This document shows positions 1 through 64,000 of a DNA stretch of 64,000 bases, in pieces. The notes beneath the pieces were generated by a model. That model was not told the DNA's origin. It did no database searches and saw nothing but the letters and a program-made list of their open reading frames with translations. The position numbers were made by a program, and so were the translations under genes. The stretch comes from Candidatus Krumholzibacteriota bacterium (lineage in GTDB: Bacteria > Krumholzibacteriota > Krumholzibacteriia > JAJRXK01), in the NCBI GenBank assembly GCA_029262065.1, contig JAJDAC010000024.1:1-64000 (forward strand), written 5' to 3'. Within the stretch, counting starts at the first letter, position 1, and every line of letters starts with the position of its first letter.

Positions 1-407
1 GTTGGTTCGCTGACAACGATTCCGAGTTTCAATAGTTCCGCGTGCACGTGTGGCGCTCCCCAAAGCGGGTTGTCATGCGCCAGCTGACGGATGAGTGCTC
101 GCTCTTCAAGAGTCAGCGGCGGCCTGCCACGACGGCGACGCCTGCTTTTCCAGCGCCAATATTTTCGGAAGCCAGCACGATGCCAGCCAATCACCGTGTC
201 TGGCTTGACGATGAGCAGGGGGTGACGCCAATTGGGCCAGTACGTTCTCAACAGAATCCAAAGCAGACGATCTCGGTTTTTCAGCGCGGGACGTTTTCCT
301 CCGCGGTTTAGGACTTGGAGCTGATGACGTAGGGCTAAGTTCTCCAAGGCCAGCGAACGTTGAGTCTGGAAGGCGGCGAAGAAGGCACGTAGAATCGCGT
401 AGAACAT
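1..407 (-). CDS. Transposase, integrase-core type, 3' part cut by window edge
   Basis: Frame open from ATG at 407 to the left edge, so only the N-terminal ~135 residues are present. The protein has ALENLALRHQLQVL near the start, then IVKPDTVIGWHR, the basic run RRRRGRPPLT and NPLWGAP. This order is typical of the helix-turn-helix and linker region that precedes an rve/DDE integrase core in insertion-sequence transposases. The catalytic core itself lies outside the window. No clear Shine-Dalgarno is visible, which is common for such genes. Upstream, the sequence around 470-478 (TGTGCCTCC read on the minus strand) could belong to the element's terminal repeat, but the other end is not available to prove it. 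The family is fairly sure; the exact IS family is not. Confidence 0.75.
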   Translation of the reverse strand, partial: MFYAILRAFFAAFQTQRSLALENLALRHQLQVLNRGGKRPALKNRDRLLWILLRTYWPNWRHPLLIVKPDTVIGWHRAGFRKYWRWKSRRRRRGRPPLTLEERALIRQLAHDNPLWGAPHVHAELLKLGIVVSEP

Positions 408-552
408 AATTATCCGAAGAGCTGCGGGAAGCTGTAAGCTTAACAGACGCAACGCGGACGGAATATTTTGGAGGCACAGGTGTATACTATGGAGTGTTGA
501 AGGCGGGCGACATCGACGCGCGCACAACACTTACCCTAGTGAAGTAGGCAGA

Positions 553-1707
553 ATGTCGAGTCGAGTCGCCTGGGGATGGCTGATGGCAATCAGCTTGTGC
601 TTCATATGGCTGTCGCCGTCGAAGGCTGGTGTATTGCGCGTGGCCAAGGACGGCACGGGAGACTTCACGGTACTCCAGTTAGCCGCTGATGTAGCCGCTC
701 CAGGCGACACGATTCTCGTTGCTTCGGGGAGATACGCCGAGTCTTCGATCTACCCATACGATGGCCCTGGGTTTGTCGGCGAAACCTACCTGGGAATAGG
801 CGTTAGCAACCTTACAATCATCGGGGAGGACAGGGACCAGGTTATCATTGGTCCGGAGGAGCTCGTAATTTCTGGTTTCGATCCCAAGGGTATTGCGATG
901 CAGTATCAGGTTGCTACTGATCTGACCTTGATGAACCTCACGATTGAGAACGTTCGAGAAGGTACTCGCCTCCACGAGAATGCTACCGTGGAGAATTGTG
1001 TAATTCGCAACTGCGACTTCGGGGTCTTCGCCTTCGGGGATAGCGTGCGAGTTCTCAATAGTGAGATTCGAGATTGCCTGTCGGGCGGAATCCTCACCTT
1101 CGGGCTTGATTCTGCGCTCGTATCTGGATGCACGTTGACCGACAATGGTTCTATCCACATTGACTTCGAGTTTACGACAAACGCCAAAGTCGTTGCATGC
1201 GACCTGAGTGGTGCGGCCCGGGCGGGGATTCAGGCCGCCCAGTTTTCCTCGGTCGACATACAGTCTTGTAGCATCGTGGACGCTGAAGTCTGGGGAGTGC
1301 GGGTGTCGTTTGACAGCACGGCCAGTATCAACTCAGTTACAGCGATGGCTGGCAGGGGAGGGCTTAGTCTCACGGCGTCGTGCCATGTCGCGGGTGCGAA
1401 CAACATAGTTGAAGGCAGTTCCTATGCGATGCGCTTCGGTAACATGGCTACGAGCGCGATACACCGAAGCGAGATTCGCGGGCAAGTCATCCTGGACTCG
1501 TATGCATCTCTCACTACTGTGGACCTCACCCGGAACTACTGGGGAACGACCGATCCCGACTCCGTGGCTGCATTGATCACGGACATCAACGATGATCCGA
1601 CGAATCTTGGGATCGTAGAGTTCGAACCATTGCTGTCGAGCCCCGTCCCGACCCGCAAGCAATCGATGGGGGACATCAAGAGGCTTTTCGGATTGGACCG
1701 CAATTGA
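553..1707 (+). CDS. Secreted right-handed beta-helix protein with short C-terminal WG-IK-like motif
   Basis: 384 residues. A hydrophobic signal peptide covers residues 1-26 (cleavage probably near SKAG). The mature protein starts with DGTGDFTVLQLAADVAAPGDTI, the usual entry to pectin-lyase-like right-handed beta-helices, followed by repeated short rungs (NLTIENV, ENCVIRNC, LNSEIRDC, SGCTLTDN) to about residue 330. The likely role is an exported surface or periplasmic protein, perhaps polysaccharide-binding; no catalytic residues could be assigned. The last residues contain SMGDIKRLF, which lines up with the C-termini of the proteins at 37662-38327 and 40667-41338. It is transcribed away from the transposase and is followed by a good terminator-like hairpin. 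Confidence 0.8.
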   Translation: MSSRVAWGWLMAISLCFIWLSPSKAGVLRVAKDGTGDFTVLQLAADVAAPGDTILVASGRYAESSIYPYDGPGFVGETYLGIGVSNLTIIGEDRDQVIIGPEELVISGFDPKGIAMQYQVATDLTLMNLTIENVREGTRLHENATVENCVIRNCDFGVFAFGDSVRVLNSEIRDCLSGGILTFGLDSALVSGCTLTDNGSIHIDFEFTTNAKVVACDLSGAARAGIQAAQFSSVDIQSCSIVDAEVWGVRVSFDSTASINSVTAMAGRGGLSLTASCHVAGANNIVEGSSYAMRFGNMATSAIHRSEIRGQVILDSYASLTTVDLTRNYWGTTDPDSVAALITDINDDPTNLGIVEFEPLLSSPVPTRKQSMGDIKRLFGLDRN

Positions 1708-1791
1708 GCGTCGTTGCTTCGCGAGGTTCCTCGTCAATAAGCGTACATAGACTCCGTTCGTTTTGGCACCCCACCCGGGGAGCCAAATATG

Positions 1792-1821
1792 GGGGCCACC
1801 GGAAGGTGGTCCCTCTTGTTT
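1792..1821 (+). terminator. Rho-independent terminator candidate
   Basis: A 9-bp stem (GGGGCCACC pairing with GGTGGTCCC, one G-U pair) closes a GGAA tetraloop and is followed by TCTTGTTT. It lies about 85 bases past the stop of the beta-helix gene on the same strand. Confidence 0.55.
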
Positions 1822-1950
1822 ACTGCACCAAGCGCATCGCCGAGTCTGCGGAACACCGCGCAGAATGCGCTAGAGCTGCCCCAATCCGCCACTTCGCCTG
1901 TACAGGTCGCGCAACCTGAGGCTCTCTCGAGCTCAATCGCTCAATCGCAG

Positions 1951-1980
1951 GCAAGCGCCTCGCAGGCAAGCGCCTCGCAG
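1951..1980. repeat. Two tandem copies of a 15-base unit
   Basis: GCAAGCGCCTCGCAG occurs twice head to tail with no mismatch, ahead of the unknown protein gene. It is preceded by a shorter repeated element (CTCAATCG twice). It looks like replication slippage; no function is implied. Confidence 0.7.
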
Positions 1981-2050
1981 GGTCACATCTTCGCGAGGCC
2001 GCGGCTCGGGGGCCAGAGTATCGTGAAGACAACCGAAAGGAGGTGTCGTC

Positions 2051-2611
2051 ATGATCGACGTGAACGAAGTGCTGGAGCTGTCGGCGGCGGACGAGGCGAG
2101 CCGGCTCTGGGAGGCCTCAAAGGAGATCTATCACGCGGCCCCTCAGGACGTGTCGGCCATTCTGGAATCGCTGGATCTCGGCATCCGGGCCGTGGAGATC
2201 CTGGGCTTCCATCGGATCGAACCCGTTCGCGACAAGTTCCCAGCAACGATCGCTAGCCACCTCGAACCCCCCGCGCCTGACGTGGAGGTCCAGCGGGACG
2301 CGGTGGAGCAACCCCGCTGTCTCGGTTTCCGGGAGCTACTGGACCTGATGAGCGAAGAAGAGCTCCCTTGTGTGGCTAGGGACATGCACCACGGATGGGA
2401 AGACCGGCGGTGCGCCTGCATGCGAGGCCGTGCCCTCACCAACGAAGCCATCGGATTCAGTGTGGGCGCCGACGACCGTGAACAGCTGCTGCTGCTTCTC
2501 GCCTATCGCAATCGAATCTTCCGCTATCCGCCTCCGGTCCGGATCGTGGTTTCGGAGGTCGTGGATTCGTTCCCCCGGCTGGAGGAGTTGGTGAAGAAAC
2601 TCGAGGCGTGA
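2051..2611 (+). CDS. Unknown soluble protein
   Basis: 186 residues, no signal peptide and no membrane segment. The gene has a strong ribosome binding site (AAAGGAGGTG, ATG seven to eight bases later), so it is very probably expressed. The sequence is acidic and mostly helical-looking, with a Cys/His-containing middle part (DMHHGWEDRRCACMRG, residues ~111-126) followed by LTNEAIGFSVGADDREQLLLLL and a proline-rich PPPVRIVV segment. I do not recognise the family. The Cys and His residues could bind metal, but their spacing matches no motif I know. It stands alone between a secreted protein on its own strand and a convergent secreted protein. Confidence 0.65.
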   Translation: MIDVNEVLELSAADEASRLWEASKEIYHAAPQDVSAILESLDLGIRAVEILGFHRIEPVRDKFPATIASHLEPPAPDVEVQRDAVEQPRCLGFRELLDLMSEEELPCVARDMHHGWEDRRCACMRGRALTNEAIGFSVGADDREQLLLLLAYRNRIFRYPPPVRIVVSEVVDSFPRLEELVKKLEA

Positions 2612-2729
2612 CGACGGAGGCACACTCGTTGTGTGGCCAGCGCGCATGTCGAAGTCTTGCTCACGGCCTATCAGGCACCCAACATGAACGCGTACGCCGC
2701 GTGATTCATCAGAGGCACAGGTCCGGTAG

Positions 2730-4646
2730 CTAACGACCGTCCATGCGGAGAATGCGTGATGTTCGGACACGGTCGGACGTGTTCACTCGCACGAAATAGA
2801 TGCCGTTGGAAACACGGGACCCGCGGTCGTCCGCCCCGTTCCAAACAGCGAGTCGTGGCCCCGATCCCAAGGTCGTGTCGAGGAGCCTGCAAACTCGACG
2901 TCCGCGGACGTCCACAACGTCGACAGTGACCTTCTCGGTTCGCGAGAGCCGAAAGTGGATTTCCTGGGAACCGCCGCTTGGGTTTGGGACGATGGTGATA
3001 GCAGCGCTGGTCTTCGCACGAGCTTCTACTTCGATGGGTCCAAGCCACTGCGTAGACTCGCCCCAAGTCGCCTGAAGCCAGAAACTACCGCCATCGGCCG
3101 GCGCCCCGACGAGTGTCGACTCGAACTTTCCGCTGTCGACCATCCTCCAGAGAAGATCCAGCTGGGTGTGCCTCGCATCGCCTTGCCAAGCCGTGAGCGA
3201 TACGCCGGGTACTGCGGTCGAGACTTCGAAGACGAGATCGTCGTCCCTCCACTGGGCCCCGAAGCTCCCGATTGCCACGGGAACAACCTCGACATCGCCT
3301 ATCTTTTCACTCCACAGGTGAGAGTATGACGCGTCGAAAGCGCCGACATACGCATCGTATCGACCGGACCGATACAGAGGGGATCCCCCAAGGTCCAGCG
3401 AAGCCTTGAAGCTCCCGGTAACGTAGGTCTTTCCCGAGGAAGTCGAAGCCATAGAACCCGCCGTCTGTTGGTGAACATCGCCGTAAACGCGGAACCATGT
3501 AACCTGGCCCTCGGCATCGAAGACAATTTGATATGGCGAGTACCAGCCGACCTGGTCCTCGAGTTCCACGGTAGCTTCAGGGATCTCGAAGGACCGGTTC
3601 GATGCACCGAAGACCATGAATTGGCCGTTGGGGAGAGGTCCTACTCCGGAAAGGTCATCGTCGCCCAATCCCCCGATCGCACGAATCCATTCCAGGGTCC
3701 CTTCCGAATCGAAAACCACGGCGTATGCGTCGAGCCACGCGCCCGTAGGATCCGGGTCCGGGAGCAAGTCGCTGCCGAAACCGAAAGGGCCGTCAGAATA
3801 CTCCCCCACCAAGATGAGACGGTCAAAGGGGTCGAGTGCTATTCGCGATACTCTGCCGAATATGTTCGACTTCCGTGTCCATAGTTCTTCTCCAGTTGCC
3901 GAAACACAAGTCAGCTGGACGAAACCCGGATCGTATCCCGCCAAGAACAAGTTCCCAGTGGCACCCACCCGAGCTTCTTTGATGAGGAAAATTTCTTCAG
4001 CAGTTCCGTTGACGGCGTAGCTGGAGATATGGTCTCCGTCACGATCGAACGTAGCGACGAAGCCAGTCCTGTTCCTGCCTTCCGGGGTCACATCCCCACC
4101 GCCGAAATCGACAGGGGCGATGCCGACCCCCGCGATGACGATGTTTGAATTGTTGTCGAAGTCAACGGCCCGGGCTTCTGCGCCAGTCCGGCGACACCAT
4201 TGGTACTCGCCTTTGGGGTTGAACAGAACCAAGTAACTCGTAGCGGCGTCACACACCGGTTCTTCCCCGAATTGAACTCCGTTGTAGCCATAGCCCACGA
4301 TCGCTACGCTACCGTCGGCGTCGATCGCGACATCGATCCAACCGACTGGGTAATCCAGGGATCCGGGCCGCTGGTAGGAATGCGCCCACTGGAGTTGGCC
4401 CCCGGGATCATACCGGACCAGGAACCCTCTCCGTTTACTGGGAGATGATAGGGGCTGTTCTTGAATCAAGATGTCCCCCTGGAATGTCCCAGATACGACC
4501 ACACCGCCTGTCTCGTGCGCGTCAATGTATTGGCCATGCTGGTCAAACGTGCCCTGGAAGGGATCGTCAGCCGCGATTGCCACTTGCAACGGCGCCGCGA
4601 CGAACAACGACGACCAGACAACGGCTTTTTGGACGGCACGTATCAT
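2730..4646 (-). CDS. Secreted SBBP-like beta-propeller protein with FlgD-type C-terminal domain
   Basis: 638 residues. The signal peptide spans about residues 1-25 (VAIAADDPF around the cleavage site). The middle ~500 residues consist of recurring blade-like units such as DADGSVAIVGYGYNG, NSNIVIAGVGIAPVDFGGG and DPFDRLILVGEYSDGPFGFG. They resemble SBBP/kelch-type propeller repeats that record a property as D-x-x-G-N-x-x-x-x-G. From about residue 552 comes a FlgD Ig-like tail (PNPSGGSQEIHFRLS, VDVVDVRGRRV, GIYFVRV). Such tails are found on surface or secreted proteins in FCB-type bacteria and probably act in export or anchoring. No enzyme motif is visible. The gene lies next to another FlgD-tailed gene in the same direction. 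Confidence 0.8.
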   Translation of the reverse strand: MIRAVQKAVVWSSLFVAAPLQVAIAADDPFQGTFDQHGQYIDAHETGGVVVSGTFQGDILIQEQPLSSPSKRRGFLVRYDPGGQLQWAHSYQRPGSLDYPVGWIDVAIDADGSVAIVGYGYNGVQFGEEPVCDAATSYLVLFNPKGEYQWCRRTGAEARAVDFDNNSNIVIAGVGIAPVDFGGGDVTPEGRNRTGFVATFDRDGDHISSYAVNGTAEEIFLIKEARVGATGNLFLAGYDPGFVQLTCVSATGEELWTRKSNIFGRVSRIALDPFDRLILVGEYSDGPFGFGSDLLPDPDPTGAWLDAYAVVFDSEGTLEWIRAIGGLGDDDLSGVGPLPNGQFMVFGASNRSFEIPEATVELEDQVGWYSPYQIVFDAEGQVTWFRVYGDVHQQTAGSMASTSSGKTYVTGSFKASLDLGGSPLYRSGRYDAYVGAFDASYSHLWSEKIGDVEVVPVAIGSFGAQWRDDDLVFEVSTAVPGVSLTAWQGDARHTQLDLLWRMVDSGKFESTLVGAPADGGSFWLQATWGESTQWLGPIEVEARAKTSAAITIVPNPSGGSQEIHFRLSRTEKVTVDVVDVRGRRVCRLLDTTLGSGPRLAVWNGADDRGSRVSNGIYFVRVNTSDRVRTSRILRMDGR

Positions 4647-4702
4647 GGTTGCGCACCCTGAAGTTCCTGTTCGGTACGGACGAGTAGCAATCCAATTGCG
4701 GG

Positions 4703-5710
4703 CTAGCGGTTCACGATCATTTTGCGGGAGCCCGTTGTGTTTCCGGCGCCTTCGAGCCGGTAGTAGTACACGCCGGCAGGAACCCGTCTACCGTTCCGGT
4801 CGCGCGTGTCCCACGCGAGAACGTGTTCTCCCACACCCCGGGGTGCATCTATCGACCGAACCAATCGTCCGGCCACGTCGTACACGCGTAGCTCAGCATC
4901 GGTGTCGACGGTCAATTTGAAACTGATGCTCGTTCGATTGTGGAATGGGTTCGGCTGATTCTGTTCCAGAACCCCGCCCTGCGTGAACACGGACGGCGTG
5001 GATGTCGGGTTGGCGTAGAGCTCTCCGATGTCCTGGGGCGTGAGCGCACGCGCATAGATGCGAGCGTCATCGATCTTGCCGTTGAATACTTCGAGGGCTC
5101 CCGGGACGTCGCCACCGATTGTGAAGTCGAGACCATCGGGGATGAGCGTTGTCTGTGGAATCGAACCGGAGCCGAGGGCTACGCCGTTGACGTAGTGGGT
5201 GATCGATCCGTTGTCGAAGACCGACGCCACGAAGATCCATTCGTCCTCGGGAAGCGTAGTCGGGTTCTGCCAAAATTGATCCCAGTTCGAGATAGAAGTG
5301 CAGATGCCTGCAGGTGACACGTACATTCTGTACATGAGATCGTTCGAACTAGTCGTCGATTTCATGAAGATGGGATTGAACCCAAACCCGACTATGCTCA
5401 CGCCGTGTTGCTGGATCCAAGCGCTTTGAGTCAGTTCGGTAGTCGGAGACTCGAGGCTCACAGAGTTCGGTACCTGGATCCACGAACTGGTTCCGTCGAA
5501 TTCCATGGCCGATTGCGGATTTCCAGATCGATCTGGGCTTGCGACCACGGTGGTGCCCACGGACCCGTGGTTTGCATTTCCACTGATGTCGATGGCATCG
5601 CCGTCAAGTGGCCAATGGGCCACAAGGCCCGTCGTGATGTCGGCGTAGGCCGTGGATCCAGGGAGCAGCCAGAGACTCACGACCAAAGTTCCAATTCGGA
5701 CAGAGCGCAT
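4703..5710 (-). CDS. Secreted LamG-like (concanavalin fold) protein with FlgD-type tail
   Basis: 335 residues from the ATG at 5710. This start has GGAGG seven bases upstream and begins directly with a signal peptide (MRSVRIGTLVV...), so it is preferred over an ATG 33 bases further out. LAHWPLDGDAIDISGNANHG-like sequence after cleavage and DEWIFVASVFDNGSITHYVNG are classic laminin-G/concanavalin-like jelly-roll signatures (residues ~23-230) and suggest glycan or ligand binding. DDARIYARALTPQDIGELY closes the domain. The tail from about residue 255 has QPNPFHNRTSISFKL and VYDVAGRLVRS, the FlgD Ig-like pattern. It probably displays a carbohydrate-binding module outside the cell. Confidence 0.82.
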   Translation of the reverse strand: MRSVRIGTLVVSLWLLPGSTAYADITTGLVAHWPLDGDAIDISGNANHGSVGTTVVASPDRSGNPQSAMEFDGTSSWIQVPNSVSLESPTTELTQSAWIQQHGVSIVGFGFNPIFMKSTTSSNDLMYRMYVSPAGICTSISNWDQFWQNPTTLPEDEWIFVASVFDNGSITHYVNGVALGSGSIPQTTLIPDGLDFTIGGDVPGALEVFNGKIDDARIYARALTPQDIGELYANPTSTPSVFTQGGVLEQNQPNPFHNRTSISFKLTVDTDAELRVYDVAGRLVRSIDAPRGVGEHVLAWDTRDRNGRRVPAGVYYYRLEGAGNTTGSRKMIVNR

Positions 5711-5816
5711 ATCATGACCTCCGCAGACCTCAAGAACTCGCAATTCTCCACCATTATACTAGACAACGTATTCTTGGAGCAGGACCGGACACACAATTCT
5801 CCTTTTTCCGCACTTG

Positions 5817-5945
5817 TGATTTCGTGAGAAGAGGATCTCGCGCCACTTCCGCGGGCAGCACCTTGATGGCCACCACGCGGTCCAGGCGCGGGTCCCGGGC
5901 CTGGTAGACCACACCCATGCCGCCGCGACCGACCCGCTCGCAAGA
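5817..5945 (-). pseudogene. Ser/Thr protein kinase N-lobe remnant
   Basis: A reading frame encodes [14 protein letters not shown] followed by [11 protein letters not shown], which are the glycine-rich loop and the VAIK lysine strand of a Hanks-type kinase. It then loses all similarity near 5820 and stops in unrelated codons at 5754. There is no start codon in the right place, no catalytic loop and no DFG motif. It lies directly after the stop of the cupin gene on the same strand. The fragment is best read as the leftover of a kinase gene removed by deletion. The window contains six intact relatives, so a source copy existed in this genome. Confidence 0.7.
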
Positions 5946-5950
5946 ACCTC

Positions 5951-6385
5951 TCAGTTGTCCTCGACGGGAACGCGCTCGGGTTCGCCCTGCTCGTGCACAC
6001 GAAAGACCAGAATCGTCGCGCTTTCGTCCTTCGTGATCGCGGTATGAACCTGCTTCAAAGGAACCATCATTACATCGCCCTGCTTACCGACGAGGTCGTC
6101 CTTGCCCTCCTGCCACAGAGTGACCGATCCCTCAAGAACATAGGCGAACTCCTCGCCGGGGTGCCAGTGTCTCGGCAGGGACGTGTTCGGCGGAATCGTC
6201 ACCCGGCTGACGATGACCTCTGTGCCGTCGACTCCTTCGAGGACGGCCTTGAGCAAGGTCTCCAGGTTCAGGCCGGGCTTGCCGGCCGACTTCTCGTTTG
6301 GCGGGTCGTCGTGAGCCAGACTCGCCGATTGAAACATCAACAAGGCTCCGATTAGAACAGCTGTGACAAGGATGGGCTTTCGCAT
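5951..6385 (-). CDS. Exported small cupin protein
   Basis: 144 residues with a clear signal peptide (residues 1-24, ending SLAHDD). The rest is one cupin barrel. Motif 1 is [16 protein letters not shown], giving the H-x-H-x3-E metal ligands. Motif 2 is [15 protein letters not shown] with the fourth histidine. Such periplasmic single-domain cupins bind a divalent metal; the substrate cannot be told from sequence. A ribosome binding site (GGAGGAG) lies about seven bases before the ATG. The kinase remnant begins at its stop codon. Confidence 0.82.
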
Positions 6386-6518
6386 TCTTCATCTCCTCCG
6401 GCTGACAATGATGCCAGCTTATCTACGAGTGAGTCAAATCGGGGGCGCTTGACAGTGCTTTTGGAGCCACGTAGGCTTATTGGACAACTGAGCCATACCT
6501 AAGCTGGAACGGTCAAGA

Positions 6519-7178
6519 ATGCAGTTCACCAAGAACCCTCAGAACTCATTGCGGAAAATGCGCTGGTACTTCCCTGTTTGGGCCACCGTCCTGCTTATCG
6601 CCGGCGTCTGGGCTGGTTGTAGTTCGACCGGTCAAAGCAGCGGACCCAGCGAAATTGAATTCGACACCAGTTCGCTGTTGGAAGGCTATGAGTTCTTCAT
6701 CCACGAAGGCGACAGCAAGGCCGCACCATTGATAATGTTCGTCGACGGATGGGGAGCAGAAACCAACTGGAAGGAAGGCTTGAACCTGGTCTTCCTGAAC
6801 ACACACGACACCAATGAACCTTTGGGAACGTTGACTCTGACCATCAACCAGACACTTTCGCCGATCGCCGTCAGCAGTGTGCTTTGTTCGACAACCAGAG
6901 TTCGGGTGGGCACCGGACCGGAACTCGATGGGCAATCCTATTCCATTCCATTTCCCGGTGGCAGGGCTGGCAAGCTGAAGGCGTTTGGCTGCAGCAATCA
7001 AGATATCGAGAACGAATGTAATTTGGAGGAGATCCACTTCAGCATCGATGAAGTCATCCTTTCCCCTGAGAGGCTGATTACTGGCTTTGAAGCGTCAGTC
7101 GTCAACAATGACACCGATGTGGAGCACTTCATCCACGGCAGAATCGTAGCCCGCAAGTCCGCTCCACCCCAACCGTAG
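6519..7178 (+). CDS. Probable lipoprotein of unknown function
   Basis: 219 residues, or 206 if an internal ATG 39 bases later is used (GCGGAAA lies just before it). An N-terminal hydrophobic segment ends in AGVWAGC, a loose lipobox with Cys34 as the candidate lipidated residue. The mature part reads as a beta-rich domain (LGTLTLTINQTLSPIAVSSV; YSIPFPGGRAGKLKAFGC) with three further cysteines. I do not recognise the family. The gene ends just before a decayed serine hydrolase in the same direction. Confidence 0.65.
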   Translation: MQFTKNPQNSLRKMRWYFPVWATVLLIAGVWAGCSSTGQSSGPSEIEFDTSSLLEGYEFFIHEGDSKAAPLIMFVDGWGAETNWKEGLNLVFLNTHDTNEPLGTLTLTINQTLSPIAVSSVLCSTTRVRVGTGPELDGQSYSIPFPGGRAGKLKAFGCSNQDIENECNLEEIHFSIDEVILSPERLITGFEASVVNNDTDVEHFIHGRIVARKSAPPQP

Positions 7179-7180
7179 CG

Positions 7181-7669
7181 GGACCCGCTTCGAGCGAACT
7201 TGCCGCAGATCGGGTGACGCTTCATCACTTGTTGTCGCATCAATCGGGAATTCCGAATTTCGCCAAGAAGGAATTCTACGTGGGAGTTGATGCGCGTCTC
7301 GATTACACGCGCCACGTCTTCATTCCGGCAGGAATGACGCAATCTTCCATCATCTCCGATCGCCGCGATCTTTGGCCGGGGACGGCAAACAGTTATGTGA
7401 ATCACACCGGCGCCTATCAGCGGCCGGATCCCATCAACTACGCCGACGCGCAATTCGGGGCTGGCAACATGATTTCCACGGCAACTGACTTGCACAGATT
7501 CGTTGTTGCGCTGCGCGCTGGGAGTCTGGTGTCACAAGACGGGTTTGCTTTGCTGATGGAGCAGCACGCCCAGTCGGAGAGATCTGACGAACAGCAGGGG
7601 TATGGCTGGAACCTACGTCCTGGCTGGACGAGAAGCCATTCCAGATTACCCGACAGATCACAGGTCTGA
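7181..7669 (+). pseudogene. Decayed serine hydrolase (beta-lactamase/PBP-like family)
   Basis: The frame contains ADRVTLHHLLSHQSGIPNF, the conserved stretch that follows the catalytic SxxK motif in class C beta-lactamase-like hydrolases. The part with SxxK is missing upstream. The YxN region that should come next is also absent: the sequence jumps to FIPAGMTQSS and then to GAGNMISTATDLHRFVVAL, which are the expected later blocks. The C-terminal HxG motif is missing, and a different frame near 7625-7681 carries a more protein-like ending (FQITRQITGLIAEH). Two deletions and a frameshift explain this, so the gene is very probably inactive. Confidence 0.7.
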
Positions 7670-7720
7670 TTGCCGAACACTGACGGAGCGCTCCTCTGGA
7701 TGTTGACCTAGGTCGGCCGA

Positions 7721-8515
7721 CTACGCGGCCAGATCCTTCCGCTCAAGCACGATCGCGGCGGCCACCACCACCAACCCGGTCAATCCCAGTAGCAGCCCGA
7801 TCGGGCCGGCGTGCACGACACCGTCCAACGTGACTCCAGCCTTCTGCTGCGCGAAGAGGGAGACCTCGTCCAGATGTCGGATCCGGGGCGATATCAGGCG
7901 TAGGGTCTCGAACACGAAGCTGGCGACGACCAGGCCGCCCGCCAGCAATGCCGCTTGCCGCGCTCGCGGCAACCAGCACGACCCCAGCAGGGCGAGCCCG
8001 CCGAAGAACCAGGCCAGCGGCAATCCGTTCAGCGAAGAGACGAGTAGATATCTGAGTGTGATGTCGTTCTCGACGAACCTCACGCTGATCATCAGGCCGA
8101 GCGTCAGGGCCAGCACCATCGCCAGCGAGGCGGTCGCCATGGCCAGAAACTTCGCGACGACCACGCGCCAGCGCGGCACCGGGCGGGCCAGTAGCAGATC
8201 GAAGCTCTTCTGTTCGATCTCACCGGCGATCAGAGCCGATCCCTGCGAAACGAGGAAGACTGAGAGCAGCAGAGGCATGGCGTCGAAGACCTTCGCCCGT
8301 AGGAAGCCTTCCAGCTGAGCCATGGCCTGGACATCCCCGATCATGGCTTTGAAGGCCGGCGGCATGTTCTCGAGGAAAGAGATCAGGTCGGGAAAATTCT
8401 GTACCGTCGGAAACAACAGCACGTTGATCGCCGCGATCGCCGCCAACCCGAGGCACCAGGCCAGTGTCTGTCCCTGCAGGTCGCGCATGGTCTTCAGAAA
8501 AATGCTACCGCGCAT
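7721..8515 (-). CDS. ABC-2 type exporter permease
   Basis: 264 residues with about six membrane spans. Examples are LAWCLGLAAIAAINVLLFPTV near the start, LAMATASLAMVLALTLGLMI in the middle and a C-terminal IGLLLGLTGLVVVAAAIVL. Residues ~110-125 have GEIEQKSFDLLLARPVPRW, a conserved cytoplasmic element of ABC-2 permeases in which a sub-population of transporters is restructured. Its ATG overlaps the last 11 bases of the ATPase gene, so the two are one translationally coupled unit. The substrate is unknown; family members export antibiotics, lipids or polysaccharides or act in gliding and Na+ export. Confidence 0.85.
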   Translation of the reverse strand: MRGSIFLKTMRDLQGQTLAWCLGLAAIAAINVLLFPTVQNFPDLISFLENMPPAFKAMIGDVQAMAQLEGFLRAKVFDAMPLLLSVFLVSQGSALIAGEIEQKSFDLLLARPVPRWRVVVAKFLAMATASLAMVLALTLGLMISVRFVENDITLRYLLVSSLNGLPLAWFFGGLALLGSCWLPRARQAALLAGGLVVASFVFETLRLISPRIRHLDEVSLFAQQKAGVTLDGVVHAGPIGLLLGLTGLVVVAAAIVLERKDLAA

Positions 8516-9413
8516 GGGGTGACCTCTGGGCTCCGTAGCGGGCGAGGAAGAACTCTTCGAGACTGGGCTCGCGGCTTAGCAGGTCCTCGATCTCGAACGC
8601 GCTGGCCCTCTGCAACAAGGGTCCGAGTGCACCACTCACCTTGCACCGCAAGGCGCGGCCCTCGATCGTCAGTTCGCCGACGCCTTCCAGGTCGTCGAAT
8701 GCATCAGGCTCCGGCGGTCGGGTGCAGGTGATGGTCACCAAACGCAGCGCCTCGCGGCCGATCGAGGCAACTTCCTCGATCGCGATCAAGCGGCCCGCTT
8801 CGACCATCGCAACGCGATCGCAGACGCGTTCGACCTCGGTCAGATTGTGCGAAGAGAGGAAGACCGTGCGGCCGTCCTGCCGTACTTCCTCGATCAGCGC
8901 GAAGAACTCCTGCTGTACGAGCGGATCCAGCCCAGTCGTGGGCTCGTCGAGGATCAGCAGCGGAGCCTGTTCCTGGAAGGCCAGCACGATCGCCAGCTTC
9001 TGCTTGTTGCCATGGGAGAGAGTTCGGATCGGGCGGTTCAGGTCGGCTCCCAGGCGTTCGGCCAGCTCCTGGATCCGGGCGGCCCGGAAGGAGCCGCCGA
9101 CCTCGGCCAGAAACTGCAGCGCCTCGCGACCCGTGAGATTCTCGTACAGGTGATACTCGCCCGGCAGGTAGCCGATCATGCGGCGCACGGCGCGACTTTC
9201 GCGTCGACAATCGCGACCCAGGACGCGAGCGCTGCCGCGCGTGGGCCGCAGCAGGTCCAACAGCAGGCGGATCGTGGTCGTCTTACCGGCTCCGTTGGGT
9301 CCGAGAAAACCGAAGACCTCGCCTTGCAGCACGGTCAGGTCGATGTCGTCGATCCCCGGGTGGTCCCCGTAGAACTTCGTCAATCCCGCGCATTCGATCG
9401 CCGGTTTGTCCAT
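8505..9413 (-). CDS. ABC transporter ATP-binding protein (DrrA/CcmA type)
   Basis: 302 residues. Walker A is GPNGAGKTTT (~residues 38-47), Walker B is LLILDEPTTGLDP, and the switch His is in FLSSHNLTEVERVCDR. The signature is LSHGNKQKL rather than LSGGQ, a variant common in this exporter class. The C-terminal ~80 residues match the DrrA-type accessory region. It pairs with the overlapping permease gene to form a homodimeric two-gene exporter. No dedicated regulator is adjacent. Confidence 0.9.
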   Translation of the reverse strand: MDKPAIECAGLTKFYGDHPGIDDIDLTVLQGEVFGFLGPNGAGKTTTIRLLLDLLRPTRGSARVLGRDCRRESRAVRRMIGYLPGEYHLYENLTGREALQFLAEVGGSFRAARIQELAERLGADLNRPIRTLSHGNKQKLAIVLAFQEQAPLLILDEPTTGLDPLVQQEFFALIEEVRQDGRTVFLSSHNLTEVERVCDRVAMVEAGRLIAIEEVASIGREALRLVTITCTRPPEPDAFDDLEGVGELTIEGRALRCKVSGALGPLLQRASAFEIEDLLSREPSLEEFFLARYGAQRSPHAR

Positions 9414-9699
9414 TCGGAGCCCCTTTGACGCCGGTGGTGGCCTGCTCAGCCGGGCCAGGGCGGGATTCTAGCATCCGTGGTCGTTGAACACGATCACACG
9501 ATCTGGACACTCAAACGCGATGGTAGGCAGGATCATCTGTTGCGCATCCGCTGGTCTGCTGTTGCGCCGAGCACCTCTGCGGCGGGGATTGAACGTTGAT
9601 GATCGAGGTCGGTGCGCTCGTGCTCCGCGGGCAGTGAGTGCGGATTGATTGCTTGATCGAGGAGTCTGCCGAGTGGATTGCCACGATCCTGATCGGTTC

Positions 9700-11982
9700 C
9701 TATTGCGAGCCCGCCTCACCCTCCGCGTTTCTTCGCCTGAGTTCCGCCAAGATTGCTTCGAACTGCGGGTCTCCATGGAGAGGTTCGAGGTCTGAATCCT
9801 TGGCGATCCACATGGTCTCGCTGCGGTAGCCATGGTCAACAGCGTCTTGCAGCAACTCGATGGCCTCGTTTGGCCGACCGGCCAGGACCAGGATGCAGGC
9901 CAGATTGTAGCGCGCATTGTTTGTATCCGAGTGCTCCTCGCCGAAGACGCGACGCTGGACCTCCAGGTTTTCCAGCGTGAGGGTCCCCGCTTCTTCGTGC
10001 CGCCCCTGATCCGTGTACGTTCGCGCTAGGTTGGTCACCAATGTCTGAGTCTCGTGGGCTTCCTCCCCGAGGACACGACGCGCGATTTCCAGGGCCTCAC
10101 TTTGAAGGGCCTCCGCTTCATCGTACCGGCCCTGTTTTCGACACACGCGACCCAAACTGCATATCACGTTCAGAGTATTCGGGTGCTCCGGCCGAACACG
10201 CCGTTCAATTTCCATTGTCTCTCGATAGAGCGTTTCGGCTTTTCCATACCGTTCTCGGTACTCGTATACACTAGCCAGGTTATGCATGGTCATCTGGGTG
10301 TGTTGGTCTTCTTCACCGAGGACGCGTCTCTGGATCGCCAGAGTCTTGAGAAAGAGCGCCTCGCCCTCTTCGTAACGCCCCTGGTTTGTGTACGCTGAGG
10401 CCAATCTGAGCATGGAAAGCAAAGTTCCTCGGTGCTCTTCTCCGACGATGCGCCGCGCGACCTCCAGTGTTTCCTCCTCGAGCATCTCGGCTTCCTTGTG
10501 GCGGCCCTGCATCATGTACAACTCGGCAAGAGTGCTCATGGCATGGAGGGTGTCGGTGTTCTCCTTTCCGAGTAGATCGCGCCGGATCTCCATGGACCTT
10601 GTCAAATGGATCTCCGCAGTGTCGAACTCTCCCAGCTCGCGGTACGACTTCCCCACGGTAAAGCGGAGACTCGCCTCGACCAGTGGTTTGTCTTTGAATT
10701 TCACTCCGATGGTCTTGGCCATCTCATCCAACATCTCGCGCACTGTGACGTCTCGTCCGCCGAGCCAAGGTGCCACCGACTCCAACATTTCCTGGAGCGT
10801 ACTGGTCACCAGTGCGAGGTCGTCCTTCGTCGCCGCGATCTTCGCCCGCTGTCGATTCGACTCGAACAGACCGAGCCCGAGCGCCAGAAAGACAGTTGCC
10901 GTGATGGCCACACCGACCCGATGTCGCCTTACAAACTTCTGGGCCCGGTAGAGTGTGCTTGGAGCGCCAGCGAGCACCGGCTCGTGATGAAGGTAGCGGC
11001 GAATGTCATCCGCTAGAGCGCTCACGGTGTCGTAGCGGTGGGTGCGATCCTTATCCATCGCCTTGAGAATGATCCAATCCAGCTCGCCTCGAACCTGTCC
11101 GGCCAGAATCGCGGGCTCAGTCTTGCGCTTGACCGCGACCGCGATTCCCTCGTCTCCCAGGGAGCTGATCCGAGTGCTCGGCTTCGGTGGCTCGACCTCC
11201 CGAATGATGCGACACATTCCCTCGAAGCCCGTTTCGATCAGCGATTTCGTATCGAACGGTAAGGCACCGGTCAGCAACTCGTAGAGGAGCACGCCGAGCG
11301 AGTAGATGTCCGTTCTGGTGTCGACGTTGAGGCCGGTCATTTCGGCCTGCTCCGGACTCATGTACGCCGGAGTGCCGATCATCTGACCTTGGAGCGTGTG
11401 TAGTGTTTTTTCGGTGAGCGCAGACGACGCCGAGATCGCCTTGGCGATTCCGAAGTCGATCACCTTGGCGGCGGGCTGTCCGTTCACGATCGCTACAAGG
11501 ATGTTCCCGGGCTTTACGTCTCGATGAATTACCCCCTTCTGATGCGCGTGCTGGATGGCATCGCAAACCGAAAGGAAGAGTTCGAGCCGATCGCGGGTCG
11601 CCAGTCGATGGCGATCGCAGTAGTCGGTGATCGATTCGCCTTGGATGAGGTCCATCGCAAAGTAGGGTCGGCCGCCTTCGGTTTCGCCGAAGTCCAGAAC
11701 TCTCGCGATGTTCGGGTGATCCATCATCGCGAGCGCCTGGCGCTCGGCCGCGAAGCGTGCGAGGACCGACTTGGAGTCCATTCCAGCTTTGAGGAGCTTG
11801 ACCGCGACACGTCGTTTGACGGGCTTCGTCTGTTCGGCGGCATAGACCTCGCCGAAGCCTCCCTCGCCGACCTTTTCGATAACCCGGTAGGGCCCGATGT
11901 GTCGTGGAGCGTCGTGCTCGGACGACGGCGTTGGATGTGTCGAATCCGTTCCGGTGGGCAGCTTGTCTTCTTGGTCTGCCAT
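9700..11982 (-). CDS. Transmembrane Ser/Thr protein kinase with TPR sensor domain
   Basis: 760 residues from the ATG at 11982; an in-frame ATG 69 bases further out gives an implausible leader. The kinase domain (~30-300) has GEGGFGEVY, VAVKLL, HRDVKPGNIL, VIDFGIAKA and GTPAYMSPEQ, so all catalytic residues are present and it is an RD kinase. One membrane span (VGVAITATVFLALGLGLF, ~361-380) follows. The extracytoplasmic part carries a run of about seven TPR_12-like repeats (VLGEEHxxTL..LA..Y..QGRYEEAE type), 430-740. Topology is cytoplasmic kinase, outside TPR. It is probably a receptor-type regulator; its target is unknown. It sits downstream of ybiT in the same direction. Confidence 0.92.
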   Translation of the reverse strand: MADQEDKLPTGTDSTHPTPSSEHDAPRHIGPYRVIEKVGEGGFGEVYAAEQTKPVKRRVAVKLLKAGMDSKSVLARFAAERQALAMMDHPNIARVLDFGETEGGRPYFAMDLIQGESITDYCDRHRLATRDRLELFLSVCDAIQHAHQKGVIHRDVKPGNILVAIVNGQPAAKVIDFGIAKAISASSALTEKTLHTLQGQMIGTPAYMSPEQAEMTGLNVDTRTDIYSLGVLLYELLTGALPFDTKSLIETGFEGMCRIIREVEPPKPSTRISSLGDEGIAVAVKRKTEPAILAGQVRGELDWIILKAMDKDRTHRYDTVSALADDIRRYLHHEPVLAGAPSTLYRAQKFVRRHRVGVAITATVFLALGLGLFESNRQRAKIAATKDDLALVTSTLQEMLESVAPWLGGRDVTVREMLDEMAKTIGVKFKDKPLVEASLRFTVGKSYRELGEFDTAEIHLTRSMEIRRDLLGKENTDTLHAMSTLAELYMMQGRHKEAEMLEEETLEVARRIVGEEHRGTLLSMLRLASAYTNQGRYEEGEALFLKTLAIQRRVLGEEDQHTQMTMHNLASVYEYRERYGKAETLYRETMEIERRVRPEHPNTLNVICSLGRVCRKQGRYDEAEALQSEALEIARRVLGEEAHETQTLVTNLARTYTDQGRHEEAGTLTLENLEVQRRVFGEEHSDTNNARYNLACILVLAGRPNEAIELLQDAVDHGYRSETMWIAKDSDLEPLHGDPQFEAILAELRRRNAEGEAGSQ

Positions 11983-12081
11983 ATGCGGACGCCATCCTGC
12001 CTGGTAACCTGACTCCGAGCTAATCTTGAACCTCAGGCAGGCCCCGGTCAACGCTCTTGATTTCTTCGATTGTCGCAGATC

Positions 12082-13677
12082 CTACAGGTCAGCTATTCCT
12101 TGTGAAGCAAGGTACTCTTCGTAGGTGCCCATGAAATGTGTCACGCCATCATTTTCCAGATCTACTACTTGGGTTGCCAACGAGCCGACAAACTCGCGAT
12201 CATGACTGACGAAGAACAATGTGCCTTCGTAGTGCTTCAATGCCAGATTCAGTGCTTCAATACATTCCATATCCATGTGATTGGTCGGCTCATCCAGTAT
12301 CAAGACGTTGGGCTGCGTCATCATCAGCTTGCCAAACATCATTCGGCCTTTTTCGCCACCAGACAAATTTCGAACAGATTTGCTGATGTCGTCCTGGGAA
12401 AACAACATGCGGCCCAACAGACTGCGAACTGACTCATCATCGTCGTCAGCCTTGCGCCACTGCGTCATCCATTCAAGAACGCTCACATCTTCTTCAAAGC
12501 TCGTTGAATTGTCCTGCGCGTAGTATCCCAACGTGGAGTTCTCGGACCATTTCACTTCACCAGATTTCGCCGGCAGATCGCCGACCAGGGTCTTCAGCAA
12601 GGTGGTCTTACCAATCCCATTGGGGCCTATGATCGCGATGCGTTGTCCTGCCTCTATCATCAGGTCGAGGCCCTCGAACAACATTTCATCGTATCCGTTC
12701 GCTACGCCTTTGAGCTCTACGGCCAGGCGGAACAGTTTCTTGCTTTGGTTGAAACGAATGAATGGGCTGACGCGACTGGAAGGCTTGACCTCAGCAAGTT
12801 CGATCTTATCGATCAGCCTTGCCCGGGAGGTCGCCTGTTTCGCTTTCGATGCATTGGCGGAGAAGCGATTGACAAAACTCTGGAGCTCCGCAATCTGCGC
12901 CTTCTTTTTCGCGTTGTCGCTGAACATGCGCTCGCGTGCCTGAGTGGACGCAGTCATGTACTGATCATAATTGCCCGGGAACATTCGCAGCTCACCGAAA
13001 TCCAGATCCGCCGTGTGTGTACACACACTGTTCAGAAAATGGCGATCATGCGAAATGATGATCATCGTGGATTTGCGCTGCTTTAGAATATTCTCGAGCC
13101 AACGAATGGAATTGATATCGAGATTATTGGTAGGCTCATCGAGAAGCATGATGTCAGGGTCGGCAAACAACACCTGCGCCAAGAGCACTCGAAGCTTCCA
13201 ACCCGGAGCGACTTCACTCATGGGCCCGCAGTGCTGCTCTTCGGGAATACCCAATCCCTGTAGCAATTCACCGGCGCGCGATTCTGCGGTGTAGCCATCT
13301 AGCTCGGCGAATCGAAGCTCCAGCTCGGCGACCTTCATTCCGTCTTCATCACTCAACTCGGGAAGCGCGTAGATCGAGTCTCGCTCCCGCTTGATTTCCC
13401 AGAGTTCCTGAAAGCCCATGATCACCGTATCGATTACTGAATGCTCCTCGAAGGCAAACTGATCCTGCCCGAGCACAGCAACACGTATCTTGTCATCCAC
13501 CACAACCTGCCCTGAAGAGGCCGTAAGTTGTTTGGAAAGAATCTTCATGAACGTGGATTTGCCACAACCATTGGCGCCAATCAAGCCGTAACGGTTGCCA
13601 TCTCCGAATTTGACCGAGATGTCTTCAAAGAGAGAATTCGGGCCAAACTGCATACTTACGTTTGCTGTCGAGATCAT
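12082..13677 (-). CDS. ybiT: ABC-F translation factor, YbiT subfamily
   Basis: 531 residues, full length for YbiT. It has two nucleotide-binding domains: GANGCGKST with signature region and [10 protein letters not shown], then [22 protein letters not shown] and [13 protein letters not shown]. The linker [20 protein letters not shown] is the P-site tRNA interaction motif between the two domains. There is no membrane part. ABC-F proteins bind the ribosomal E site and rescue or tune stalled elongation. Sequence style is very close to proteobacterial YbiT, and base composition is lower than around it (one 60-base line counted by hand: 30 G/C, against 38 in the nearby ABC gene), which suggests transfer. 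Confidence 0.95.
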
Positions 13678-13931
13678 TTCATTCGCCTAAACGTAGGCGC
13701 GCCCCTCCCTGTGTATCGGGATCCTGTCCAAGGCGCACAATGTTGAATTATGGGCTGGCCTCATGAAGAGACCGAGGATTCATTCGATTGCCCAATGACG
13801 GGAAAATGTAAGTAAGTTCTGCAACAAGACAACAGTTGTTCTGAGTGTCCGGTATCCGCCCCATTCTGCGTGTCTATAGTTAGAGACCATGCGATGGGTC
13901 GCCTGGTTGTTCGTCCGCCCTCAGGAGCGCC

Positions 13932-16391
13932 ATGTCCCACCTGCGACGAGCCTTCTTCCTAACTGTCGCTGTTGCAGCCGTTTCCAACGTCCTGGGCTGC
14001 GGCGAGGGTTCCACCAGCCATCCGGGCCCGCCCTCGGATCCACTTGAAGCAGCACGGCTCACCGCGACTGGGGCCTCCTCGATGGGGCGTGTCGGCGTCG
14101 AGGGGCTCCCCGATCCTGGCTCGTTCTCCAAGATCGAGGTGGGGGACATCGAGGTTGTCCTGACCGCCGATGGAGCTGAATCCCTTCGCCAGGTCCTGGA
14201 TCACGATGAGGACGGTTGGTTCTTCCTTACACCTCTGCACCCCGTGGACCCCCTGACCGAAGGCACGGTGCTCGTCCACTTGACCGACGGCGAGGCCAGG
14301 AGTGGGGATCAGCCGTTGACCATCGCGCCACTTCCGGCGGCACCGGGAGCCTACGCATCCATGGTGGACGCGGTGCGCACGCATCTCGAACAACTCACGA
14401 GCGTCGCCGGTACCAGTATCGTCGAGCTGAAGGCCACCGAACCGAACGCTGTTGAACCCACGCTGCTGCCCCTGAAGCTGGCTCAAAGTTACCTCGATGA
14501 CGATACGGACCCGCTTGATCTCACGGATGTCGCCTCCAACGGCAGCACATTGCTCGACGCTGCGCAGCTGGACTTCTTGGATCGGGTAGTCAGTTACCTG
14601 GAGCTGGAGAGCCTCGTGAGACTACGGATCGAAGCTCTCGGAGAAGATCTCGTTGAGCTGGGTAGCGTTTCGGGTACGGGGAAGCGTGGCGATTGCATCG
14701 ACGCGCGGATCGAGATTGATACGGCCCAGAAACTGGCCGATCGGATGACCATGTCCAGGGTCGCCGAAATTGGAGCCGATCCCGATTCCGAGGCGGGTCG
14801 TTGGTTGACAGTGGGCAGCCGCGCGTTCGCGGTGCTCGGTTCGACCCGTAGTCCCTTCGCCTTGCCCGCGGCCCTGGCGGGGACGATCTTCGCCAGCGTT
14901 CAGGCCGAGATGGGATTCTTTGCCGGCATATTCCCTTCGGAGTTCCTGCGACTCACCTGTGATATCGACCGTACCGAGTTCAACGAGGACTCGGTCGGAT
15001 TCGCCACCTACAGCAACGTCGAGGTGGTAGTGGCCTCCGATGCCTGGTCTGCCGACAAGTCTCTTGCCAACATCCTGATCAACGGCTTCGGGGCGGTTCT
15101 GTCGCCCACGCAAAGACTGCGGATCGCCGACAGCACCATTTACCGCGACGCCAGCCTTGTCGGCGTAGGGCGGGGGGCAGACCACGTGTTCGAAGAAACG
15201 GAAATCATCCAGTTCTGCCAGCAGCTCTGGGTAATAAACATCTCCGAGTCCCCATTCAACACGGCCGCGGACACCGAGGGTCACTTCAGTGTCGACGTCG
15301 CCAACCGGCAAGTGCGACCGGCCGAGGTCGGGTACGGCAACCTGGTACTGGCGGCGCAGTCCACGCTGTTCGGAGGCCGCATGGTACAAAAGGAAATCCC
15401 GTTGATTGTCCACGAGATCCAGGTGGAGGTCACGCCCAGCGACATCATCATCGACAACCCCGGCGATCCGGTCACCCTGCAGACACAGATCCTCTACGCC
15501 GATGTCGAGACGTTGGAGTGGGCGCCGGATTTTGGCAGCTGGGAAGATGGCCTTCCGAATGAAACCAATGGGGGTGGTACGAGAACCCTGGACACGCCGG
15601 GGGCGAGAGATGCGTATCCGTTCGACGTGACCATCAAGTCCACGTCGATGCAGGGTCTTCGCGGAGAGCCGGGAGCCGCCCCGCGCAACGCGACCGCGAC
15701 GGTCCGCCTGCGCGGTCAGGGACTCATCATCGAACCCGCATTCGCCTGCGTTCGCAACGGCGAGACCCAGCAATTCTCAACGACGGGTGCGCAGGGAGAA
15801 GAGGTGCGCTGGGAAATTGTCGGACCGGGAAGCATCGACGCGAACGGGGTGTACCTGGCCCCGGCCAGTGGTTCCGTATCGGTCGAGGTCCGAGCCTCGT
15901 TGGCTGAATCCCCCCAGGTCAGCGCAGCAGCCACGATCGACCTGGCTGCCTGCGATTGCTATATAAAGGTTGAAGTCACCGGTGACGCACAATGGAGTTA
16001 CGAAGACAGCCAATTTGCCTACTCCGTGGCCGAGTTGGAAGGAGCACCACCGTTCTATCTGTTTGACTTCCGGGTTCCCCCGGAAGAAGGACGCAACGTC
16101 GGCGCGCATATCTTCTTGGGCCAGGGTGGGGTGGGGCCCAATCCTGGAGATACGGGACTCCTTCCCGCCGCGTTCTCCTATAGAGATGGCGGAGAGTTCG
16201 TCTACCAGGTGTGGTTCGAGGATTTCACGGTCGACATCGAAAGGCTGACCGGAAGCTACATGATCGGAACATTCCAGGGGGACCTTGTCCACCTCGACCT
16301 GAACGCCGAAGTCGACTCGAGGATCACCGTGAGCGCTGAGTTTCGCGCGCGTCGATACGAGCTCCTTGGCGGCGTATGGCCGTGTCCATGA
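13932..16391 (+). CDS. Large lipoprotein with Ig-like C-terminal region
   Basis: 819 residues. The N-terminus is a lipoprotein-type signal ending SNVLGC with Cys23. Residues ~30-140 include SSMGRVGVEGLPDPGSFSKI and a segment about a property value (DHDEDGWFFLTPLHP), reminiscent of IPT/Ig-like modules. The middle ~200-500 has no known domain. Residues ~590-670 hold an Ig-like unit (VRWEIVGPGSIDANGVYLAP) of the kind seen in repeated bacterial surface proteins. The last ~140 residues are beta-rich with two Cys (ACDCYIKVEV). It probably sits in the outer membrane facing outward or in the periplasm. No enzyme signature is visible. Confidence 0.7.
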   Translation: MSHLRRAFFLTVAVAAVSNVLGCGEGSTSHPGPPSDPLEAARLTATGASSMGRVGVEGLPDPGSFSKIEVGDIEVVLTADGAESLRQVLDHDEDGWFFLTPLHPVDPLTEGTVLVHLTDGEARSGDQPLTIAPLPAAPGAYASMVDAVRTHLEQLTSVAGTSIVELKATEPNAVEPTLLPLKLAQSYLDDDTDPLDLTDVASNGSTLLDAAQLDFLDRVVSYLELESLVRLRIEALGEDLVELGSVSGTGKRGDCIDARIEIDTAQKLADRMTMSRVAEIGADPDSEAGRWLTVGSRAFAVLGSTRSPFALPAALAGTIFASVQAEMGFFAGIFPSEFLRLTCDIDRTEFNEDSVGFATYSNVEVVVASDAWSADKSLANILINGFGAVLSPTQRLRIADSTIYRDASLVGVGRGADHVFEETEIIQFCQQLWVINISESPFNTAADTEGHFSVDVANRQVRPAEVGYGNLVLAAQSTLFGGRMVQKEIPLIVHEIQVEVTPSDIIIDNPGDPVTLQTQILYADVETLEWAPDFGSWEDGLPNETNGGGTRTLDTPGARDAYPFDVTIKSTSMQGLRGEPGAAPRNATATVRLRGQGLIIEPAFACVRNGETQQFSTTGAQGEEVRWEIVGPGSIDANGVYLAPASGSVSVEVRASLAESPQVSAAATIDLAACDCYIKVEVTGDAQWSYEDSQFAYSVAELEGAPPFYLFDFRVPPEEGRNVGAHIFLGQGGVGPNPGDTGLLPAAFSYRDGGEFVYQVWFEDFTVDIERLTGSYMIGTFQGDLVHLDLNAEVDSRITVSAEFRARRYELLGGVWPCP

Positions 16392-16507
16392 CGGCACGCG
16401 AGGTGGACGCGCGAAGAGTCACTCTCTTTTTCCGGACCGCGCCCCCTCTCCTGAGCTAGAATCGATAGAACTCCTGTCCCGGTCTTCAATTCCTGAAGGA
16501 GCAACGC

Positions 16508-18154
16508 GTGAGATTCAATCCGGTGCTGATTGCCACATTGCTCGTTCTGATCGCTGCCCCTGCCGCTTCCCAACCGCCGGTTCCAGGTTTTGTCGTCCAC
16601 CTCCGTTCGGACGCGGGTCTCAACACGAACGGCAACTTGGTCGAATCATGGGTGGACCAATCTCCCAACGGCTTTGTCATGTCGGCCGCACCCGGGAAGC
16701 AACCCTCGGTTACCACATCGGCCGGACTTCCGAGAGTCCGCTTCGAGGGATCTGAGCAGCTCGAAGGGTCCCTGGGCTTGAATCTCACCCAGGCCTCGGT
16801 CTTCTGTTTGTTCCGCTACAATGTGCCGTTCTCCGACTCCGACTACCTCTACACGCTTGGTACTCCTGGGTCGAGTGGCTCTCAAATGACTCTCTCGAGG
16901 CGGGATGGCGCCCTGGTCTACCATTACGATGGTGCTACCGCGAACTTCCCAGCTTCCACGTGTATTCCATCCGGACAGTTCCAGGTTTTCTCCCAGCTTT
17001 ACGGTGACACGTGTAGCGATTGTCACGACGCCTATCAGAATGGCGAACTGGTTCTGGCTTCCGCAGCCTCGAATCCCTATTCGGCGGACACCAACACGGC
17101 GATCATCGGCAACTGGAGCTCGGGATCGTTCAATTTCGTGGGCGATCTGGTCGAGTTCATCGTCTACGACCGGGTTCTGACTCCGACCGAGCGGATGGAT
17201 GTAGAGGCCTACCTCCGCGCACGCGGTCAATTGCCCGATCTCACCGACTTCGTCGACCTGCGCAATTTCACGGTCGAGCAATACGAGTTCAATCGACAGC
17301 CCGATGCGAGCTGGGTGCTGTGCGGAGGGGGGACGGCTGCAGATCAGCTGATCAACGCCGATGCGTCCATACTCTTGAGTGATTTCGAAATATCCTCACA
17401 CGTAGTGCGCGGGCGTATGGGGGCGGGCAACGCGCCCGATTACATGGGCTTTGTGTTCGGCTATCAGGGCCCCGGCAACTACTATTTGTTCGACTGGAAG
17501 AAGACCACGGCGAGCTATGAGAGCTGGGCGCCGGGAAACGTAGGCATGACACTGCGGATCGTCGATGTAGTCGGAGGAGGCGATCCGGAAGGACAGGACC
17601 TTTGGGAAAGTGTGGACAGCGCCAACGTCACGACCTTGCGCGACAACTCCATCCCCTGGGAAGACGGCGTCGACTACACGTTCTCACTCTACTTTACGCC
17701 CGGCCACTTCGAGATTCTCATTCTCGAAGAAGGAAACGTTCTCGAACGCTGGAGCGTGGACGACTCGCGCTACGCGTCGGGCAAGGTTGGTTACTTTATC
17801 AACTCGCTCCAGAACGTACGGTTCGGCAGCGTGACCGTAGATGCCCTTACGTCGGCACCCGATGTCTCGGCACCGCCGCCACGGGTGCTGCGGAGGGTCG
17901 CACCCAATCCCTTCAACCCACGCGCCAGCATCGAGTTGGAGATCCCCCGACGCGCCCTTTACCTCCTCGATGTTTTCGACGGGCGGGGGCGCCACGTGGT
18001 GAGCCTGCATCGAGGTGTCCTAGAAGTCGGTCCGCACCAATTCAGTTGGGCGGGGAGGACCGCGGCCGGCCAACGAGTGGCAAGCGGCGCCTACTGGCTA
18101 CGGCTTCGATCAGACTTCGTGGAAGAGACAACGAAGCTGACCCTGCTGAAGTGA
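16508..18154 (+). CDS. Secreted LamG-like plus thrombospondin-C-like protein with FlgD-type tail
   Basis: 548 residues, starting with GTG six bases after GAAGGAG. Signal peptide 1-20. Residues ~22-235 form a concanavalin-like domain (FVVHLRSDAGL, SWVDQSPNG, LVEFIVYDRVLTPTERMDVE). Residues ~245-440 match the thrombospondin C-terminal lectin-like fold: DYMGFVFGYQGPGNYYLFDWK, GMTLRIVDVVGG, LRDNSIPWEDGVDYTFSLYF, and a closing VGYFINSLQNVRFGSVTV. The FlgD-like tail begins near 455 (APNPFNPRASIELEIP). The two N-terminal domains suggest binding to glycans or another extracellular ligand. Confidence 0.82.
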   Translation: MRFNPVLIATLLVLIAAPAASQPPVPGFVVHLRSDAGLNTNGNLVESWVDQSPNGFVMSAAPGKQPSVTTSAGLPRVRFEGSEQLEGSLGLNLTQASVFCLFRYNVPFSDSDYLYTLGTPGSSGSQMTLSRRDGALVYHYDGATANFPASTCIPSGQFQVFSQLYGDTCSDCHDAYQNGELVLASAASNPYSADTNTAIIGNWSSGSFNFVGDLVEFIVYDRVLTPTERMDVEAYLRARGQLPDLTDFVDLRNFTVEQYEFNRQPDASWVLCGGGTAADQLINADASILLSDFEISSHVVRGRMGAGNAPDYMGFVFGYQGPGNYYLFDWKKTTASYESWAPGNVGMTLRIVDVVGGGDPEGQDLWESVDSANVTTLRDNSIPWEDGVDYTFSLYFTPGHFEILILEEGNVLERWSVDDSRYASGKVGYFINSLQNVRFGSVTVDALTSAPDVSAPPPRVLRRVAPNPFNPRASIELEIPRRALYLLDVFDGRGRHVVSLHRGVLEVGPHQFSWAGRTAAGQRVASGAYWLRLRSDFVEETTKLTLLK

Positions 18155-18238
18155 GGTCACCCCTGTCCCCGCGAGAACTCCGGAGATTCGGGCTACGAAT
18201 CCGTCCTATGGCCCGCACCCTATAGCTGAGATGCAATC

Positions 18239-19159
18239 ATGAATGCGAACAACGTCTACCCGATCGGAACACCTGGCAAGAAATGGGGAGACGACGAGCG
18301 AGCAGCATGGCTGGGCGCCCAGTCAGTCAAGCGCCTCTACGCCGAAGAAGTTCTGCCCCAGATCGAAGCGCTCAAGAACGACTTCGAAGTTGAATCCTAT
18401 GGCGCCCTGCCTATCGACCCGGAGCGTTATCCGCTATTCGCAGTGAAGACACGCAACTGGAACCCCGATCTCCCGGCGGTCCTCATCACCGGCGGAGTCC
18501 ATGGTTACGAGACCAGCGGTGTTCAAGGTGCGCTCCGATTCCTTCGGACAGCCGCCGATAGAATGGCTCATCATTTCAATTTCGTGGGCATGCCCTGCAT
18601 CAGTCCTTGGGGCTATGAAACCATCAACCGCTGGAACCCCAATGCAGTTGACCCCAACCGATCCTTCCGGCCCGACAGCCCTTCGGAAGAAGCAGCCGCT
18701 GTGATGAACCACCTGGATTCCCTTGGAGTCGAATTCATCGCCCACTTCGATCTGCACGAAACCACAGACACAGACAACAGTGAGTTCCGGCCCGCGCTTG
18801 CGGCCCGAGATGCCGTCAGCCATGACATCTGGGATGTCCCGGACGGGTACTATGGTGTTGGAGACACGGCCAGGCCGGCATTCGACTTTCAGACGGCCAT
18901 CATCAAGTCAGTCGAGAAGGTCACACACATTGCGCCTCCCACCGACGACAAGATCATTGGTGAACCGCTGGAGCAATGGGGGGTCATCAACTACGACGCA
19001 GGCCCTCTGGGACTCTGCATGGGCGTGACCAAAGCCACCTACGTGACCACCACCGAGATGTACCCGGACAGCCCCAAGGCCACCGACGAGATCTGTATCG
19101 ATGCACAGGTAGCGGCCATCACCGGCGGACTGGACTACGTCGTTCGGCAATACCAATAA
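18239..19159 (+). CDS. M14-family zinc carboxypeptidase-like enzyme
   Basis: 306 residues, no signal peptide, so cytoplasmic. ITGGVHGYETSG supplies the first two zinc ligands (His88 and Glu91) and HFDLHETTD the third (His173). VDPNRSF (~137-143) carries the conserved Asn-Arg pair used for carboxylate binding. Length and layout match the compact succinylglutamate-desuccinylase/aspartoacylase-like branch of M14, not the digestive carboxypeptidases. The substrate is unknown; an amide bond of a small N-acyl or peptidyl compound is likely. It stands between a secreted protein gene and the convergent ECF sigma gene. Confidence 0.85.
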   Translation: MNANNVYPIGTPGKKWGDDERAAWLGAQSVKRLYAEEVLPQIEALKNDFEVESYGALPIDPERYPLFAVKTRNWNPDLPAVLITGGVHGYETSGVQGALRFLRTAADRMAHHFNFVGMPCISPWGYETINRWNPNAVDPNRSFRPDSPSEEAAAVMNHLDSLGVEFIAHFDLHETTDTDNSEFRPALAARDAVSHDIWDVPDGYYGVGDTARPAFDFQTAIIKSVEKVTHIAPPTDDKIIGEPLEQWGVINYDAGPLGLCMGVTKATYVTTTEMYPDSPKATDEICIDAQVAAITGGLDYVVRQYQ

Positions 19160-19170
19160 ACTCCGGTTCG

Positions 19171-19761
19171 CTACTCCCCCCGGCGGTCGTACGGCATCCC
19201 TGTCGTCATCTCCTTGTACAAACGCGCCTGCGCGTAGGCCCAGTGCCGGTGCACGGTGCGGTTCGAGACGCCCATCACTTCGGCGATCTCCTCCATGGTC
19301 ATCCCGGCGAAGAAGCGCATCTCCACCACCCGCGCTTTTTCGGGCTGCTCCTCCTGTAGCTTCGATAGGGCCATGTCCAACGCTACCAGGTCGGTGTTGA
19401 AGTCGTCGCCGCCAAGCGTGGCTACTTCACCCAGCGCGACCTTCTTCTGGTTTCCCATGCGCTTGTCCGCCAGGCGGCGACGCGCGTGGTCGATCAGGAT
19501 GCGTCGCATGGCCTGCGCCGCTGTCGCGAAGAAGTGGGCCCGATCGTTCCAACCGAGCTGGGCGCCGCCGACCATCCGCATGTAGGCTTCGTTCACCAGT
19601 GCGCTCGTTTGCAGCGTATGATCCGAACGCTCGCCCCGCAGGTAGCGGCGAGCAAGGTGGAGCAGCTCCCGGTACGAGGTGTCGAAGAGCTGGCTCATCG
19701 CCTCGTCCGACCCGGCCGCCGCCTGTCGTAGGATCTCCGTGAAGTTGCCCGTATCGCTCAT
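19171..19761 (-). CDS. ECF-type RNA polymerase sigma factor (TIGR02999 type)
   Basis: 196 residues. Sigma2 has the ERSDHTLQTSALVNEAYMRM / AQAMRRILIDHARRR pattern typical of the Planctomycetes-type TIGR02999 family, and sigma4 has VVEMRFFAGMTMEEIAEVMG and a helix-turn-helix VSNRTVHRHW. The start is the ATG that overlaps the stop of the NmrA-like gene (ATGA), giving translational coupling; a longer open frame upstream is an artefact of that gene. Members of this family are usually found next to Ser/Thr kinases, and one lies divergently 1.1 kb away. No anti-sigma factor gene is seen. Confidence 0.9.
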   Translation of the reverse strand: MSDTGNFTEILRQAAAGSDEAMSQLFDTSYRELLHLARRYLRGERSDHTLQTSALVNEAYMRMVGGAQLGWNDRAHFFATAAQAMRRILIDHARRRLADKRMGNQKKVALGEVATLGGDDFNTDLVALDMALSKLQEEQPEKARVVEMRFFAGMTMEEIAEVMGVSNRTVHRHWAYAQARLYKEMTTGMPYDRRGE

Positions 19762-20675
19762 GCTCGGGCCGCGGAGGAAACGGACTTCCACCAATCGCCG
19801 ATCACGTCCTCGAATCTGGTCTGTTCGATGGGAAATTCGGTGATCACGCCGTGCATGTCGCGGGACATGTCCTCCGTAGCGTTGAGAATTCCTACCGTCA
19901 GCAAGCGTTTGGCGGCGGGGTGCAGCACGCCCAGTACGCCACGAGCAAGGCGGAGCATTGGCACGGGGAGGTGCCTCAGCTTCGCGCTGCGTCCGGTCAC
20001 GCGACCGTAGATGTTCGCGACCTCGACTTGCGAGAGGTTCTCGGGACCGCACACTTCTATGGTACGACCATGCAGTCGATCGTCCTCGATAGCGATCAGG
20101 ATGAACGTCGCGACATCGCGGACCGAGACGTAGTTGTTCCGGAGGTCGCCGCGACCGAAGATCATGATCCTACCGTTCTTCAGGAATCCCTTGCCCACGA
20201 TGTCGACGTTGGTCTCCATGAAGGAGGCACTCCGCACGATCGAATACGACAATCCGCTCGCCGCTATGTACTGCTCCGTCTCGTGCTTGATGCGGAAGAA
20301 GTCGATGGGGTTGCCCTCACCCACCGGGACCGCCGAGACGTAGACGAAGTGCCTCACACCCTTCGCCTTGCAGATGTCGACCAGGCTGCGGTTGCCAGCC
20401 CCGTCGACCGCCTGCGGGCTGGCGGCACCGCGTCCGAAAAGGGAATGGGAGGACCCCACCACATACGTGACCCCATCGCAGGCACGCTCGATCGAAGCCG
20501 GATTTCTGAGATCGCCCTGAAAGACCTCGACGCCGCTGGCGGCAAGGTCGGTGGCCTTGGCCGGGTTCCGGGTGATGGCTCGCACCGCCTGACCACGAGC
20601 GCGAAGCCGGTGGACGACCTGACGGCCGAGGCGGCTGGTTGCCCCCACTACGAGAACTGTGTCGGTTGGAGCCAA
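19758..20675 (-). CDS. NmrA-like NAD(P)-binding atypical SDR protein
   Basis: About 305 residues if it starts at the TTG at 20675, which has GGGGAG six bases upstream; a longer frame back to 20870 has low-complexity, unconserved sequence and would run into the divergent kinase gene. VLVVGATSRLGRQVV is the nucleotide-binding loop, and YVSAVPVGEGNPIDFFRIKHETEQYI gives a Y/K-like pair in the usual place. Family members are reductases, NAD(P)-sensing regulators or complex-I assembly proteins, and the exact role is open. It is the first gene of a two-gene unit with the sigma factor, which makes a redox-sensing role possible. Confidence 0.82.
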   Translation of the reverse strand: MAPTDTVLVVGATSRLGRQVVHRLRARGQAVRAITRNPAKATDLAASGVEVFQGDLRNPASIERACDGVTYVVGSSHSLFGRGAASPQAVDGAGNRSLVDICKAKGVRHFVYVSAVPVGEGNPIDFFRIKHETEQYIAASGLSYSIVRSASFMETNVDIVGKGFLKNGRIMIFGRGDLRNNYVSVRDVATFILIAIEDDRLHGRTIEVCGPENLSQVEVANIYGRVTGRSAKLRHLPVPMLRLARGVLGVLHPAAKRLLTVGILNATEDMSRDMHGVITEFPIEQTRFEDVIGDWWKSVSSAARA

Positions 20676-20846
20676 GGTCAACTCCCCGCGAATAGGTGGT
20701 TCATTCCGCCAAGTCCTTGCCAGGCGGGCGATTCCTGAGCCACAATGGTACCGGGCTTGACGGGTATCGACAACCGACAGACCAACCAACTCCGCCGTTC
20801 TCGCTCCTGTGCTCCCCGTCGACGGTCCCCCGCCACGGAGTTCGGC

Positions 20847-23420
20847 ATGGACCCCGAGAAGCGCCGCCACGCGGCCAACATTTTTGCCAATGCCCTCGAG
20901 AGGTCTCCCGAAGCGCGAAGTGAGTTTCTCAGAGACGCCTGCGGCGAAGATCAGGAGCTACACCAGGAGGTCTGGACGCTTCTGCGAGCCAGCCCCGAGG
21001 CGGGGGATTGGTTCGCCCGGGCGATCGGCGACTCCCTGGATGGCAAAAGCACCCAGGTCCTTCCCCGATCGACGGATCCCACCGGTCGCATCGTCAGTCA
21101 CTACGAATTGGAGCAATTCCTAGGCGCGGGCGGCATGGGTGAGGTCTACCGCGCGCGCGACTTGGCTCTAGGGCGTCCGGCCGCCGTTAAGTTGTTGCGA
21201 CCCGGAGTCCCACCGCAGATCCGCAATCGTCTCGTCCAGGAAGCACGCACGAACGCGCGCTTCAGCCATCCGGGCATCGCCCAGTTCTTCGACGCGGGTT
21301 TGTCCGATGGAGTGAACTTCCTCGCGATGGAATTCGTGGACGGCGACACCCTTCGACAGCGTCTGCGGAAGGGGCCGCTGTCGGTGAACGAAGCCCTGGC
21401 CACGACAGCGTCCATCCTCGAAGCACTCGTACACGCACACGCCGCAGGTTTCCTGCATCGTGACATCAAGCCTGACAATGTCATGACCGCCACCGACGGC
21501 GTGGTGAAGCTCCTTGACTTCGGGATTGCCAAGGAGATTGGCGTCGAGGAAGACGTTGCGACGCGAGTGCTCGCCGACGAAGGCAAGGATGGTCTCACCG
21601 CGCACGGCATGGTGCTTGGTACGCCCGGATACATGTCGCCCGAACAGTTACGGGGCGACCCGGTCAACGAGCGCACCGATGCGTTCGGCGTCGGTGCCAT
21701 CCTCTTCGAGATGATTTCGGGGGAGCGGGCCTTTCCTGGTCGCAACGCCTGGGAGCGAGCCTCTGCCACGTTGACCCGAGACATCCCCAGCGTCGTGGGT
21801 GGCGACGTGCCCGCCGACCTCGATCGCATACTGACTCGAGCTCTCGCCCGCGACCCGGCCGAACGATACTCTTCGGCGTCGGAGTTCTTGTCGGAACTTC
21901 GACACGCGACCACCGGCAGCACCGTGGCCATGCTCCCGAACACGCTGGCCGTCCTTGATCTCGAGAACCTCCGTGGCGACGCCCAGGACGAGTGGATTGG
22001 CAGCGGCGTGGCCGAGAGTCTCGGCGTGGACTTGCGGCGAGTCGAGAGGCTGCGGCTGGTACCACGCGAAAAGGTGCTCAAAGTGCGCGCCCAGTTGGCG
22101 AAGCAGGAAAAGGCCAACGATGCGGTGGCCGTGGGCTTGGCGGCCGGCTGTCGCTGGGTTCTGACGGGGTCGCACCAGCGCATGGGGTCGGCGTTGCGCC
22201 TGACCATGCGTTTGGTCGAGGTGTCGACGGGCAAAGAGGTGTGGACCCAAAAGCTCGACGGCAATATCGACGACATATTCGCCATGCAGGACAAGCTCGC
22301 CGTGCAGACCGCAGAGAGTCTGCACTTGGTGATGCCCGAAGCCGAGGCGAGTTCGAGCCCGGCGCTGGACGCGTTCGAGCACTTCGCTCGAGCCAGGGAT
22401 TTGTTCAACACCTGGGCGCGGAGCGATATCCAGCAGGCGCGTGAGCATTTGCAGAAAGCACTCGAATTGGATCCTGACTACGGCCCCGCGCTGGCTTGGA
22501 TGGCCAGCTTTCACGCACCGGCTCGATGGTCGCAGACGGGCGACCCCAAGGACCTGGAGGCCGCCCTGGACCTCGCGAACCGGGCCGTCGAAGTCGATCC
22601 CCAGTTTGCCGAGGGCCATCTGTGGCGTGGCTACGCGCTGTGGCGCCAGGGTGTGATCGACGATGCCATCGAGGAGTTCGCCGAGGCCGCGCGCCTCGAC
22701 TCGTCCACCTGGATGCCGTGGTACTTCATCAGTTGTTGCCACGCGGAACGGGGGCACTGGGAAAAGTCGCTGGAGGCGGGGCGCGCCGCGTTTGCGCGCA
22801 ACTCCAAGACTCCAATGGTGGCCCAACTGATCGTTATGTGTTTGGTCGAGATGGGTGACTTTGACGCGGCCATCTGGATGGGCGAGAAGGCCCGCGAGCT
22901 CGAGACCGATACCGACTCGGTCGGCTGGGCGGGAGCCGGAGCCATGTTGGCCTCGGCCCTTCAGCGCGCTGGCCGTCTCGACGAGGCACGTGAGTGCGCA
23001 ATGGAGACCCTTCTATTCATCGAGCAAAAGGATCGATTCGCACGCGGCCCGGTGCGCTCGCTGGCGCTGGTCGTTCTGGCCGAGATCGCTCTGGATCAGG
23101 GGGACAGCGAGGCCGCGCGCGTCGCATTCGACCAGGTCGTGAGTCACCTCGAAGAGGACCCGCGCGGTGTCGGCGCAGCCCACCTCATGGTACAGGCCTT
23201 GGCGGGGCAGTCCCGCGTGATGAACGACGCCGCGGCGTACGAGCGCGCGTGCAACCTCGTTCGAGGCAGCACAGAGCACCGTTTCTCGTGGGGGGCGCAG
23301 GCATCCTTCCCGTACACCTACTTCGCGTTGTCCCAAGCGGCCCGGGCGCTGGGCAAGGACGACGAAGCCCACGACCTCTTTCAGCAGGCCCGGGACGCCG
23401 GGCTGCGGCGGCGGGAATAA
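20847..23420 (+). CDS. Soluble Ser/Thr protein kinase with TolB-like and TPR domains
   Basis: 857 residues from the ATG at 20847 (ACGGAG six bases before). The N-terminal ~50 residues (MDPEKRRHAANIFANALE, LLRASPEAGDWF) are the leader typical of kinases paired with TIGR02999 sigma factors. The kinase domain (~86-350) has GAGGMGEVY, AAVKLL, HRDIKPDNV, LLDFGIAKE and GTPGYMSPEQ. Directly after it, without a membrane span, comes a TolB-N/FlgO-like domain (~365-500: VAESLGVDLRRVERLRLVPR, WVLTGSHQRMG). Then TPR repeats run to the end. It is probably cytoplasmic. It lies just upstream of the TonB-dependent receptor in the same direction. Confidence 0.92.
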   Translation: MDPEKRRHAANIFANALERSPEARSEFLRDACGEDQELHQEVWTLLRASPEAGDWFARAIGDSLDGKSTQVLPRSTDPTGRIVSHYELEQFLGAGGMGEVYRARDLALGRPAAVKLLRPGVPPQIRNRLVQEARTNARFSHPGIAQFFDAGLSDGVNFLAMEFVDGDTLRQRLRKGPLSVNEALATTASILEALVHAHAAGFLHRDIKPDNVMTATDGVVKLLDFGIAKEIGVEEDVATRVLADEGKDGLTAHGMVLGTPGYMSPEQLRGDPVNERTDAFGVGAILFEMISGERAFPGRNAWERASATLTRDIPSVVGGDVPADLDRILTRALARDPAERYSSASEFLSELRHATTGSTVAMLPNTLAVLDLENLRGDAQDEWIGSGVAESLGVDLRRVERLRLVPREKVLKVRAQLAKQEKANDAVAVGLAAGCRWVLTGSHQRMGSALRLTMRLVEVSTGKEVWTQKLDGNIDDIFAMQDKLAVQTAESLHLVMPEAEASSSPALDAFEHFARARDLFNTWARSDIQQAREHLQKALELDPDYGPALAWMASFHAPARWSQTGDPKDLEAALDLANRAVEVDPQFAEGHLWRGYALWRQGVIDDAIEEFAEAARLDSSTWMPWYFISCCHAERGHWEKSLEAGRAAFARNSKTPMVAQLIVMCLVEMGDFDAAIWMGEKARELETDTDSVGWAGAGAMLASALQRAGRLDEARECAMETLLFIEQKDRFARGPVRSLALVVLAEIALDQGDSEAARVAFDQVVSHLEEDPRGVGAAHLMVQALAGQSRVMNDAAAYERACNLVRGSTEHRFSWGAQASFPYTYFALSQAARALGKDDEAHDLFQQARDAGLRRRE

Positions 23421-23506
23421 CACACGAGGAGTGTCAGGTTTGAGGGCCTCTTCGCGCTAAAGAAGGTAGGAGCCACGCCCTGCTCTTCAAAAAGGGAGAG
23501 AGGAAA

Positions 23507-25651
23507 ATGCCCAAGGGAGGACCCATGAACGAGCGGACTTGGCAGAGCTTCCCAACGGTCTGCGCGCTGCTGGGGGTGCTGGTCGTTCCAGCTCCCACCC
23601 CAGCCGCAGACGACTCCGTAAACGGCACGGCGACGGTCAAGCCGGATACGCTCGAACGCAAGCGTGAGAGGGTGGTGGTGACGGCCTCGCGGCGCGAGCA
23701 GATCCTTGACGAGGCGCCGGCCTCGGTGTCGGTGCTCGAGAACCAGCAGATCACGCAGACTCCCGTCGACGACTATGGGGATCTGCTCCGGCAGGTGCCA
23801 GGCGTGAACGTGGCCCAGACCTCGGCGCTCGATCTCTCGATCGCTCCCCGCAGCTCCACCGGCGTCTTGCCGCAGGGTGTGCTGGCCCTGGTCGATCATC
23901 GATTCGTCTACCAGGATTACAACAACTTCGTTCTATGGATTGGCGTACCGCTCGAACTCGAGGAGATCGATCGGATCGAGGTAGTGAGGGGACCTGGCAG
24001 TGCCATGTGGGGAGCCAACGCCGCCGATGGCGTGGTCCACATCATCACCAAGCGACCTCGCGATTCGGTGGGCACGGTCGTGAAACTGGGTGGCGGAGAG
24101 TTGGGCTCCGGCTTTGGCAGCGTGGTTCACAACGGCGTAGAGGGCAATCTGGCCTATCGCATCTCGGGTGGCTGGGCCACGCAGGATCCCTACGAGCTCA
24201 GGACGGGTACGATCCCGGGTACCGTGGGGCCAACCAATCCAGAGGGCACTCCCTACCCGGCGTTCGACAATCTTGGCAGCGACGTGTTGCGGGGTAACGT
24301 TCGACTCGACTACGACGTGTCCCCCAACACGCGTTGGTCGTTCTCGAGCGGATACTCCGAGTTCAAGGGAACCTTCCTGACACCCGGCGGGACCTACGGC
24401 TACGACGACGGCGCCTTCAACTCGTTTGCCAAGGTCGACTTTGAACACGATTCGTTCCGAGCCACCTTGTTCACGAACATCGAAAGGTCCGCGGGCGAGT
24501 TCCTGACCAATCCACTTATTCCCAACCAGTTCGACTACGAGACGATAAACCTGGATCTCACCGATTCGCGAGCGGTCGGTGAGCATCATCTCCTCACGTA
24601 CGGTGCGAGCGCTCGCTACTCGTGGTACGAGATCGGCCTGGCGCCCGGCGGTAAGGAGCGCGACCAGTACGGAGCCTTTCTCGAGGACGACATCTACCTG
24701 AACGAACAGTTTCGACTCGTCGTGGGTGTGCGTTTGGATCACGTGGACGTGATGGGACAGGCAATCTCCCCCCGCGCCAGCCTGCTCGTAACGCCCATCG
24801 ACAACCACCAGTTCCGCGTCTCTTACAACCGGGCGTTCCTGGCACCATCGATTCTGGAGAATCACGCCGATGTACCGCTCCCGCCCATCGTCATTACGAT
24901 CCCGGGCCCTGGCGGGGACATGGATCTGGTCTTTCCGCAGGGCAGCAAGGGCAGTCTGGATCTCGAGGAAGAGAAGCTGGATGCCATCGAGGTCGCCTGG
25001 ACTGGCCAGGTGACAGACCGAACCAGGGTGTCGGTCGCGGCCTACCGCAACCAGTTCACCGATGCCATCCAGCAGATCACCGAGTTCTATTCCAGCGCGA
25101 ACCCCCCGCCCGGCTGGCCCCTGCCTCCGGAGGCGCTGGACACGCCGCCCCCCGGTGGCTTCGCAGGAATTCCGTCGCAGTTCGTCTACGCCAACGTAGG
25201 GCAGGTTACCTACAAGGGTGTGGAGGTCTCGGCTGAGGTACGCGCGACCCGCGAAATGTCCCTGTTCGCAAACTACTCTTGGCAGGACGTGCCCGACATC
25301 GAAGACTTCTCCCCCGCGCCGTTGCCGAACGGATCGGCACGACCCGCGATCAACGTACCGCCACGAACACGAGTCAACGCCGGAGTGCTGTGGGACGACG
25401 ATCGTTTCTTTGCCAACGGAAGCTTGAGCTTCCAGGAGGAGGCCTTCTGGACCGATATATCCGATCCTCGAAACTGGGGACCCACCGATCGCTTCACCAT
25501 GGTGAACGCGGGCCTTGGAGTTCGACTCGACGGTGGCAGAATCGTGTGGTCGGTGGCAGCCCAGAATCTTTTCGATACAGACGCCCAGCAGCACGTGTGG
25601 GGCGACGTCATCGGTCGAAAGGTCACGAGTCAGGTCGTATTCCGGTTCTAG
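23507..25651 (+). CDS. TonB-dependent outer-membrane receptor
   Basis: 714 residues; an ATG at 23525 with GGGAGG four bases before it is an equally good start. After the signal peptide (~1-35) comes a TonB box candidate ERVVVTASR, then a plug domain (~75-200: PVDDYGDLLRQVPGVNV, IDRIEVVRGPGSAMWGANAADG, VVHIITKRP). The 22-strand barrel fills the rest, with loops holding proline-rich runs, and ends in VVFRF with the terminal Phe used by the BAM machinery. The substrate is not evident; siderophore, vitamin, heme, metal or glycan are all possible. It heads the cluster with a TPR lipoprotein and a full TonB-ExbB-ExbD system. Confidence 0.93.
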   Translation: MPKGGPMNERTWQSFPTVCALLGVLVVPAPTPAADDSVNGTATVKPDTLERKRERVVVTASRREQILDEAPASVSVLENQQITQTPVDDYGDLLRQVPGVNVAQTSALDLSIAPRSSTGVLPQGVLALVDHRFVYQDYNNFVLWIGVPLELEEIDRIEVVRGPGSAMWGANAADGVVHIITKRPRDSVGTVVKLGGGELGSGFGSVVHNGVEGNLAYRISGGWATQDPYELRTGTIPGTVGPTNPEGTPYPAFDNLGSDVLRGNVRLDYDVSPNTRWSFSSGYSEFKGTFLTPGGTYGYDDGAFNSFAKVDFEHDSFRATLFTNIERSAGEFLTNPLIPNQFDYETINLDLTDSRAVGEHHLLTYGASARYSWYEIGLAPGGKERDQYGAFLEDDIYLNEQFRLVVGVRLDHVDVMGQAISPRASLLVTPIDNHQFRVSYNRAFLAPSILENHADVPLPPIVITIPGPGGDMDLVFPQGSKGSLDLEEEKLDAIEVAWTGQVTDRTRVSVAAYRNQFTDAIQQITEFYSSANPPPGWPLPPEALDTPPPGGFAGIPSQFVYANVGQVTYKGVEVSAEVRATREMSLFANYSWQDVPDIEDFSPAPLPNGSARPAINVPPRTRVNAGVLWDDDRFFANGSLSFQEEAFWTDISDPRNWGPTDRFTMVNAGLGVRLDGGRIVWSVAAQNLFDTDAQQHVWGDVIGRKVTSQVVFRF

Positions 25652-25674
25652 GAAGGAGCCCAAACCACCGTTAC

Positions 25675-26481
25675 ATGCGAAGTCTTCCCGTACTGTTGGT
25701 GCTCGTTTTCTTTGGTGCGTGTCAGCCCGTCGATGACGTACGCGCCCGCCACCAACTTCGCAACGGAAACCTCGCCTACCTGCGCGGCGAGTACGAATCC
25801 GCCGTGCGCTCGTACGAACGCGTGCTGCGGCTGGCGCCCCAGCATGCCCAGGCGCAGCTGAACACGGGCTACAGCCTCATGGCCATGCTGCGTTCGGCGA
25901 CCGATTCGGTCGATCGCCAGAGGCTGGCCGATCGTGCTCTTGAATCGTTGTCCCGGGTGGCGAGTCTCGATCCGCAAGATGGCCTGCCGGATCGCGACGA
26001 ACTCCATCAGTACATGCTCACGCTTCTGCTCGATTCCGGTCAGCGTGAACGGGCGATTGAACTTCTCGAAGAGCGCGTGGCCACGCGCGAAGACGTGTCC
26101 TCGATACAGATGATCAGCGATTTGTATCTGGAGGCAGGCGCCATTCAGCAAGCTCTGGTGTGGAGGGAGAGGTGTGTAGCGGTTGCTCCGGAACGCTTCG
26201 AGTCGCACTACTCTCTCGGCGTGTTCGCCTGGCGGATTTCCCACTTCGGTCTCTCGACCCACGCCGAGGACTCCCATCGAGCTGTGGATCGTGGACTCGC
26301 AGCCCTCGATGCGGCGCTCGAGTTGAAACCCGACTACGCCGAGGCGCTGGCCTACAAGAACCTGCTCTACCGCGAGAAGGCCCGTTACGTCGTTAGCGAG
26401 CGCGAACGCCGCCGACTTACGCAGCTTGCCGACGAACTGCAGGCACAGGCGCAGTCACTCTTCGATCGGGAGAAACCGTGA
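25675..26481 (+). CDS. TPR lipoprotein of the Ton cluster
   Basis: 268 residues from the ATG at 25675. A longer upstream frame overlaps the receptor gene and is ignored. The signal peptide ends in LVFFGAC, with Cys16 the likely lipidated residue. The mature part is TPR-like: RNGNLAYLRGEYESAVRSYERVL, then units with LAPQHAQAQLNTGYSLMAML and QRERAIELLEERV. It most probably sits in the periplasm on the outer membrane, where it could hold the receptor or its energy partner. Its stop codon overlaps the tonB start (GTGA). Confidence 0.85.
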   Translation: MRSLPVLLVLVFFGACQPVDDVRARHQLRNGNLAYLRGEYESAVRSYERVLRLAPQHAQAQLNTGYSLMAMLRSATDSVDRQRLADRALESLSRVASLDPQDGLPDRDELHQYMLTLLLDSGQRERAIELLEERVATREDVSSIQMISDLYLEAGAIQQALVWRERCVAVAPERFESHYSLGVFAWRISHFGLSTHAEDSHRAVDRGLAALDAALELKPDYAEALAYKNLLYREKARYVVSERERRRLTQLADELQAQAQSLFDREKP

Positions 26482-27245
26482 GCGCGCGCCCACTGCAGCT
26501 GCAGGGTCTGGTCGAGACCGGCCGCGGGAATGTTTCGCGACGAGTGATCATTGTGTTGGTCGCTCTCGGTATCCACGGCGTGGCCCTGGGCGGAGTGCTC
26601 GCCCACAACGCGCTGGACGTACCTCCCATCGAACCGCCGCCACTGCGCGTCGAGCTCAAGGCGATCATCGCGTCACCGCCACCGCCACCGCCACCGCCAC
26701 CGACCCCAAGATCCCAGGCCATTCCGGAGCCGGTCGAGGTGGTCCCATCGTCGCCGCCGCTGGAGATCGAGGAGCTGCCACCCGAAACGATCGTCGAACC
26801 CAGCGAGATTCCCGGCGAGATCGACCTGACCCCACTACCGTCACTTCCGGCTCCACGCGACTCGGTGTCGGTAGCGTCGGATGGGATCGGAGACGGAGTC
26901 GAAGGTGGAATCGGAGGTGGAATCCTTGACGGCGTTCCTGCGCCACCGATCGTGCCGACCGAACCCATCCGCGAGCCCGAGGTGTGGGCCAAGCTCATCG
27001 ATGAGCTCATGCCCAAGTATCCACGCCGCGCGCGGATCTCTGGCTTGGAGGGAACCGTGGTTCTCGAAGCGATCATTCGGCGTGACGGTACGGTTGGCGA
27101 CATCAATGTTCTGAAGGAACTCGGCATGGGATGCACCAAGGCCGCGATCGACGCGGTCCGCAAGCGTCGATACGAACCGGCGCGTCAGAACGGGGCGGTC
27201 GTGGCCCAGATTCTAGAAATCGAAATCGTCTTTCAGCTTCAGTAA
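26478..27245 (+). CDS. tonB: Energy transducer TonB
   Basis: 255 residues. One N-terminal membrane span (VIIVLVALGIHGVALGGVL, ~17-36) has the conserved His. A long proline-rich linker follows (eight or more consecutive Pro within 50-75, then acid-rich to ~125) and a glycine-rich stretch (GIGDGVEGGIGGGI). The C-terminal domain (~165-255) has PKYPRRARISGLEGTVVLEAIIRRDG, the TonB/TolA CTD signature. It transmits proton-motive energy from ExbB/ExbD to the receptor. The gene starts with GTG inside the lipoprotein stop, so it is translationally coupled to it. Confidence 0.93.
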   Translation: MSARPLQLQGLVETGRGNVSRRVIIVLVALGIHGVALGGVLAHNALDVPPIEPPPLRVELKAIIASPPPPPPPPPTPRSQAIPEPVEVVPSSPPLEIEELPPETIVEPSEIPGEIDLTPLPSLPAPRDSVSVASDGIGDGVEGGIGGGILDGVPAPPIVPTEPIREPEVWAKLIDELMPKYPRRARISGLEGTVVLEAIIRRDGTVGDINVLKELGMGCTKAAIDAVRKRRYEPARQNGAVVAQILEIEIVFQLQ

Positions 27246-27255
27246 GGAGATCGAA

Positions 27256-27933
27256 ATGGACGAAGGCGTCATCCAAACTGGCCCCATGGAGATCTGGAAC
27301 TCCATGGGCATCGTGGGGCAGCTGGTTCTGGTGTTTCTGCTTCTGATGTCGGTGTGCTCCATCGCGGTCATGGTCGATCGCTTCCTGGAGTACCGAAGAG
27401 CCCGCGCGCAGTCGAGGGCCTTCATTGGCAAGGCCCAGGACTCATTGAAGGAGAGAGACCTCGATGGTGTTCTGGCTATCGCCAAGCAACACCTCCGCAG
27501 TCACGTAGCACGCATCTGGTCGGCGGCGATCGAAGACTTCCACGACTGCGAGCAGGAGGGTGCTGCCGGCTTCGAAGAAACGATGAAGCGTGCGATCGAA
27601 CGCGAGGCGCTGCGCAGCAATCGCACGTTTCGACGGGGCCTTCCGATGCTGGCCTCGATCGGCGCGACCGCCCCGTTCGTGGGGCTCTTCGGCACCGTGG
27701 TTGGCATCATGAACGCGTTCTTTGGCATGGCCAAAGCCGGGCAGGGTGGCATTGGAGCCGTAGCCGGCGGTATCGCCGAAGCCCTGGTCAACACCGCGGT
27801 GGGGCTGTTCGTGGCCCTGCCCGCCGTGTGGGCGTTCAACTACTTTGTCGGCAAGGTTGACGGGTTCAACGCCGACATGCGCAACACCGGTAGCGAGATC
27901 GCCGACTACTTCGTCCGGTACCCGGGGCGGTAG
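27256..27933 (+). CDS. exbB: ExbB / TolQ-type proton channel subunit
   Basis: 225 residues with three membrane spans: IVGQLVLVFLLLMSVCSIAVMV near 15-36, then a pair near ~130-200. The latter carries the family motif GLFGTVVGIMNAFFGMAKAG and EALVNTAVGLFVALPAVWAF. It forms the pentameric scaffold of the inner-membrane Ton motor around ExbD. AAGGAGATCGAA lies before the start. It is followed by two exbD genes with only two- to three-base gaps. Confidence 0.94.
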   Translation: MDEGVIQTGPMEIWNSMGIVGQLVLVFLLLMSVCSIAVMVDRFLEYRRARAQSRAFIGKAQDSLKERDLDGVLAIAKQHLRSHVARIWSAAIEDFHDCEQEGAAGFEETMKRAIEREALRSNRTFRRGLPMLASIGATAPFVGLFGTVVGIMNAFFGMAKAGQGGIGAVAGGIAEALVNTAVGLFVALPAVWAFNYFVGKVDGFNADMRNTGSEIADYFVRYPGR

Positions 27934-27935
27934 CC

Positions 27936-28361
27936 GTGGATGCGTACGAGGACAGCGACGGGCTGAAGAGCGACATCAACGTCACGCCGTTGGTAGATGT
28001 GATGTTGGTCGTGCTCATCATTTTCATGCTGGTCACGCCGCTGTTGCAGCCCGGCGTCGCAGTCGAGCTACCCCGCGCGACGAACGTTCACGGAGTCTCC
28101 GATGAACCGGATCGATCAATCACGGTGGTGATCAAGGCCAGCGGTGAGCTCTTCGTGGGCAACGATGCGGTGCTTGCGTCGCAGCTGATCGAGACATTGC
28201 AGCATGAGCGGGCTGCGAATCGTTCGCGAGGGCTGCTGATCAAAGCCGATCGCAACGTTCCTTATGGCCAGGTCCGGCGCGCCTTCGCGGCCGGCCGCGA
28301 GGCGGGATTCGAGTCGGCATCGCTGGTGGCCGATCAGATCGAAGTCGAGGGGGGTGAATAG
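27936..28361 (+). CDS. exbD: ExbD, first copy
   Basis: 141 residues, GTG start. After a short cytoplasmic N-terminus with the typical SDINVTPLVDVMLVVLIIF (the first membrane span, containing the essential Asp), the periplasmic domain runs to the end. It is the rotor-like peptidoglycan-facing partner of ExbB. A second copy follows directly; paralogue pairs usually form hetero-oligomers in the same motor. Confidence 0.93.
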   Translation: MDAYEDSDGLKSDINVTPLVDVMLVVLIIFMLVTPLLQPGVAVELPRATNVHGVSDEPDRSITVVIKASGELFVGNDAVLASQLIETLQHERAANRSRGLLIKADRNVPYGQVRRAFAAGREAGFESASLVADQIEVEGGE

Positions 28362-28364
28362 GCC

Positions 28365-28802
28365 GTGGAGTTCGAGTTCCAGGACGAGTCCCTCCACCAG
28401 ATGCGTGCCACCATCAACGTGACCCCGTTGATTGACGTTCTGTTGGTGCTGCTGGTGATCTTCATGATGGTCACGCCGCTCTTGACCAAGGCCATGAGTT
28501 CGGACCTGCCGCAGAGAGTCGAATCCACTCCGAGTCGATCGGGCCACGATCAACTCGTATTGTCAATGACCGCCGACGGCAGCTATCTGCTGAACCAAGA
28601 ACGGCTCACGCTGGGCCAACTCTCATCCCGGTTGCGCGAGGTGTTGTCGGCGCGAGGCGGGCGAAGGCTGGTTTTCGTGAACGCCGCCGACAGTCTTCCG
28701 TACGGGAGCGTCGTGCAACTCATGGACCTGTGCCGGAGTGCTGGCGCCGGGCACGTCGGACTGGTGCTCGAGCCCCTGCGCCCCCCGGGCCACAACGAGT
28801 AG
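28365..28802 (+). CDS. exbD: ExbD, second copy
   Basis: 145 residues, GTG start three bases after the first copy's stop. ATINVTPLIDVLLVLLVIFMM holds the conserved membrane Asp. It is only distantly similar to the first copy outside the span. Its last codons end about 30 bases before the convergent secreted-protein gene. It closes the Ton cluster. Confidence 0.92.
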   Translation: MEFEFQDESLHQMRATINVTPLIDVLLVLLVIFMMVTPLLTKAMSSDLPQRVESTPSRSGHDQLVLSMTADGSYLLNQERLTLGQLSSRLREVLSARGGRRLVFVNAADSLPYGSVVQLMDLCRSAGAGHVGLVLEPLRPPGHNE

Positions 28803-28831
28803 GACAGTTTTCAGGCGAGTGGAACCAGGTC

Positions 28832-31800
28832 TTACTCCACGAGCACCAGTTTTCGGGTCTGGTCGAAGGAAGCGGTAGTCAGGCGGTAGTAGTACACGCC
28901 GGAGGCCACGGCCGCCCCCGAGTCGTCCTGGCCATGCCAATGTACGGAGTGTTGACCCGGAGTTTGGTGGCCATCGATGAGCGTACGAACCTTGCGACCC
29001 CGCACGTTGTAGACCACCAACTTCGCCGGCCCGGCCGACGCCAGGCTGTAGCTGATCTTGGTAACGGGATTGAACGGGTTGGGATGACCCGCGGACAACG
29101 AATTCTCGAAACGGATGATCCCGGGAACTGCGGTGGCCCGATCGGAGTCGACGTCGACATCGTCGATGAGCCATCCCTCTCGCGTGTTGGCCCCATCGGT
29201 GAGCAGGCGAAAGCGAATCTTGATGCGCTTTCCCTGGTATGCAGACAGCGACAACACCTGAGTCTCCCAGTCACCGTTATCAGCAGTACCATCCGCCCAA
29301 CCGGGGAAATCGTCCTCGTCGTACTGGGCCAAAAGATCCCAGGTCTGACCACCGTCGTCGGTTACCTCCACCCGTCCGAAGTCCGCACCTGCTTCCGTGA
29401 TGCATATGGTCGAGAACGTCAGGGTTCCGTTGCCGCCGATATCTACGGGTACGTGCAACGTGGCCCGGGCGTCGAGGTTGTTCTGGTACGTGCCCAGCGC
29501 GTTGTCACGAAGGCTGCGAGCACCACCGGCCTGGAGATCCGTCGTAGCGTCCCACAGATGCCCCAGCTCCCAATCTCCGAGGGCCGGGTCCTCGAAGTCC
29601 TCGGTGTGGAAAGGGGGAACCGGGCCAGCGTAGACGTACTCTCGTTGCAGCGGCGTCATCAAGAAGCCCTTCTCGGCATGAAATGTCACCTGGTGCACGC
29701 CCTGATCCAGGTATGCGAAGTAGCGCCCGTCCACTCCCGGCAGTTGATCCGAAAGACTCGTGGGACCTGTTACATCGAACTGAACAAGATCGTACTCGCT
29801 GCCGCTGGACCATGTGATATAGACCTGATCGCCCACTGGCGCCGAGTTCTGGGCCACGATCGTGGCCGCCAACGGTGGCAACAACCCCACGCTGATGGGG
29901 CGTTCGAACGCCCGAAAACGATACGTTCCCGTATCGGTCAGGTCGTCGTCGTGGATCACCCGAACGTAATAGTCGCCGGTGTGGACGATGCCAAAGGTCA
30001 TCGTCGCATCTCGGAGTGACGAAGATTGTGAAGTGAGTTCCGGGGGCGGCACCACGTTCTGGTTGCTCAGCAAGACCGTTTGCCCGTCGGTGTCGAGCAG
30101 CTCGATCTCTGGATCCGCGTTGCCGAGCGCGTCGAACGCCCACGCCGAGTAGAACTTGCCAGCCTCGAGTCGAACGGAATACACGTCGGTATCGCCAGGG
30201 CCGTAAAAGGTGCTCTGGATCGAAGCCAGGCCGTTGGGTTGTCCCAGGCTCCAGACGTCCGATGTCCAGTCGCTGGCATCGTCGGTATCGGTGCCGATTA
30301 CATCGCGGCCCAGGGTTTCATCCCAATCGGGTGCCATCAAGGTTCCGGTGAACGTGGCTCCAGGCGGAATGGGCGTCGCGGAGGGACCATCGCTACCACT
30401 CCAACGCACGAAGTCCATCGGATTCCCCACATCGTCTCGTAGGTAGCACGAGCCAGCCAGCGTTGTCTCGTATTGCGCGTCGAAGTTGGGGTCGAACAGA
30501 TGCGTGGTTGTATTGCGTTGGTTGAAACCCTCCTGAACCACCACGAAGGCGCCGGGCTGGAGGACGAACGAGGGGAATGTCGCCATCTGAGCGAACAGGC
30601 CGCTGAACGCATTGGTCTTGCCAACGATCTTCCAGCCGGTCAGGTCGACGGCAGTGTCGCCGGAGTTGTACAGCTCGACCTGATTGAAACCCTCCCGCAG
30701 GTCGATCTCGTTGATCACCACTCCGCCGGCCGGGCCCTGATTGCTGTAGCTCTGCACTGTTGCTGACGTCGCTGAAAGTGGGTCATCGTTGGGCTCGGCC
30801 GCATCGGGCGCGAAGTCCATTTGGTTGACGGTTTCCAGCACGGCGGTCAATTCGGCGGCCAGATAGCCGGGGCCATTGGCAACGTCCCAGGCCGTGACCC
30901 AGTCTTCGAAGGTGATGATCTCGCCGGGATCGAGGTTGGCGAGTTCTTCGAACGTTGCCCACATGTCACTCGCGGACCCGTCCAGCGGATCGTCGTCGAC
31001 GCCCGGGGTCGCGTCCGGTGTAGCCGGGCCGTCGAAGATGTCCCACAGCGCCGCCACGACCGCCGCCTCGCTCGCCTGCCCACGCCCGTTGATCGGAGTG
31101 GTATCGGCGTACTGCAGCGTCTCAAAATCGTAGAAATCAACCAGCCCGCCGGCGGTAGGCGGAGCCGGCAGCGTCGTCACATCGACGAACTTGCTGATGT
31201 CGTCGTCGGCCACGCCATTGGCAATCATATACGCGCGCAACTGACCGGCGATGACGGTCGACGCCGCGGCAGGATAGGCTCGGCGAGAGTCGCCGTAGTT
31301 GGACCCGAACACGTTGAGGGGAGTGAACGATGTCGACGATTGGGAGAATATGCCCAGGAAGAGAGAGCCGATTCCCTTGAGGATCTCCATGTCGGACCAC
31401 CCGTCGGAGCTTCCACTGCCGGGGGAGGTGATGAAGACGTACTTGTGCGAGACCTCCGCGACACTCCCGATGCGGTTGATTCCTTCGGTGGGGCCCCACA
31501 CAAAGAAAATGGGAAAGGGAAAACTTCCCAGGATCTGCGGTTGGAGGAGCCAATCGCGCGCATGCATACCCAGGTCCAATATGTTGAAGGCCTGGGCGAG
31601 TCCCGTTCCGTCGGTATCGGCAATGACGATCGTTCCCAGATCGAGCACGGGGCTGCCGTCGTGGCCCACTGGCATCGTCGAGTACGAGAGTACATCCAAC
31701 CCCTGGATGTCCGTCGCGACCTTGATCCGGGAACCCTGGCTGACTCCTGTTTTCGCCAATGCCCTGACCTGGAGGCTGATGAGCCCGCCCATGGTTACTT

Positions 31801-32569
31801 GCACGGAGAAATTCCCGGCACCGTCGGTTTCGACAGTGGCGATCACGTTCGTCGTGTTGACGTCGACCAGTTCCACGTCGAGGAATCGAAGCGGCAACTG
31901 TTGGGTGGCACCCGTGAAGCCTTGTGTATCCCAGATCCGGTCCTCGTAGACAAACTGACCCACCACGTCGAACGTGGGAGTGCCGTCGAACATGGTCGTC
32001 CCCGCGACGTCGATACCCAGCGTGCCCAGGGGGTCGCCCCTTAGGCCGACCCATCCCGGGACGGGTCCGCCCGCCGCATTGAAGGCGTAGATTCGGAACG
32101 AGACCGTCGTACTCTGATTGCCCAGCGAAGTGAGGTCGACGTTGACGGGCCAGACACCTGCCAGATCGGCGGCGGTCCCGGCGGCCAGGGTCGACGTGAA
32201 TCCGTCGACACTGGAGCGTACTTCGTAGTCGGCCGAAGCTCCCGAGAACAGGCTATATAAATGGAAAGTCAGAGCCGTGTACGTCGCCGAGTAGCCGGCG
32301 CCCGGGACGATTTCCACTTCGAAGTACTGGGCCGGGTTCAGCGCGCCCGTGGGAAAATCCCGCGCGATGAACGCGTCTCCTGCTGAGACCCCTACGAGAC
32401 CAGGAGAGATTCGGAGCGTAGCCGCAAAGTCGGGAGCCACCGTGTCCGCCGGTAGCGGCATGTTGGGATCCAGGGAGCCCGAAAGCAGCCAATTGGCAAC
32501 TTGAGCCCGGCAGGTGGATGGGAGCAGGCTGCAGACAATGCAGAGCGCAAGGAAAGGAGCGCGAAACAT
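28832..32569 (-). CDS. Very large secreted protein: lamin-tail, PPC-like, MAM-like and FlgD-type domains
   Basis: 1,245 residues with a signal peptide (~1-22). The N-terminal ~600 residues show no known catalytic motif; a string of dates and locations in the sequence is not apparent. A lamin-tail domain lies at ~610-728 (VVINEIDLREGFNQVELYN, GDTAVDLTGWKIVGK). A pre-peptidase C-terminal-like domain follows at ~789-890 (GPGDTDVYSVRLEAGKFYSA, DYYVRVIHDDDLTDTGTYRF). A MAM/concanavalin-like domain lies at ~987-1140 (DDGGQTWDLLAQYD, RIKIRFRLLTDG, GWLIDDVDVD). The FlgD-like tail is from ~1160 (HPNPFNPVTKISYSLASAG). The combination points to surface attachment and ligand binding. It may be transcribed after the glucoamylase gene 96 bases upstream. 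Confidence 0.8.
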   Translation of the reverse strand: MFRAPFLALCIVCSLLPSTCRAQVANWLLSGSLDPNMPLPADTVAPDFAATLRISPGLVGVSAGDAFIARDFPTGALNPAQYFEVEIVPGAGYSATYTALTFHLYSLFSGASADYEVRSSVDGFTSTLAAGTAADLAGVWPVNVDLTSLGNQSTTVSFRIYAFNAAGGPVPGWVGLRGDPLGTLGIDVAGTTMFDGTPTFDVVGQFVYEDRIWDTQGFTGATQQLPLRFLDVELVDVNTTNVIATVETDGAGNFSVQVTMGGLISLQVRALAKTGVSQGSRIKVATDIQGLDVLSYSTMPVGHDGSPVLDLGTIVIADTDGTGLAQAFNILDLGMHARDWLLQPQILGSFPFPIFFVWGPTEGINRIGSVAEVSHKYVFITSPGSGSSDGWSDMEILKGIGSLFLGIFSQSSTSFTPLNVFGSNYGDSRRAYPAAASTVIAGQLRAYMIANGVADDDISKFVDVTTLPAPPTAGGLVDFYDFETLQYADTTPINGRGQASEAAVVAALWDIFDGPATPDATPGVDDDPLDGSASDMWATFEELANLDPGEIITFEDWVTAWDVANGPGYLAAELTAVLETVNQMDFAPDAAEPNDDPLSATSATVQSYSNQGPAGGVVINEIDLREGFNQVELYNSGDTAVDLTGWKIVGKTNAFSGLFAQMATFPSFVLQPGAFVVVQEGFNQRNTTTHLFDPNFDAQYETTLAGSCYLRDDVGNPMDFVRWSGSDGPSATPIPPGATFTGTLMAPDWDETLGRDVIGTDTDDASDWTSDVWSLGQPNGLASIQSTFYGPGDTDVYSVRLEAGKFYSAWAFDALGNADPEIELLDTDGQTVLLSNQNVVPPPELTSQSSSLRDATMTFGIVHTGDYYVRVIHDDDLTDTGTYRFRAFERPISVGLLPPLAATIVAQNSAPVGDQVYITWSSGSEYDLVQFDVTGPTSLSDQLPGVDGRYFAYLDQGVHQVTFHAEKGFLMTPLQREYVYAGPVPPFHTEDFEDPALGDWELGHLWDATTDLQAGGARSLRDNALGTYQNNLDARATLHVPVDIGGNGTLTFSTICITEAGADFGRVEVTDDGGQTWDLLAQYDEDDFPGWADGTADNGDWETQVLSLSAYQGKRIKIRFRLLTDGANTREGWLIDDVDVDSDRATAVPGIIRFENSLSAGHPNPFNPVTKISYSLASAGPAKLVVYNVRGRKVRTLIDGHQTPGQHSVHWHGQDDSGAAVASGVYYYRLTTASFDQTRKLVLVE

Positions 32570-32665
32570 GGGGGTCCCCCTATACGGATGCGACTTGGGC
32601 GAAGAACGCCAAGATTCATGAAGCGATGTAAAATCACTGGGAGGACTACAATCATAGAGGATCGG

Positions 32666-35101
32666 CTATTCGGGAGCAAGTGGGTAGGGGGGAGGGTCTA
32701 GGACTGGCGCGGGCTCAACCTCGATGTGGAACTCCTGGTCCTCCCAGTTCTGGGCTTCGGTCCAAAAGAAAGTGAAGTCCACCGAGCGAGTGCCGTTTGC
32801 TTCCAGGTCCACGAAGTGGATGCCCAACGACGTCGGTGTGGCATCTTCATCTGTCTTCGTGGCCCATGCGTCCTTCGACCAGCGTAAACGAAAAGGCACC
32901 GCTGCCTGAACGCGCAGCGTGTACCCCGGTCGGAGGGTCTGGACGCGCCGATTGAACTTCCAGACCTCCAGCTTGCGATGTTTTCGTTGCCCGGCCACGT
33001 AGCGGTCGTAGACCGCGTCGATGCGATCGAACACCTGTCCGTCGTTGTATGACCGCAACAGTTTCACGTACTCGCCGTGTGCCCAACACAGGGGCATGGC
33101 TGCGTCGGTGGGTTTGCCCAGCGCGAATCTTCCGCCGCCGTCGTCTTCGCGGTCCCATACCTGTTCGGGCAGAAGCCCGAACTCGTTGGCGAACTTCTCA
33201 AGCGCGTGCAGGTACGGTTTGACGTCGCGTCCGGCGGCCAACTCGTAGTGGCCGCGTTCTCCCGTCAACAGCGGCCATGCCCGTCCAATTCCCCAGGTGG
33301 AGAAGGGTTCACCGCTGGGACCTTCACCGTAGCCGTCGTGGTTGTAGCGGTGCCAGGCCGGGCCGGCCGGCGTATCTACTTTCAACGTGGCGTCGACCAC
33401 GCGCAGCGAGTCTTCGATCAGAGGGTCGTTGCCCGCTCGGACACCGTAGCGCACCAGCTCCAGGAACCCCGCGTCGACGACCTCTTTGGCCGGATACTCG
33501 TGGCGGCCTTCCGGACGCCGGTTCTTGATGGTCATTGACCCCACATTCGGATCTTCGTTGGGCGTCAAGTCTCCGGGCTCCACCGGGTGAATCCTTATAT
33601 AGTGCCTTGGTACGTCGGCAAGCAGGCTCCCCTGAGTGGTCACCGTCCAGGCCTCGACATGGTCTTCGAGAAAGTCGGCGTACTCCTGCAGAAACACCGC
33701 CGCCGATTCATCGCCACGAAGGCGCGCGAACGAAGCGGCGCAGGTCAGTGCGGCGATGTTGGTGGCCAGCGTGGACGGGGAGTAGCCGGAGTTTTCCTCC
33801 CAGCGTTCCTGGTCGGTGGCCGGGCCTTCGCGCACCAGGAACGCCGCGGCCCTCATGACCATGGGGTAGGGATCGAAATCCACCAGGGCATCGGCTTGGT
33901 GCAGCCGCCACGCCAGCATGATGGGAAGGGCCACCTCGTCCAGCTGGATCGCCGTCCAGTAGGGTTCGCCATTCAGCCAGAAGTTCTGGTTGAAGCCGCC
34001 GTCCTCGCGCTGGGCCACCGCCAGGTAGATCAGCGCTCGCAACGGCGTGCGCCGGGAGCCACAGGCCATCAGCGCGGTGGTCGATTTCACCATGTCGCGC
34101 GGCCACACCAGGTGGTAACCGCCCATGTCATCGTCCCCCTTGGATTCGCCCCACGGAATACTGAGCGATGCGATCATTGCGCCCGGGTAGCCCTTGTCTT
34201 CGTGCGCTCGCAACATGGCGTTGCTCAAATGGTAGAGTTTGCCGCCGTCGTTGGAATGTTGCTCGAGTTGCGGGTGTTTCTTGCAGGCTTCTTCCCACTG
34301 ACGGTTGAAGCGATCGCGGTGCTTCGCGAACGGCTCGGCCAGCGTTTGCAGCAACGTGGTGGTGGCATCGTGTACATGGTTGCCAAAGCCGATTCCCAGC
34401 GTGAACTGATTGACGCCCGAGAGGTCCAGTTCACCCACCATGGCTACGTTGCCCGCATTGGCCACGTCGAAATCCCAGGTCAAACGCTTATTCTGACTCA
34501 GGTCGGTCCACCCGTCGGACTCACCGACGTAGCCACACGAAGCTCGCGCGAAGGGAACCGTGGCGGCCACCGCCACCCAGTGGTCGTCGCGATTGGCCAC
34601 CAGCACCGAGCGCGAGGCTACTTGGGCCACCATGGCGTCGTCGTCGATTCCTGTGCCACCCATGTGTGGATTCACGACGACGTAGAGCGAAAGCCGACCC
34701 TCGAACTCCGGCGAAGTCTCGAGTCGGGTATGCATCAGGACTGTGGGTTTGCTGGGGTTGGCGACCAGTTCCTTGACGAGCTTGTAGCGGCCCTGCGGTT
34801 CCGTGTTGACGATGCGAAGTCCCAGCGAATGTGGACTCATTGCCTCGACCGTGCTGGTCATGTGGCCCCGTTCGTTGTGTACGAACGTCTCACCGTCGGT
34901 CACCACCAGCTGCAGCTCACGCAGTTGCGGTTTGTCCAGGTGGGGGTAGTAGACTTCCGTAAGTGCACCGCGCGCCACTGTGAACCATACCCGGCTCGCC
35001 CGTGAATGTGCCGTGCCGATAGCGTCCTTGCGGCTGGAGCTCCAGCGCGGTTCGGTTCCTGGCTGGCCAAAAGCGGGTTTGGCTCGGCGGATGATGGTCA
35101 T
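32666..35101 (-). CDS. GH15 glucoamylase / alpha-glucosidase-like enzyme
   Basis: 811 residues, no signal peptide, hence cytoplasmic. The N-terminal ~270 residues form the beta-sandwich domain that prokaryotic GH15 enzymes carry. The (alpha/alpha)6 catalytic domain contains YHLVWPRDMVKSTTALMA. The general acid is in ERWEENSGYSPSTLA (Glu435/436) and the general base is Glu646 in LPEQVWD. These positions match the known clostridial/thermoanaerobacterial enzymes. It should release glucose from maltodextrins or glycogen ends. GGGAG precedes the ATG by eight bases. Confidence 0.93.
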   Translation of the reverse strand: MTIIRRAKPAFGQPGTEPRWSSSRKDAIGTAHSRASRVWFTVARGALTEVYYPHLDKPQLRELQLVVTDGETFVHNERGHMTSTVEAMSPHSLGLRIVNTEPQGRYKLVKELVANPSKPTVLMHTRLETSPEFEGRLSLYVVVNPHMGGTGIDDDAMVAQVASRSVLVANRDDHWVAVAATVPFARASCGYVGESDGWTDLSQNKRLTWDFDVANAGNVAMVGELDLSGVNQFTLGIGFGNHVHDATTTLLQTLAEPFAKHRDRFNRQWEEACKKHPQLEQHSNDGGKLYHLSNAMLRAHEDKGYPGAMIASLSIPWGESKGDDDMGGYHLVWPRDMVKSTTALMACGSRRTPLRALIYLAVAQREDGGFNQNFWLNGEPYWTAIQLDEVALPIMLAWRLHQADALVDFDPYPMVMRAAAFLVREGPATDQERWEENSGYSPSTLATNIAALTCAASFARLRGDESAAVFLQEYADFLEDHVEAWTVTTQGSLLADVPRHYIRIHPVEPGDLTPNEDPNVGSMTIKNRRPEGRHEYPAKEVVDAGFLELVRYGVRAGNDPLIEDSLRVVDATLKVDTPAGPAWHRYNHDGYGEGPSGEPFSTWGIGRAWPLLTGERGHYELAAGRDVKPYLHALEKFANEFGLLPEQVWDREDDGGGRFALGKPTDAAMPLCWAHGEYVKLLRSYNDGQVFDRIDAVYDRYVAGQRKHRKLEVWKFNRRVQTLRPGYTLRVQAAVPFRLRWSKDAWATKTDEDATPTSLGIHFVDLEANGTRSVDFTFFWTEAQNWEDQEFHIEVEPAPVLDPPPYPLAPE

Positions 35102-35316
35102 GAAGTTGCTCCCGGAGCGTGCGCAAGAAAGCGTGTTTGCGAATCAGCGCGGTTGGCATCGTCGAGGGTGGTCAACGGATCGCGGGCACTGGGGCCAACC
35201 CGTCCGAGTGTAGGCCCCACGGGCAGGAACGTCAGTAGTTGATCACTGAGACCATCGTCGTCCATGGTCAGGACTCTCCAGCGTGGTAATATGAATCACC
35301 CGGCCCGGAGGTGCCC

Positions 35317-36882
35317 ATGCGAGTTCGGATCATTCTTCACGTTATTGCTTGTCTTGCCGCTCTCAGCAGCCAGAGTTCGCCGGCCGTTGCCGCGGCCAGC
35401 CAGGTCCACTTGTACGGTGGCCAAGGAAGTCTCGAGGGGCGTTTCGAGGACGCCAACGGGGACATCGACATGCAGGGTTGGGTCGGGGTCGATTGCCCCG
35501 AGGTTGGCTTCGAACCGCTGTGGCAGGTCAGCGACTTCGAGGCCGAAAACCTGAATTCACACGGGCCCGGCAACCACGCCATGTGGGCTGGCCGAACCCA
35601 AGAGCAGCGTTCGGGCTGGGCGTTTCCGCCCGGCTACGGGGACAACTGGAATACCGTGTTGCTATGGAGTCACCCCGCGCCGACCACGATATCTGCATTC
35701 GATGTACAGCTCGACGCCGTATACAACCACGATACCGAGGGATTCTATGATCCCACCTTGGTCGAATGGAATCAGGCTGGGACCTGGATGAGCCTGGAGG
35801 ACATAGACGGTAGAACATTCGATCAAACTTCGGGCGAGTTTCTACCGCCGGGTGTGGCGATGTTCCACCAATGGACTGTGCAGCCGGAGGACTTGGTCGA
35901 CGAGGAAGTCCAGATCCGAATTCGCGTGACGAGCGATGGGATCGTCTCCGACGAGTCGGGGAACGTCGGCTCCAACCCCGGCGATTCCAGCGGCGCCATG
36001 CAGATCGATGACATGATGGTGAGCTTCGACGGTGTCCCCGTCGATGGCGGTGGCGACGTCGATGGTATCGCGACGTTCGAGAACGGAGACGACGAGGGTT
36101 GGATGCCGCAGCTCGACACCTGCTCCTGCTCCGTCGTATCCGAGCTTCCGGGCGACATCGACCCGGGTCCAGACAACCTCACACCGCAGATCGGACTCTT
36201 CCGGTCCGCGGCGTATCCCGGCACGCAGACGTCGACCTGTCGTTTCACATCTCCCGTCATCGAATGGGATGTTCCCGAGGCAGCGGGTCTTGACGCGGCC
36301 GTGGTTCGCCTGCGCAGCTACCGCGAGTCGAGTGAGAGCGAGGGCACTTGGAGGCTCTTCGCTCGCTCTCGTGTGTCAGGGCAGTGGGAGTTGGACTATC
36401 ACCTGGTCGAGCAGGTGACCGCTCCGCCGGCTGGCTGGCAGACGTTCGACATCATGCTCAACGGGATTCCCGTCGACGCCGAAGCCATCGAGCTGATGAT
36501 CCGGTCCTTTTCGAATTCAACCGAATACAGGCTGACGTTCGATGACATCGAAGTCGTGCGCTTTGATGGCACGCTCACGTCGGTGCCCGCTACCGTTTCG
36601 CGTAGCCCTATCGAACTCGAGGTCTATCCCAACCCCACCAATCCCACGGCGAATATTCGCTATGTTCTGAACGCGGACGCCTCGGTGCGGATCGCGGTCT
36701 ACGACACACGCGGACGTCGCGTGCGCGAGGTCTTTGTGGGAGACAAATCGGCCGGAACGCACACGGTTCGGTTCGACGGCTTGGACGACGCTGGGACACC
36801 CGTGGTGAGTGGGGTCTACTTCGTGCGGCTGATCGCGGGTGATGGGCGGACGAGTGGGGAGCGCGTCGTCATTGTAAGGTGA
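35317..36882 (+). CDS. Secreted protein of unknown fold with FlgD-type tail
   Basis: 521 residues from the ATG at 35317, which has GGAGG five bases before it; an in-frame GTG at 35311 is the alternative. Signal peptide to about residue 30. Two beta-rich halves follow, at ~30-220 (GWAFPPGYGDNWNTVLLWSH, DAVYNHDTEGFYDPTLVEW) and ~240-420 (WMPQLDTCSCSVVSELPGDI, LIRSFSNSTEYRLTFDDIEVV). Both resemble extracellular jelly-roll domains used to bind ligands, but I could not name the family. The FlgD-like tail starts near 428 (YPNPTNPTANIRYVLNADA). It sits divergently from the glucoamylase gene. Confidence 0.78.
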   Translation: MRVRIILHVIACLAALSSQSSPAVAAASQVHLYGGQGSLEGRFEDANGDIDMQGWVGVDCPEVGFEPLWQVSDFEAENLNSHGPGNHAMWAGRTQEQRSGWAFPPGYGDNWNTVLLWSHPAPTTISAFDVQLDAVYNHDTEGFYDPTLVEWNQAGTWMSLEDIDGRTFDQTSGEFLPPGVAMFHQWTVQPEDLVDEEVQIRIRVTSDGIVSDESGNVGSNPGDSSGAMQIDDMMVSFDGVPVDGGGDVDGIATFENGDDEGWMPQLDTCSCSVVSELPGDIDPGPDNLTPQIGLFRSAAYPGTQTSTCRFTSPVIEWDVPEAAGLDAAVVRLRSYRESSESEGTWRLFARSRVSGQWELDYHLVEQVTAPPAGWQTFDIMLNGIPVDAEAIELMIRSFSNSTEYRLTFDDIEVVRFDGTLTSVPATVSRSPIELEVYPNPTNPTANIRYVLNADASVRIAVYDTRGRRVREVFVGDKSAGTHTVRFDGLDDAGTPVVSGVYFVRLIAGDGRTSGERVVIVR

Positions 36883-36926
36883 TTGGACTCCCGCACAAGG
36901 TGCGCTGAGAGCCGCTCCCCGTGCGG

Positions 36927-37652
36927 TCAGTCGGGGCGTGAGGCGAGCTTCCCTTCGAGCTCGCGCACCCGCTCACGCAAGTCGGCAATCTCGCTCCGCA
37001 GCTCGGCCAGTTCTTCACTCCATCCGGGCGTCCGGTCAGGCCCTGGCGATGCCGCCCTTGCAGCCGCCTGTGTTGTCGCGCCGGTGGGGCGCAAGCCCGC
37101 GAGGTTCGCGCGCAGCTCCTGTAGTTCGTCCGCCGGGTAGAGATTGTGGGACACCAGCTGCCCGCGCCCGGGAGGCGTGAGTTCGATCATCAGGCCGTGA
37201 TCGACCAGTCCGTCCACGATGGGCTTGAGCGCGGCGAGGTCCGCGATTCGCTCCATACGGGCGGCGCGCCCGCGCAACTCCCCGAGCGCTTGCGCACCGC
37301 GCAGTAGCAATTCGCCGAGCACCGCCAGATCCGCCTTGCTCACCGACAGCCAGTTGTAGGCGAGGTGTCTGTACTTGGGGACCCGCCCCGTCCAGTCGAT
37401 CTCTTCGACCACGCCCATGTTGATCAGATCGTTCAGCGTGTTCATCACGTCGGCGTCGTCCAGGGTGGTCAACGGATCCCGGTTGCTCTTCTGGTTGCAG
37501 CCCGCGACGATCGAATTGACGGTCATCGGGTAACTACCGGGCGTCGTCTTGGCCTTTTCGATAAGTACGCCGAGCACGCGCCGCTGGTTGGGGTCAAGCG
37601 TGCGGGGGGTAGAACTCGGGCCGGAACTTCCGGAGGGAGGCGTCGTGGTCAT
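36927..37652 (-). CDS. yceH: YceH / UPF0502 (DUF480) family protein
   Basis: 241 residues. The conserved blocks are LDPNQRRVLGVLIEKAKTTP, YPMTVNSIVAGCNQKSNRDP, the DVMNTLNDLINMGVVEE helix and KYRHLAYNWLSVSKADLAVLGELLLRG. Two winged-helix domains are expected. Members may bind DNA, but no function is proven. There is a short N-terminal Ser/Pro-rich extension and a C-terminal coiled coil (LRSEIADLRERVRELEGK). The start lies nine bases after the preceding gene's stop with TAAGGAGG overlapping that stop, so the two genes are co-translated. Confidence 0.88.
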   Translation of the reverse strand: MTTTPPSGSSGPSSTPRTLDPNQRRVLGVLIEKAKTTPGSYPMTVNSIVAGCNQKSNRDPLTTLDDADVMNTLNDLINMGVVEEIDWTGRVPKYRHLAYNWLSVSKADLAVLGELLLRGAQALGELRGRAARMERIADLAALKPIVDGLVDHGLMIELTPPGRGQLVSHNLYPADELQELRANLAGLRPTGATTQAAARAASPGPDRTPGWSEELAELRSEIADLRERVRELEGKLASRPD

Positions 37653-37661
37653 CGTTCCTCC

Positions 37662-38327
37662 TTATTGGAAGCGTGTCTTGACGCGCCCCCAACTTGTAGC
37701 CTCCACCGCAACGGGGGGCTTGGCCGTGGCGAATAGCACGCCCGCCATGCTACGCGACGCCCCGAACTCATCCACCCAGGTGCCGTCACGTCGCGTATTC
37801 CCAATGGGGTCGAGGTATGGGTCCCCGCCGCCGGTGTCGATCGACAGCAATGCGGTCTCTGGCCGATGCAGCTCCCCCGCAACCCGGCTGCCATCGGAGT
37901 CATAGTCCATGAACAGCCAAAGGTGCGCCCACACCGCATCTTGTGAATCGATGCGGCTGTCCTGGTTGGAGTCGAAGAGTTGCAGCATCTCCCATCCGTC
38001 GGTGGTGACCACATCGTTGCTGCCCGGGGGTCGGATGCTGATCCCGTCCCGGAAGAGCACCGTGCCATTCACCGGGCTGCCATCGTCAGCCAACACCGTG
38101 AATCCCGCCGACTGGACGGAGGTGGCATCCAGCATCAGGAAGCAGTCTTCGACGTTCGGGGTAGTCCAGTGCACATCCCGCATACCCCCTCCGAGAAGAT
38201 CCGTCGTGGTCTGGCCCGAAAGGTCGAGGCCATCGCCGTCCATGTCCAGGATCAGGGCAGATGCGGAGGCGCAGGCGGGCACGATGGCAAAAGCGGCCAC
38301 GGCGAGGAGTTGGGCAATCAATCGCAT
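37662..38327 (-). CDS. Small exported protein with EF-hand-like loops and C-terminal WG-VK motif
   Basis: 221 residues with a signal peptide (~1-24, ending ASASAL). LDMDGDGLDLSG and LFDSNQDSRIDSQDAVW / MDYDSDGS are D-x-D-x-[DN]-type calcium-binding loops, like dockerin or EF-hand repeats, and may stabilise the fold by calcium. No enzyme motif is visible. The last residues are EATSWGRVKTRFQ. This ending lines up with two other short secreted proteins in this window. It precedes the yceH-family gene as a two-gene unit. Confidence 0.72.
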   Translation of the reverse strand: MRLIAQLLAVAAFAIVPACASASALILDMDGDGLDLSGQTTTDLLGGGMRDVHWTTPNVEDCFLMLDATSVQSAGFTVLADDGSPVNGTVLFRDGISIRPPGSNDVVTTDGWEMLQLFDSNQDSRIDSQDAVWAHLWLFMDYDSDGSRVAGELHRPETALLSIDTGGGDPYLDPIGNTRRDGTWVDEFGASRSMAGVLFATAKPPVAVEATSWGRVKTRFQ

Positions 38328-38518
38328 GGGTTACTTCCGGGAGCAAGGGGAGTGGAATTGGATCCCAAGATCATATCATACGGAACGTGATGGTGAGTGG
38401 CTCGAGACGAGCCCTCCGCGTTTCATTGTTCGACTCTCCGTTGGGAGCGACAGGACTCGTACGGCCCCTCACGCCCGTGTTAGGATACTCTGCTCACGTA
38501 TCGCCTGCCGGTTCTAGG

Positions 38519-38991
38519 CCAGCCCTGATTCAATACGGGGAAATGAAGCGGAGAAGACAATCGCAAACGTAGGAAGAAACGAACCTTGCCCGTGCGGTAG
38601 CGGGAAGAAGTACAAGCAGTGTTGCGAAGGCAAGGCCGCCCAGGGCGTCAACAGACGGCTGGTGCTTGGGGTCGTGGCCGTGGTCCTGGTGGTTGGCGCC
38701 GCGTGGGCGGCCACCAATTTTTTTGGAAGTGGGAATGCAGATCCAGGGCAAGCGGGGTCGGCGCCGCCGGGCAAGGTGTGGTCGGAGGAGCACCAACACT
38801 GGCACGATGCGCCTGGTCTGCCGACGGAAAACCTGGGTCAACCAGTCACCTCACAACCGCCGGGTCAGGCAAGCATCCCTCAACCGTCTGGCCCAGTGCC
38901 CCCGGGCAAGGAGTGGTCAACGGAACACGGGCATTGGCACGATGCCTCCGGTCAAGCGCCAGCCGACACGACCAAGAGCGGCAGCCCGTAG
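38519..38991 (+). CDS. SEC-C motif membrane protein with GK-WS-EH-HWHD repeat; start unclear
   Basis: The frame is open from just after a stop at 38515 and encodes [18 protein letters not shown], the SEC-C zinc-binding motif first seen in SecA and in many small proteins. One membrane span ([22 protein letters not shown]) follows. Two copies of PPGKxWSxEHxHWHDAxG are separated by about 25 residues ([15 protein letters not shown] and [15 protein letters not shown]), then a Ser/Pro-rich end. No ATG, GTG or TTG exists before the SEC-C motif in this frame. An ATG at 38543 in the next frame with GGGGAAA before it could be the start if a single-base indel lies between it and ~38570. It may be a sequencing error or real decay. 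Confidence 0.6.
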
Positions 38992-39031
38992 TTTCCGAAA
39001 ACGATCTTGGCCGACATGTTGAAGGAGCACT

Positions 39032-39499
39032 TTGACGAATAACGATGTCTTGCGCCGTATCCGCTACGCTTTCGATCTCAGCGATTCGAAAATGATTGCC
39101 ATGTTCAGCTTGGGTAAGCTTGAAACAACCCGCGAGCAGGTTAGTGATTGGTTGAAAAAAGAGGATGATCCTGCCTATCAAAACTGTACAGACATTCAAC
39201 TGGCGATGTTCTTGAACGGGTTGATTATCGATAGACGAGGAAAAAAAGAAGGGTCAGAACCCGAGCCAGAGCAGCACCTGACGAACAATATCATTCTCAG
39301 GAAACTCAAGATTGCATTGGACCTGAAAGCCGACGATGTATTGCGTATTCTGGGCCTGGCGGAGTTCCGCATCAGTAGGCATGAACTCAGCGCATTTTTC
39401 CGGAGGCCAGATCATAAACACTACCGTAGCTGCGAGGATCAGTTCCTACGTAATTTCCTAAAAGGTATCCAGCTCAAATACCGCGACAACCAGGTCTGA
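39032..39499 (+). CDS. yehS: YehS / DUF1456 family protein
   Basis: 155 residues starting with TTG seven bases after GAAGGAG. The duplicated DUF1456 unit is visible: NNDVLRRIRYAFDLSDSKMI and NNIILRKLKIALDLKADDVLRIL. Each is followed by a short conserved tail (VSDWLKKEDDPAYQNC; LSAFFRRPDHKHYRSCED). Function is unknown. Base composition is well below the surroundings (one 60-base line counted by hand: 29 G/C). The gene resembles gammaproteobacterial yehS and lies next to further genes of that kind. Confidence 0.92.
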   Translation: MTNNDVLRRIRYAFDLSDSKMIAMFSLGKLETTREQVSDWLKKEDDPAYQNCTDIQLAMFLNGLIIDRRGKKEGSEPEPEQHLTNNIILRKLKIALDLKADDVLRILGLAEFRISRHELSAFFRRPDHKHYRSCEDQFLRNFLKGIQLKYRDNQV

Positions 39500-39513
39500 C
39501 AGGAAGCACAAGC

Positions 39514-40329
39514 ATGCGTTTCGAGCGCTATGTCGCCATTGGTGACAGCTCGACCGAAGGTCTCAACGATCCCGACGGTAGCGGTGGCTATCGAGGTTGG
39601 TCGCGCCGGCTTGCAACGCGTATTGCCGATGAGCAGGGTGGGCTGCTCTACGCGAACTTTGGCGTTAGTGGCCTGACAACACGCCAGATCCTCGATCAAC
39701 AGGTTGAGCCGGCCGCCGCCATGCGGCCTGATCTCGTTACGGTGTTCTCGGGAACCAACGACGTGATTGGCCGACGATTTGATGCGCGCTTGATCGCGCA
39801 CGATATGGAGCACATACAGCGCGCCTTCATCGACATCGGTGCCACGGTGCTCACATTCACCTTGCCCGACCTGACTCCGATCATGCCCATCGCGCGATCG
39901 ATCGCACCGCGCATCAGGATCATGAACGATGCGGTGCGAGCGTCAACATCGCGCACCGGGGCGACGCTGATCGATTTTGCGTTGTACCCGGTCGCGAGCG
40001 ATCCGCGTCTGTGGCACGAGGATCGACTCCATGCGAATCCTCTCGGGCATGCACGCATTGCCGATGCGCTAGCCTTCGCGCTCAAGCTGCCCGGTACGGA
40101 CGATTCCTGGAGAATGGACCTACCGCTACTGCCGCCGCGGACGTTGGCTCAGAAGATCGCAGCTGAGATTTCATGGTGGGGGCGCTATTTGTTGCCGTGG
40201 GTTGGAACGGGCGTAAGGGCTCGCGCCACGGCAGGGAATCGAGTAATCAAGGTGCCAGCCCTCGCTCCCGTCCTGCCTTCTCAACCCTGGTCGTGCAGCC
40301 GCCCCAGATCACTCTCAATCGATCGCTGA
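39514..40329 (+). CDS. SGNH / GDSL-type hydrolase
   Basis: 271 residues. Block I is VAIGDSSTEGLND with the nucleophile Ser in GDSS, block II GVSGLTTR carries the Gly, block III is SGTNDVIG with the Asn, and block V is WHEDRLHANPLGH with the Asp-His pair. The catalytic set is therefore complete. No signal peptide is seen. It is likely an esterase or lipase-like enzyme; the substrate is unknown. After ~230 residues the remainder is unconserved-looking and runs 49 bases into the convergent ribosome-associated gene. AGGAAG lies before the start. Confidence 0.85.
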   Translation: MRFERYVAIGDSSTEGLNDPDGSGGYRGWSRRLATRIADEQGGLLYANFGVSGLTTRQILDQQVEPAAAMRPDLVTVFSGTNDVIGRRFDARLIAHDMEHIQRAFIDIGATVLTFTLPDLTPIMPIARSIAPRIRIMNDAVRASTSRTGATLIDFALYPVASDPRLWHEDRLHANPLGHARIADALAFALKLPGTDDSWRMDLPLLPPRTLAQKIAAEISWWGRYLLPWVGTGVRARATAGNRVIKVPALAPVLPSQPWSCSRPRSLSIDR

Positions 40330-40598
40330 ATCTTGTCGGCGGCGCCGTCGACGGCTTGGTCCAAGGTTGCGGCGTCGTGTGTGACAGCAGTAGGCTGGCG
40401 ACCTTTCAGGCGAGCTTCGATCATACAGCGCTTGTCGTCCTGGCCGCTCTTGTCACCGTTCTGGTCACTAAGGTGGACTTCCACCCGCGTGATCCGATCA
40501 CTGAATCGATTCAGAGCGTTCTCCACTACACCCCGAACGTGGACGATGAGCTGCTCGCGTCCCTCGATGTTATTGTCGGTATTGACTTGGATCTGCAT
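40281..40598 (-). CDS. hpf: HPF / RaiA-type ribosome hibernation factor
   Basis: 105 residues from the ATG at 40598, with AGGAAA just before it. The beta-alpha fold is shown by MQIQVNTDNNIEGREQL, FSDRITRVEVHLSDQNGD, CMIEARLKGRQPTAVTH and DAATLDQAVDGAADKIQRSI. It is the short form, without the C-terminal dimerisation domain. It binds the 30S subunit A-site region in stationary phase. The style is gammaproteobacterial. The 3' end overlaps the convergent hydrolase gene. Confidence 0.9.
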   Translation of the reverse strand: MQIQVNTDNNIEGREQLIVHVRGVVENALNRFSDRITRVEVHLSDQNGDKSGQDDKRCMIEARLKGRQPTAVTHDAATLDQAVDGAADKIQRSIESDLGRLHDQG

Positions 40599-40628
40599 GA
40601 GTTTCCTGTGACTTTGGCGGTGGGATGC

Positions 40629-40658
40629 GAACCCCGTCTCACGCGGGAGACGGGGTTC
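40629..40658 (-). terminator. Perfect 12-bp hairpin between two co-directional genes
   Basis: GAACCCCGTCTC pairs without mismatch with GAGACGGGGTTC around a 6-base loop. It sits 9 bases after the stop of the small secreted-protein gene and ~30 bases before the hpf-like start, on the strand both genes use. No T-run follows, so it may be a terminator that needs no U-tract, an attenuator, or an mRNA-stabilising element. Confidence 0.5.
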
Positions 40659-40666
40659 CTGTATTT

Positions 40667-41338
40667 CTACCGGTAGAGCGCCTTGATGTTGCCCCAAGCG
40701 CTGCTCTCAACCGGCACCGACGGGACTGTGAGTACACCTGAAATCGCGTAGAAGCTATGGTTGGCCGTCGAAGCGGTAGCTCCATTTCTAACCCATTGTG
40801 CATTGGCGGTGGCCGTCCGCGAACCTATAGTCGGGTTGGGTATTCCGAGAGCTTGGTCGGCAGTGCCGAAACCACCTGTGCCCGTCCAGATGTTGCTAGA
40901 GCCGGTTGCCGTTGCACAAAGCTCCGTGAAGTCCAACTGTACGGCGATCGACCAATCCCAAAGGTCATCATAGGTCGTCGCGAGCATCGTATCGTTCAGC
41001 AGATATACGGGTACATTTCCGGGCGGCGCGGTCCCCGTGTTGTCCCGGGCGTCCACCGTAGCTGTCGATGCCATTGCGAACCATTGGGTGCCAAGCGCAG
41101 CCAGCTCTGGGATGGCGTTTGCGGCGGCGGAGACGAACGTGTTGTAGTCGGCAATATCGGTCGATTGAGCATCTCTCACCCCGGAAGTCACGAACGCGAG
41201 GCGATACTCTTCATTCGGGTTGAGACCCGTGGGTATGACAATTACGCTTGCGTTCACGCTGCTCGCGCCAAGCGCGCAGAGAAACAGGGCGAGCAGGCTG
41301 GCAGCAATGGAGGCCGTCGACACAGTTAGGTGTTTCAT
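40667..41338 (-). CDS. Small secreted protein, PEP-CTERM-like body with WG-IK tail instead
   Basis: 223 residues. Signal peptide ~1-30 (SVNASVIVIPT). The body (LNPNEEYRLAFVTSGVRDAQ, LGTQWFAMASTATVDARDNT, PVYLLNDTMLATTYDDLWD, FYAISGVLTVP) recalls secreted proteins that in other bacteria end in a PEP-CTERM sorting tail directly after such a GVLTVP sequence. That recollection is unverified. Here the sequence ends instead in VESSAWGNIKALYR, with no membrane segment. It resembles the tails of two other proteins in the window. The function is unknown. Confidence 0.75.
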   Translation of the reverse strand: MKHLTVSTASIAASLLALFLCALGASSVNASVIVIPTGLNPNEEYRLAFVTSGVRDAQSTDIADYNTFVSAAANAIPELAALGTQWFAMASTATVDARDNTGTAPPGNVPVYLLNDTMLATTYDDLWDWSIAVQLDFTELCATATGSSNIWTGTGGFGTADQALGIPNPTIGSRTATANAQWVRNGATASTANHSFYAISGVLTVPSVPVESSAWGNIKALYR

Positions 41339-41419
41339 TCACTTTTCCAACGTCTTCGAGGATCGAGATAGCGGAATCGGAAGGCGGCACAGTATCCCAC
41401 GTTTCTTCACGAGGTATCA

Positions 41420-41899
41420 ATGGTTGGTTTGCTGTTTCCAGAAGTGATCGACAACAAATATCGCGGCCAATGGTGGGCGTTGGTGTTTTTTGTGCCCGTG
41501 TTGCTGTTGAAGCTGATGATGGGGTTCAACGTTGCGGGGCTCAATCCGGTTATAGCAGTGCGGGATATCCTACAGGACGTCGATGGTATTCCGCTTGATA
41601 CCTACAGCCCGGCAGCAGTGACCGATCTCATTTTCTTCGCAAATGCATGGGGGCTGTCGCTTCTTACGATATGCCTTGTCGGTGTGGTTGCGCTTATCCG
41701 CTATCGATCGATGATTCCGATTGCGATTCTATTGCTGACATTTGAACAGGTCGGTCGTAAGGCGATGTCCATAGCCGAGTCCGGCTGGGGAATTGGCTCT
41801 GATATGTCAGCGGGCAACACCATTAACTGGGCGCTCTCATTCGCGTTGTTGCTGGCGCTCGTGCTGTCAATAGTGCGTAGACGGGCGGTAGATGACTGA
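41420..41899 (+). CDS. Small inner-membrane protein of unknown function
   Basis: 159 residues with about four membrane spans (~17-37, 65-90, 90-106, 128-148; e.g. WWALVFFVPVLLLKLMMGF, INWALSFALLLALVLSIV). GAGGTATCA lies just before the ATG. No conserved motif known to me is visible. GC is lower than around the big receptor genes, as in the neighbouring genes. Confidence 0.72.
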   Translation: MVGLLFPEVIDNKYRGQWWALVFFVPVLLLKLMMGFNVAGLNPVIAVRDILQDVDGIPLDTYSPAAVTDLIFFANAWGLSLLTICLVGVVALIRYRSMIPIAILLLTFEQVGRKAMSIAESGWGIGSDMSAGNTINWALSFALLLALVLSIVRRRAVDD

Positions 41900-42054
41900 G
41901 TTGCCCCTTGCGCCTACTTTCCGAACCACAAGTAGCTCCGAGCATGCAACTTGGCGGATCGTCAGCCCAAGCGAATGCTTGAGCTGACTTGTCCACAGAA
42001 CCAAAGAGATCCGAGGCAGCGCCCGTCCAGGAATGCGCGCGCACAATCAAGACA

Positions 42055-42480
42055 CTACGCGCGACTTCGTGTCTTCTTGTTCAGAGCTCGGTCGACCTTG
42101 GAGATCGCCTTCGCGTAGCCGTTCGCTCTTCGCTGAACCGCCTTCAGTGAGGCCAGTTCGGTTGCGTTGGCAGTCTTGACCGCGCGAGCCTTGGCAAGTT
42201 CCTTCGTAGTGGTCGTGAGGTCCTTCACGACCGCGCGCAATGCCTTGCGGGTCTCGCCGCTGGGTAATCGCTTGGCGCGGCGACTCGCGACGCCCTTGCG
42301 CTTGGATAGCGCGGCCTTCCTTTTTGCTAGCCTCTTGGCGGCGGCGGCGAACTTCTTTGCGTCGCGGGCGCGCGAAGCGACAGCCTTGTTGCTGGCCGTG
42401 ACGGCCACGTCCAGCTTTTCCATTGATGTCTCAAGGCTCTTTTCTACGGCGGCGCTCTTTGCGATTGGCCTCTTTGCCAT
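42055..42480 (-). CDS. Small very basic coiled-coil protein (histone-like)
   Basis: 141 residues from the ATG at 42480; an in-frame GTG nine bases upstream is also possible. Lys, Arg and Ala dominate (DAKKFAAAAKRLAKRKAALSK, VASRRAKRLP), with a heptad-like pattern. Such proteins resemble H1-like bacterial DNA-binding proteins, but no functional motif is certain. It is surrounded by sequence of similar lower-GC type. Confidence 0.6.
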   Translation of the reverse strand: MAKRPIAKSAAVEKSLETSMEKLDVAVTASNKAVASRARDAKKFAAAAKRLAKRKAALSKRKGVASRRAKRLPSGETRKALRAVVKDLTTTTKELAKARAVKTANATELASLKAVQRRANGYAKAISKVDRALNKKTRSRA

Positions 42481-42844
42481 GGCGATCACTCGTCCTTGTC
42501 AAGATGGGGAATACCACGTGGAAACGGGCGCATCATAGTCGAGTCCATCACGGTTGAGAAGGCCGAAGCAGGGTGTCCCTTGCGTCTTTCCATCTGCAGA
42601 TACGGACCCGATTTGTAGGATCGCTATATTGGGATCAATCCACGATCGCTCCAACGAGATCTGTAGCGTAGATCCTAACGCGTGTGGTCACAGTCGATTA
42701 TCACCGCCGAGCGGCAGAATGAACTCGGTGGATCAAAACAGAAGCTGCATTCTCGTCGAGACGTCTCCTGACTTGGATCGTCGAATTCATGTAGTCTCAG
42801 AAGCAACGGCACGGGTTCCCAATTTGATGCCGAGGTTTCCTGAG
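42481..42844. other. Non-coding stretch before the nuclease region
   Basis: No supported gene. An open frame runs through on the + strand but has no start signal or recognisable product before the lipoprotein-type start at 42845. No clear promoter or repeat was found. Confidence 0.5.
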
Positions 42845-43090
42845 ATGAGCAAACTCCTCCCGCTCTTGATTCTGCTTCTAGCGGCCTGTTCGAGTGACTT
42901 CGTTCCAACGGAGCCCGGTGCAGGAACTGAAGACGGCAGCGCCACCATCGGCAGCGCTGGCGGCACACTCAACGCTGCCAAAAATGGCGTACGCGTCGAA
43001 CTGGATATTCCCGCCGGCGCCGTCATGGACGACACCGACTTCACGCTGCGTTTCGTCGACGGATACTTTTGTCACCCTTGCCGAAGCTGA
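42845..43090 (+). pseudogene. Lipoprotein N-terminus with ZU5-like segment, frame broken
   Basis: MSKLLPLLILLLAACSSD is a good lipoprotein signal (Cys15). SATIGSAGGTLNAAKNGVRV and LDIPAGAVMDDTDFTLRF look like the start of a ZU5-type module. The frame then ends within a few codons (CHPCRS). At the same place the next frame takes over and continues as the nuclease. A single-base change near 43040-43070 would join the two into one exported nuclease, which is the simplest reading. Confidence 0.6.
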
Positions 43091-44750
43091 TCAAGTGAAA
43101 CGCACTCCCATACACGCCATTCAAGGCTCGGGCCTACGGTCTCCACTCGCCGGGACCGAGGTGCGCGCGCGCGGCGTCGTTACCGGCACCACGCGCAAGG
43201 GATATTTTGTGCAAGATCCAGACGGCGGCGAGGCGGGTTGTTCGCACGCGGTCTTCGTATTCAGCCCCCGTCGCAAGCCACCGGTCGGCGCGCTTGTCGA
43301 AGTCCAGGGCCGAGTCACCGACTTCGTCTTGGAAGAAACGGAACGCCCCACCACGCAAATCCACGCCGGCGACACGCGAACCCTGGAAGACAAAGGACCG
43401 CGCGTAGAACCAGTGTGGCTTACCGCCGAGCGCCTTGCGCTCGACAACGACGCGCTTGCCGTGTACCTCAATAGTATCGAGGGGATGCTGGTGGGGATCG
43501 AAGCTGGGGCAATGTTCGTGGCGCCGAGCAACCCGTTCGGAGACTACGTTGTGGCGCCGGCGGGAACCAACGCAACGCCCACGCGGCACGGCGGAGTGCT
43601 GATCGATCCGGACAATCCAGACCGTTGGTATCCTGGTTTCCGAATCGTCGACTACTCCAGCGCGCCGCAGGTCAACGTGGGAGCCGAGCTTCTGTCTCCG
43701 GTCGTGGGACCGCTGAACTACCGGGTCTCGTCGTATCAGATCGCGGCGTTGGGGCGCATTCAGGTACGACCCGCGAGCATCAAACTCGAGCGTGCGACAC
43801 TGAGGCCCGATTCAACGCGGGTTACGGTTCTCACTCTGAACGGGTTCAATCTCGATTCACGCGTCGAAGATCCGAGTCTGGTGAAGGACCCACGTCGCGA
43901 CATTGACGACGACGAGGGCGACGGGCGCTACGCGATGCTCGCCGCTGCGATCGCGCGCGATGCGGCGGCTCCCGATATCGTTGCGCTTCAGGAGATGCAG
44001 GACAACGATGGCGCGGAGATCACCGATGTCGTGGACGCCGACGAGAACTACCAGAAACTGATTCGTGCCATTGGGAAAGTCGGCGGCCCCAAGTATTCTT
44101 GGGTGGACGTTGCGCCGCAGCAGGGAGCCGACGGCGGCCAGCCTGGCGGTAACATCCGCAACGCGTTTCTGTACAACCCTGAGCGCGTCGAAATCGTGCC
44201 GGACTCGGTTCAACTCATAGGCGCCGACGATGCTGCGTTTGAAGATTCCCGCAAACCGCTGATGGTGCAGTTTCGCATGCTGAGTACGAAGCGCGAGATC
44301 GCGGTGATCAACGTGCATCTGGCATCGAAGCGTCACCAGCACGGAGTCTTCGCGCCCGAACGCCCCGGTTTCGATCCGCGTCAGGAGATCCGCGTTCGTC
44401 AGGCGTTGCTCGTGCGGGACAAATTCCTGGATCTCGCCGAACGCGGTATCGATTACTACGTCACCGGCGATTTCAATGACTTCGAGTTCAGCGAAACGCT
44501 CCGCGCAATGCTTGGGGACGAAAGCATCAACCTCGTCGACCGTGTGCCGCGCGAGGAGCGCTACGACTACAACCACCGTGGCAAGTCACAGGCCCTCATG
44601 CACGGCATTGTCTCGAAGCTACACGCCGAAGAGCGCAGCATTGAATACGAGATCTTGCACGGCAACGAGCTGATCGGAGCCAAGCCTGGCCAGCTTGGCG
44701 ACAGAGCGACCGACCATGCCTACGTGATCGCCCGCATCGACATGCACTGA
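43055..44750 (+). CDS. Endonuclease/exonuclease/phosphatase-family nuclease with N-terminal OB-like domain
   Basis: About 565 residues of homologous sequence, with no good start of its own. TPIHAIQGSGLRSPLAG, VVTGTTRKGYFVQDPDGGE and LVEVQGRVTDF form the OB-fold region seen in YhcR-like secreted nucleases. The EEP domain has VTVLTLNGFNLD, PDIVALQEMQDND (catalytic Glu), INVHLASKRH, YYVTGDFNDFEFS (Asp and Asn) and ATDHAYVIARI (Asp-His). So the catalytic core is complete. It is probably made only as a fusion with the upstream lipoprotein segment, after repair of the frame. Confidence 0.8.
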
Positions 44751-44773
44751 GCGAAACGTCCGCCGGAAGCGGG

Positions 44774-47146
44774 TCAGGACAAATCGTCGAGCCCCATCAA
44801 TCGGACCAGGCGCCGAAACCGTGGTACTTCGACCAGCTCAGGCATGTAGAGACCGGGCATCGCCAGCAGCCACGACGCGCTTTCCCGGTGGCCCTCATAC
44901 GCCTCCTCCAGTAGCGCCAGTGCTTCTTCGGTGCGGCCCATTGCGAGATAGAAATCCTGGAGGCTGCTCTCGACCTCAGTGCCGCTGGCTTTCCTGGCCA
45001 GGAGTTGTTCCAGCGAATCCTGCGCGAGAGAATCGGCGTCGACCATGGAGTACGTGATGCCGATCCACGCGCGTGCGAGCGGCGTGTCGTCGCCGGCGAA
45101 CATACGATCTGCGGTTTGCGCCGCCGCGAGGGCTTCGTCGGAGCGACCGGCCTGCGCCAGCGCGCGGGAAAGTTTGACGTGGCCCCAGATCCAATGGGGA
45201 TTGAGGTCGATCGCATAGCGAAACTCCGCGGCGGCGAGTTCGAATTGCCGATCGCCGAGCAACGCGAATCCGAGCCAGTGCGTGGCGCGTGTCGAGAGCG
45301 GATCGATCTTCTTGGCCTTGCGACTGACCTCGATAGCTTCCTTCCAGCGGCCTGCCTGGGTCAGGCACTCGGCGTAGCGCAGGTTTGCGGTGAGGCTATT
45401 GGGGTCGAGCGTGAGGGCGCGGCGGTGATGCTGCATCGAACCGGCCCAGTCCCAGTCGTAGCTCCAGGCGATGGCTCCCATCAGGGAGTGCGCTTCGGCG
45501 AGATCGGGATCGATCTTCAGCGCGCTGGCCAGCGCGGACTTGGTTGCCGCCAGGGCTTCGTCTCCGCCCTCGATTCCATGATTGGACATCTGGAGGTGGG
45601 CCTCCGCCAGCGCGCAATAGGCCAGGGCGTAGTCGGGACGACGCTGGATCGCCTGTTCCAGTAGATCGATTCCCTTGAGCATTCCAGCTTGGGTCCCCAC
45701 CAGGAGCTCACGTGCCCTGAGGTACAGACGGTATGCCTCGGAATCGTGGGTGGGTCGATGTTGCACGCTGATTTGCGTCGTTGGATCGATTGTCGGACGT
45801 AGCTTGGCGCTGATGGCCTGCGCGAGTTGGGCTTCGAGAGCGACGATATCCAGGTTCGGTTGGGTGAATCGACCGCCCCAAATCTGGCGGCTATCATGGA
45901 CATCCACGAGTTCGGCACTCACCGAGATTTCATCCCCGTTCGTGGTCAGCCGTCCGACGACCACGGCCTCAACGTCCAGTGCCTTGCCGATCGCCTCGAG
46001 ATCGCCGGTCCCTTCGCGGAAGCGAAAGGAAGACAACCGTGAAATCACACGGAGGTCGGGGTTTCTGGACAGCGAGTTGATCATGCCTTCCGCGAGGCCA
46101 TCGCACAGGTAGCCCATGTCTTCGGACTGCGTTGCATTCGTGAAGGGAAGAACTGCCACCGACGAGATGGTCTCGTCGGATTCCGGACGGAGCTGGAGGA
46201 TTGCGAACGCCGCGACGAGGGCGAGTGTCAGGACTCCACCCAGCGGAACCCACTTCGGGACGCGCGCCAGCGAAGGCGCTGGGGTTGCGTCGGTGGTTCC
46301 AGTCTGCGAAGGGGTTCGCAGGTTGTGCAGATCGACGTTGAGGTCGGCGGCAGACGGATAGCGCATCGACGTGTCCTTGTGCAGACACTTGCGGATGATG
46401 CGCTCAAGTTCCTGGGGCATGTCCGGCCGCAACTCCATGACCGAAACCGGGTCGTGCGTCATGAGCTGGCTCAACACGTCGACGGAACTCCCGCCGTCGA
46501 AGGGTCGAACACCGGTTGCGAGTTCATACAGGATGATGCCGAGGCTGAAAACATCGCTGCGTGCGTCGAGCGCGGCGCCGCGTGCCTGCTCCGGGCTCAT
46601 GTAGTGCGGCGTTCCCAGGATCGTGCCGGATCTTGTCGCAACCTCGGTGTTGAGTTGGGTCCGTGCATCGTCGGTCCGCTCCTGCTTCGCCAACCCGAAG
46701 TCGACGATCTTCGCATTGCCGCGACCGTCGATGAGGATGTTGCCGGGTTTCAGGTCACGATGGAGGATCTGATGACCGTGGAGGGCGGTGAGCGCATCGC
46801 TGATCTGATCACCGTAGCGAAGTATTTCCTCCAGTGGAATGGGGTCTCGCCCAAGCCTCTGGCTCAGGGTCTCTCCCTCGATGATCTCCATGGCGTAGTA
46901 GAAGACATCGTCGTCGTGGCCGACATCATAGATGTGGGCCAGATGCGGATGGTTCAGCGCGGAGGCCGACCGGGCCTCGCTCTCGAATCTCCGGAGGCGG
47001 TCCTTGTCCTGGGTGAACTCATGGGGCAGGATCTTGAGCGCCACATCGCGATCTAGGCGGGTGTCGCGCGCGCGGTAGACTTCAGCCATCCCGCCTTTGC
47101 CGAGGAGGCTGGTGATCTCGTAGTGCGCGACCGATTTACCAATCAA
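44774..47146 (-). CDS. Transmembrane Ser/Thr protein kinase with TolB-like and TPR domains
   Basis: 790 residues, TTG start. Kinase (~9-270): GKGGMAEVY, VALKIL, HRDLKPGNILI, IVDFGLAKQ, GTPHYMSPEQ. The membrane span is VPLGGVLTLALVAAFAILQL (~290-312). The outside part has a TolB/FlgO-like domain (~320-460: SVAVLPFTNATQSEDMGYL, GLAEGMINSLSRN, VVVGRLTTNG) and then TPR repeats (~470-770). It is preceded by a small gene-like frame with a strong ribosome binding site whose stop lies 13 bases upstream. Its neighbour upstream on the same strand is another receptor kinase. Confidence 0.92.
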   Translation of the reverse strand: MIGKSVAHYEITSLLGKGGMAEVYRARDTRLDRDVALKILPHEFTQDKDRLRRFESEARSASALNHPHLAHIYDVGHDDDVFYYAMEIIEGETLSQRLGRDPIPLEEILRYGDQISDALTALHGHQILHRDLKPGNILIDGRGNAKIVDFGLAKQERTDDARTQLNTEVATRSGTILGTPHYMSPEQARGAALDARSDVFSLGIILYELATGVRPFDGGSSVDVLSQLMTHDPVSVMELRPDMPQELERIIRKCLHKDTSMRYPSAADLNVDLHNLRTPSQTGTTDATPAPSLARVPKWVPLGGVLTLALVAAFAILQLRPESDETISSVAVLPFTNATQSEDMGYLCDGLAEGMINSLSRNPDLRVISRLSSFRFREGTGDLEAIGKALDVEAVVVGRLTTNGDEISVSAELVDVHDSRQIWGGRFTQPNLDIVALEAQLAQAISAKLRPTIDPTTQISVQHRPTHDSEAYRLYLRARELLVGTQAGMLKGIDLLEQAIQRRPDYALAYCALAEAHLQMSNHGIEGGDEALAATKSALASALKIDPDLAEAHSLMGAIAWSYDWDWAGSMQHHRRALTLDPNSLTANLRYAECLTQAGRWKEAIEVSRKAKKIDPLSTRATHWLGFALLGDRQFELAAAEFRYAIDLNPHWIWGHVKLSRALAQAGRSDEALAAAQTADRMFAGDDTPLARAWIGITYSMVDADSLAQDSLEQLLARKASGTEVESSLQDFYLAMGRTEEALALLEEAYEGHRESASWLLAMPGLYMPELVEVPRFRRLVRLMGLDDLS

Positions 47147-47159
47147 TGTGTTGGCTCAT

Positions 47160-47234
47160 TTACTGCACCACAAACGACTGCGCAATGACGACGCAGTCGT
47201 GCGGCGGGAGCATGGGGGCGTCGTAAGGGTTCAT
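47160..47234 (-). CDS. Possible 24-residue leader peptide before a TTG-start kinase gene
   Basis: ATG with GGGAGG and a five-base gap ahead, 24 codons and a TAA. Twenty of 23 third positions counted are G or C, like the real genes here. The peptide starts MNPYDAPMLPPHDC and is otherwise hydrophobic. The kinase's own TTG lacks a ribosome binding site, so translation of this leader might feed the kinase. No known homologue is claimed. Confidence 0.45.
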   Translation of the reverse strand: MNPYDAPMLPPHDCVVIAQSFVVQ

Positions 47235-47340
47235 TGTGGCCTCCCTGGAGTGACGAGACGCGGGGGCGATGATACCGCATTCGGGGCGCGGGCGAGGGTC
47301 TTACCGATCAATCGGATGACCTCTTGGTCAGCTGTGTCAC

Positions 47341-50028
47341 TCAACGCTTCAACAACCCTGTCCAGTTCTGGATCAGCCGCGCACCGGCCTTGTCCCGGCT
47401 TGCCGCCGGCAATTCTTGAGTAAGGATTCGCTCTCCATCCTGACTCGGTTCATAGACCGGGTCCACCGAATTGGAGTTCAGGTTGAACAAGACCTGGGGC
47501 GTACCAGGCGTGAATCCTTGGTCCGTTCGGATAGGGACGGCCATCAAGGCAGTGCCGCGAACATAGAAGAGCTCGCGCCCGTCGCTGCGCCACAAGGGAC
47601 GCCGTGCCGGACCGTCCAGCTTGTCGCCCGAGGCTATCCAACGCCCCGATGCCACGGGGTAGGACTGGACATAGATGTGTGCCTCTCCCGATTGGATGAC
47701 CGAATATGCGAGGTACTTGCCATCCGGTGACAGACTGGCCGCTTCTTGCCACGAAGGGTCTTCCAGCAGGGCTTTCGCCGTGAAGCTCTCCATGTCCAGG
47801 ACCCAGATGTCTCCACCTCCCTCGTTGGGTGCCACCAGATTGAAGAACACGTGGCGCCCGTCCTTCGACCAGTGGGTGAGCTCGATCTGGGTGTTTGATG
47901 TGTAGATCCGTTTTGCCGGCTCCTGGCCGGACACGGCGCGTCGATAGATTTCGCCGGCGGAGGTTGGGGTGACGGTGTAGACGAGATACTGGTCGTCCGG
48001 CGACCACAAGGGTGTGCGTTCGTCGGCAGGATCAAAGGTGAAGCGTGTTTGCCGCCCACCCTCGAGGTCGTTGATCCAGATGCTTCCGACATCCTGGCCC
48101 GAGACGACGGCTAGGCGCGTGTCGTCGTTGGAAAGCTTGGGCTCGTAGAAGATGCCCGGTTCTCCGATCGTGGTCAGGGCATTCCCTTGCCGATCTCTCC
48201 AGGTAAGAACCGAGCGTGCGGCCCCCGCGCCGCGCAGGTGAATCAACGAGCCGGATTCCGAGACGCCGAATTGGGCGCCGCCCCACGAGATCGCTCCGCC
48301 TGGGATATCGGTCGCGACGGGAACTGGATCTCCCGTCACGCGCCCCGCCGCCGGGTCGAATGGATGTGCCATCAGGGTGGATCCGTTGCGGTAGAGAACA
48401 TGCCCACGCGAATACGCTGCACGGGATTCGCATCGAAGCAGGAAGCGCGAGTCGTTGGAGTCGAGCGACCCCAGGTAGACCCCACTATTCTCGTTCGCGG
48501 CAGGGTTCGTGGTACAGGCCACGTAGTAGAGAAACCGTCGGCCGTCGGGCAGAAACGAGGGAAAGCGATGGATTATATCCTTCCGTTCCAGATCGAGGGT
48601 CGTGAGGGGTTCGGGGGTGCCGCCACCGGCCCCGATCTTCATCAGCCCCTCGTTCCATTCGCGCTGGAAGATGATGACACCATCTCGGCTCCAACTTCCG
48701 CCTCGCCCCTCACCGGCGTCGCATAGTGGGATGATCGGCCCCCCGCGCGACTCGATCTTGTTGAGCTTGCCGTTGGCGAAGAAACCGATCCAAAGCCCAT
48801 CTGAAGACCAGAACGGATACGCATCGCCGTCCGAAGTGGTGAGTTTTCGTGGATGCGGAGAATCCAGGTCTCGAATCCAGATCATATTCGTGCCGGTGCC
48901 TCGATCTTCATTGTCGGGCCGAGGAAAGGCGACGAAGGCGATCTGGGTCCCGTCGGGGCTCACCTCAAATGGTGCTCCCGGTGAAAAGTCCCATCCGAGC
49001 GGCGGGTCGAGGGTCGTTTGGATCAGCGGTGCGTCGGGCGGCGTCGGGCGCAGTAAGCCGAGCCCAGCAACGCCGGCCAATGCCACCATCAATAGCGCGA
49101 TCCACGCCAGACGCTCGCGTCGAAAACCGGTGGATGGGGGCGCGGTAGTTCGAATCTCGGAATCGTCGCTGCGACCCGCCCTTAGGCCTTCGAGGGCAAT
49201 ACGCGCCTCGCCCACGTCTCGCAGACGGGTCGCAGGATCGCGGTCGAGACAGCGTGCGAGCAAGCGACGAAGCGTCTCCGGCGTGTCGCTCGGGAGTAGT
49301 TCAAAATCGATCTCAGTCTTCAGGACCTCCGCCATCGTCTCGCTGGTCGTCTCGGCCTGGAACAGTTTGCGGCCGACGAGAAGTTCGTAGAGGACCACTC
49401 CGTACGACCAGATGTCGGCACGCCGGTCGACGGATCGCCCCTTGGCCTGCTCCGGGCTCATGTAGGCGGCGGTGCCAAGGATGGCGCCGGCCTGAGTCAA
49501 CGCGGCGGTGATCGTCGGAGAATTCTCGAGAGAACTTTCCTCGGTGGGTTCCCCGGTGAACGCGCGGGCAAGTCCGAAATCGAGCAGCTTGACCTCGCCC
49601 TGTGCGGTGATCTTGATGTTGGCCGGCTTGAGATCTCGATGCATGACTCCGTTGTCGTGCGCGAACTCGAGTCCCTCGGCGATCTGAGTGGCTACGGAGA
49701 CGACGTCTTCCATGGCAAGCGCGCCTCTCGCGTCGAGATGCTCGGCAAGATCCTGCCCTTCGACAAGTTCCATGACGAGAATCGTCGCTCCGTCGATTTC
49801 CTCAATACCGAATAGGGAGGCAATGCGCGCGTGATGGAGCGAGGCGAGGGTACGGGCTTCGCGCCGGAATCGGGCCAAGCGCTCCGCGTCATCGGCGAGC
49901 TCGGACGGGAGGAGTTTCAGGGCTACTTCTCGGCCGAGTTTGGTGTCGGTCGCGCGATAGACCTCGCCCATGCCGCCCTTTCCGAGCAGCGCAGTGACTT
50001 CGTAGTGGGCGAGGGTCTTGCCGATCAT
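47341..50028 (-). CDS. Transmembrane Ser/Thr protein kinase with PD40/TolB-like propeller
   Basis: 895 residues. Kinase (~9-275): GKGGMGEVY, VALKLL, HRDLKPANIKI, LLDFGLARA, GTAAYMSPEQ. The membrane span is LAWIALLMVALAGVAGLGLL (~302-322). The outside part is a TolB-like six-bladed propeller with PD40-type repeats: ISPDGTQIAFVAFPRPD-like, DGDAYPFWSSDGLWIGFF, LSNDDTRLAVVSG, LWSPDDQYLVYTV, LSPDGKYLAYSV. It may bind a periplasmic ligand or protein. The end (VDPVYEPSQDGERILT) is propeller-like. It reads divergently from the TetR operon. Confidence 0.93.
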   Translation of the reverse strand: MIGKTLAHYEVTALLGKGGMGEVYRATDTKLGREVALKLLPSELADDAERLARFRREARTLASLHHARIASLFGIEEIDGATILVMELVEGQDLAEHLDARGALAMEDVVSVATQIAEGLEFAHDNGVMHRDLKPANIKITAQGEVKLLDFGLARAFTGEPTEESSLENSPTITAALTQAGAILGTAAYMSPEQAKGRSVDRRADIWSYGVVLYELLVGRKLFQAETTSETMAEVLKTEIDFELLPSDTPETLRRLLARCLDRDPATRLRDVGEARIALEGLRAGRSDDSEIRTTAPPSTGFRRERLAWIALLMVALAGVAGLGLLRPTPPDAPLIQTTLDPPLGWDFSPGAPFEVSPDGTQIAFVAFPRPDNEDRGTGTNMIWIRDLDSPHPRKLTTSDGDAYPFWSSDGLWIGFFANGKLNKIESRGGPIIPLCDAGEGRGGSWSRDGVIIFQREWNEGLMKIGAGGGTPEPLTTLDLERKDIIHRFPSFLPDGRRFLYYVACTTNPAANENSGVYLGSLDSNDSRFLLRCESRAAYSRGHVLYRNGSTLMAHPFDPAAGRVTGDPVPVATDIPGGAISWGGAQFGVSESGSLIHLRGAGAARSVLTWRDRQGNALTTIGEPGIFYEPKLSNDDTRLAVVSGQDVGSIWINDLEGGRQTRFTFDPADERTPLWSPDDQYLVYTVTPTSAGEIYRRAVSGQEPAKRIYTSNTQIELTHWSKDGRHVFFNLVAPNEGGGDIWVLDMESFTAKALLEDPSWQEAASLSPDGKYLAYSVIQSGEAHIYVQSYPVASGRWIASGDKLDGPARRPLWRSDGRELFYVRGTALMAVPIRTDQGFTPGTPQVLFNLNSNSVDPVYEPSQDGERILTQELPAASRDKAGARLIQNWTGLLKR

Positions 50029-50139
50029 TCTGATTCGCGCTTTGGAAGGAGGGCACCGTTGTCGGACGTCGGAGTGTAGGCGAAGTCGGCTAGGGTCTGT
50101 TAGAGGAGAGAAACCACTGTTTCGGGGGGGCGGATTTAT

Positions 50140-50191
50140 GTATCCATTACAGATATTGAATATTGACGTAAGATACGCAATTCCTTAGGAT
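50140..50191 (+). promoter_or_regulatory. TetR promoter with palindromic operator candidate
   Basis: TTGACG (50163-50168) and TAGGAT (50186-50191) are 17 bases apart, a good sigma-70-type promoter for the TetR gene. Overlapping the -35 is ATATTGAATAT (50153-50163), symmetric about G50158. GTATC at 50140 and GATAC at 50172 are symmetric about the same centre. Autoregulation by the TetR protein is likely but unproven. Confidence 0.5.
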
Positions 50192-50197
50192 CACCCC

Positions 50198-50767
50198 ATG
50201 ACGCCAAGACGCTACGACTCCACCCGCCGCCGCGCTGTAGCCGAGCAGACCCGCGAGGCCATCATCCGCGCAGCGTTGAAGCTGCATTGGCACGGCATCA
50301 CCGAGTTTGAGGCCATCGCCGAAGAAGCCGGCTGCTCGCTGCCGACGGTGCGGAAACACTTCCCCACGAAGGAAGCCCTGTTCAAGGATTGCACGCAGAC
50401 CTTTGGCGAGACCCTGGTCCTACCCGACCTGGCCGCCCTCGCAGCCATCGCATCACCGGACGAACAGCTCGAGCAGTGCATCTCAGAACTCTGTCGCATC
50501 CACGAGGCCATGTTCGGCTACGCCTGGCTCTGCGCACGCACTCGCGGCGAGTCCCGCACGCTCGACTCGGAGATGAAGGCCTACGAGGGACTCGCCGACG
50601 CAATGGCGGATATACTTGCCCCTGGACCTGGCATCGTGCGCGGCCTCCTCGACTTCCTGACCTATCGCGCGTTGCGTAACAGCGCCGGACTCTCCGCCGA
50701 AGATGCGTGTGTGCAACTCATTGCGACACTACGCCCCGTCCTTGCCACGAAAGGCCAGCCCACATGA
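50198..50767 (+). CDS. TetR-family transcriptional regulator
   Basis: 189 residues. The N-terminal HTH has EAIIRAALKLHWHGITEFEAI, EAGCSLPTVRKHFPTKEALF, the classic TetR fold. The C-terminal ligand domain is variable. It is followed by, and overlaps (ATGA), a metallo-beta-lactamase-fold gene, so both are co-expressed. It may repress its own operon through the palindrome upstream. Confidence 0.92.
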   Translation: MTPRRYDSTRRRAVAEQTREAIIRAALKLHWHGITEFEAIAEEAGCSLPTVRKHFPTKEALFKDCTQTFGETLVLPDLAALAAIASPDEQLEQCISELCRIHEAMFGYAWLCARTRGESRTLDSEMKAYEGLADAMADILAPGPGIVRGLLDFLTYRALRNSAGLSAEDACVQLIATLRPVLATKGQPT

Positions 50768-51492
50768 TCGTCAACGACAAGAGCTCCACTCGCATCGACG
50801 AGATCGCGGACGGCATCCACCGCATCAGCACCCCCGTGCCACCGGAGATGATCCCGGGTGGCTTCACGTTCAATCAGTACCTCGTCGTGGATGAGTCGCC
50901 TCTGCTCTATCACACGGGTCCTCGCAAGATGTTTCCACTGGTATGCGAAGCCATCGCGTCGATCCTCCCCGTTAGCGCACTGCGCTACATCGGCTTCTCG
51001 CACTACGAAGCCGACGAGTGCGGCTCGCTCAACGACTTCCTGGAGGCCGCGCCGGACGCCGAGCCGCTGTGCGGCGGCATCGCCAAGATGGTCAGCATTG
51101 ACGACGTGGCGCTGCGGCCCGCGGTCGCCCTCGCCGACGGCGAAGATCTGTCGCTGGGCAGTCATGTCGTGCAGTGGATCGACACCCCACACTTCCCCCA
51201 CGGTTGGGAGTGCGGGCACCTCTTCGAGAAGACGACCAGGACTCTGTTCTGCGGCGACCTCTTCACACAGGGCGGCAGCGAGCACGAACCGCTCATCACC
51301 GGCGACATCCTGGAGAGTAGCGAAGGCATGCGCGCCGCTATGGACTACTTCTCGCACACGAACCAAGTCCATGCGCTGGCCGAGAAGTTGGCGGCCACGG
51401 AGCCGCAGTATCTGGCCTGCATGCACGGCGCGGCCTGGCAGGGCGATGGCGCGGGGCTGCTGCGGAAGTTGGCGGGAAGGCTCTCGGGCTGA
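50764..51492 (+). CDS. Metallo-beta-lactamase-fold protein, flavodiiron-like diiron domain
   Basis: 242 residues. The ATG overlaps the TetR stop. The metal motif is HYEADECGS rather than HxHxDH, the H-x-E-x-D form of flavodiiron/ODP proteins, with further ligands in TPHFPHGWECG, FCGDLFTQGG and a C-terminal ACMHG. No flavodoxin domain is attached. Such proteins reduce O2 or NO or sense them; other substrates are possible. Its control by the TetR regulator suggests an inducible response. Confidence 0.82.
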   Translation: MIVNDKSSTRIDEIADGIHRISTPVPPEMIPGGFTFNQYLVVDESPLLYHTGPRKMFPLVCEAIASILPVSALRYIGFSHYEADECGSLNDFLEAAPDAEPLCGGIAKMVSIDDVALRPAVALADGEDLSLGSHVVQWIDTPHFPHGWECGHLFEKTTRTLFCGDLFTQGGSEHEPLITGDILESSEGMRAAMDYFSHTNQVHALAEKLAATEPQYLACMHGAAWQGDGAGLLRKLAGRLSG

Positions 51493-51531
51493 CACTATCT
51501 CGGCCGGCCGGCGGCAGTGTCCAGTCTCCGG

Positions 51532-54500
51532 CTACCGAATCAGCACCATCTTGCGGGCCGTCGTCCCCGATTGGTGGGTCAAGCAGTAGTAGTAGATCCC
51601 GCTGGCCACGGCTCGACCGTCGTTGTCGAGGCCATTCCATTCTTCTACATAGGGGCCGGGTTCCAGGTGCATCCCAACGAGGGACCGCACCTCACGGCCC
51701 GCCGGGTCGTAGACGATCAGGGTGACGGGTCCAGCGTGGGGTAGGCTGAATTCGATGGTAGTCAGTGGATTGAACGGGTTCGGGTAGTTCTGCGACAACA
51801 AGATCGTGCGCGGCACGGGGATAGGATCTTCCCGCGGGCCAAAGAGAATCTCGACCGACCACGATTCCAACGTGCCCACGTTGTCCACCCCGTTGTCGAC
51901 GATCTCCAACACCCAGTTGCCGCCCGGAATGCTGCCGGCGAGGTTGGCCAATGGTTCGCGTGGTCGAAATGACCCCGTAAACGGAGGCTGGCCCGATGCG
52001 ATCGGGCCATTGGCTGAGTCGAGAAACACGGTTTCGGTCATGTCTTGCCCGGCGGTTTCACTGCCAGAAAAGACCGCCACGGAAACTCCGTCATGGACCA
52101 GCGATATTCTCAGGTCTTCAATATGGGGGTGCGCGATGGACTTCAAGGTGAGTTTCACGTCGCGTACGACAAACTCCGAACCCGCTTTGGCGAACGCTAC
52201 CAAGGCGGTGGGTCCGGGGCCTACGTCGATTGTATCTCGCGTCGCTGACTGGCTCACGATTCCGCGCGTCACCCGACTGCTACCCAGGAGCGAGCTTAGT
52301 TCTACCGCGATGGTTTGTTCGGCCGCGAACCCTGATCCGGAAAGGCCGGAATCAATGGCTTGCACACTCCAGAAGTAGGTTCCTGGAAACGGGTTTCGGA
52401 AACTGAAGCTGGTGCGTTGCCCTGCATTCCCCGATTGCGCGACCTGACGTGCATCGGTCGCGTTCACATGGGCGGTGACGATATCACCAGCGCCGGGGGC
52501 CGACCCCACCCGCACGTTGTAGCTAAGGCCGGCCGGGGGCGTCTGGCTGTCGGTTGCCGGATCCCAACTCAGTGTTGTGCGCAAAATTCCGCTCGTGGCG
52601 CTTGGGTTCTGCGGCGTGCTTGGTGGCGTATTGGGCACGAGTGTGTTGTTCAGATATAGCCGCGTGCGGGGCCGACCGTCGCCCGGGAAGAATCCGCCAA
52701 CGACAAGGTCCAGATCGAGGTCCCCGTCGACGTCGCCCCACTCCACGTGGCCATTGGACATGCCCATGAACTCGAACGCGACCGGCGAAAACCCGGGCCC
52801 GTCGTTTCGGTAGAGTCGCGTGCTGCGCGCGAACGGTGGCTCGTCGGTGTTGCGACCGGCCACGAGGGCGTCGAGGTCGCCGTCGTTGTCGAAATCACCC
52901 CAGGCGACGGCGCCGCTGTTGACGTTCTCGAAGTCGGCTTCCGTGTCTACGAACCGCCAACCGCTTTCGCCGGGCCCGTCGTTGCGGAATACCTTGGCCG
53001 CTCCGAAAAACGGGTTCGTGCCGGCGCGGCCGTTGATCAGGATGTCCATGTCGCCGTCGTTGTCGTGGTCGCCCCAGGCCACGTCGGCCAGAGCCAACCC
53101 CACGATTCCTGTTTGCTCCAGCACGAACGAACCGTCGTCGTTGCGATAGAGTTCGGTTACGGGGATACCGTCTCCGAAGCCAGCCTGCAATAGATCCAGG
53201 TCACCGTCGTTGTCGTAGTCTGCCCACGCCAAGCCTGACACCTGCAGATTGGTCAGGCCGGCCCCGATGTCGTCGAACTGTCCATCCGTATTGCGATAGA
53301 TAGCGCTGTGTGGGGTATTGACCAGGAACTGCGCCCCCGAGAGCGCGATGTCCAGGTCGCCGTCCTGATCGAAGTCTCCCCAGGCAACCTCGCCGTCGCC
53401 GACTCCGACCAGGCCCGCATTGCTGTCGACCAGGTTGCCGTCGTCGTTTCGGTAGAGGATGGATTGGCCAACGCCCGCCGCGTCGTACCCACATACGAGC
53501 AGGTCGAGGTCGCCGTCGCGGTCGAAGTCGCCCCATGCCGCGTCGCCGTCCGACAGCGGCTCGACCCCAGAGTTGACCTCGAAGAAGTCTCCGCTTTCGT
53601 TCTCGTAGAGCGCGGCAAACGGAATGAAGTCGAGGTCGGCCCCACAGATCAACAGGTCGAGATCGCCGTCGTTGTCGTAGTCGCCCCAGGCCGATGCGAA
53701 CCGGACCAAGTCGGCGAACGGAAGCTCCAACTCGGTAAATGGGGCGAACGATGTGGTGAAACTGGACTGGATTGCGAACCCGGACGGCGCGTTGACGTTG
53801 TCGATGGCCTGCACCGACCAGTGATAGGTAGTAAGCGGGTCGAGCTTCGCCAGCTCGAACTGGGTTCGGTACCTCGCGTTGCCAGGCTCGGCGACTTGCC
53901 GCGTTCCGTCGGGATTGACCATGGCACTCATCACGTCACCGCCACCAGGCGTCGTGCCCACGCGCACGTTGTAGGTAAGGCCGGCGCCAGGAGTTTCGGC
54001 GTCGGTGGCGGCGCTCCAACTCAACGAAGCGCTGGTCGCCGTGGGGCTCGCCTGAAGGCTCTGCGGAACCGACGGTCGGGCATTGAGTAGGACGGCGTTG
54101 TTCTGGTAGAGCGCCGTTACGGGGGTTCCGGTGCTATCTTGGCCCGAAACGATCAGATCCAGGTCGTCGTCGTCATCCATGTCGCCCCAGGCGAAGGAGC
54201 TATTGGAGAGCGAGGGGAAGAAGCCGGCTTCCGCTTCGACAAAGGTCCCGGCGTCGTTGCGATACAAAACGGTATGGGTGTCGGTTCCGTTTCGACCAGA
54301 GATCAACAGGTCCAGATCGCCATCGACGTCGTAGTCGGCCCAGGCGACCGTCCCGTCGCGAATCCCGACCAGATCAGCTCCGATGTCAACAAATGCGCCG
54401 GCATCGTTGCGCAAGATTGTGGTGGTCTCCACGCTCGTAGGAAATGGTGTGAAACCCGCCAGGACCAGATCGGGGTCACCATCGGCGTCGAAGTCGCCCC

Positions 54501-57500
54501 ACTGTGCGCTGACACGAGCCAATGGGACGACGCCAATGTTTATTGGAACGAAGGTCTCGCCGTCGTTTCGGTAGATGTCCGTCACCTGCGAAAGGTCGTC
54601 TGTGACTCCGGAAATCAGCACATCCATGTCCCCGTCGAGATCGTAGTCATCCCAGGCCAGACTGGAGAGTTGCACGGCCGGAAGGGCAGTGGGCACCTCC
54701 ACGAAACGGCGGCCAAGGTCATTGCGATACAGGCGAGTAGCCGGCGTATTGAGTACGACCTGCGCGCCCGCCAGAGAAATGTCGAGATCGCCATCGTGAT
54801 CGAAATCGATCCAGTCCACGTCTCCCGACGTAACGCCCAGCAATTCCGCGAACAGCTCAAATGAGCTGCCGATATTTCGGTACACGTACGTGTGGGTGCT
54901 GAGTTCGGTGTCTCTGCCGATCAGAATGAAATCAAGATCGCCATCGTTGTCGAAGTCACCCCATTCTGCATCGCCGTGCATCAGGTACTCCAGGTCGGGA
55001 GCGGCCTCTAGAAAAAGGCCGTCGAAGTTGGCCTGGATGGAACCCAACGGCGTGTCGTCGCTGCTGCGGCCGCTGAACAACGCGTCCAGATCGCCGTCGC
55101 CATCGTAGTCGCCCCAGTCGACGCCGCCGGATCGAACCTGGGGAAAGTTGGTGCTCAGTAAAGTGAAGGCGGGCGGAGGTACGATTCTTACATCAAACGA
55201 TGCGTCTACGCTGAACTCTCCGTCCGATGCCGTCAGTGTCGTCGGACTGATTCCGACCATGCCCTCAATCGATTCGATCCGTAGTTCGTCTCCCACGATC
55301 GTCAGGTTGGTCTTGCCGTCGTTCTGGACTTCGTAGGTCAGCACGGCCGTGTCGATGTCATCGAACACCGTTCTCAGATCAATCGTAAAGGGATCGAAGT
55401 TCGGCGGAACGATCTGAGAGCCGAGGCCGTTGGCCACGAAGGGCGGGTCGTTGACGGGATCGACGGTGGCTACGAAATCATCGGTGGTGAACTGACCAGA
55501 ATCGATCTGGGCGGTTACGGTTATTGTCCCGAATCCGAAGAAGTTCGGCGAGGGTTCAAGAACGAGGGAGGTCCCCGCCACCGAGACGGCGATAGCCGGA
55601 TCGCTCGATTGCGCGCTGAACGTGAGTTGTTGTCCGGCATCGGCACTGGCAAACACTTCGTTGAGGTCATTGACCACGATGTTGGAACCCGAGTCCTCCA
55701 AGATGTTTAGGTCGGCGATGGGGCCGACTACGGCGATGGGGTCGAATTCGTCGGCGCCGATGTCCGGGGAGGTCGAGTCGCGCAGATCGCCGTCGATATC
55801 GTCGGTGATACCCACAAACGGCGAAGCCAACCCGTTCAATGCCGCCGACCGAAGGTGGAGATTGTCATCGGACGCGAACGACGGGTCGATGGAGACGGAA
55901 TTGGCGTCCAGACCGCTCGCCATTTGCAGTTGGGCCAGCGTGGATTGCGCTCCATCCCAGAATGCAACGTTGCCGTTCGCGACGAACAGGTTGTTGTGGT
56001 CGGAGTCGACGATCGAAGCGGGGTTCTCCACGTGCAGTGCGGTCCCGTTCGTATTGGGTCCTGTCGTAGCGAAGATGTTGTTTCTCAGCGTGAGATTCGT
56101 GGCATCGGCAGTCGAGCGGAATGCTACCGGGCTGCCGTTGGGTACGAATCCGTGGACGCTGTTGTAGACGACGGCCAGGTTGTCACACAGCTGGATTCGA
56201 ATGCCGATATTGGCGACGCCAAAGGCAACGAAATTGTTGGCCAGCAACGAGGGGCGGGAAACACCTGTACACCGCAGCAGATGGATTCCGTTTGGACCGG
56301 AGGCGATCGAATTTCCGGTAATGCGGGCACCGTCTGCGTGGACGATTCTTAGTTGGGCCGCGAAAGAGAACGCGAGCCCTTGCAGTTCGTTTCCATGAAT
56401 CTCTGGCTGCTCCGTGCGCGGGATGAAGGTGTTCGTGTCGAACTCGATGCCACCTCCCGCTTCGATTGTGTTGTCGATGATTCGAACGAAGTCCGGTGTG
56501 TCCTGAGTGTAGATTCCGAGGGCGCTGGATCCTCCCACCAGCCGGCTGCGTCGAATCTCGTTGTGGGTTGCGCGCCCAACGAGCGCTACAACCTGTTTGA
56601 ATCCGCTGCCCAGGACTTCGATGGTGATGTCTTCCAGGTGCACGAAGTCTGTGGCCTTGAAGCGCACGACAAAGCTGTTGGGCTGCGAGCTGGGAGGGTC
56701 GAACCTGAGGGCTACGTCGCTCTGGGATCCGGTTTGCGAGCGGAAGGTGACGTTACTCTGTGAGCTTGCTCCGGGGATGCTGGGGATGTCCACCTGCTCG
56801 GAGTATTCGCCCGGGGCAATGGTGAATACCACGGAAGCGCCGACGCCCCGAAGCGCGACATCGGTGACTGCAGAAGTGATGGTGGTGTAGTCGCCGCCGG
56901 TGCCAATGGTGAGCGAACCCGCCAACGGGGTCAGTGTGGGATCTGCCTCGAATTCGTCGGCGCCGATATCAGGGTTCGTCAAATCGCGGGCATCGCCGTC
57001 GATGTCTGTGCTTACTTCTGGTAGGGGGGTTCCGAATCCGTCGACATACGGCGATGGCGAATGGAGGTCGGTCTGCGAAACAAAGCTGGGGAATGCCGAG
57101 ATCGAGTTTGCGTCCATGCCGCTGGCGAGTTGTAGATCAACGAGGTCTCGGTGATTTCCGTTCCATGACGCAAGGAACGGCCCGGACGAAAGAATGTTGT
57201 TGAAGTCGGAAATGATCAGGGCGGCGGGGTTGTCTACCTGGTACGCGGTGCCACGATGGCCATCGTAGAACAAGATGTTGTTCACGACGCGAACGGCGGT
57301 GTTCGCCGAGCCGATCGCCAACGCCCGACTGGTCGTGATACTGGGATCGGTGACAAAAACACTGTTGTGCAACACGGCTACGTCGTTGTTTGCATCGAGG
57401 ACAGAAATGCCAACGCCGTCGCTCGTTACGAAGTTGTTCGCAATGGTGAGCGCGTCGCACGAGCTCGTCGAAATGCTCAGTGACGACGCGTGGATGCGAT

Positions 57501-58203
57501 TGGAGGAAATCGTCGAACCCGTCGTGTTACTCGTCATCAGCCCCCTGCGCGCGGCGATCTCGTTGTTTGAGATCGCGGCCTGTGTTACATCGCCTCGAGA
57601 GAACTGTCCCGTGAGCACCACGGCGTTGCTGGTGCCCTCAATCGTGTTGTCGTCGATCACGAGGTTTGAAATGCCCGTTCCGTGGGCATGAACCGTGATC
57701 CCCGTTGGCATTTCCGCCCTGAGAACGCAGCCACGGATCGTGATGTCGTTGGATCCACTCGTGACGGATATCGCTGCGACCAGATTGGTTCCTGGCACCA
57801 GGTTGGTACCCGCGACGATCGTCAGGTTTTCGAAGGTCACAAAGTCGGCCCCGGCGAAGGTAACCACGGACTCGAGGTCGCCTTCTTGGCTCGTGGCCGT
57901 GACGAGCACGTCGCTGGCGTTGCTGCTTTGCGCGCGGAACGTGACCGTGGCGCCGGGTCCCACGCCGCCGATGGCTGGGAGGTCTACGAGCTCGGTGTAG
58001 ATTCCCGTTTCCACTTCGAACACCACGCTGCCGCCGATTCCACGAGTGCCCAGGTCGAGCGCAGCCGACGCGAAGTCCGCGTAGTCGCCGTTCGGTCCCA
58101 GGACGAAGGTTCCCGTCAGGGGCTGCGCTGCGGCCACGTGGCTGCCCCCGATGAGTACGCCCAGAACCAGTACCGTTGAGGCAAAATGGGAGAGCGCTCG
58201 CAT
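51532..58203 (-). CDS. Giant secreted protein: beta-helices, FG-GAP/VCBS repeats, P-domain, FlgD-type tail
   Basis: 2,223 residues from the ATG at 58203, which starts a signal peptide (ALSHFASTVLVLGVLIGG); an outer in-frame ATG adds 58 unlikely residues. Two beta-helix blocks (~30-385 and ~424-820) each start with a G-x-GGDYTTITSAV-type entry. A cadherin-like region follows (~840-990). Two blocks of FG-GAP/VCBS repeats (WGDYDGDGDLDALFSGR type; ~1018-1360 and ~1491-1850) are separated by fibronectin-like modules (LTYNVRVGTTPGGGDV). A P-domain-like unit (~1980-2125: SRVTRGIVSQSATRD, HPHIEDLRISLVHDG, WVLEIVDNGVDNVG) and the FlgD-type tail (YPNPFNPLTTIEFSLPHAG) close it. No protease domain is present. 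Confidence 0.85.
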   Translation of the reverse strand: MRALSHFASTVLVLGVLIGGSHVAAAQPLTGTFVLGPNGDYADFASAALDLGTRGIGGSVVFEVETGIYTELVDLPAIGGVGPGATVTFRAQSSNASDVLVTATSQEGDLESVVTFAGADFVTFENLTIVAGTNLVPGTNLVAAISVTSGSNDITIRGCVLRAEMPTGITVHAHGTGISNLVIDDNTIEGTSNAVVLTGQFSRGDVTQAAISNNEIAARRGLMTSNTTGSTISSNRIHASSLSISTSSCDALTIANNFVTSDGVGISVLDANNDVAVLHNSVFVTDPSITTSRALAIGSANTAVRVVNNILFYDGHRGTAYQVDNPAALIISDFNNILSSGPFLASWNGNHRDLVDLQLASGMDANSISAFPSFVSQTDLHSPSPYVDGFGTPLPEVSTDIDGDARDLTNPDIGADEFEADPTLTPLAGSLTIGTGGDYTTITSAVTDVALRGVGASVVFTIAPGEYSEQVDIPSIPGASSQSNVTFRSQTGSQSDVALRFDPPSSQPNSFVVRFKATDFVHLEDITIEVLGSGFKQVVALVGRATHNEIRRSRLVGGSSALGIYTQDTPDFVRIIDNTIEAGGGIEFDTNTFIPRTEQPEIHGNELQGLAFSFAAQLRIVHADGARITGNSIASGPNGIHLLRCTGVSRPSLLANNFVAFGVANIGIRIQLCDNLAVVYNSVHGFVPNGSPVAFRSTADATNLTLRNNIFATTGPNTNGTALHVENPASIVDSDHNNLFVANGNVAFWDGAQSTLAQLQMASGLDANSVSIDPSFASDDNLHLRSAALNGLASPFVGITDDIDGDLRDSTSPDIGADEFDPIAVVGPIADLNILEDSGSNIVVNDLNEVFASADAGQQLTFSAQSSDPAIAVSVAGTSLVLEPSPNFFGFGTITVTAQIDSGQFTTDDFVATVDPVNDPPFVANGLGSQIVPPNFDPFTIDLRTVFDDIDTAVLTYEVQNDGKTNLTIVGDELRIESIEGMVGISPTTLTASDGEFSVDASFDVRIVPPPAFTLLSTNFPQVRSGGVDWGDYDGDGDLDALFSGRSSDDTPLGSIQANFDGLFLEAAPDLEYLMHGDAEWGDFDNDGDLDFILIGRDTELSTHTYVYRNIGSSFELFAELLGVTSGDVDWIDFDHDGDLDISLAGAQVVLNTPATRLYRNDLGRRFVEVPTALPAVQLSSLAWDDYDLDGDMDVLISGVTDDLSQVTDIYRNDGETFVPINIGVVPLARVSAQWGDFDADGDPDLVLAGFTPFPTSVETTTILRNDAGAFVDIGADLVGIRDGTVAWADYDVDGDLDLLISGRNGTDTHTVLYRNDAGTFVEAEAGFFPSLSNSSFAWGDMDDDDDLDLIVSGQDSTGTPVTALYQNNAVLLNARPSVPQSLQASPTATSASLSWSAATDAETPGAGLTYNVRVGTTPGGGDVMSAMVNPDGTRQVAEPGNARYRTQFELAKLDPLTTYHWSVQAIDNVNAPSGFAIQSSFTTSFAPFTELELPFADLVRFASAWGDYDNDGDLDLLICGADLDFIPFAALYENESGDFFEVNSGVEPLSDGDAAWGDFDRDGDLDLLVCGYDAAGVGQSILYRNDDGNLVDSNAGLVGVGDGEVAWGDFDQDGDLDIALSGAQFLVNTPHSAIYRNTDGQFDDIGAGLTNLQVSGLAWADYDNDGDLDLLQAGFGDGIPVTELYRNDDGSFVLEQTGIVGLALADVAWGDHDNDGDMDILINGRAGTNPFFGAAKVFRNDGPGESGWRFVDTEADFENVNSGAVAWGDFDNDGDLDALVAGRNTDEPPFARSTRLYRNDGPGFSPVAFEFMGMSNGHVEWGDVDGDLDLDLVVGGFFPGDGRPRTRLYLNNTLVPNTPPSTPQNPSATSGILRTTLSWDPATDSQTPPAGLSYNVRVGSAPGAGDIVTAHVNATDARQVAQSGNAGQRTSFSFRNPFPGTYFWSVQAIDSGLSGSGFAAEQTIAVELSSLLGSSRVTRGIVSQSATRDTIDVGPGPTALVAFAKAGSEFVVRDVKLTLKSIAHPHIEDLRISLVHDGVSVAVFSGSETAGQDMTETVFLDSANGPIASGQPPFTGSFRPREPLANLAGSIPGGNWVLEIVDNGVDNVGTLESWSVEILFGPREDPIPVPRTILLSQNYPNPFNPLTTIEFSLPHAGPVTLIVYDPAGREVRSLVGMHLEPGPYVEEWNGLDNDGRAVASGIYYYCLTHQSGTTARKMVLIR

Positions 58204-58519
58204 GGGCCCGCTTGCGTGGCATGCGGGGGCTGGTCGTTGGGGGGGCAAACGGTTCAAGTGCGACACCTCAGTCGGAGAACGGGGCTGCAATCCAATGGTT
58301 TGCGTGAGGGACCTGATCTCCCGCCCCGGTGTTACACTTTGATGGTACAGCAATGAAATTTGACGATGGGGACGCATCTATGAAGTATGCGGCCGATCGG
58401 TCCGTATTGTGCCCCGAGACATCTTGTGCTCACGCCTCCGAGGTCTCAGCGCGCACCTCGGCGGTCGCGTGAACGGGGTGGGAGTGGTGGCGCGGGTCAG
58501 TCCGACACCCGCGTTTGCG
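58204..58519. other. Intergenic region upstream of the giant secreted protein gene
   Basis: No gene supported. A CCGAGGT/ACCTCGG stem lies around 58437-58460, without a T-run. The kinase-thioredoxin gene ends at 58520 on the same strand as the giant gene, so the two could be in one transcript. Confidence 0.45.
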
Positions 58520-60748
58520 TCAATCCTCGCCGAGGGCCTCCATGACCTGTCGGACCAGGCGATCCGAGAGGTCGGCCGGCGCACTGACGCCGCCCTTCCA
58601 GACCACGTTTCCGTCGGCGAGGAGAATCACATACGGGGTGCCCGTGGCACCGAAGTAGCTCCAAGCCTTGCCGCTGTCGCGTACCACGGGAAAGGTCATC
58701 TGTTGATCCCGCACGAAATCTGATACCCGCTCGTCGCTTGAAGTTCTGGTTACACGCGTCGCTCCGATGACACTCAGTCCTTCTTCCTGGTGGCGACGGA
58801 AGAGGCTCTCGACGATCGGTATCGCGCGCTGTGAAAATGGGCACCAGGTCTCCCACATGATCACGATTTGCGGTCCCTCATGCGGCAGATCGGGTTCACC
58901 CTGATAACTATGTTCGAAGCCTGGATCCTGCGGCATCCGTTCGGCGTAGAGCTCCGCGGCCTGATCGAGGTCGCCTCGTGCGATATAGGCGGCGGCCAAA
59001 TGGGTGCGTGCGATCCTGAAGATCCTGCTGTCTTCAGCAAACCCGGCTCGGGCGAGGTCGAAGCCCGCGAGCGCCAGTTCATAACCGCGATCGATCTCGT
59101 TCAGCTTCAGATGCATGTTGGCGAGGTCGCTGATGCATTCGATTGTGAAAGCGTCCTGCTCTCCGAAGATGCGCCTGGCGTCGTCCAGAACCTGCGTGGC
59201 TACGTCGCGAGCGTCGCTGAAACGCCCGAGCTCTTCGTAGCAAGTTGACAGGGAGCTGCGAGCCTGCAGCGTGTCGATGTGATCTCGGCCGTGCTGTTCC
59301 TCACAAACCCGCACGATTTCGGTCTGGGTTGCGAGTTCTTCCGTGATGCGCCCGCGAATCGACTGAGCCCTCGCGACGTCGTACAGAGATTCCAGAGTGC
59401 GCGGATCTCCTTCTCCGAGGTTGGCGCGTCGCAACTCGAGGGCGGCGCTGCAGTGCTCCTCGAAGAGACCAAAGTCTTCGCGCGGAAGATAGCCCCATCC
59501 GATCAGGGTGTGGATCTCGGCCGCGACCTCGGGCTCGTCGGCAAAGGCAACGTCGACGTTCTCACGCAACGCAGTTAGCAGGTCGGTCACGCTGGCCTCC
59601 TGGCCGTAGCCAGGAGGAAGCGCCTTGTCGAGCATCTCCGTTATGAACTCCGACGCGGTGCGCTGTCCCTGCGCGTAGCGTTCTGCGTCGGCTCGGGCTG
59701 ATTCGGCGCGCAGATACATGGAGAAGCTGAGGACGCCACCGACGACCAATGCCAGTACGACCGCCGCCGCGGCACCGATCCATACCTTGTTCCTGCGCGC
59801 CAGGACGCGCAGCTGGTAGGCAAAGGTTGGTCGGCGCGCGCTGATCGCAGCGCCATCCAGATAGCGACGCAGATCCTCGCGTAATCCAAAGGCAGACTGA
59901 TATCGACGTTCCCGGTCTTTGGCCAGGGCACACTGCACGATGGTATCGAGGTCGGTGTCGAGGCTCTTGAGCGGCGCAGGCTGAGCCGCGCGCACCAAGC
60001 TGGCCGCCTCGTGGATGCGAGCGCCACGAATTTCATAGGGCAGTTTGCCGCTCAGAAGTTGGTAGAGCACGATGCCCAGGGAGTAGATATCGCTGCGCGT
60101 GTCGATGTCATTGGGGTCGGCGTCGAACTGCTCCGGGCTCATGTACTGTAGCGAGCCGATGAGTTGGCCGACCTCGGTCTGTTGCGCAGCCGCGGCCATG
60201 TCCGAGTCGGTCGCGCGTGCGACACCGAAGTCGATCACCTTGGGCTGACCGCTCGAATCGACCAGGATGTTTCCCGGCTTCAGATCGCGGTGAACGATAC
60301 CGCGCTGGTGTCCGTGATGGATCGCGTCGCAGACCTGGCAGAAGAGTGCCAGTCGTTCCCGTACCGATAGCTTCCGTTCGTGGGCGTAGTCAGTGATCGA
60401 CCTCGCGTTGGGGATGTATTCCATCGCGAAGAAGGGAAGGATTGTGCCGCCCTCCGTGTGCTTCCCGGCTTCGTAGATCATCGCCACGCCGCGGTGGCGC
60501 AGTCGAGCCAGGATCTGGGCCTCGTATTCGAAACGCCGCAGCGCCTCTTCGGAAAACATCCCCGGCTTCATGACCTTCACCGCCACCGTGCGGCGTGGGT
60601 TCTCCTGCACGGCCTCGAACACCGAGCCCATGCCGCCGCTGGCAATCAGACGGCGGATTTCGTAGTTGCCGATGCTCGCTGGAAGTCCAATGGGCCGAGG
60701 CGGGCCCGAGGACAGGGATTCGGTTTCGTCGTTGGGAGAATTGGTCAT
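58520..60748 (-). CDS. Ser/Thr protein kinase with TPR and C-terminal thioredoxin-like domain
   Basis: 742 residues. Kinase (~27-300): GGMGSVFEA, VAVKVMK (Lys58), HRDLKPGNILV, VIDFGVARA, QYMSPEQ. One membrane span (~320-342: GAAAAVVLALVVGGVLSFSM) is followed by TPR-like repeats (~400-615). From ~628 a thioredoxin-like domain begins: IVIMWETWCPFSQRAIP with Cys636 and Ser639 (CxxS, not CxxC), then LSVIGATRV, a cis-Pro loop in GATGTPYVILLADG, and a C-terminal helix. On the outside it could act as a redox or thiol-binding sensor; a single Cys argues against classical disulfide reduction. Confidence 0.92.
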   Translation of the reverse strand: MTNSPNDETESLSSGPPRPIGLPASIGNYEIRRLIASGGMGSVFEAVQENPRRTVAVKVMKPGMFSEEALRRFEYEAQILARLRHRGVAMIYEAGKHTEGGTILPFFAMEYIPNARSITDYAHERKLSVRERLALFCQVCDAIHHGHQRGIVHRDLKPGNILVDSSGQPKVIDFGVARATDSDMAAAAQQTEVGQLIGSLQYMSPEQFDADPNDIDTRSDIYSLGIVLYQLLSGKLPYEIRGARIHEAASLVRAAQPAPLKSLDTDLDTIVQCALAKDRERRYQSAFGLREDLRRYLDGAAISARRPTFAYQLRVLARRNKVWIGAAAAVVLALVVGGVLSFSMYLRAESARADAERYAQGQRTASEFITEMLDKALPPGYGQEASVTDLLTALRENVDVAFADEPEVAAEIHTLIGWGYLPREDFGLFEEHCSAALELRRANLGEGDPRTLESLYDVARAQSIRGRITEELATQTEIVRVCEEQHGRDHIDTLQARSSLSTCYEELGRFSDARDVATQVLDDARRIFGEQDAFTIECISDLANMHLKLNEIDRGYELALAGFDLARAGFAEDSRIFRIARTHLAAAYIARGDLDQAAELYAERMPQDPGFEHSYQGEPDLPHEGPQIVIMWETWCPFSQRAIPIVESLFRRHQEEGLSVIGATRVTRTSSDERVSDFVRDQQMTFPVVRDSGKAWSYFGATGTPYVILLADGNVVWKGGVSAPADLSDRLVRQVMEALGED

Positions 60749-60936
60749 GATGCCAGGATACCACGAGGCTTCACCCGGCGCACGAGGTCACCCGTTGTGC
60801 GATATCACAATAACGAAGCAGTTTCACGAGCTGCTGGCAACCTCCTCGGTGGATCGGCATCGAGCAAAGGCATAGCCTGGATGGTAGCTTCGAGCATCCC
60901 TACAAACGACCGGGGCAACCCAAAGAGGAGGCCTTC

Positions 60937-61548
60937 ATGAAGTCGTCGTCATCATTGATCATATTGACCCTGACCGCTCTGCTCATCGCAGCTGATTCCG
61001 TTTGTGCGCAGGAATCCCCCGGCGTGGCCGGCGCCCGCATCGGCGCGGGCACCGATATTACCGGCGGCGTGGCCTACGGGGCTCAGCTCGACTACACCCT
61101 GTTCCAGAACCCCAATGCCTTCGAGTTGGGTTTCGCACTATTCGGTGGCACATTCGAGGAAGACAGTGACAACGGGTTCAACGAGTACCACGAAGAAACG
61201 ACGGTGGTGGTGTTCGCTGCAATTGCCAACTACCTGTTCCGCTACTCCCCCGAAAGCGAAGGTCCGTACTTCGTGGCCGGTGCGGGTGTGGGCGCGGTAT
61301 CGGTCGAGTGGGAAGAAAGCAGCGCCACCGATACTTCGTTGGGGACCGCGCTGCCCGGAGGTGGGAGCAAGCAATCCGAAGATGGAACCACGAGTGGGCT
61401 CATCCTCAACTTCGGAATCGGAACCCGCCTCAACGATAGCTTTGACCTGCGGCTACAGGTTCCGACGTTCTTTATCTCGGCAGGAGACCAGCGAGATTCA
61501 GCGGTCGTACCAACGGTCACTGCGACACTGGGGATCAAATTCGGCTAG
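60937..61548 (+). CDS. Outer-membrane beta-barrel protein
   Basis: 203 residues with AGAGGAGG five bases before the ATG and a signal peptide (~1-24, CAQ at the cleavage site). Alternating hydrophobic beta-strands, e.g. YGAQLDYTLFQNPNAFELG, VVVFAAIANYLFRYS, GLILNFGIGTRLND, are typical of an eight-stranded OmpA/OmpW-like barrel. The last residues, TATLGIKFG, end in F followed by Gly. Function unknown; probably structural or a small pore. Confidence 0.82.
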   Translation: MKSSSSLIILTLTALLIAADSVCAQESPGVAGARIGAGTDITGGVAYGAQLDYTLFQNPNAFELGFALFGGTFEEDSDNGFNEYHEETTVVVFAAIANYLFRYSPESEGPYFVAGAGVGAVSVEWEESSATDTSLGTALPGGGSKQSEDGTTSGLILNFGIGTRLNDSFDLRLQVPTFFISAGDQRDSAVVPTVTATLGIKFG

Positions 61549-61705
61549 GATCTGTCCCGACCCGGTCCCGTGGTCCCGAAGGAGCATGGCCAGACGCTCT
61601 CGCGCATCCAAGAAAAACGGTGGTGACAACGAATACGGATCGGTACAACCTAAGCGCATGCGGGTCTGAAACCGACTACCGAACCAGCTAAGCGCAGGAG
61701 TGGCC

Positions 61706-63301
61706 TTGGCACACGACGTCACCGTGTTTGAGCGCGAGTCTGATTCGACTACCAGCCCCACGGGGTTGCAAGCGCTCGATCCGGAGTATCGCCGCCAGGC
61801 GTATACCCGTCTTGCGTGGACCGCGATGCTCTACGCTGCCGGTTACTCCATTGCGTTCGGAACAGACTGGGCATTGGGATCGATGAAGTGGACGGGTGCC
61901 GAGCCGCGCCCCGAAGATATTGCACTGGGATTTGGAGCGGTCGCAGTGGCGGTCGGGGTGGCCACGGCCGCCCGACGGCAGTGGATTCCAATCACCTACC
62001 TGTCCAGCTTCGCAATCCTATTCCTGATCGTCGGCGCCTTTGGCATCAACCTGGGGTTTTTGGGTTGGGAGCACCGGCTTACACCCGGCTCGCTCCACCT
62101 GGGCGTTCCGTGGGTCTGCGTGTGGATTCTCGCCTTTCCCGGTACGGTACCGTCTCCTCCCCGACGCACACTGATCGGGGCGCTGGGGGCCGCCCTGTCC
62201 GGACCGCTCGTCATGATCTACTCGGTCATCGTGAACGGACTGGGGGATGACTGGACGGCGCGCGAAGCCGCAAGTTTCATCGCGAGCCGTCAGGTTCCGG
62301 CCTTCGTTTCCGCGGGAATTTCGCAGGGGATCGCAATTCTGGTGTATCGGTTGAGCCGCCAGGCGACCGAGGCCCGCCGCCTTGGAAGCTACCAGCTCGA
62401 GTCCCGGCTGGGCACGGGAGGAATGGGGGAGGTTTGGCGCGCGCGTCATCGGCTCCTGGTCCGTCCGGCCGCCATCAAGCTTATTCGTGCCGAGGCCCTT
62501 GGGGCCAGCGAGTCCGAGCGACGGACAGTGGTGCGACGTTTTGAGCGGGAAGCGCAGGCGACGGCACTGCTGAAGTCGCCCCACACCATCGTTCTCTACG
62601 ACTTCGGCGTAACCGACGATGGCACGTTCTACTACGTCATGGAGTTGCTCGACGGCCTGGACCTCAAGACGCTCGTCGAGCGAAATGGTCCCATACCGCA
62701 GGAGCGCGCGATTCATCTACTTCGGCAGGTGTGTCACTCTCTCGCGGAAGCCCACGACGCGGGGCTCGTGCACCGCGACGTCAAACCCGCGAACATCCAT
62801 GTCGGGCAGCGGGGTGCGGATCATGACTTCGTGAAGGTTCTCGATTTTGGACTCGCGGCGGACAGTCGCCCGAACGTGGGTGATGACCAGCTCACCGGTC
62901 AAGGTAAGGTCAGCGGCACGCCAGCGTTCATGCCGCCGGAGATGATCCAGGGCCGCGAGCTCGACGCACGGGCGGACCTGTACGGGGTGGGTTGCGTGGC
63001 CTACTGGCTCTTGACCGGAATGCTCGTCTTCGAAGGAGCGTCATCGATCGACGTGTTGTTGAAGCACGTGCAAACGCCGCCTCCCAGACCGTCGTCGGTG
63101 TCGGAGCTCTCGATCCACCCGGATCTGGACGACATCGTAGTTCGTTGCCTTGCGAAGGAACCGGGCGATCGCCCGGCCGACGCCCGGCAGCTGGCCCGCG
63201 AACTTGCGGCCTGTGCTGCTTTCCTCGATCCCTGGACCTCGGAAATGGCCGCGGCCTGGTGGAGCAAGAGGCGGGCGACCCCACCAAGCAGGAGCCGCTA
63301 A
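61706..63301 (+). CDS. Ser/Thr protein kinase with N-terminal multi-spanning membrane module
   Basis: 531 residues from a TTG at 61706, which has AGGAG five bases before it; GTG at 61700 is the alternative. Residues ~30-215 hold about six membrane spans (LAWTAMLYAAGYSIAFG, ALGFGAVAVAVGVATAA, YLSSFAILFLIVGAFGIN, GVPWVCVWILAF, LIGALGAALSGPLVMIYSVIVN). The kinase domain follows (~225-490): GTGGMGEVW, AAIKLI, HRDVKPANIHV, LDFGLAADS. The APE-like motif is FMPPEM. So the sensor is at the N-terminus here, opposite to the other kinases. Its 3' end overlaps the convergent DoxX-like gene by a few bases. Confidence 0.9.
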   Translation: MAHDVTVFERESDSTTSPTGLQALDPEYRRQAYTRLAWTAMLYAAGYSIAFGTDWALGSMKWTGAEPRPEDIALGFGAVAVAVGVATAARRQWIPITYLSSFAILFLIVGAFGINLGFLGWEHRLTPGSLHLGVPWVCVWILAFPGTVPSPPRRTLIGALGAALSGPLVMIYSVIVNGLGDDWTAREAASFIASRQVPAFVSAGISQGIAILVYRLSRQATEARRLGSYQLESRLGTGGMGEVWRARHRLLVRPAAIKLIRAEALGASESERRTVVRRFEREAQATALLKSPHTIVLYDFGVTDDGTFYYVMELLDGLDLKTLVERNGPIPQERAIHLLRQVCHSLAEAHDAGLVHRDVKPANIHVGQRGADHDFVKVLDFGLAADSRPNVGDDQLTGQGKVSGTPAFMPPEMIQGRELDARADLYGVGCVAYWLLTGMLVFEGASSIDVLLKHVQTPPPRPSSVSELSIHPDLDDIVVRCLAKEPGDRPADARQLARELAACAAFLDPWTSEMAAAWWSKRRATPPSRSR

Positions 63302-63669
63302 TTCAAAGGCTCCAACGCGAGTCTGCCGTAGGCGATAAACGTGCCCAGTGCGGCCACGACAAGCCAGTAGATCAGTGGGCCCTGATTCGCCTCACCAGAG
63401 TTCAGGTGAACGCCGGAGAAGAAAAGCATTTCCGCCGCTATGCAGGCGGCCGCAATGGGAGCCAGGATGGCCAGGGAGTTGTAGAAAGCGGGAAGGACCA
63501 AACCCATGGCGCAAAGTAACTCAATGGCGATCAACCCAAGCCAAACCCCGTGCGGGATCGCTTTCAATGAAGGCATGGTTTGTTCTGCAGAATGGGAGAA
63601 CTTCCACCCGGCGCCCATGACCGTATGCAGGGCGAGGAGTATTTGAAGAACCCACAAGAGAATGTTCAC
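63298..63669 (-). CDS. DoxX-like integral membrane protein
   Basis: 123 residues from the GTG at 63669, which has AAGGAGG five bases ahead; the longer frame upstream has a poor start. Four membrane spans (LLWVLQILLALHTVMGAGW, LGLIAIELLCAMGLVLPAF, AILAPIAAACIAAEMLFF, LVVAALGTFIAYGRL) match the DoxX-like family. It follows a SRPBCC gene, a common pairing. Function unknown; DoxX-like proteins have been linked to oxidative stress and quinone chemistry. Confidence 0.82.
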   Translation of the reverse strand: MNILLWVLQILLALHTVMGAGWKFSHSAEQTMPSLKAIPHGVWLGLIAIELLCAMGLVLPAFYNSLAILAPIAAACIAAEMLFFSGVHLNSGEANQGPLIYWLVVAALGTFIAYGRLALEPLN

Positions 63670-63718
63670 AAGAACCTCCTTGGTATGATATTCACCCCAC
63701 CCAGAGAATAGGGCTCTT

Positions 63719-64000
63719 TCACGGGACCCTCGCGAGCAGGTCGACAAGCTTCCCGCCCATCATCTTCCAACCATAGCGCGCGCCGGCGAAGTTCTTCTTC
63801 TGGCCCGGCTTGAAGCCCGACTGCACAACGCGCAGGCTCGTGCCCGACTCCGTCGGCGTGAGCGTAAAGGTTACGACGGTGTCGATGTCGCCGACGACCC
63901 ATGTCCAGCTGAGTATTCTATGCGCTTCGATTTCCAGGACCCGGCAGTTCACGATACCGTCCCACCCCGGCTGTGGCTCTGTCTTGAAAGTGAATGCCGC
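63719..64000 (-). CDS. SRPBCC / AHSA1-type protein, start outside window
   Basis: Open from the right edge to a TGA at 63719, 93 residues of the C-terminal part. FTFKTEPQPGWDGIVNCRVLEIE-like, RILSWTWVVGDIDTVVTFTL and GWKMMGGKLVDLL match the AHSA1-type SRPBCC (START-like) domain. It binds a hydrophobic ligand in other members. The DoxX-like gene follows in the same direction. Confidence 0.82.
   Translation of the reverse strand, partial: AAFTFKTEPQPGWDGIVNCRVLEIEAHRILSWTWVVGDIDTVVTFTLTPTESGTSLRVVQSGFKPGQKKNFAGARYGWKMMGGKLVDLLARVP

Follow-up and report, generated by a model that had tools for sequence, protein, structure and literature searches.

We found that a secreted protein of a Candidatus Krumholzibacteriota bacterium ends in a short, helix-free tail, and that at least 39 proteins of the same genome, belonging to 26 body families without detectable similarity, end in this tail. 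The tail is probably an undescribed label for protein export or sorting. A role as a C-terminal sorting signal is likely, and we regard a link with the type IX secretion system (T9SS) as an even chance. The best explanation, to which we assign a probability of about 0.5, is a short C-terminal sorting signal that is probably handled by a SprA/T9SS-like system.

The tail in the window and in its genome

The protein was found in the window, that is, the whole 64,000-nucleotide stretch of DNA analysed. Its open reading frame (40667-41338, minus strand) encodes 223 amino acids: a Sec-type signal peptide visible in the sequence (MKHLTVSTASIAASLLALFLCALGASSVNA, residues 1-30, 41249-41338, cleavage site estimated), a body with a predicted endostatin-like fold (residues 31-207, 40718-41248) and the tail VPVESSAWGNIKALYR (residues 208-223, 40670-40717), which is predicted to be disordered and has the conserved core A/S/T-W-G-x-[VI]-K-x-[LR]-[FY]. 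The C-terminus reads ISGVLTVPSVPVESSAWGNIKALYR; the body closes with ISGVLTVPS, and the tail and the stop codon follow. No hydrophobic C-terminal helix was present. The sequence-only reading, which had described a PEP-CTERM-like body with another tail and no membrane helix, was confirmed in both respects, the open reading frame being exact and the helix absent. PEP-CTERM HMMs gave no match to the protein, and membership of the tail in PEP-CTERM was rejected, as the PEP motif, transmembrane helix and basic cluster are lacking. The tail end is not a frameshift artefact: none of the frames past the stop encoded anything resembling PEP-CTERM, and a hairpin of 12 pairs (40629-40658) lies about 8 nt beyond it. 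The hairpin is the probable end of the transcript.

The body model (mean pLDDT 90) resembled the endostatin fold in Foldseek (1dy1, E = 1.4e-5, TM 0.65), and an endostatin-like fold is predicted with high confidence. This similarity was not found by sequence search; PDB sequence searches with the body returned weak matches alone, probably by chance, and plasmids searched for the body gave no match. The window encodes a second secreted tail protein of 221 amino acids with an EF-hand-like body (37662-38327, minus strand), the tail of which is VAVEATSWGRVKTRFQ (37665-37712).

Throughout the genome, the tail is 10-16 residues long and follows the consensus V-x-[TV]-E-x-x-[ST]-[WF]-G-x-[VI]-K-[AGS]-[RL]-[FY](-R). 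A strict codon pattern for the tail occurred at 4 places in the genome versus 0 for the reversed control, and a loose pattern, in which only W-G-x-[VIM]-K near the stop was fixed, at 56 places versus 6; the 39 tail proteins derive from these 56 places. Positions left free by the pattern were conserved as well, with V/I at -7 in 36/39, T/V at -5 in 35/39 S/T at -1 in 38/39, A/G/S at +5 in 38/39, R/L at +6 in 32/39 and F/Y at +7 in 38/39. Results of a simple heuristic showed a signal-peptide-like N-terminus in 32 of 36 tail ORFs (89%) compared with 47 of 371 background ORFs (13%, p ~1e-21). The recognisable bodies are of extracellular types, including malectin, Calx-beta, PPC, DUF1349, beta-propeller and EF-hand. 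Comparison of 48 tails with Pfam and NCBIfam models at E <= 10 yielded no match except one stray Pfam match, and the literal tail strings were not found in open-licence full texts, which is weak evidence for novelty. At C17:105500-110500 and C41:233000-235700 of the window genome (G000), one secreted family forms tandem arrays of paralogues that bear the tail, its W and F versions lying side by side.

Exchange of C-terminal labels on shared bodies

Relatives of the window body were found at 35 loci in a single scan that covered 84,980 species genomes. One hand-written guide sequence was added to the query alignment to steer pattern choice, and the window body was used in tblastn to confirm every match. 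Relatives also occur as repeated modules within very large bacterial proteins. Within the phylum, the body was present in the window's own genome and in none of the other 79. Single-domain relatives in Alphaproteobacteria, Deltaproteobacteria, Planctomycetes and Verrucomicrobia have the same junction (YAIS..LTV..VPEP), followed by a hydrophobic helix and arginines. TIGR02595 (NCBIfam) scored above its cut-off at L076, L078, L079, L083 and L085 and below it at L080 and L086, and the tail of L093 was IPTL-CTERM (NCBIfam); Pfam found PEP-CTERM in 8 and IPTL-CTERM in 1 of 24 aligned body members.

In the body tree, which has a midpoint root only, the window protein was sister to L076 (support 98/87) and lay inside a 20-row group that holds all 11 single-domain CTERM-type proteins. 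The closest relative of the window body is from an alphaproteobacterium. Judged from these sequences, the simplest history would be that the body was acquired from a PEP-CTERM lineage and its anchor was replaced by the local tail. A natural tail swap had been proposed from the sequence alone, and it is supported by homologues in which this junction leads into a PEP-CTERM tail and among which the window protein is nested; elsewhere, the body family does not end as it does in the window. The swap amounts to a natural experiment, in which the same cargo bears another label in another lineage. The further proposal, that such a swap supports a sorting signal, stands in so far as the sorting role is strongly inferred, and the recurrence of the tail (at least 39 proteins, several phyla) goes beyond it.

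The genome of the window also has an exosortase (PF09721 match, G000 C14:311140), located in an exopolysaccharide (EPS) cluster. A canonical PEP-CTERM protein adjoins the exosortase in this cluster (L136:1326-1997 and 9000-9917, G000 C14). The TIGR02595 search of the genome, which gave 0, missed this protein and was a false negative.

Exchange was also observed with type A domains of T9SS. The L044 body family, searched with the body alone and with C-termini read afterwards, gave 23 matches in this genome. Among 52 complete-ended relatives, 44 carry the short tail, 4 a FlgD/type A domain and 4 neither; of the four type A-like ends, three were scanned and each exceeded the TIGR04183 cut-off. 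One cargo family therefore carries either label. The tail is wider than W-G in this family, as SFGAVKGRF, SFGSVKSLFR and SFDSLKSLYR are also present. The known type A class occurs in the same genome as the short tail: a secreted neighbour in the window (35311-36882, plus strand) has a full T9SS type A/FlgD_ig C-terminal domain (residues 438-521; TIGR04183, 41.7 bits, cut-off 23). Membership of the short tails in this class was rejected, as they have no TIGR04183 or PF18962 domain of ~70-80 residues and match no T9SS model.

Distribution of the tail and of SprA

Of the 80 phylum genomes, 79 contained the tail pattern, with a reversed control near 0. Most of 209 out-of-phylum genomes were without it; eight have 3 to 55 matches (G144, G147, G177, G182, G213, G272, G285 and G288), and the tail proteins read in these were mostly secreted as well. 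Others have a single match; about 8 of the single matches could be due to chance, in line with about 8 reversed-control matches across the 209. Outside the phylum, the F-for-W variant gave 5 matches versus 3 for the control, too little above it to test the link with SprA independently.

In six single-match genomes, the match was one secreted family with a predicted Ig/FN3-like beta-sandwich, one per genome (L137:6336-6767, L122, L123, L140, L141 and L142). Its tail, TWGSIKA[ML]FR, is nearly invariant though the bodies are 27-37% identical, and AlphaFold placed the tail outside the fold with low confidence. The neighbourhoods of this one-copy family in other lineages had no shared neighbour but itself. 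The family may be linked to the machinery of the tag.

SprA (TIGR04189) was detected in 80/80 phylum genomes and in 25/25 out-of-phylum genomes with a tail match, and so was peptidase C25 (PorU family, by family match). Among 184 tail-free out-of-phylum genomes, SprA was present in 58 and SprA together with C25 in 29, counts that ignore shared ancestry. The tail is thus nested in genomes positive for both. All 15 genomes with several matches or with a tail protein read were SprA-positive (15/15, p ~4e-7); the SprA matches in G117, G164 and G181 were weak. SprA of the window genome is encoded at G000 C32:22258-27078, and an M28-family peptidase gene lies directly 3' of sprA (L202:15705-16649, G000 C32). 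No tail-bearing gene was found beside SprA in the seven loci read. The phylum has a single class and SprA in all its genomes, which would be consistent with the FCB group; further FCB phyla may also possess T9SS (PMC11285876).

Reading of the tail and known sorting systems

Several properties of T9SS substrates are shared by the tail proteins, namely a Sec signal peptide (32/36) and the presence of SprA and C25 in the genome. In HBP35, the T9SS targeting signal was mapped to the final 22 residues of the C-terminal domain; PorU lost its function when its last six residues were replaced, and a lysine near the C-terminus, in the last strand, is conserved (PMC11285876). Contact with PorV is made by a lysine that is almost invariant and lies near the C-terminus (PMC10994853). 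The single lysine of the tail lies 4-5 residues before the end, and by analogy the tail could be a stand-alone version of the T9SS terminal motif. In its fullest form, this proposal would make the tail a stand-alone minimal SprA (type IX) signal, an unfolded C-terminal peptide of 10-16 residues that is centred on one lysine, freely swappable with PEP-CTERM anchors and folded type A domains, and used by many secreted proteins in several little-studied phyla; we advance it tentatively, at a little under even odds.

Under the proposed mechanism, tail proteins would be made with a Sec signal peptide and would cross the inner membrane. In the periplasm, a machine for export and attachment at the outer membrane would recognise the disordered tail and deliver the proteins to the surface or outside; this machine would most likely be the SprA (type IX) translocon of the lineage with its carriers. 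With 10-16 residues, the tail would fill the role that the type A domain, of ~80 residues, has in Bacteroidota. Recurrence on unrelated secreted bodies, conservation, the lack of a membrane helix, exchange of labels and nesting in SprA- and C25-positive genomes are observed, whereas recognition in the periplasm, the part of SprA and any cleavage or attachment of tail proteins are steps that we infer.

Another envelope machine, for example a new sortase-like enzyme or receptor, might read the tail, and SprA would then co-occur as an old feature of the superphylum. The same recurrence and exchange would fit such a machine, the 58 SprA-positive genomes among the 184 tail-free ones indicate that SprA alone does not require the tail, and SprA and C25, the counts of which ignore shared ancestry, could both mark one superphylum. 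However, the replacement of tail by type A domain within one body family and the strict nesting in SprA- and C25-positive genomes point to T9SS, and we consider another machine rather unlikely. It is improbable that the tail is a docking motif, holding exported or periplasmic proteins on a receptor of the outer membrane, peptidoglycan, S-layer or polysaccharide with no role in translocation. The short amphipathic W..[IV]K.L[YF] pattern and the carbohydrate-binding or adhesive domains among the bodies (malectin, Calx-beta, PPC, DUF1349) would suit docking, but the restriction to SprA-positive genomes and the replacement by type A domains would be left unexplained.

The exosortase of the genome and the PEP-CTERM relatives of the body raise the question of whether the tail is a degenerate PEP-CTERM signal and a substrate of this enzyme. 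The tail has neither membrane helix nor Arg cluster, and the exosortase lies in the EPS cluster beside a canonical PEP-CTERM protein of its own. Moreover, PF09721 was matched in 0/36 searched genomes of the tail-rich family f6, so exosortase is not required for the tail; such genomes already contradict this reading, which we hold very improbable. We hold it equally improbable that BAM reads the tail as the C-terminal beta-signal of an outer-membrane barrel. Tails of this genome often end in F or Y, but in most relatives an extra R/K/E follows the aromatic residue, and the bodies are small soluble domains, that of the window protein being predicted to be compact and endostatin-like with a disordered tail. 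To our knowledge, BAM is near-universal in Gram-negative bacteria, whereas most of the genomes searched lack the tail. Paralogue sets of 8, 3 and 2 members exist among the tail proteins, yet chance composition or a single duplicated gene family is refuted by the 26 unrelated families, the near-zero controls and the conserved flanks outside the search pattern, and its probability is negligible.

The preferred reading, a short sorting signal with a SprA/T9SS-like system as its probable reader, has both parallels and differences in known systems. The PEP-CTERM/exosortase system (TIGR02595, PF07589, PF09721) also uses a C-terminal tag on many unrelated Sec-exported proteins, at the same junction in the window body family, but its tag is tripartite (PEP motif, transmembrane helix, Arg cluster); the tail has none of these parts and occurs without detected exosortase. 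MYXO-CTERM, GlyGly-CTERM, IPTL-CTERM and VPDSG-CTERM are likewise lineage-specific C-terminal tags of many unrelated secreted proteins, although they contain a membrane helix and are cut by an intramembrane protease where studied, unlike the helix-free tail. T9SS type A (TIGR04183, PF18962), with SprA/PorV/PorU, combines a Sec signal at one end with a C-terminal signal at the other, has a conserved lysine near the C-terminus and swaps with the tail on one body family; it is a folded Ig-like domain of ~70-80 residues, whereas the tail has 10-16 residues, is predicted to be disordered and is not matched by any T9SS model. Two further signal classes of the T9SS translocon are known, type B (TIGR04131) and type C, but they have ~100 residues and other motifs (PMC10202324), and the tails gave no NCBIfam match to them. 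If read by T9SS, the tail would be a new signal class, because the described classes A, B and C are all domains of ~70-100 residues (PMC10202324). A type IX signal would then need to be no more than a short unfolded peptide, a point relevant to the question of what the translocon recognises. The tag is carried by dozens of proteins per genome, in the whole phylum and several other lineages, and has no HMM; it would allow hundreds of uncharacterised proteins to be predicted as surface or secreted.

Elsewhere in the window, two neighbouring genes (44774-47146 and 47341-50028, both on the minus strand) seem to encode large Ser/Thr protein kinases, the C-terminal regions of which resemble TPRs or propellers.
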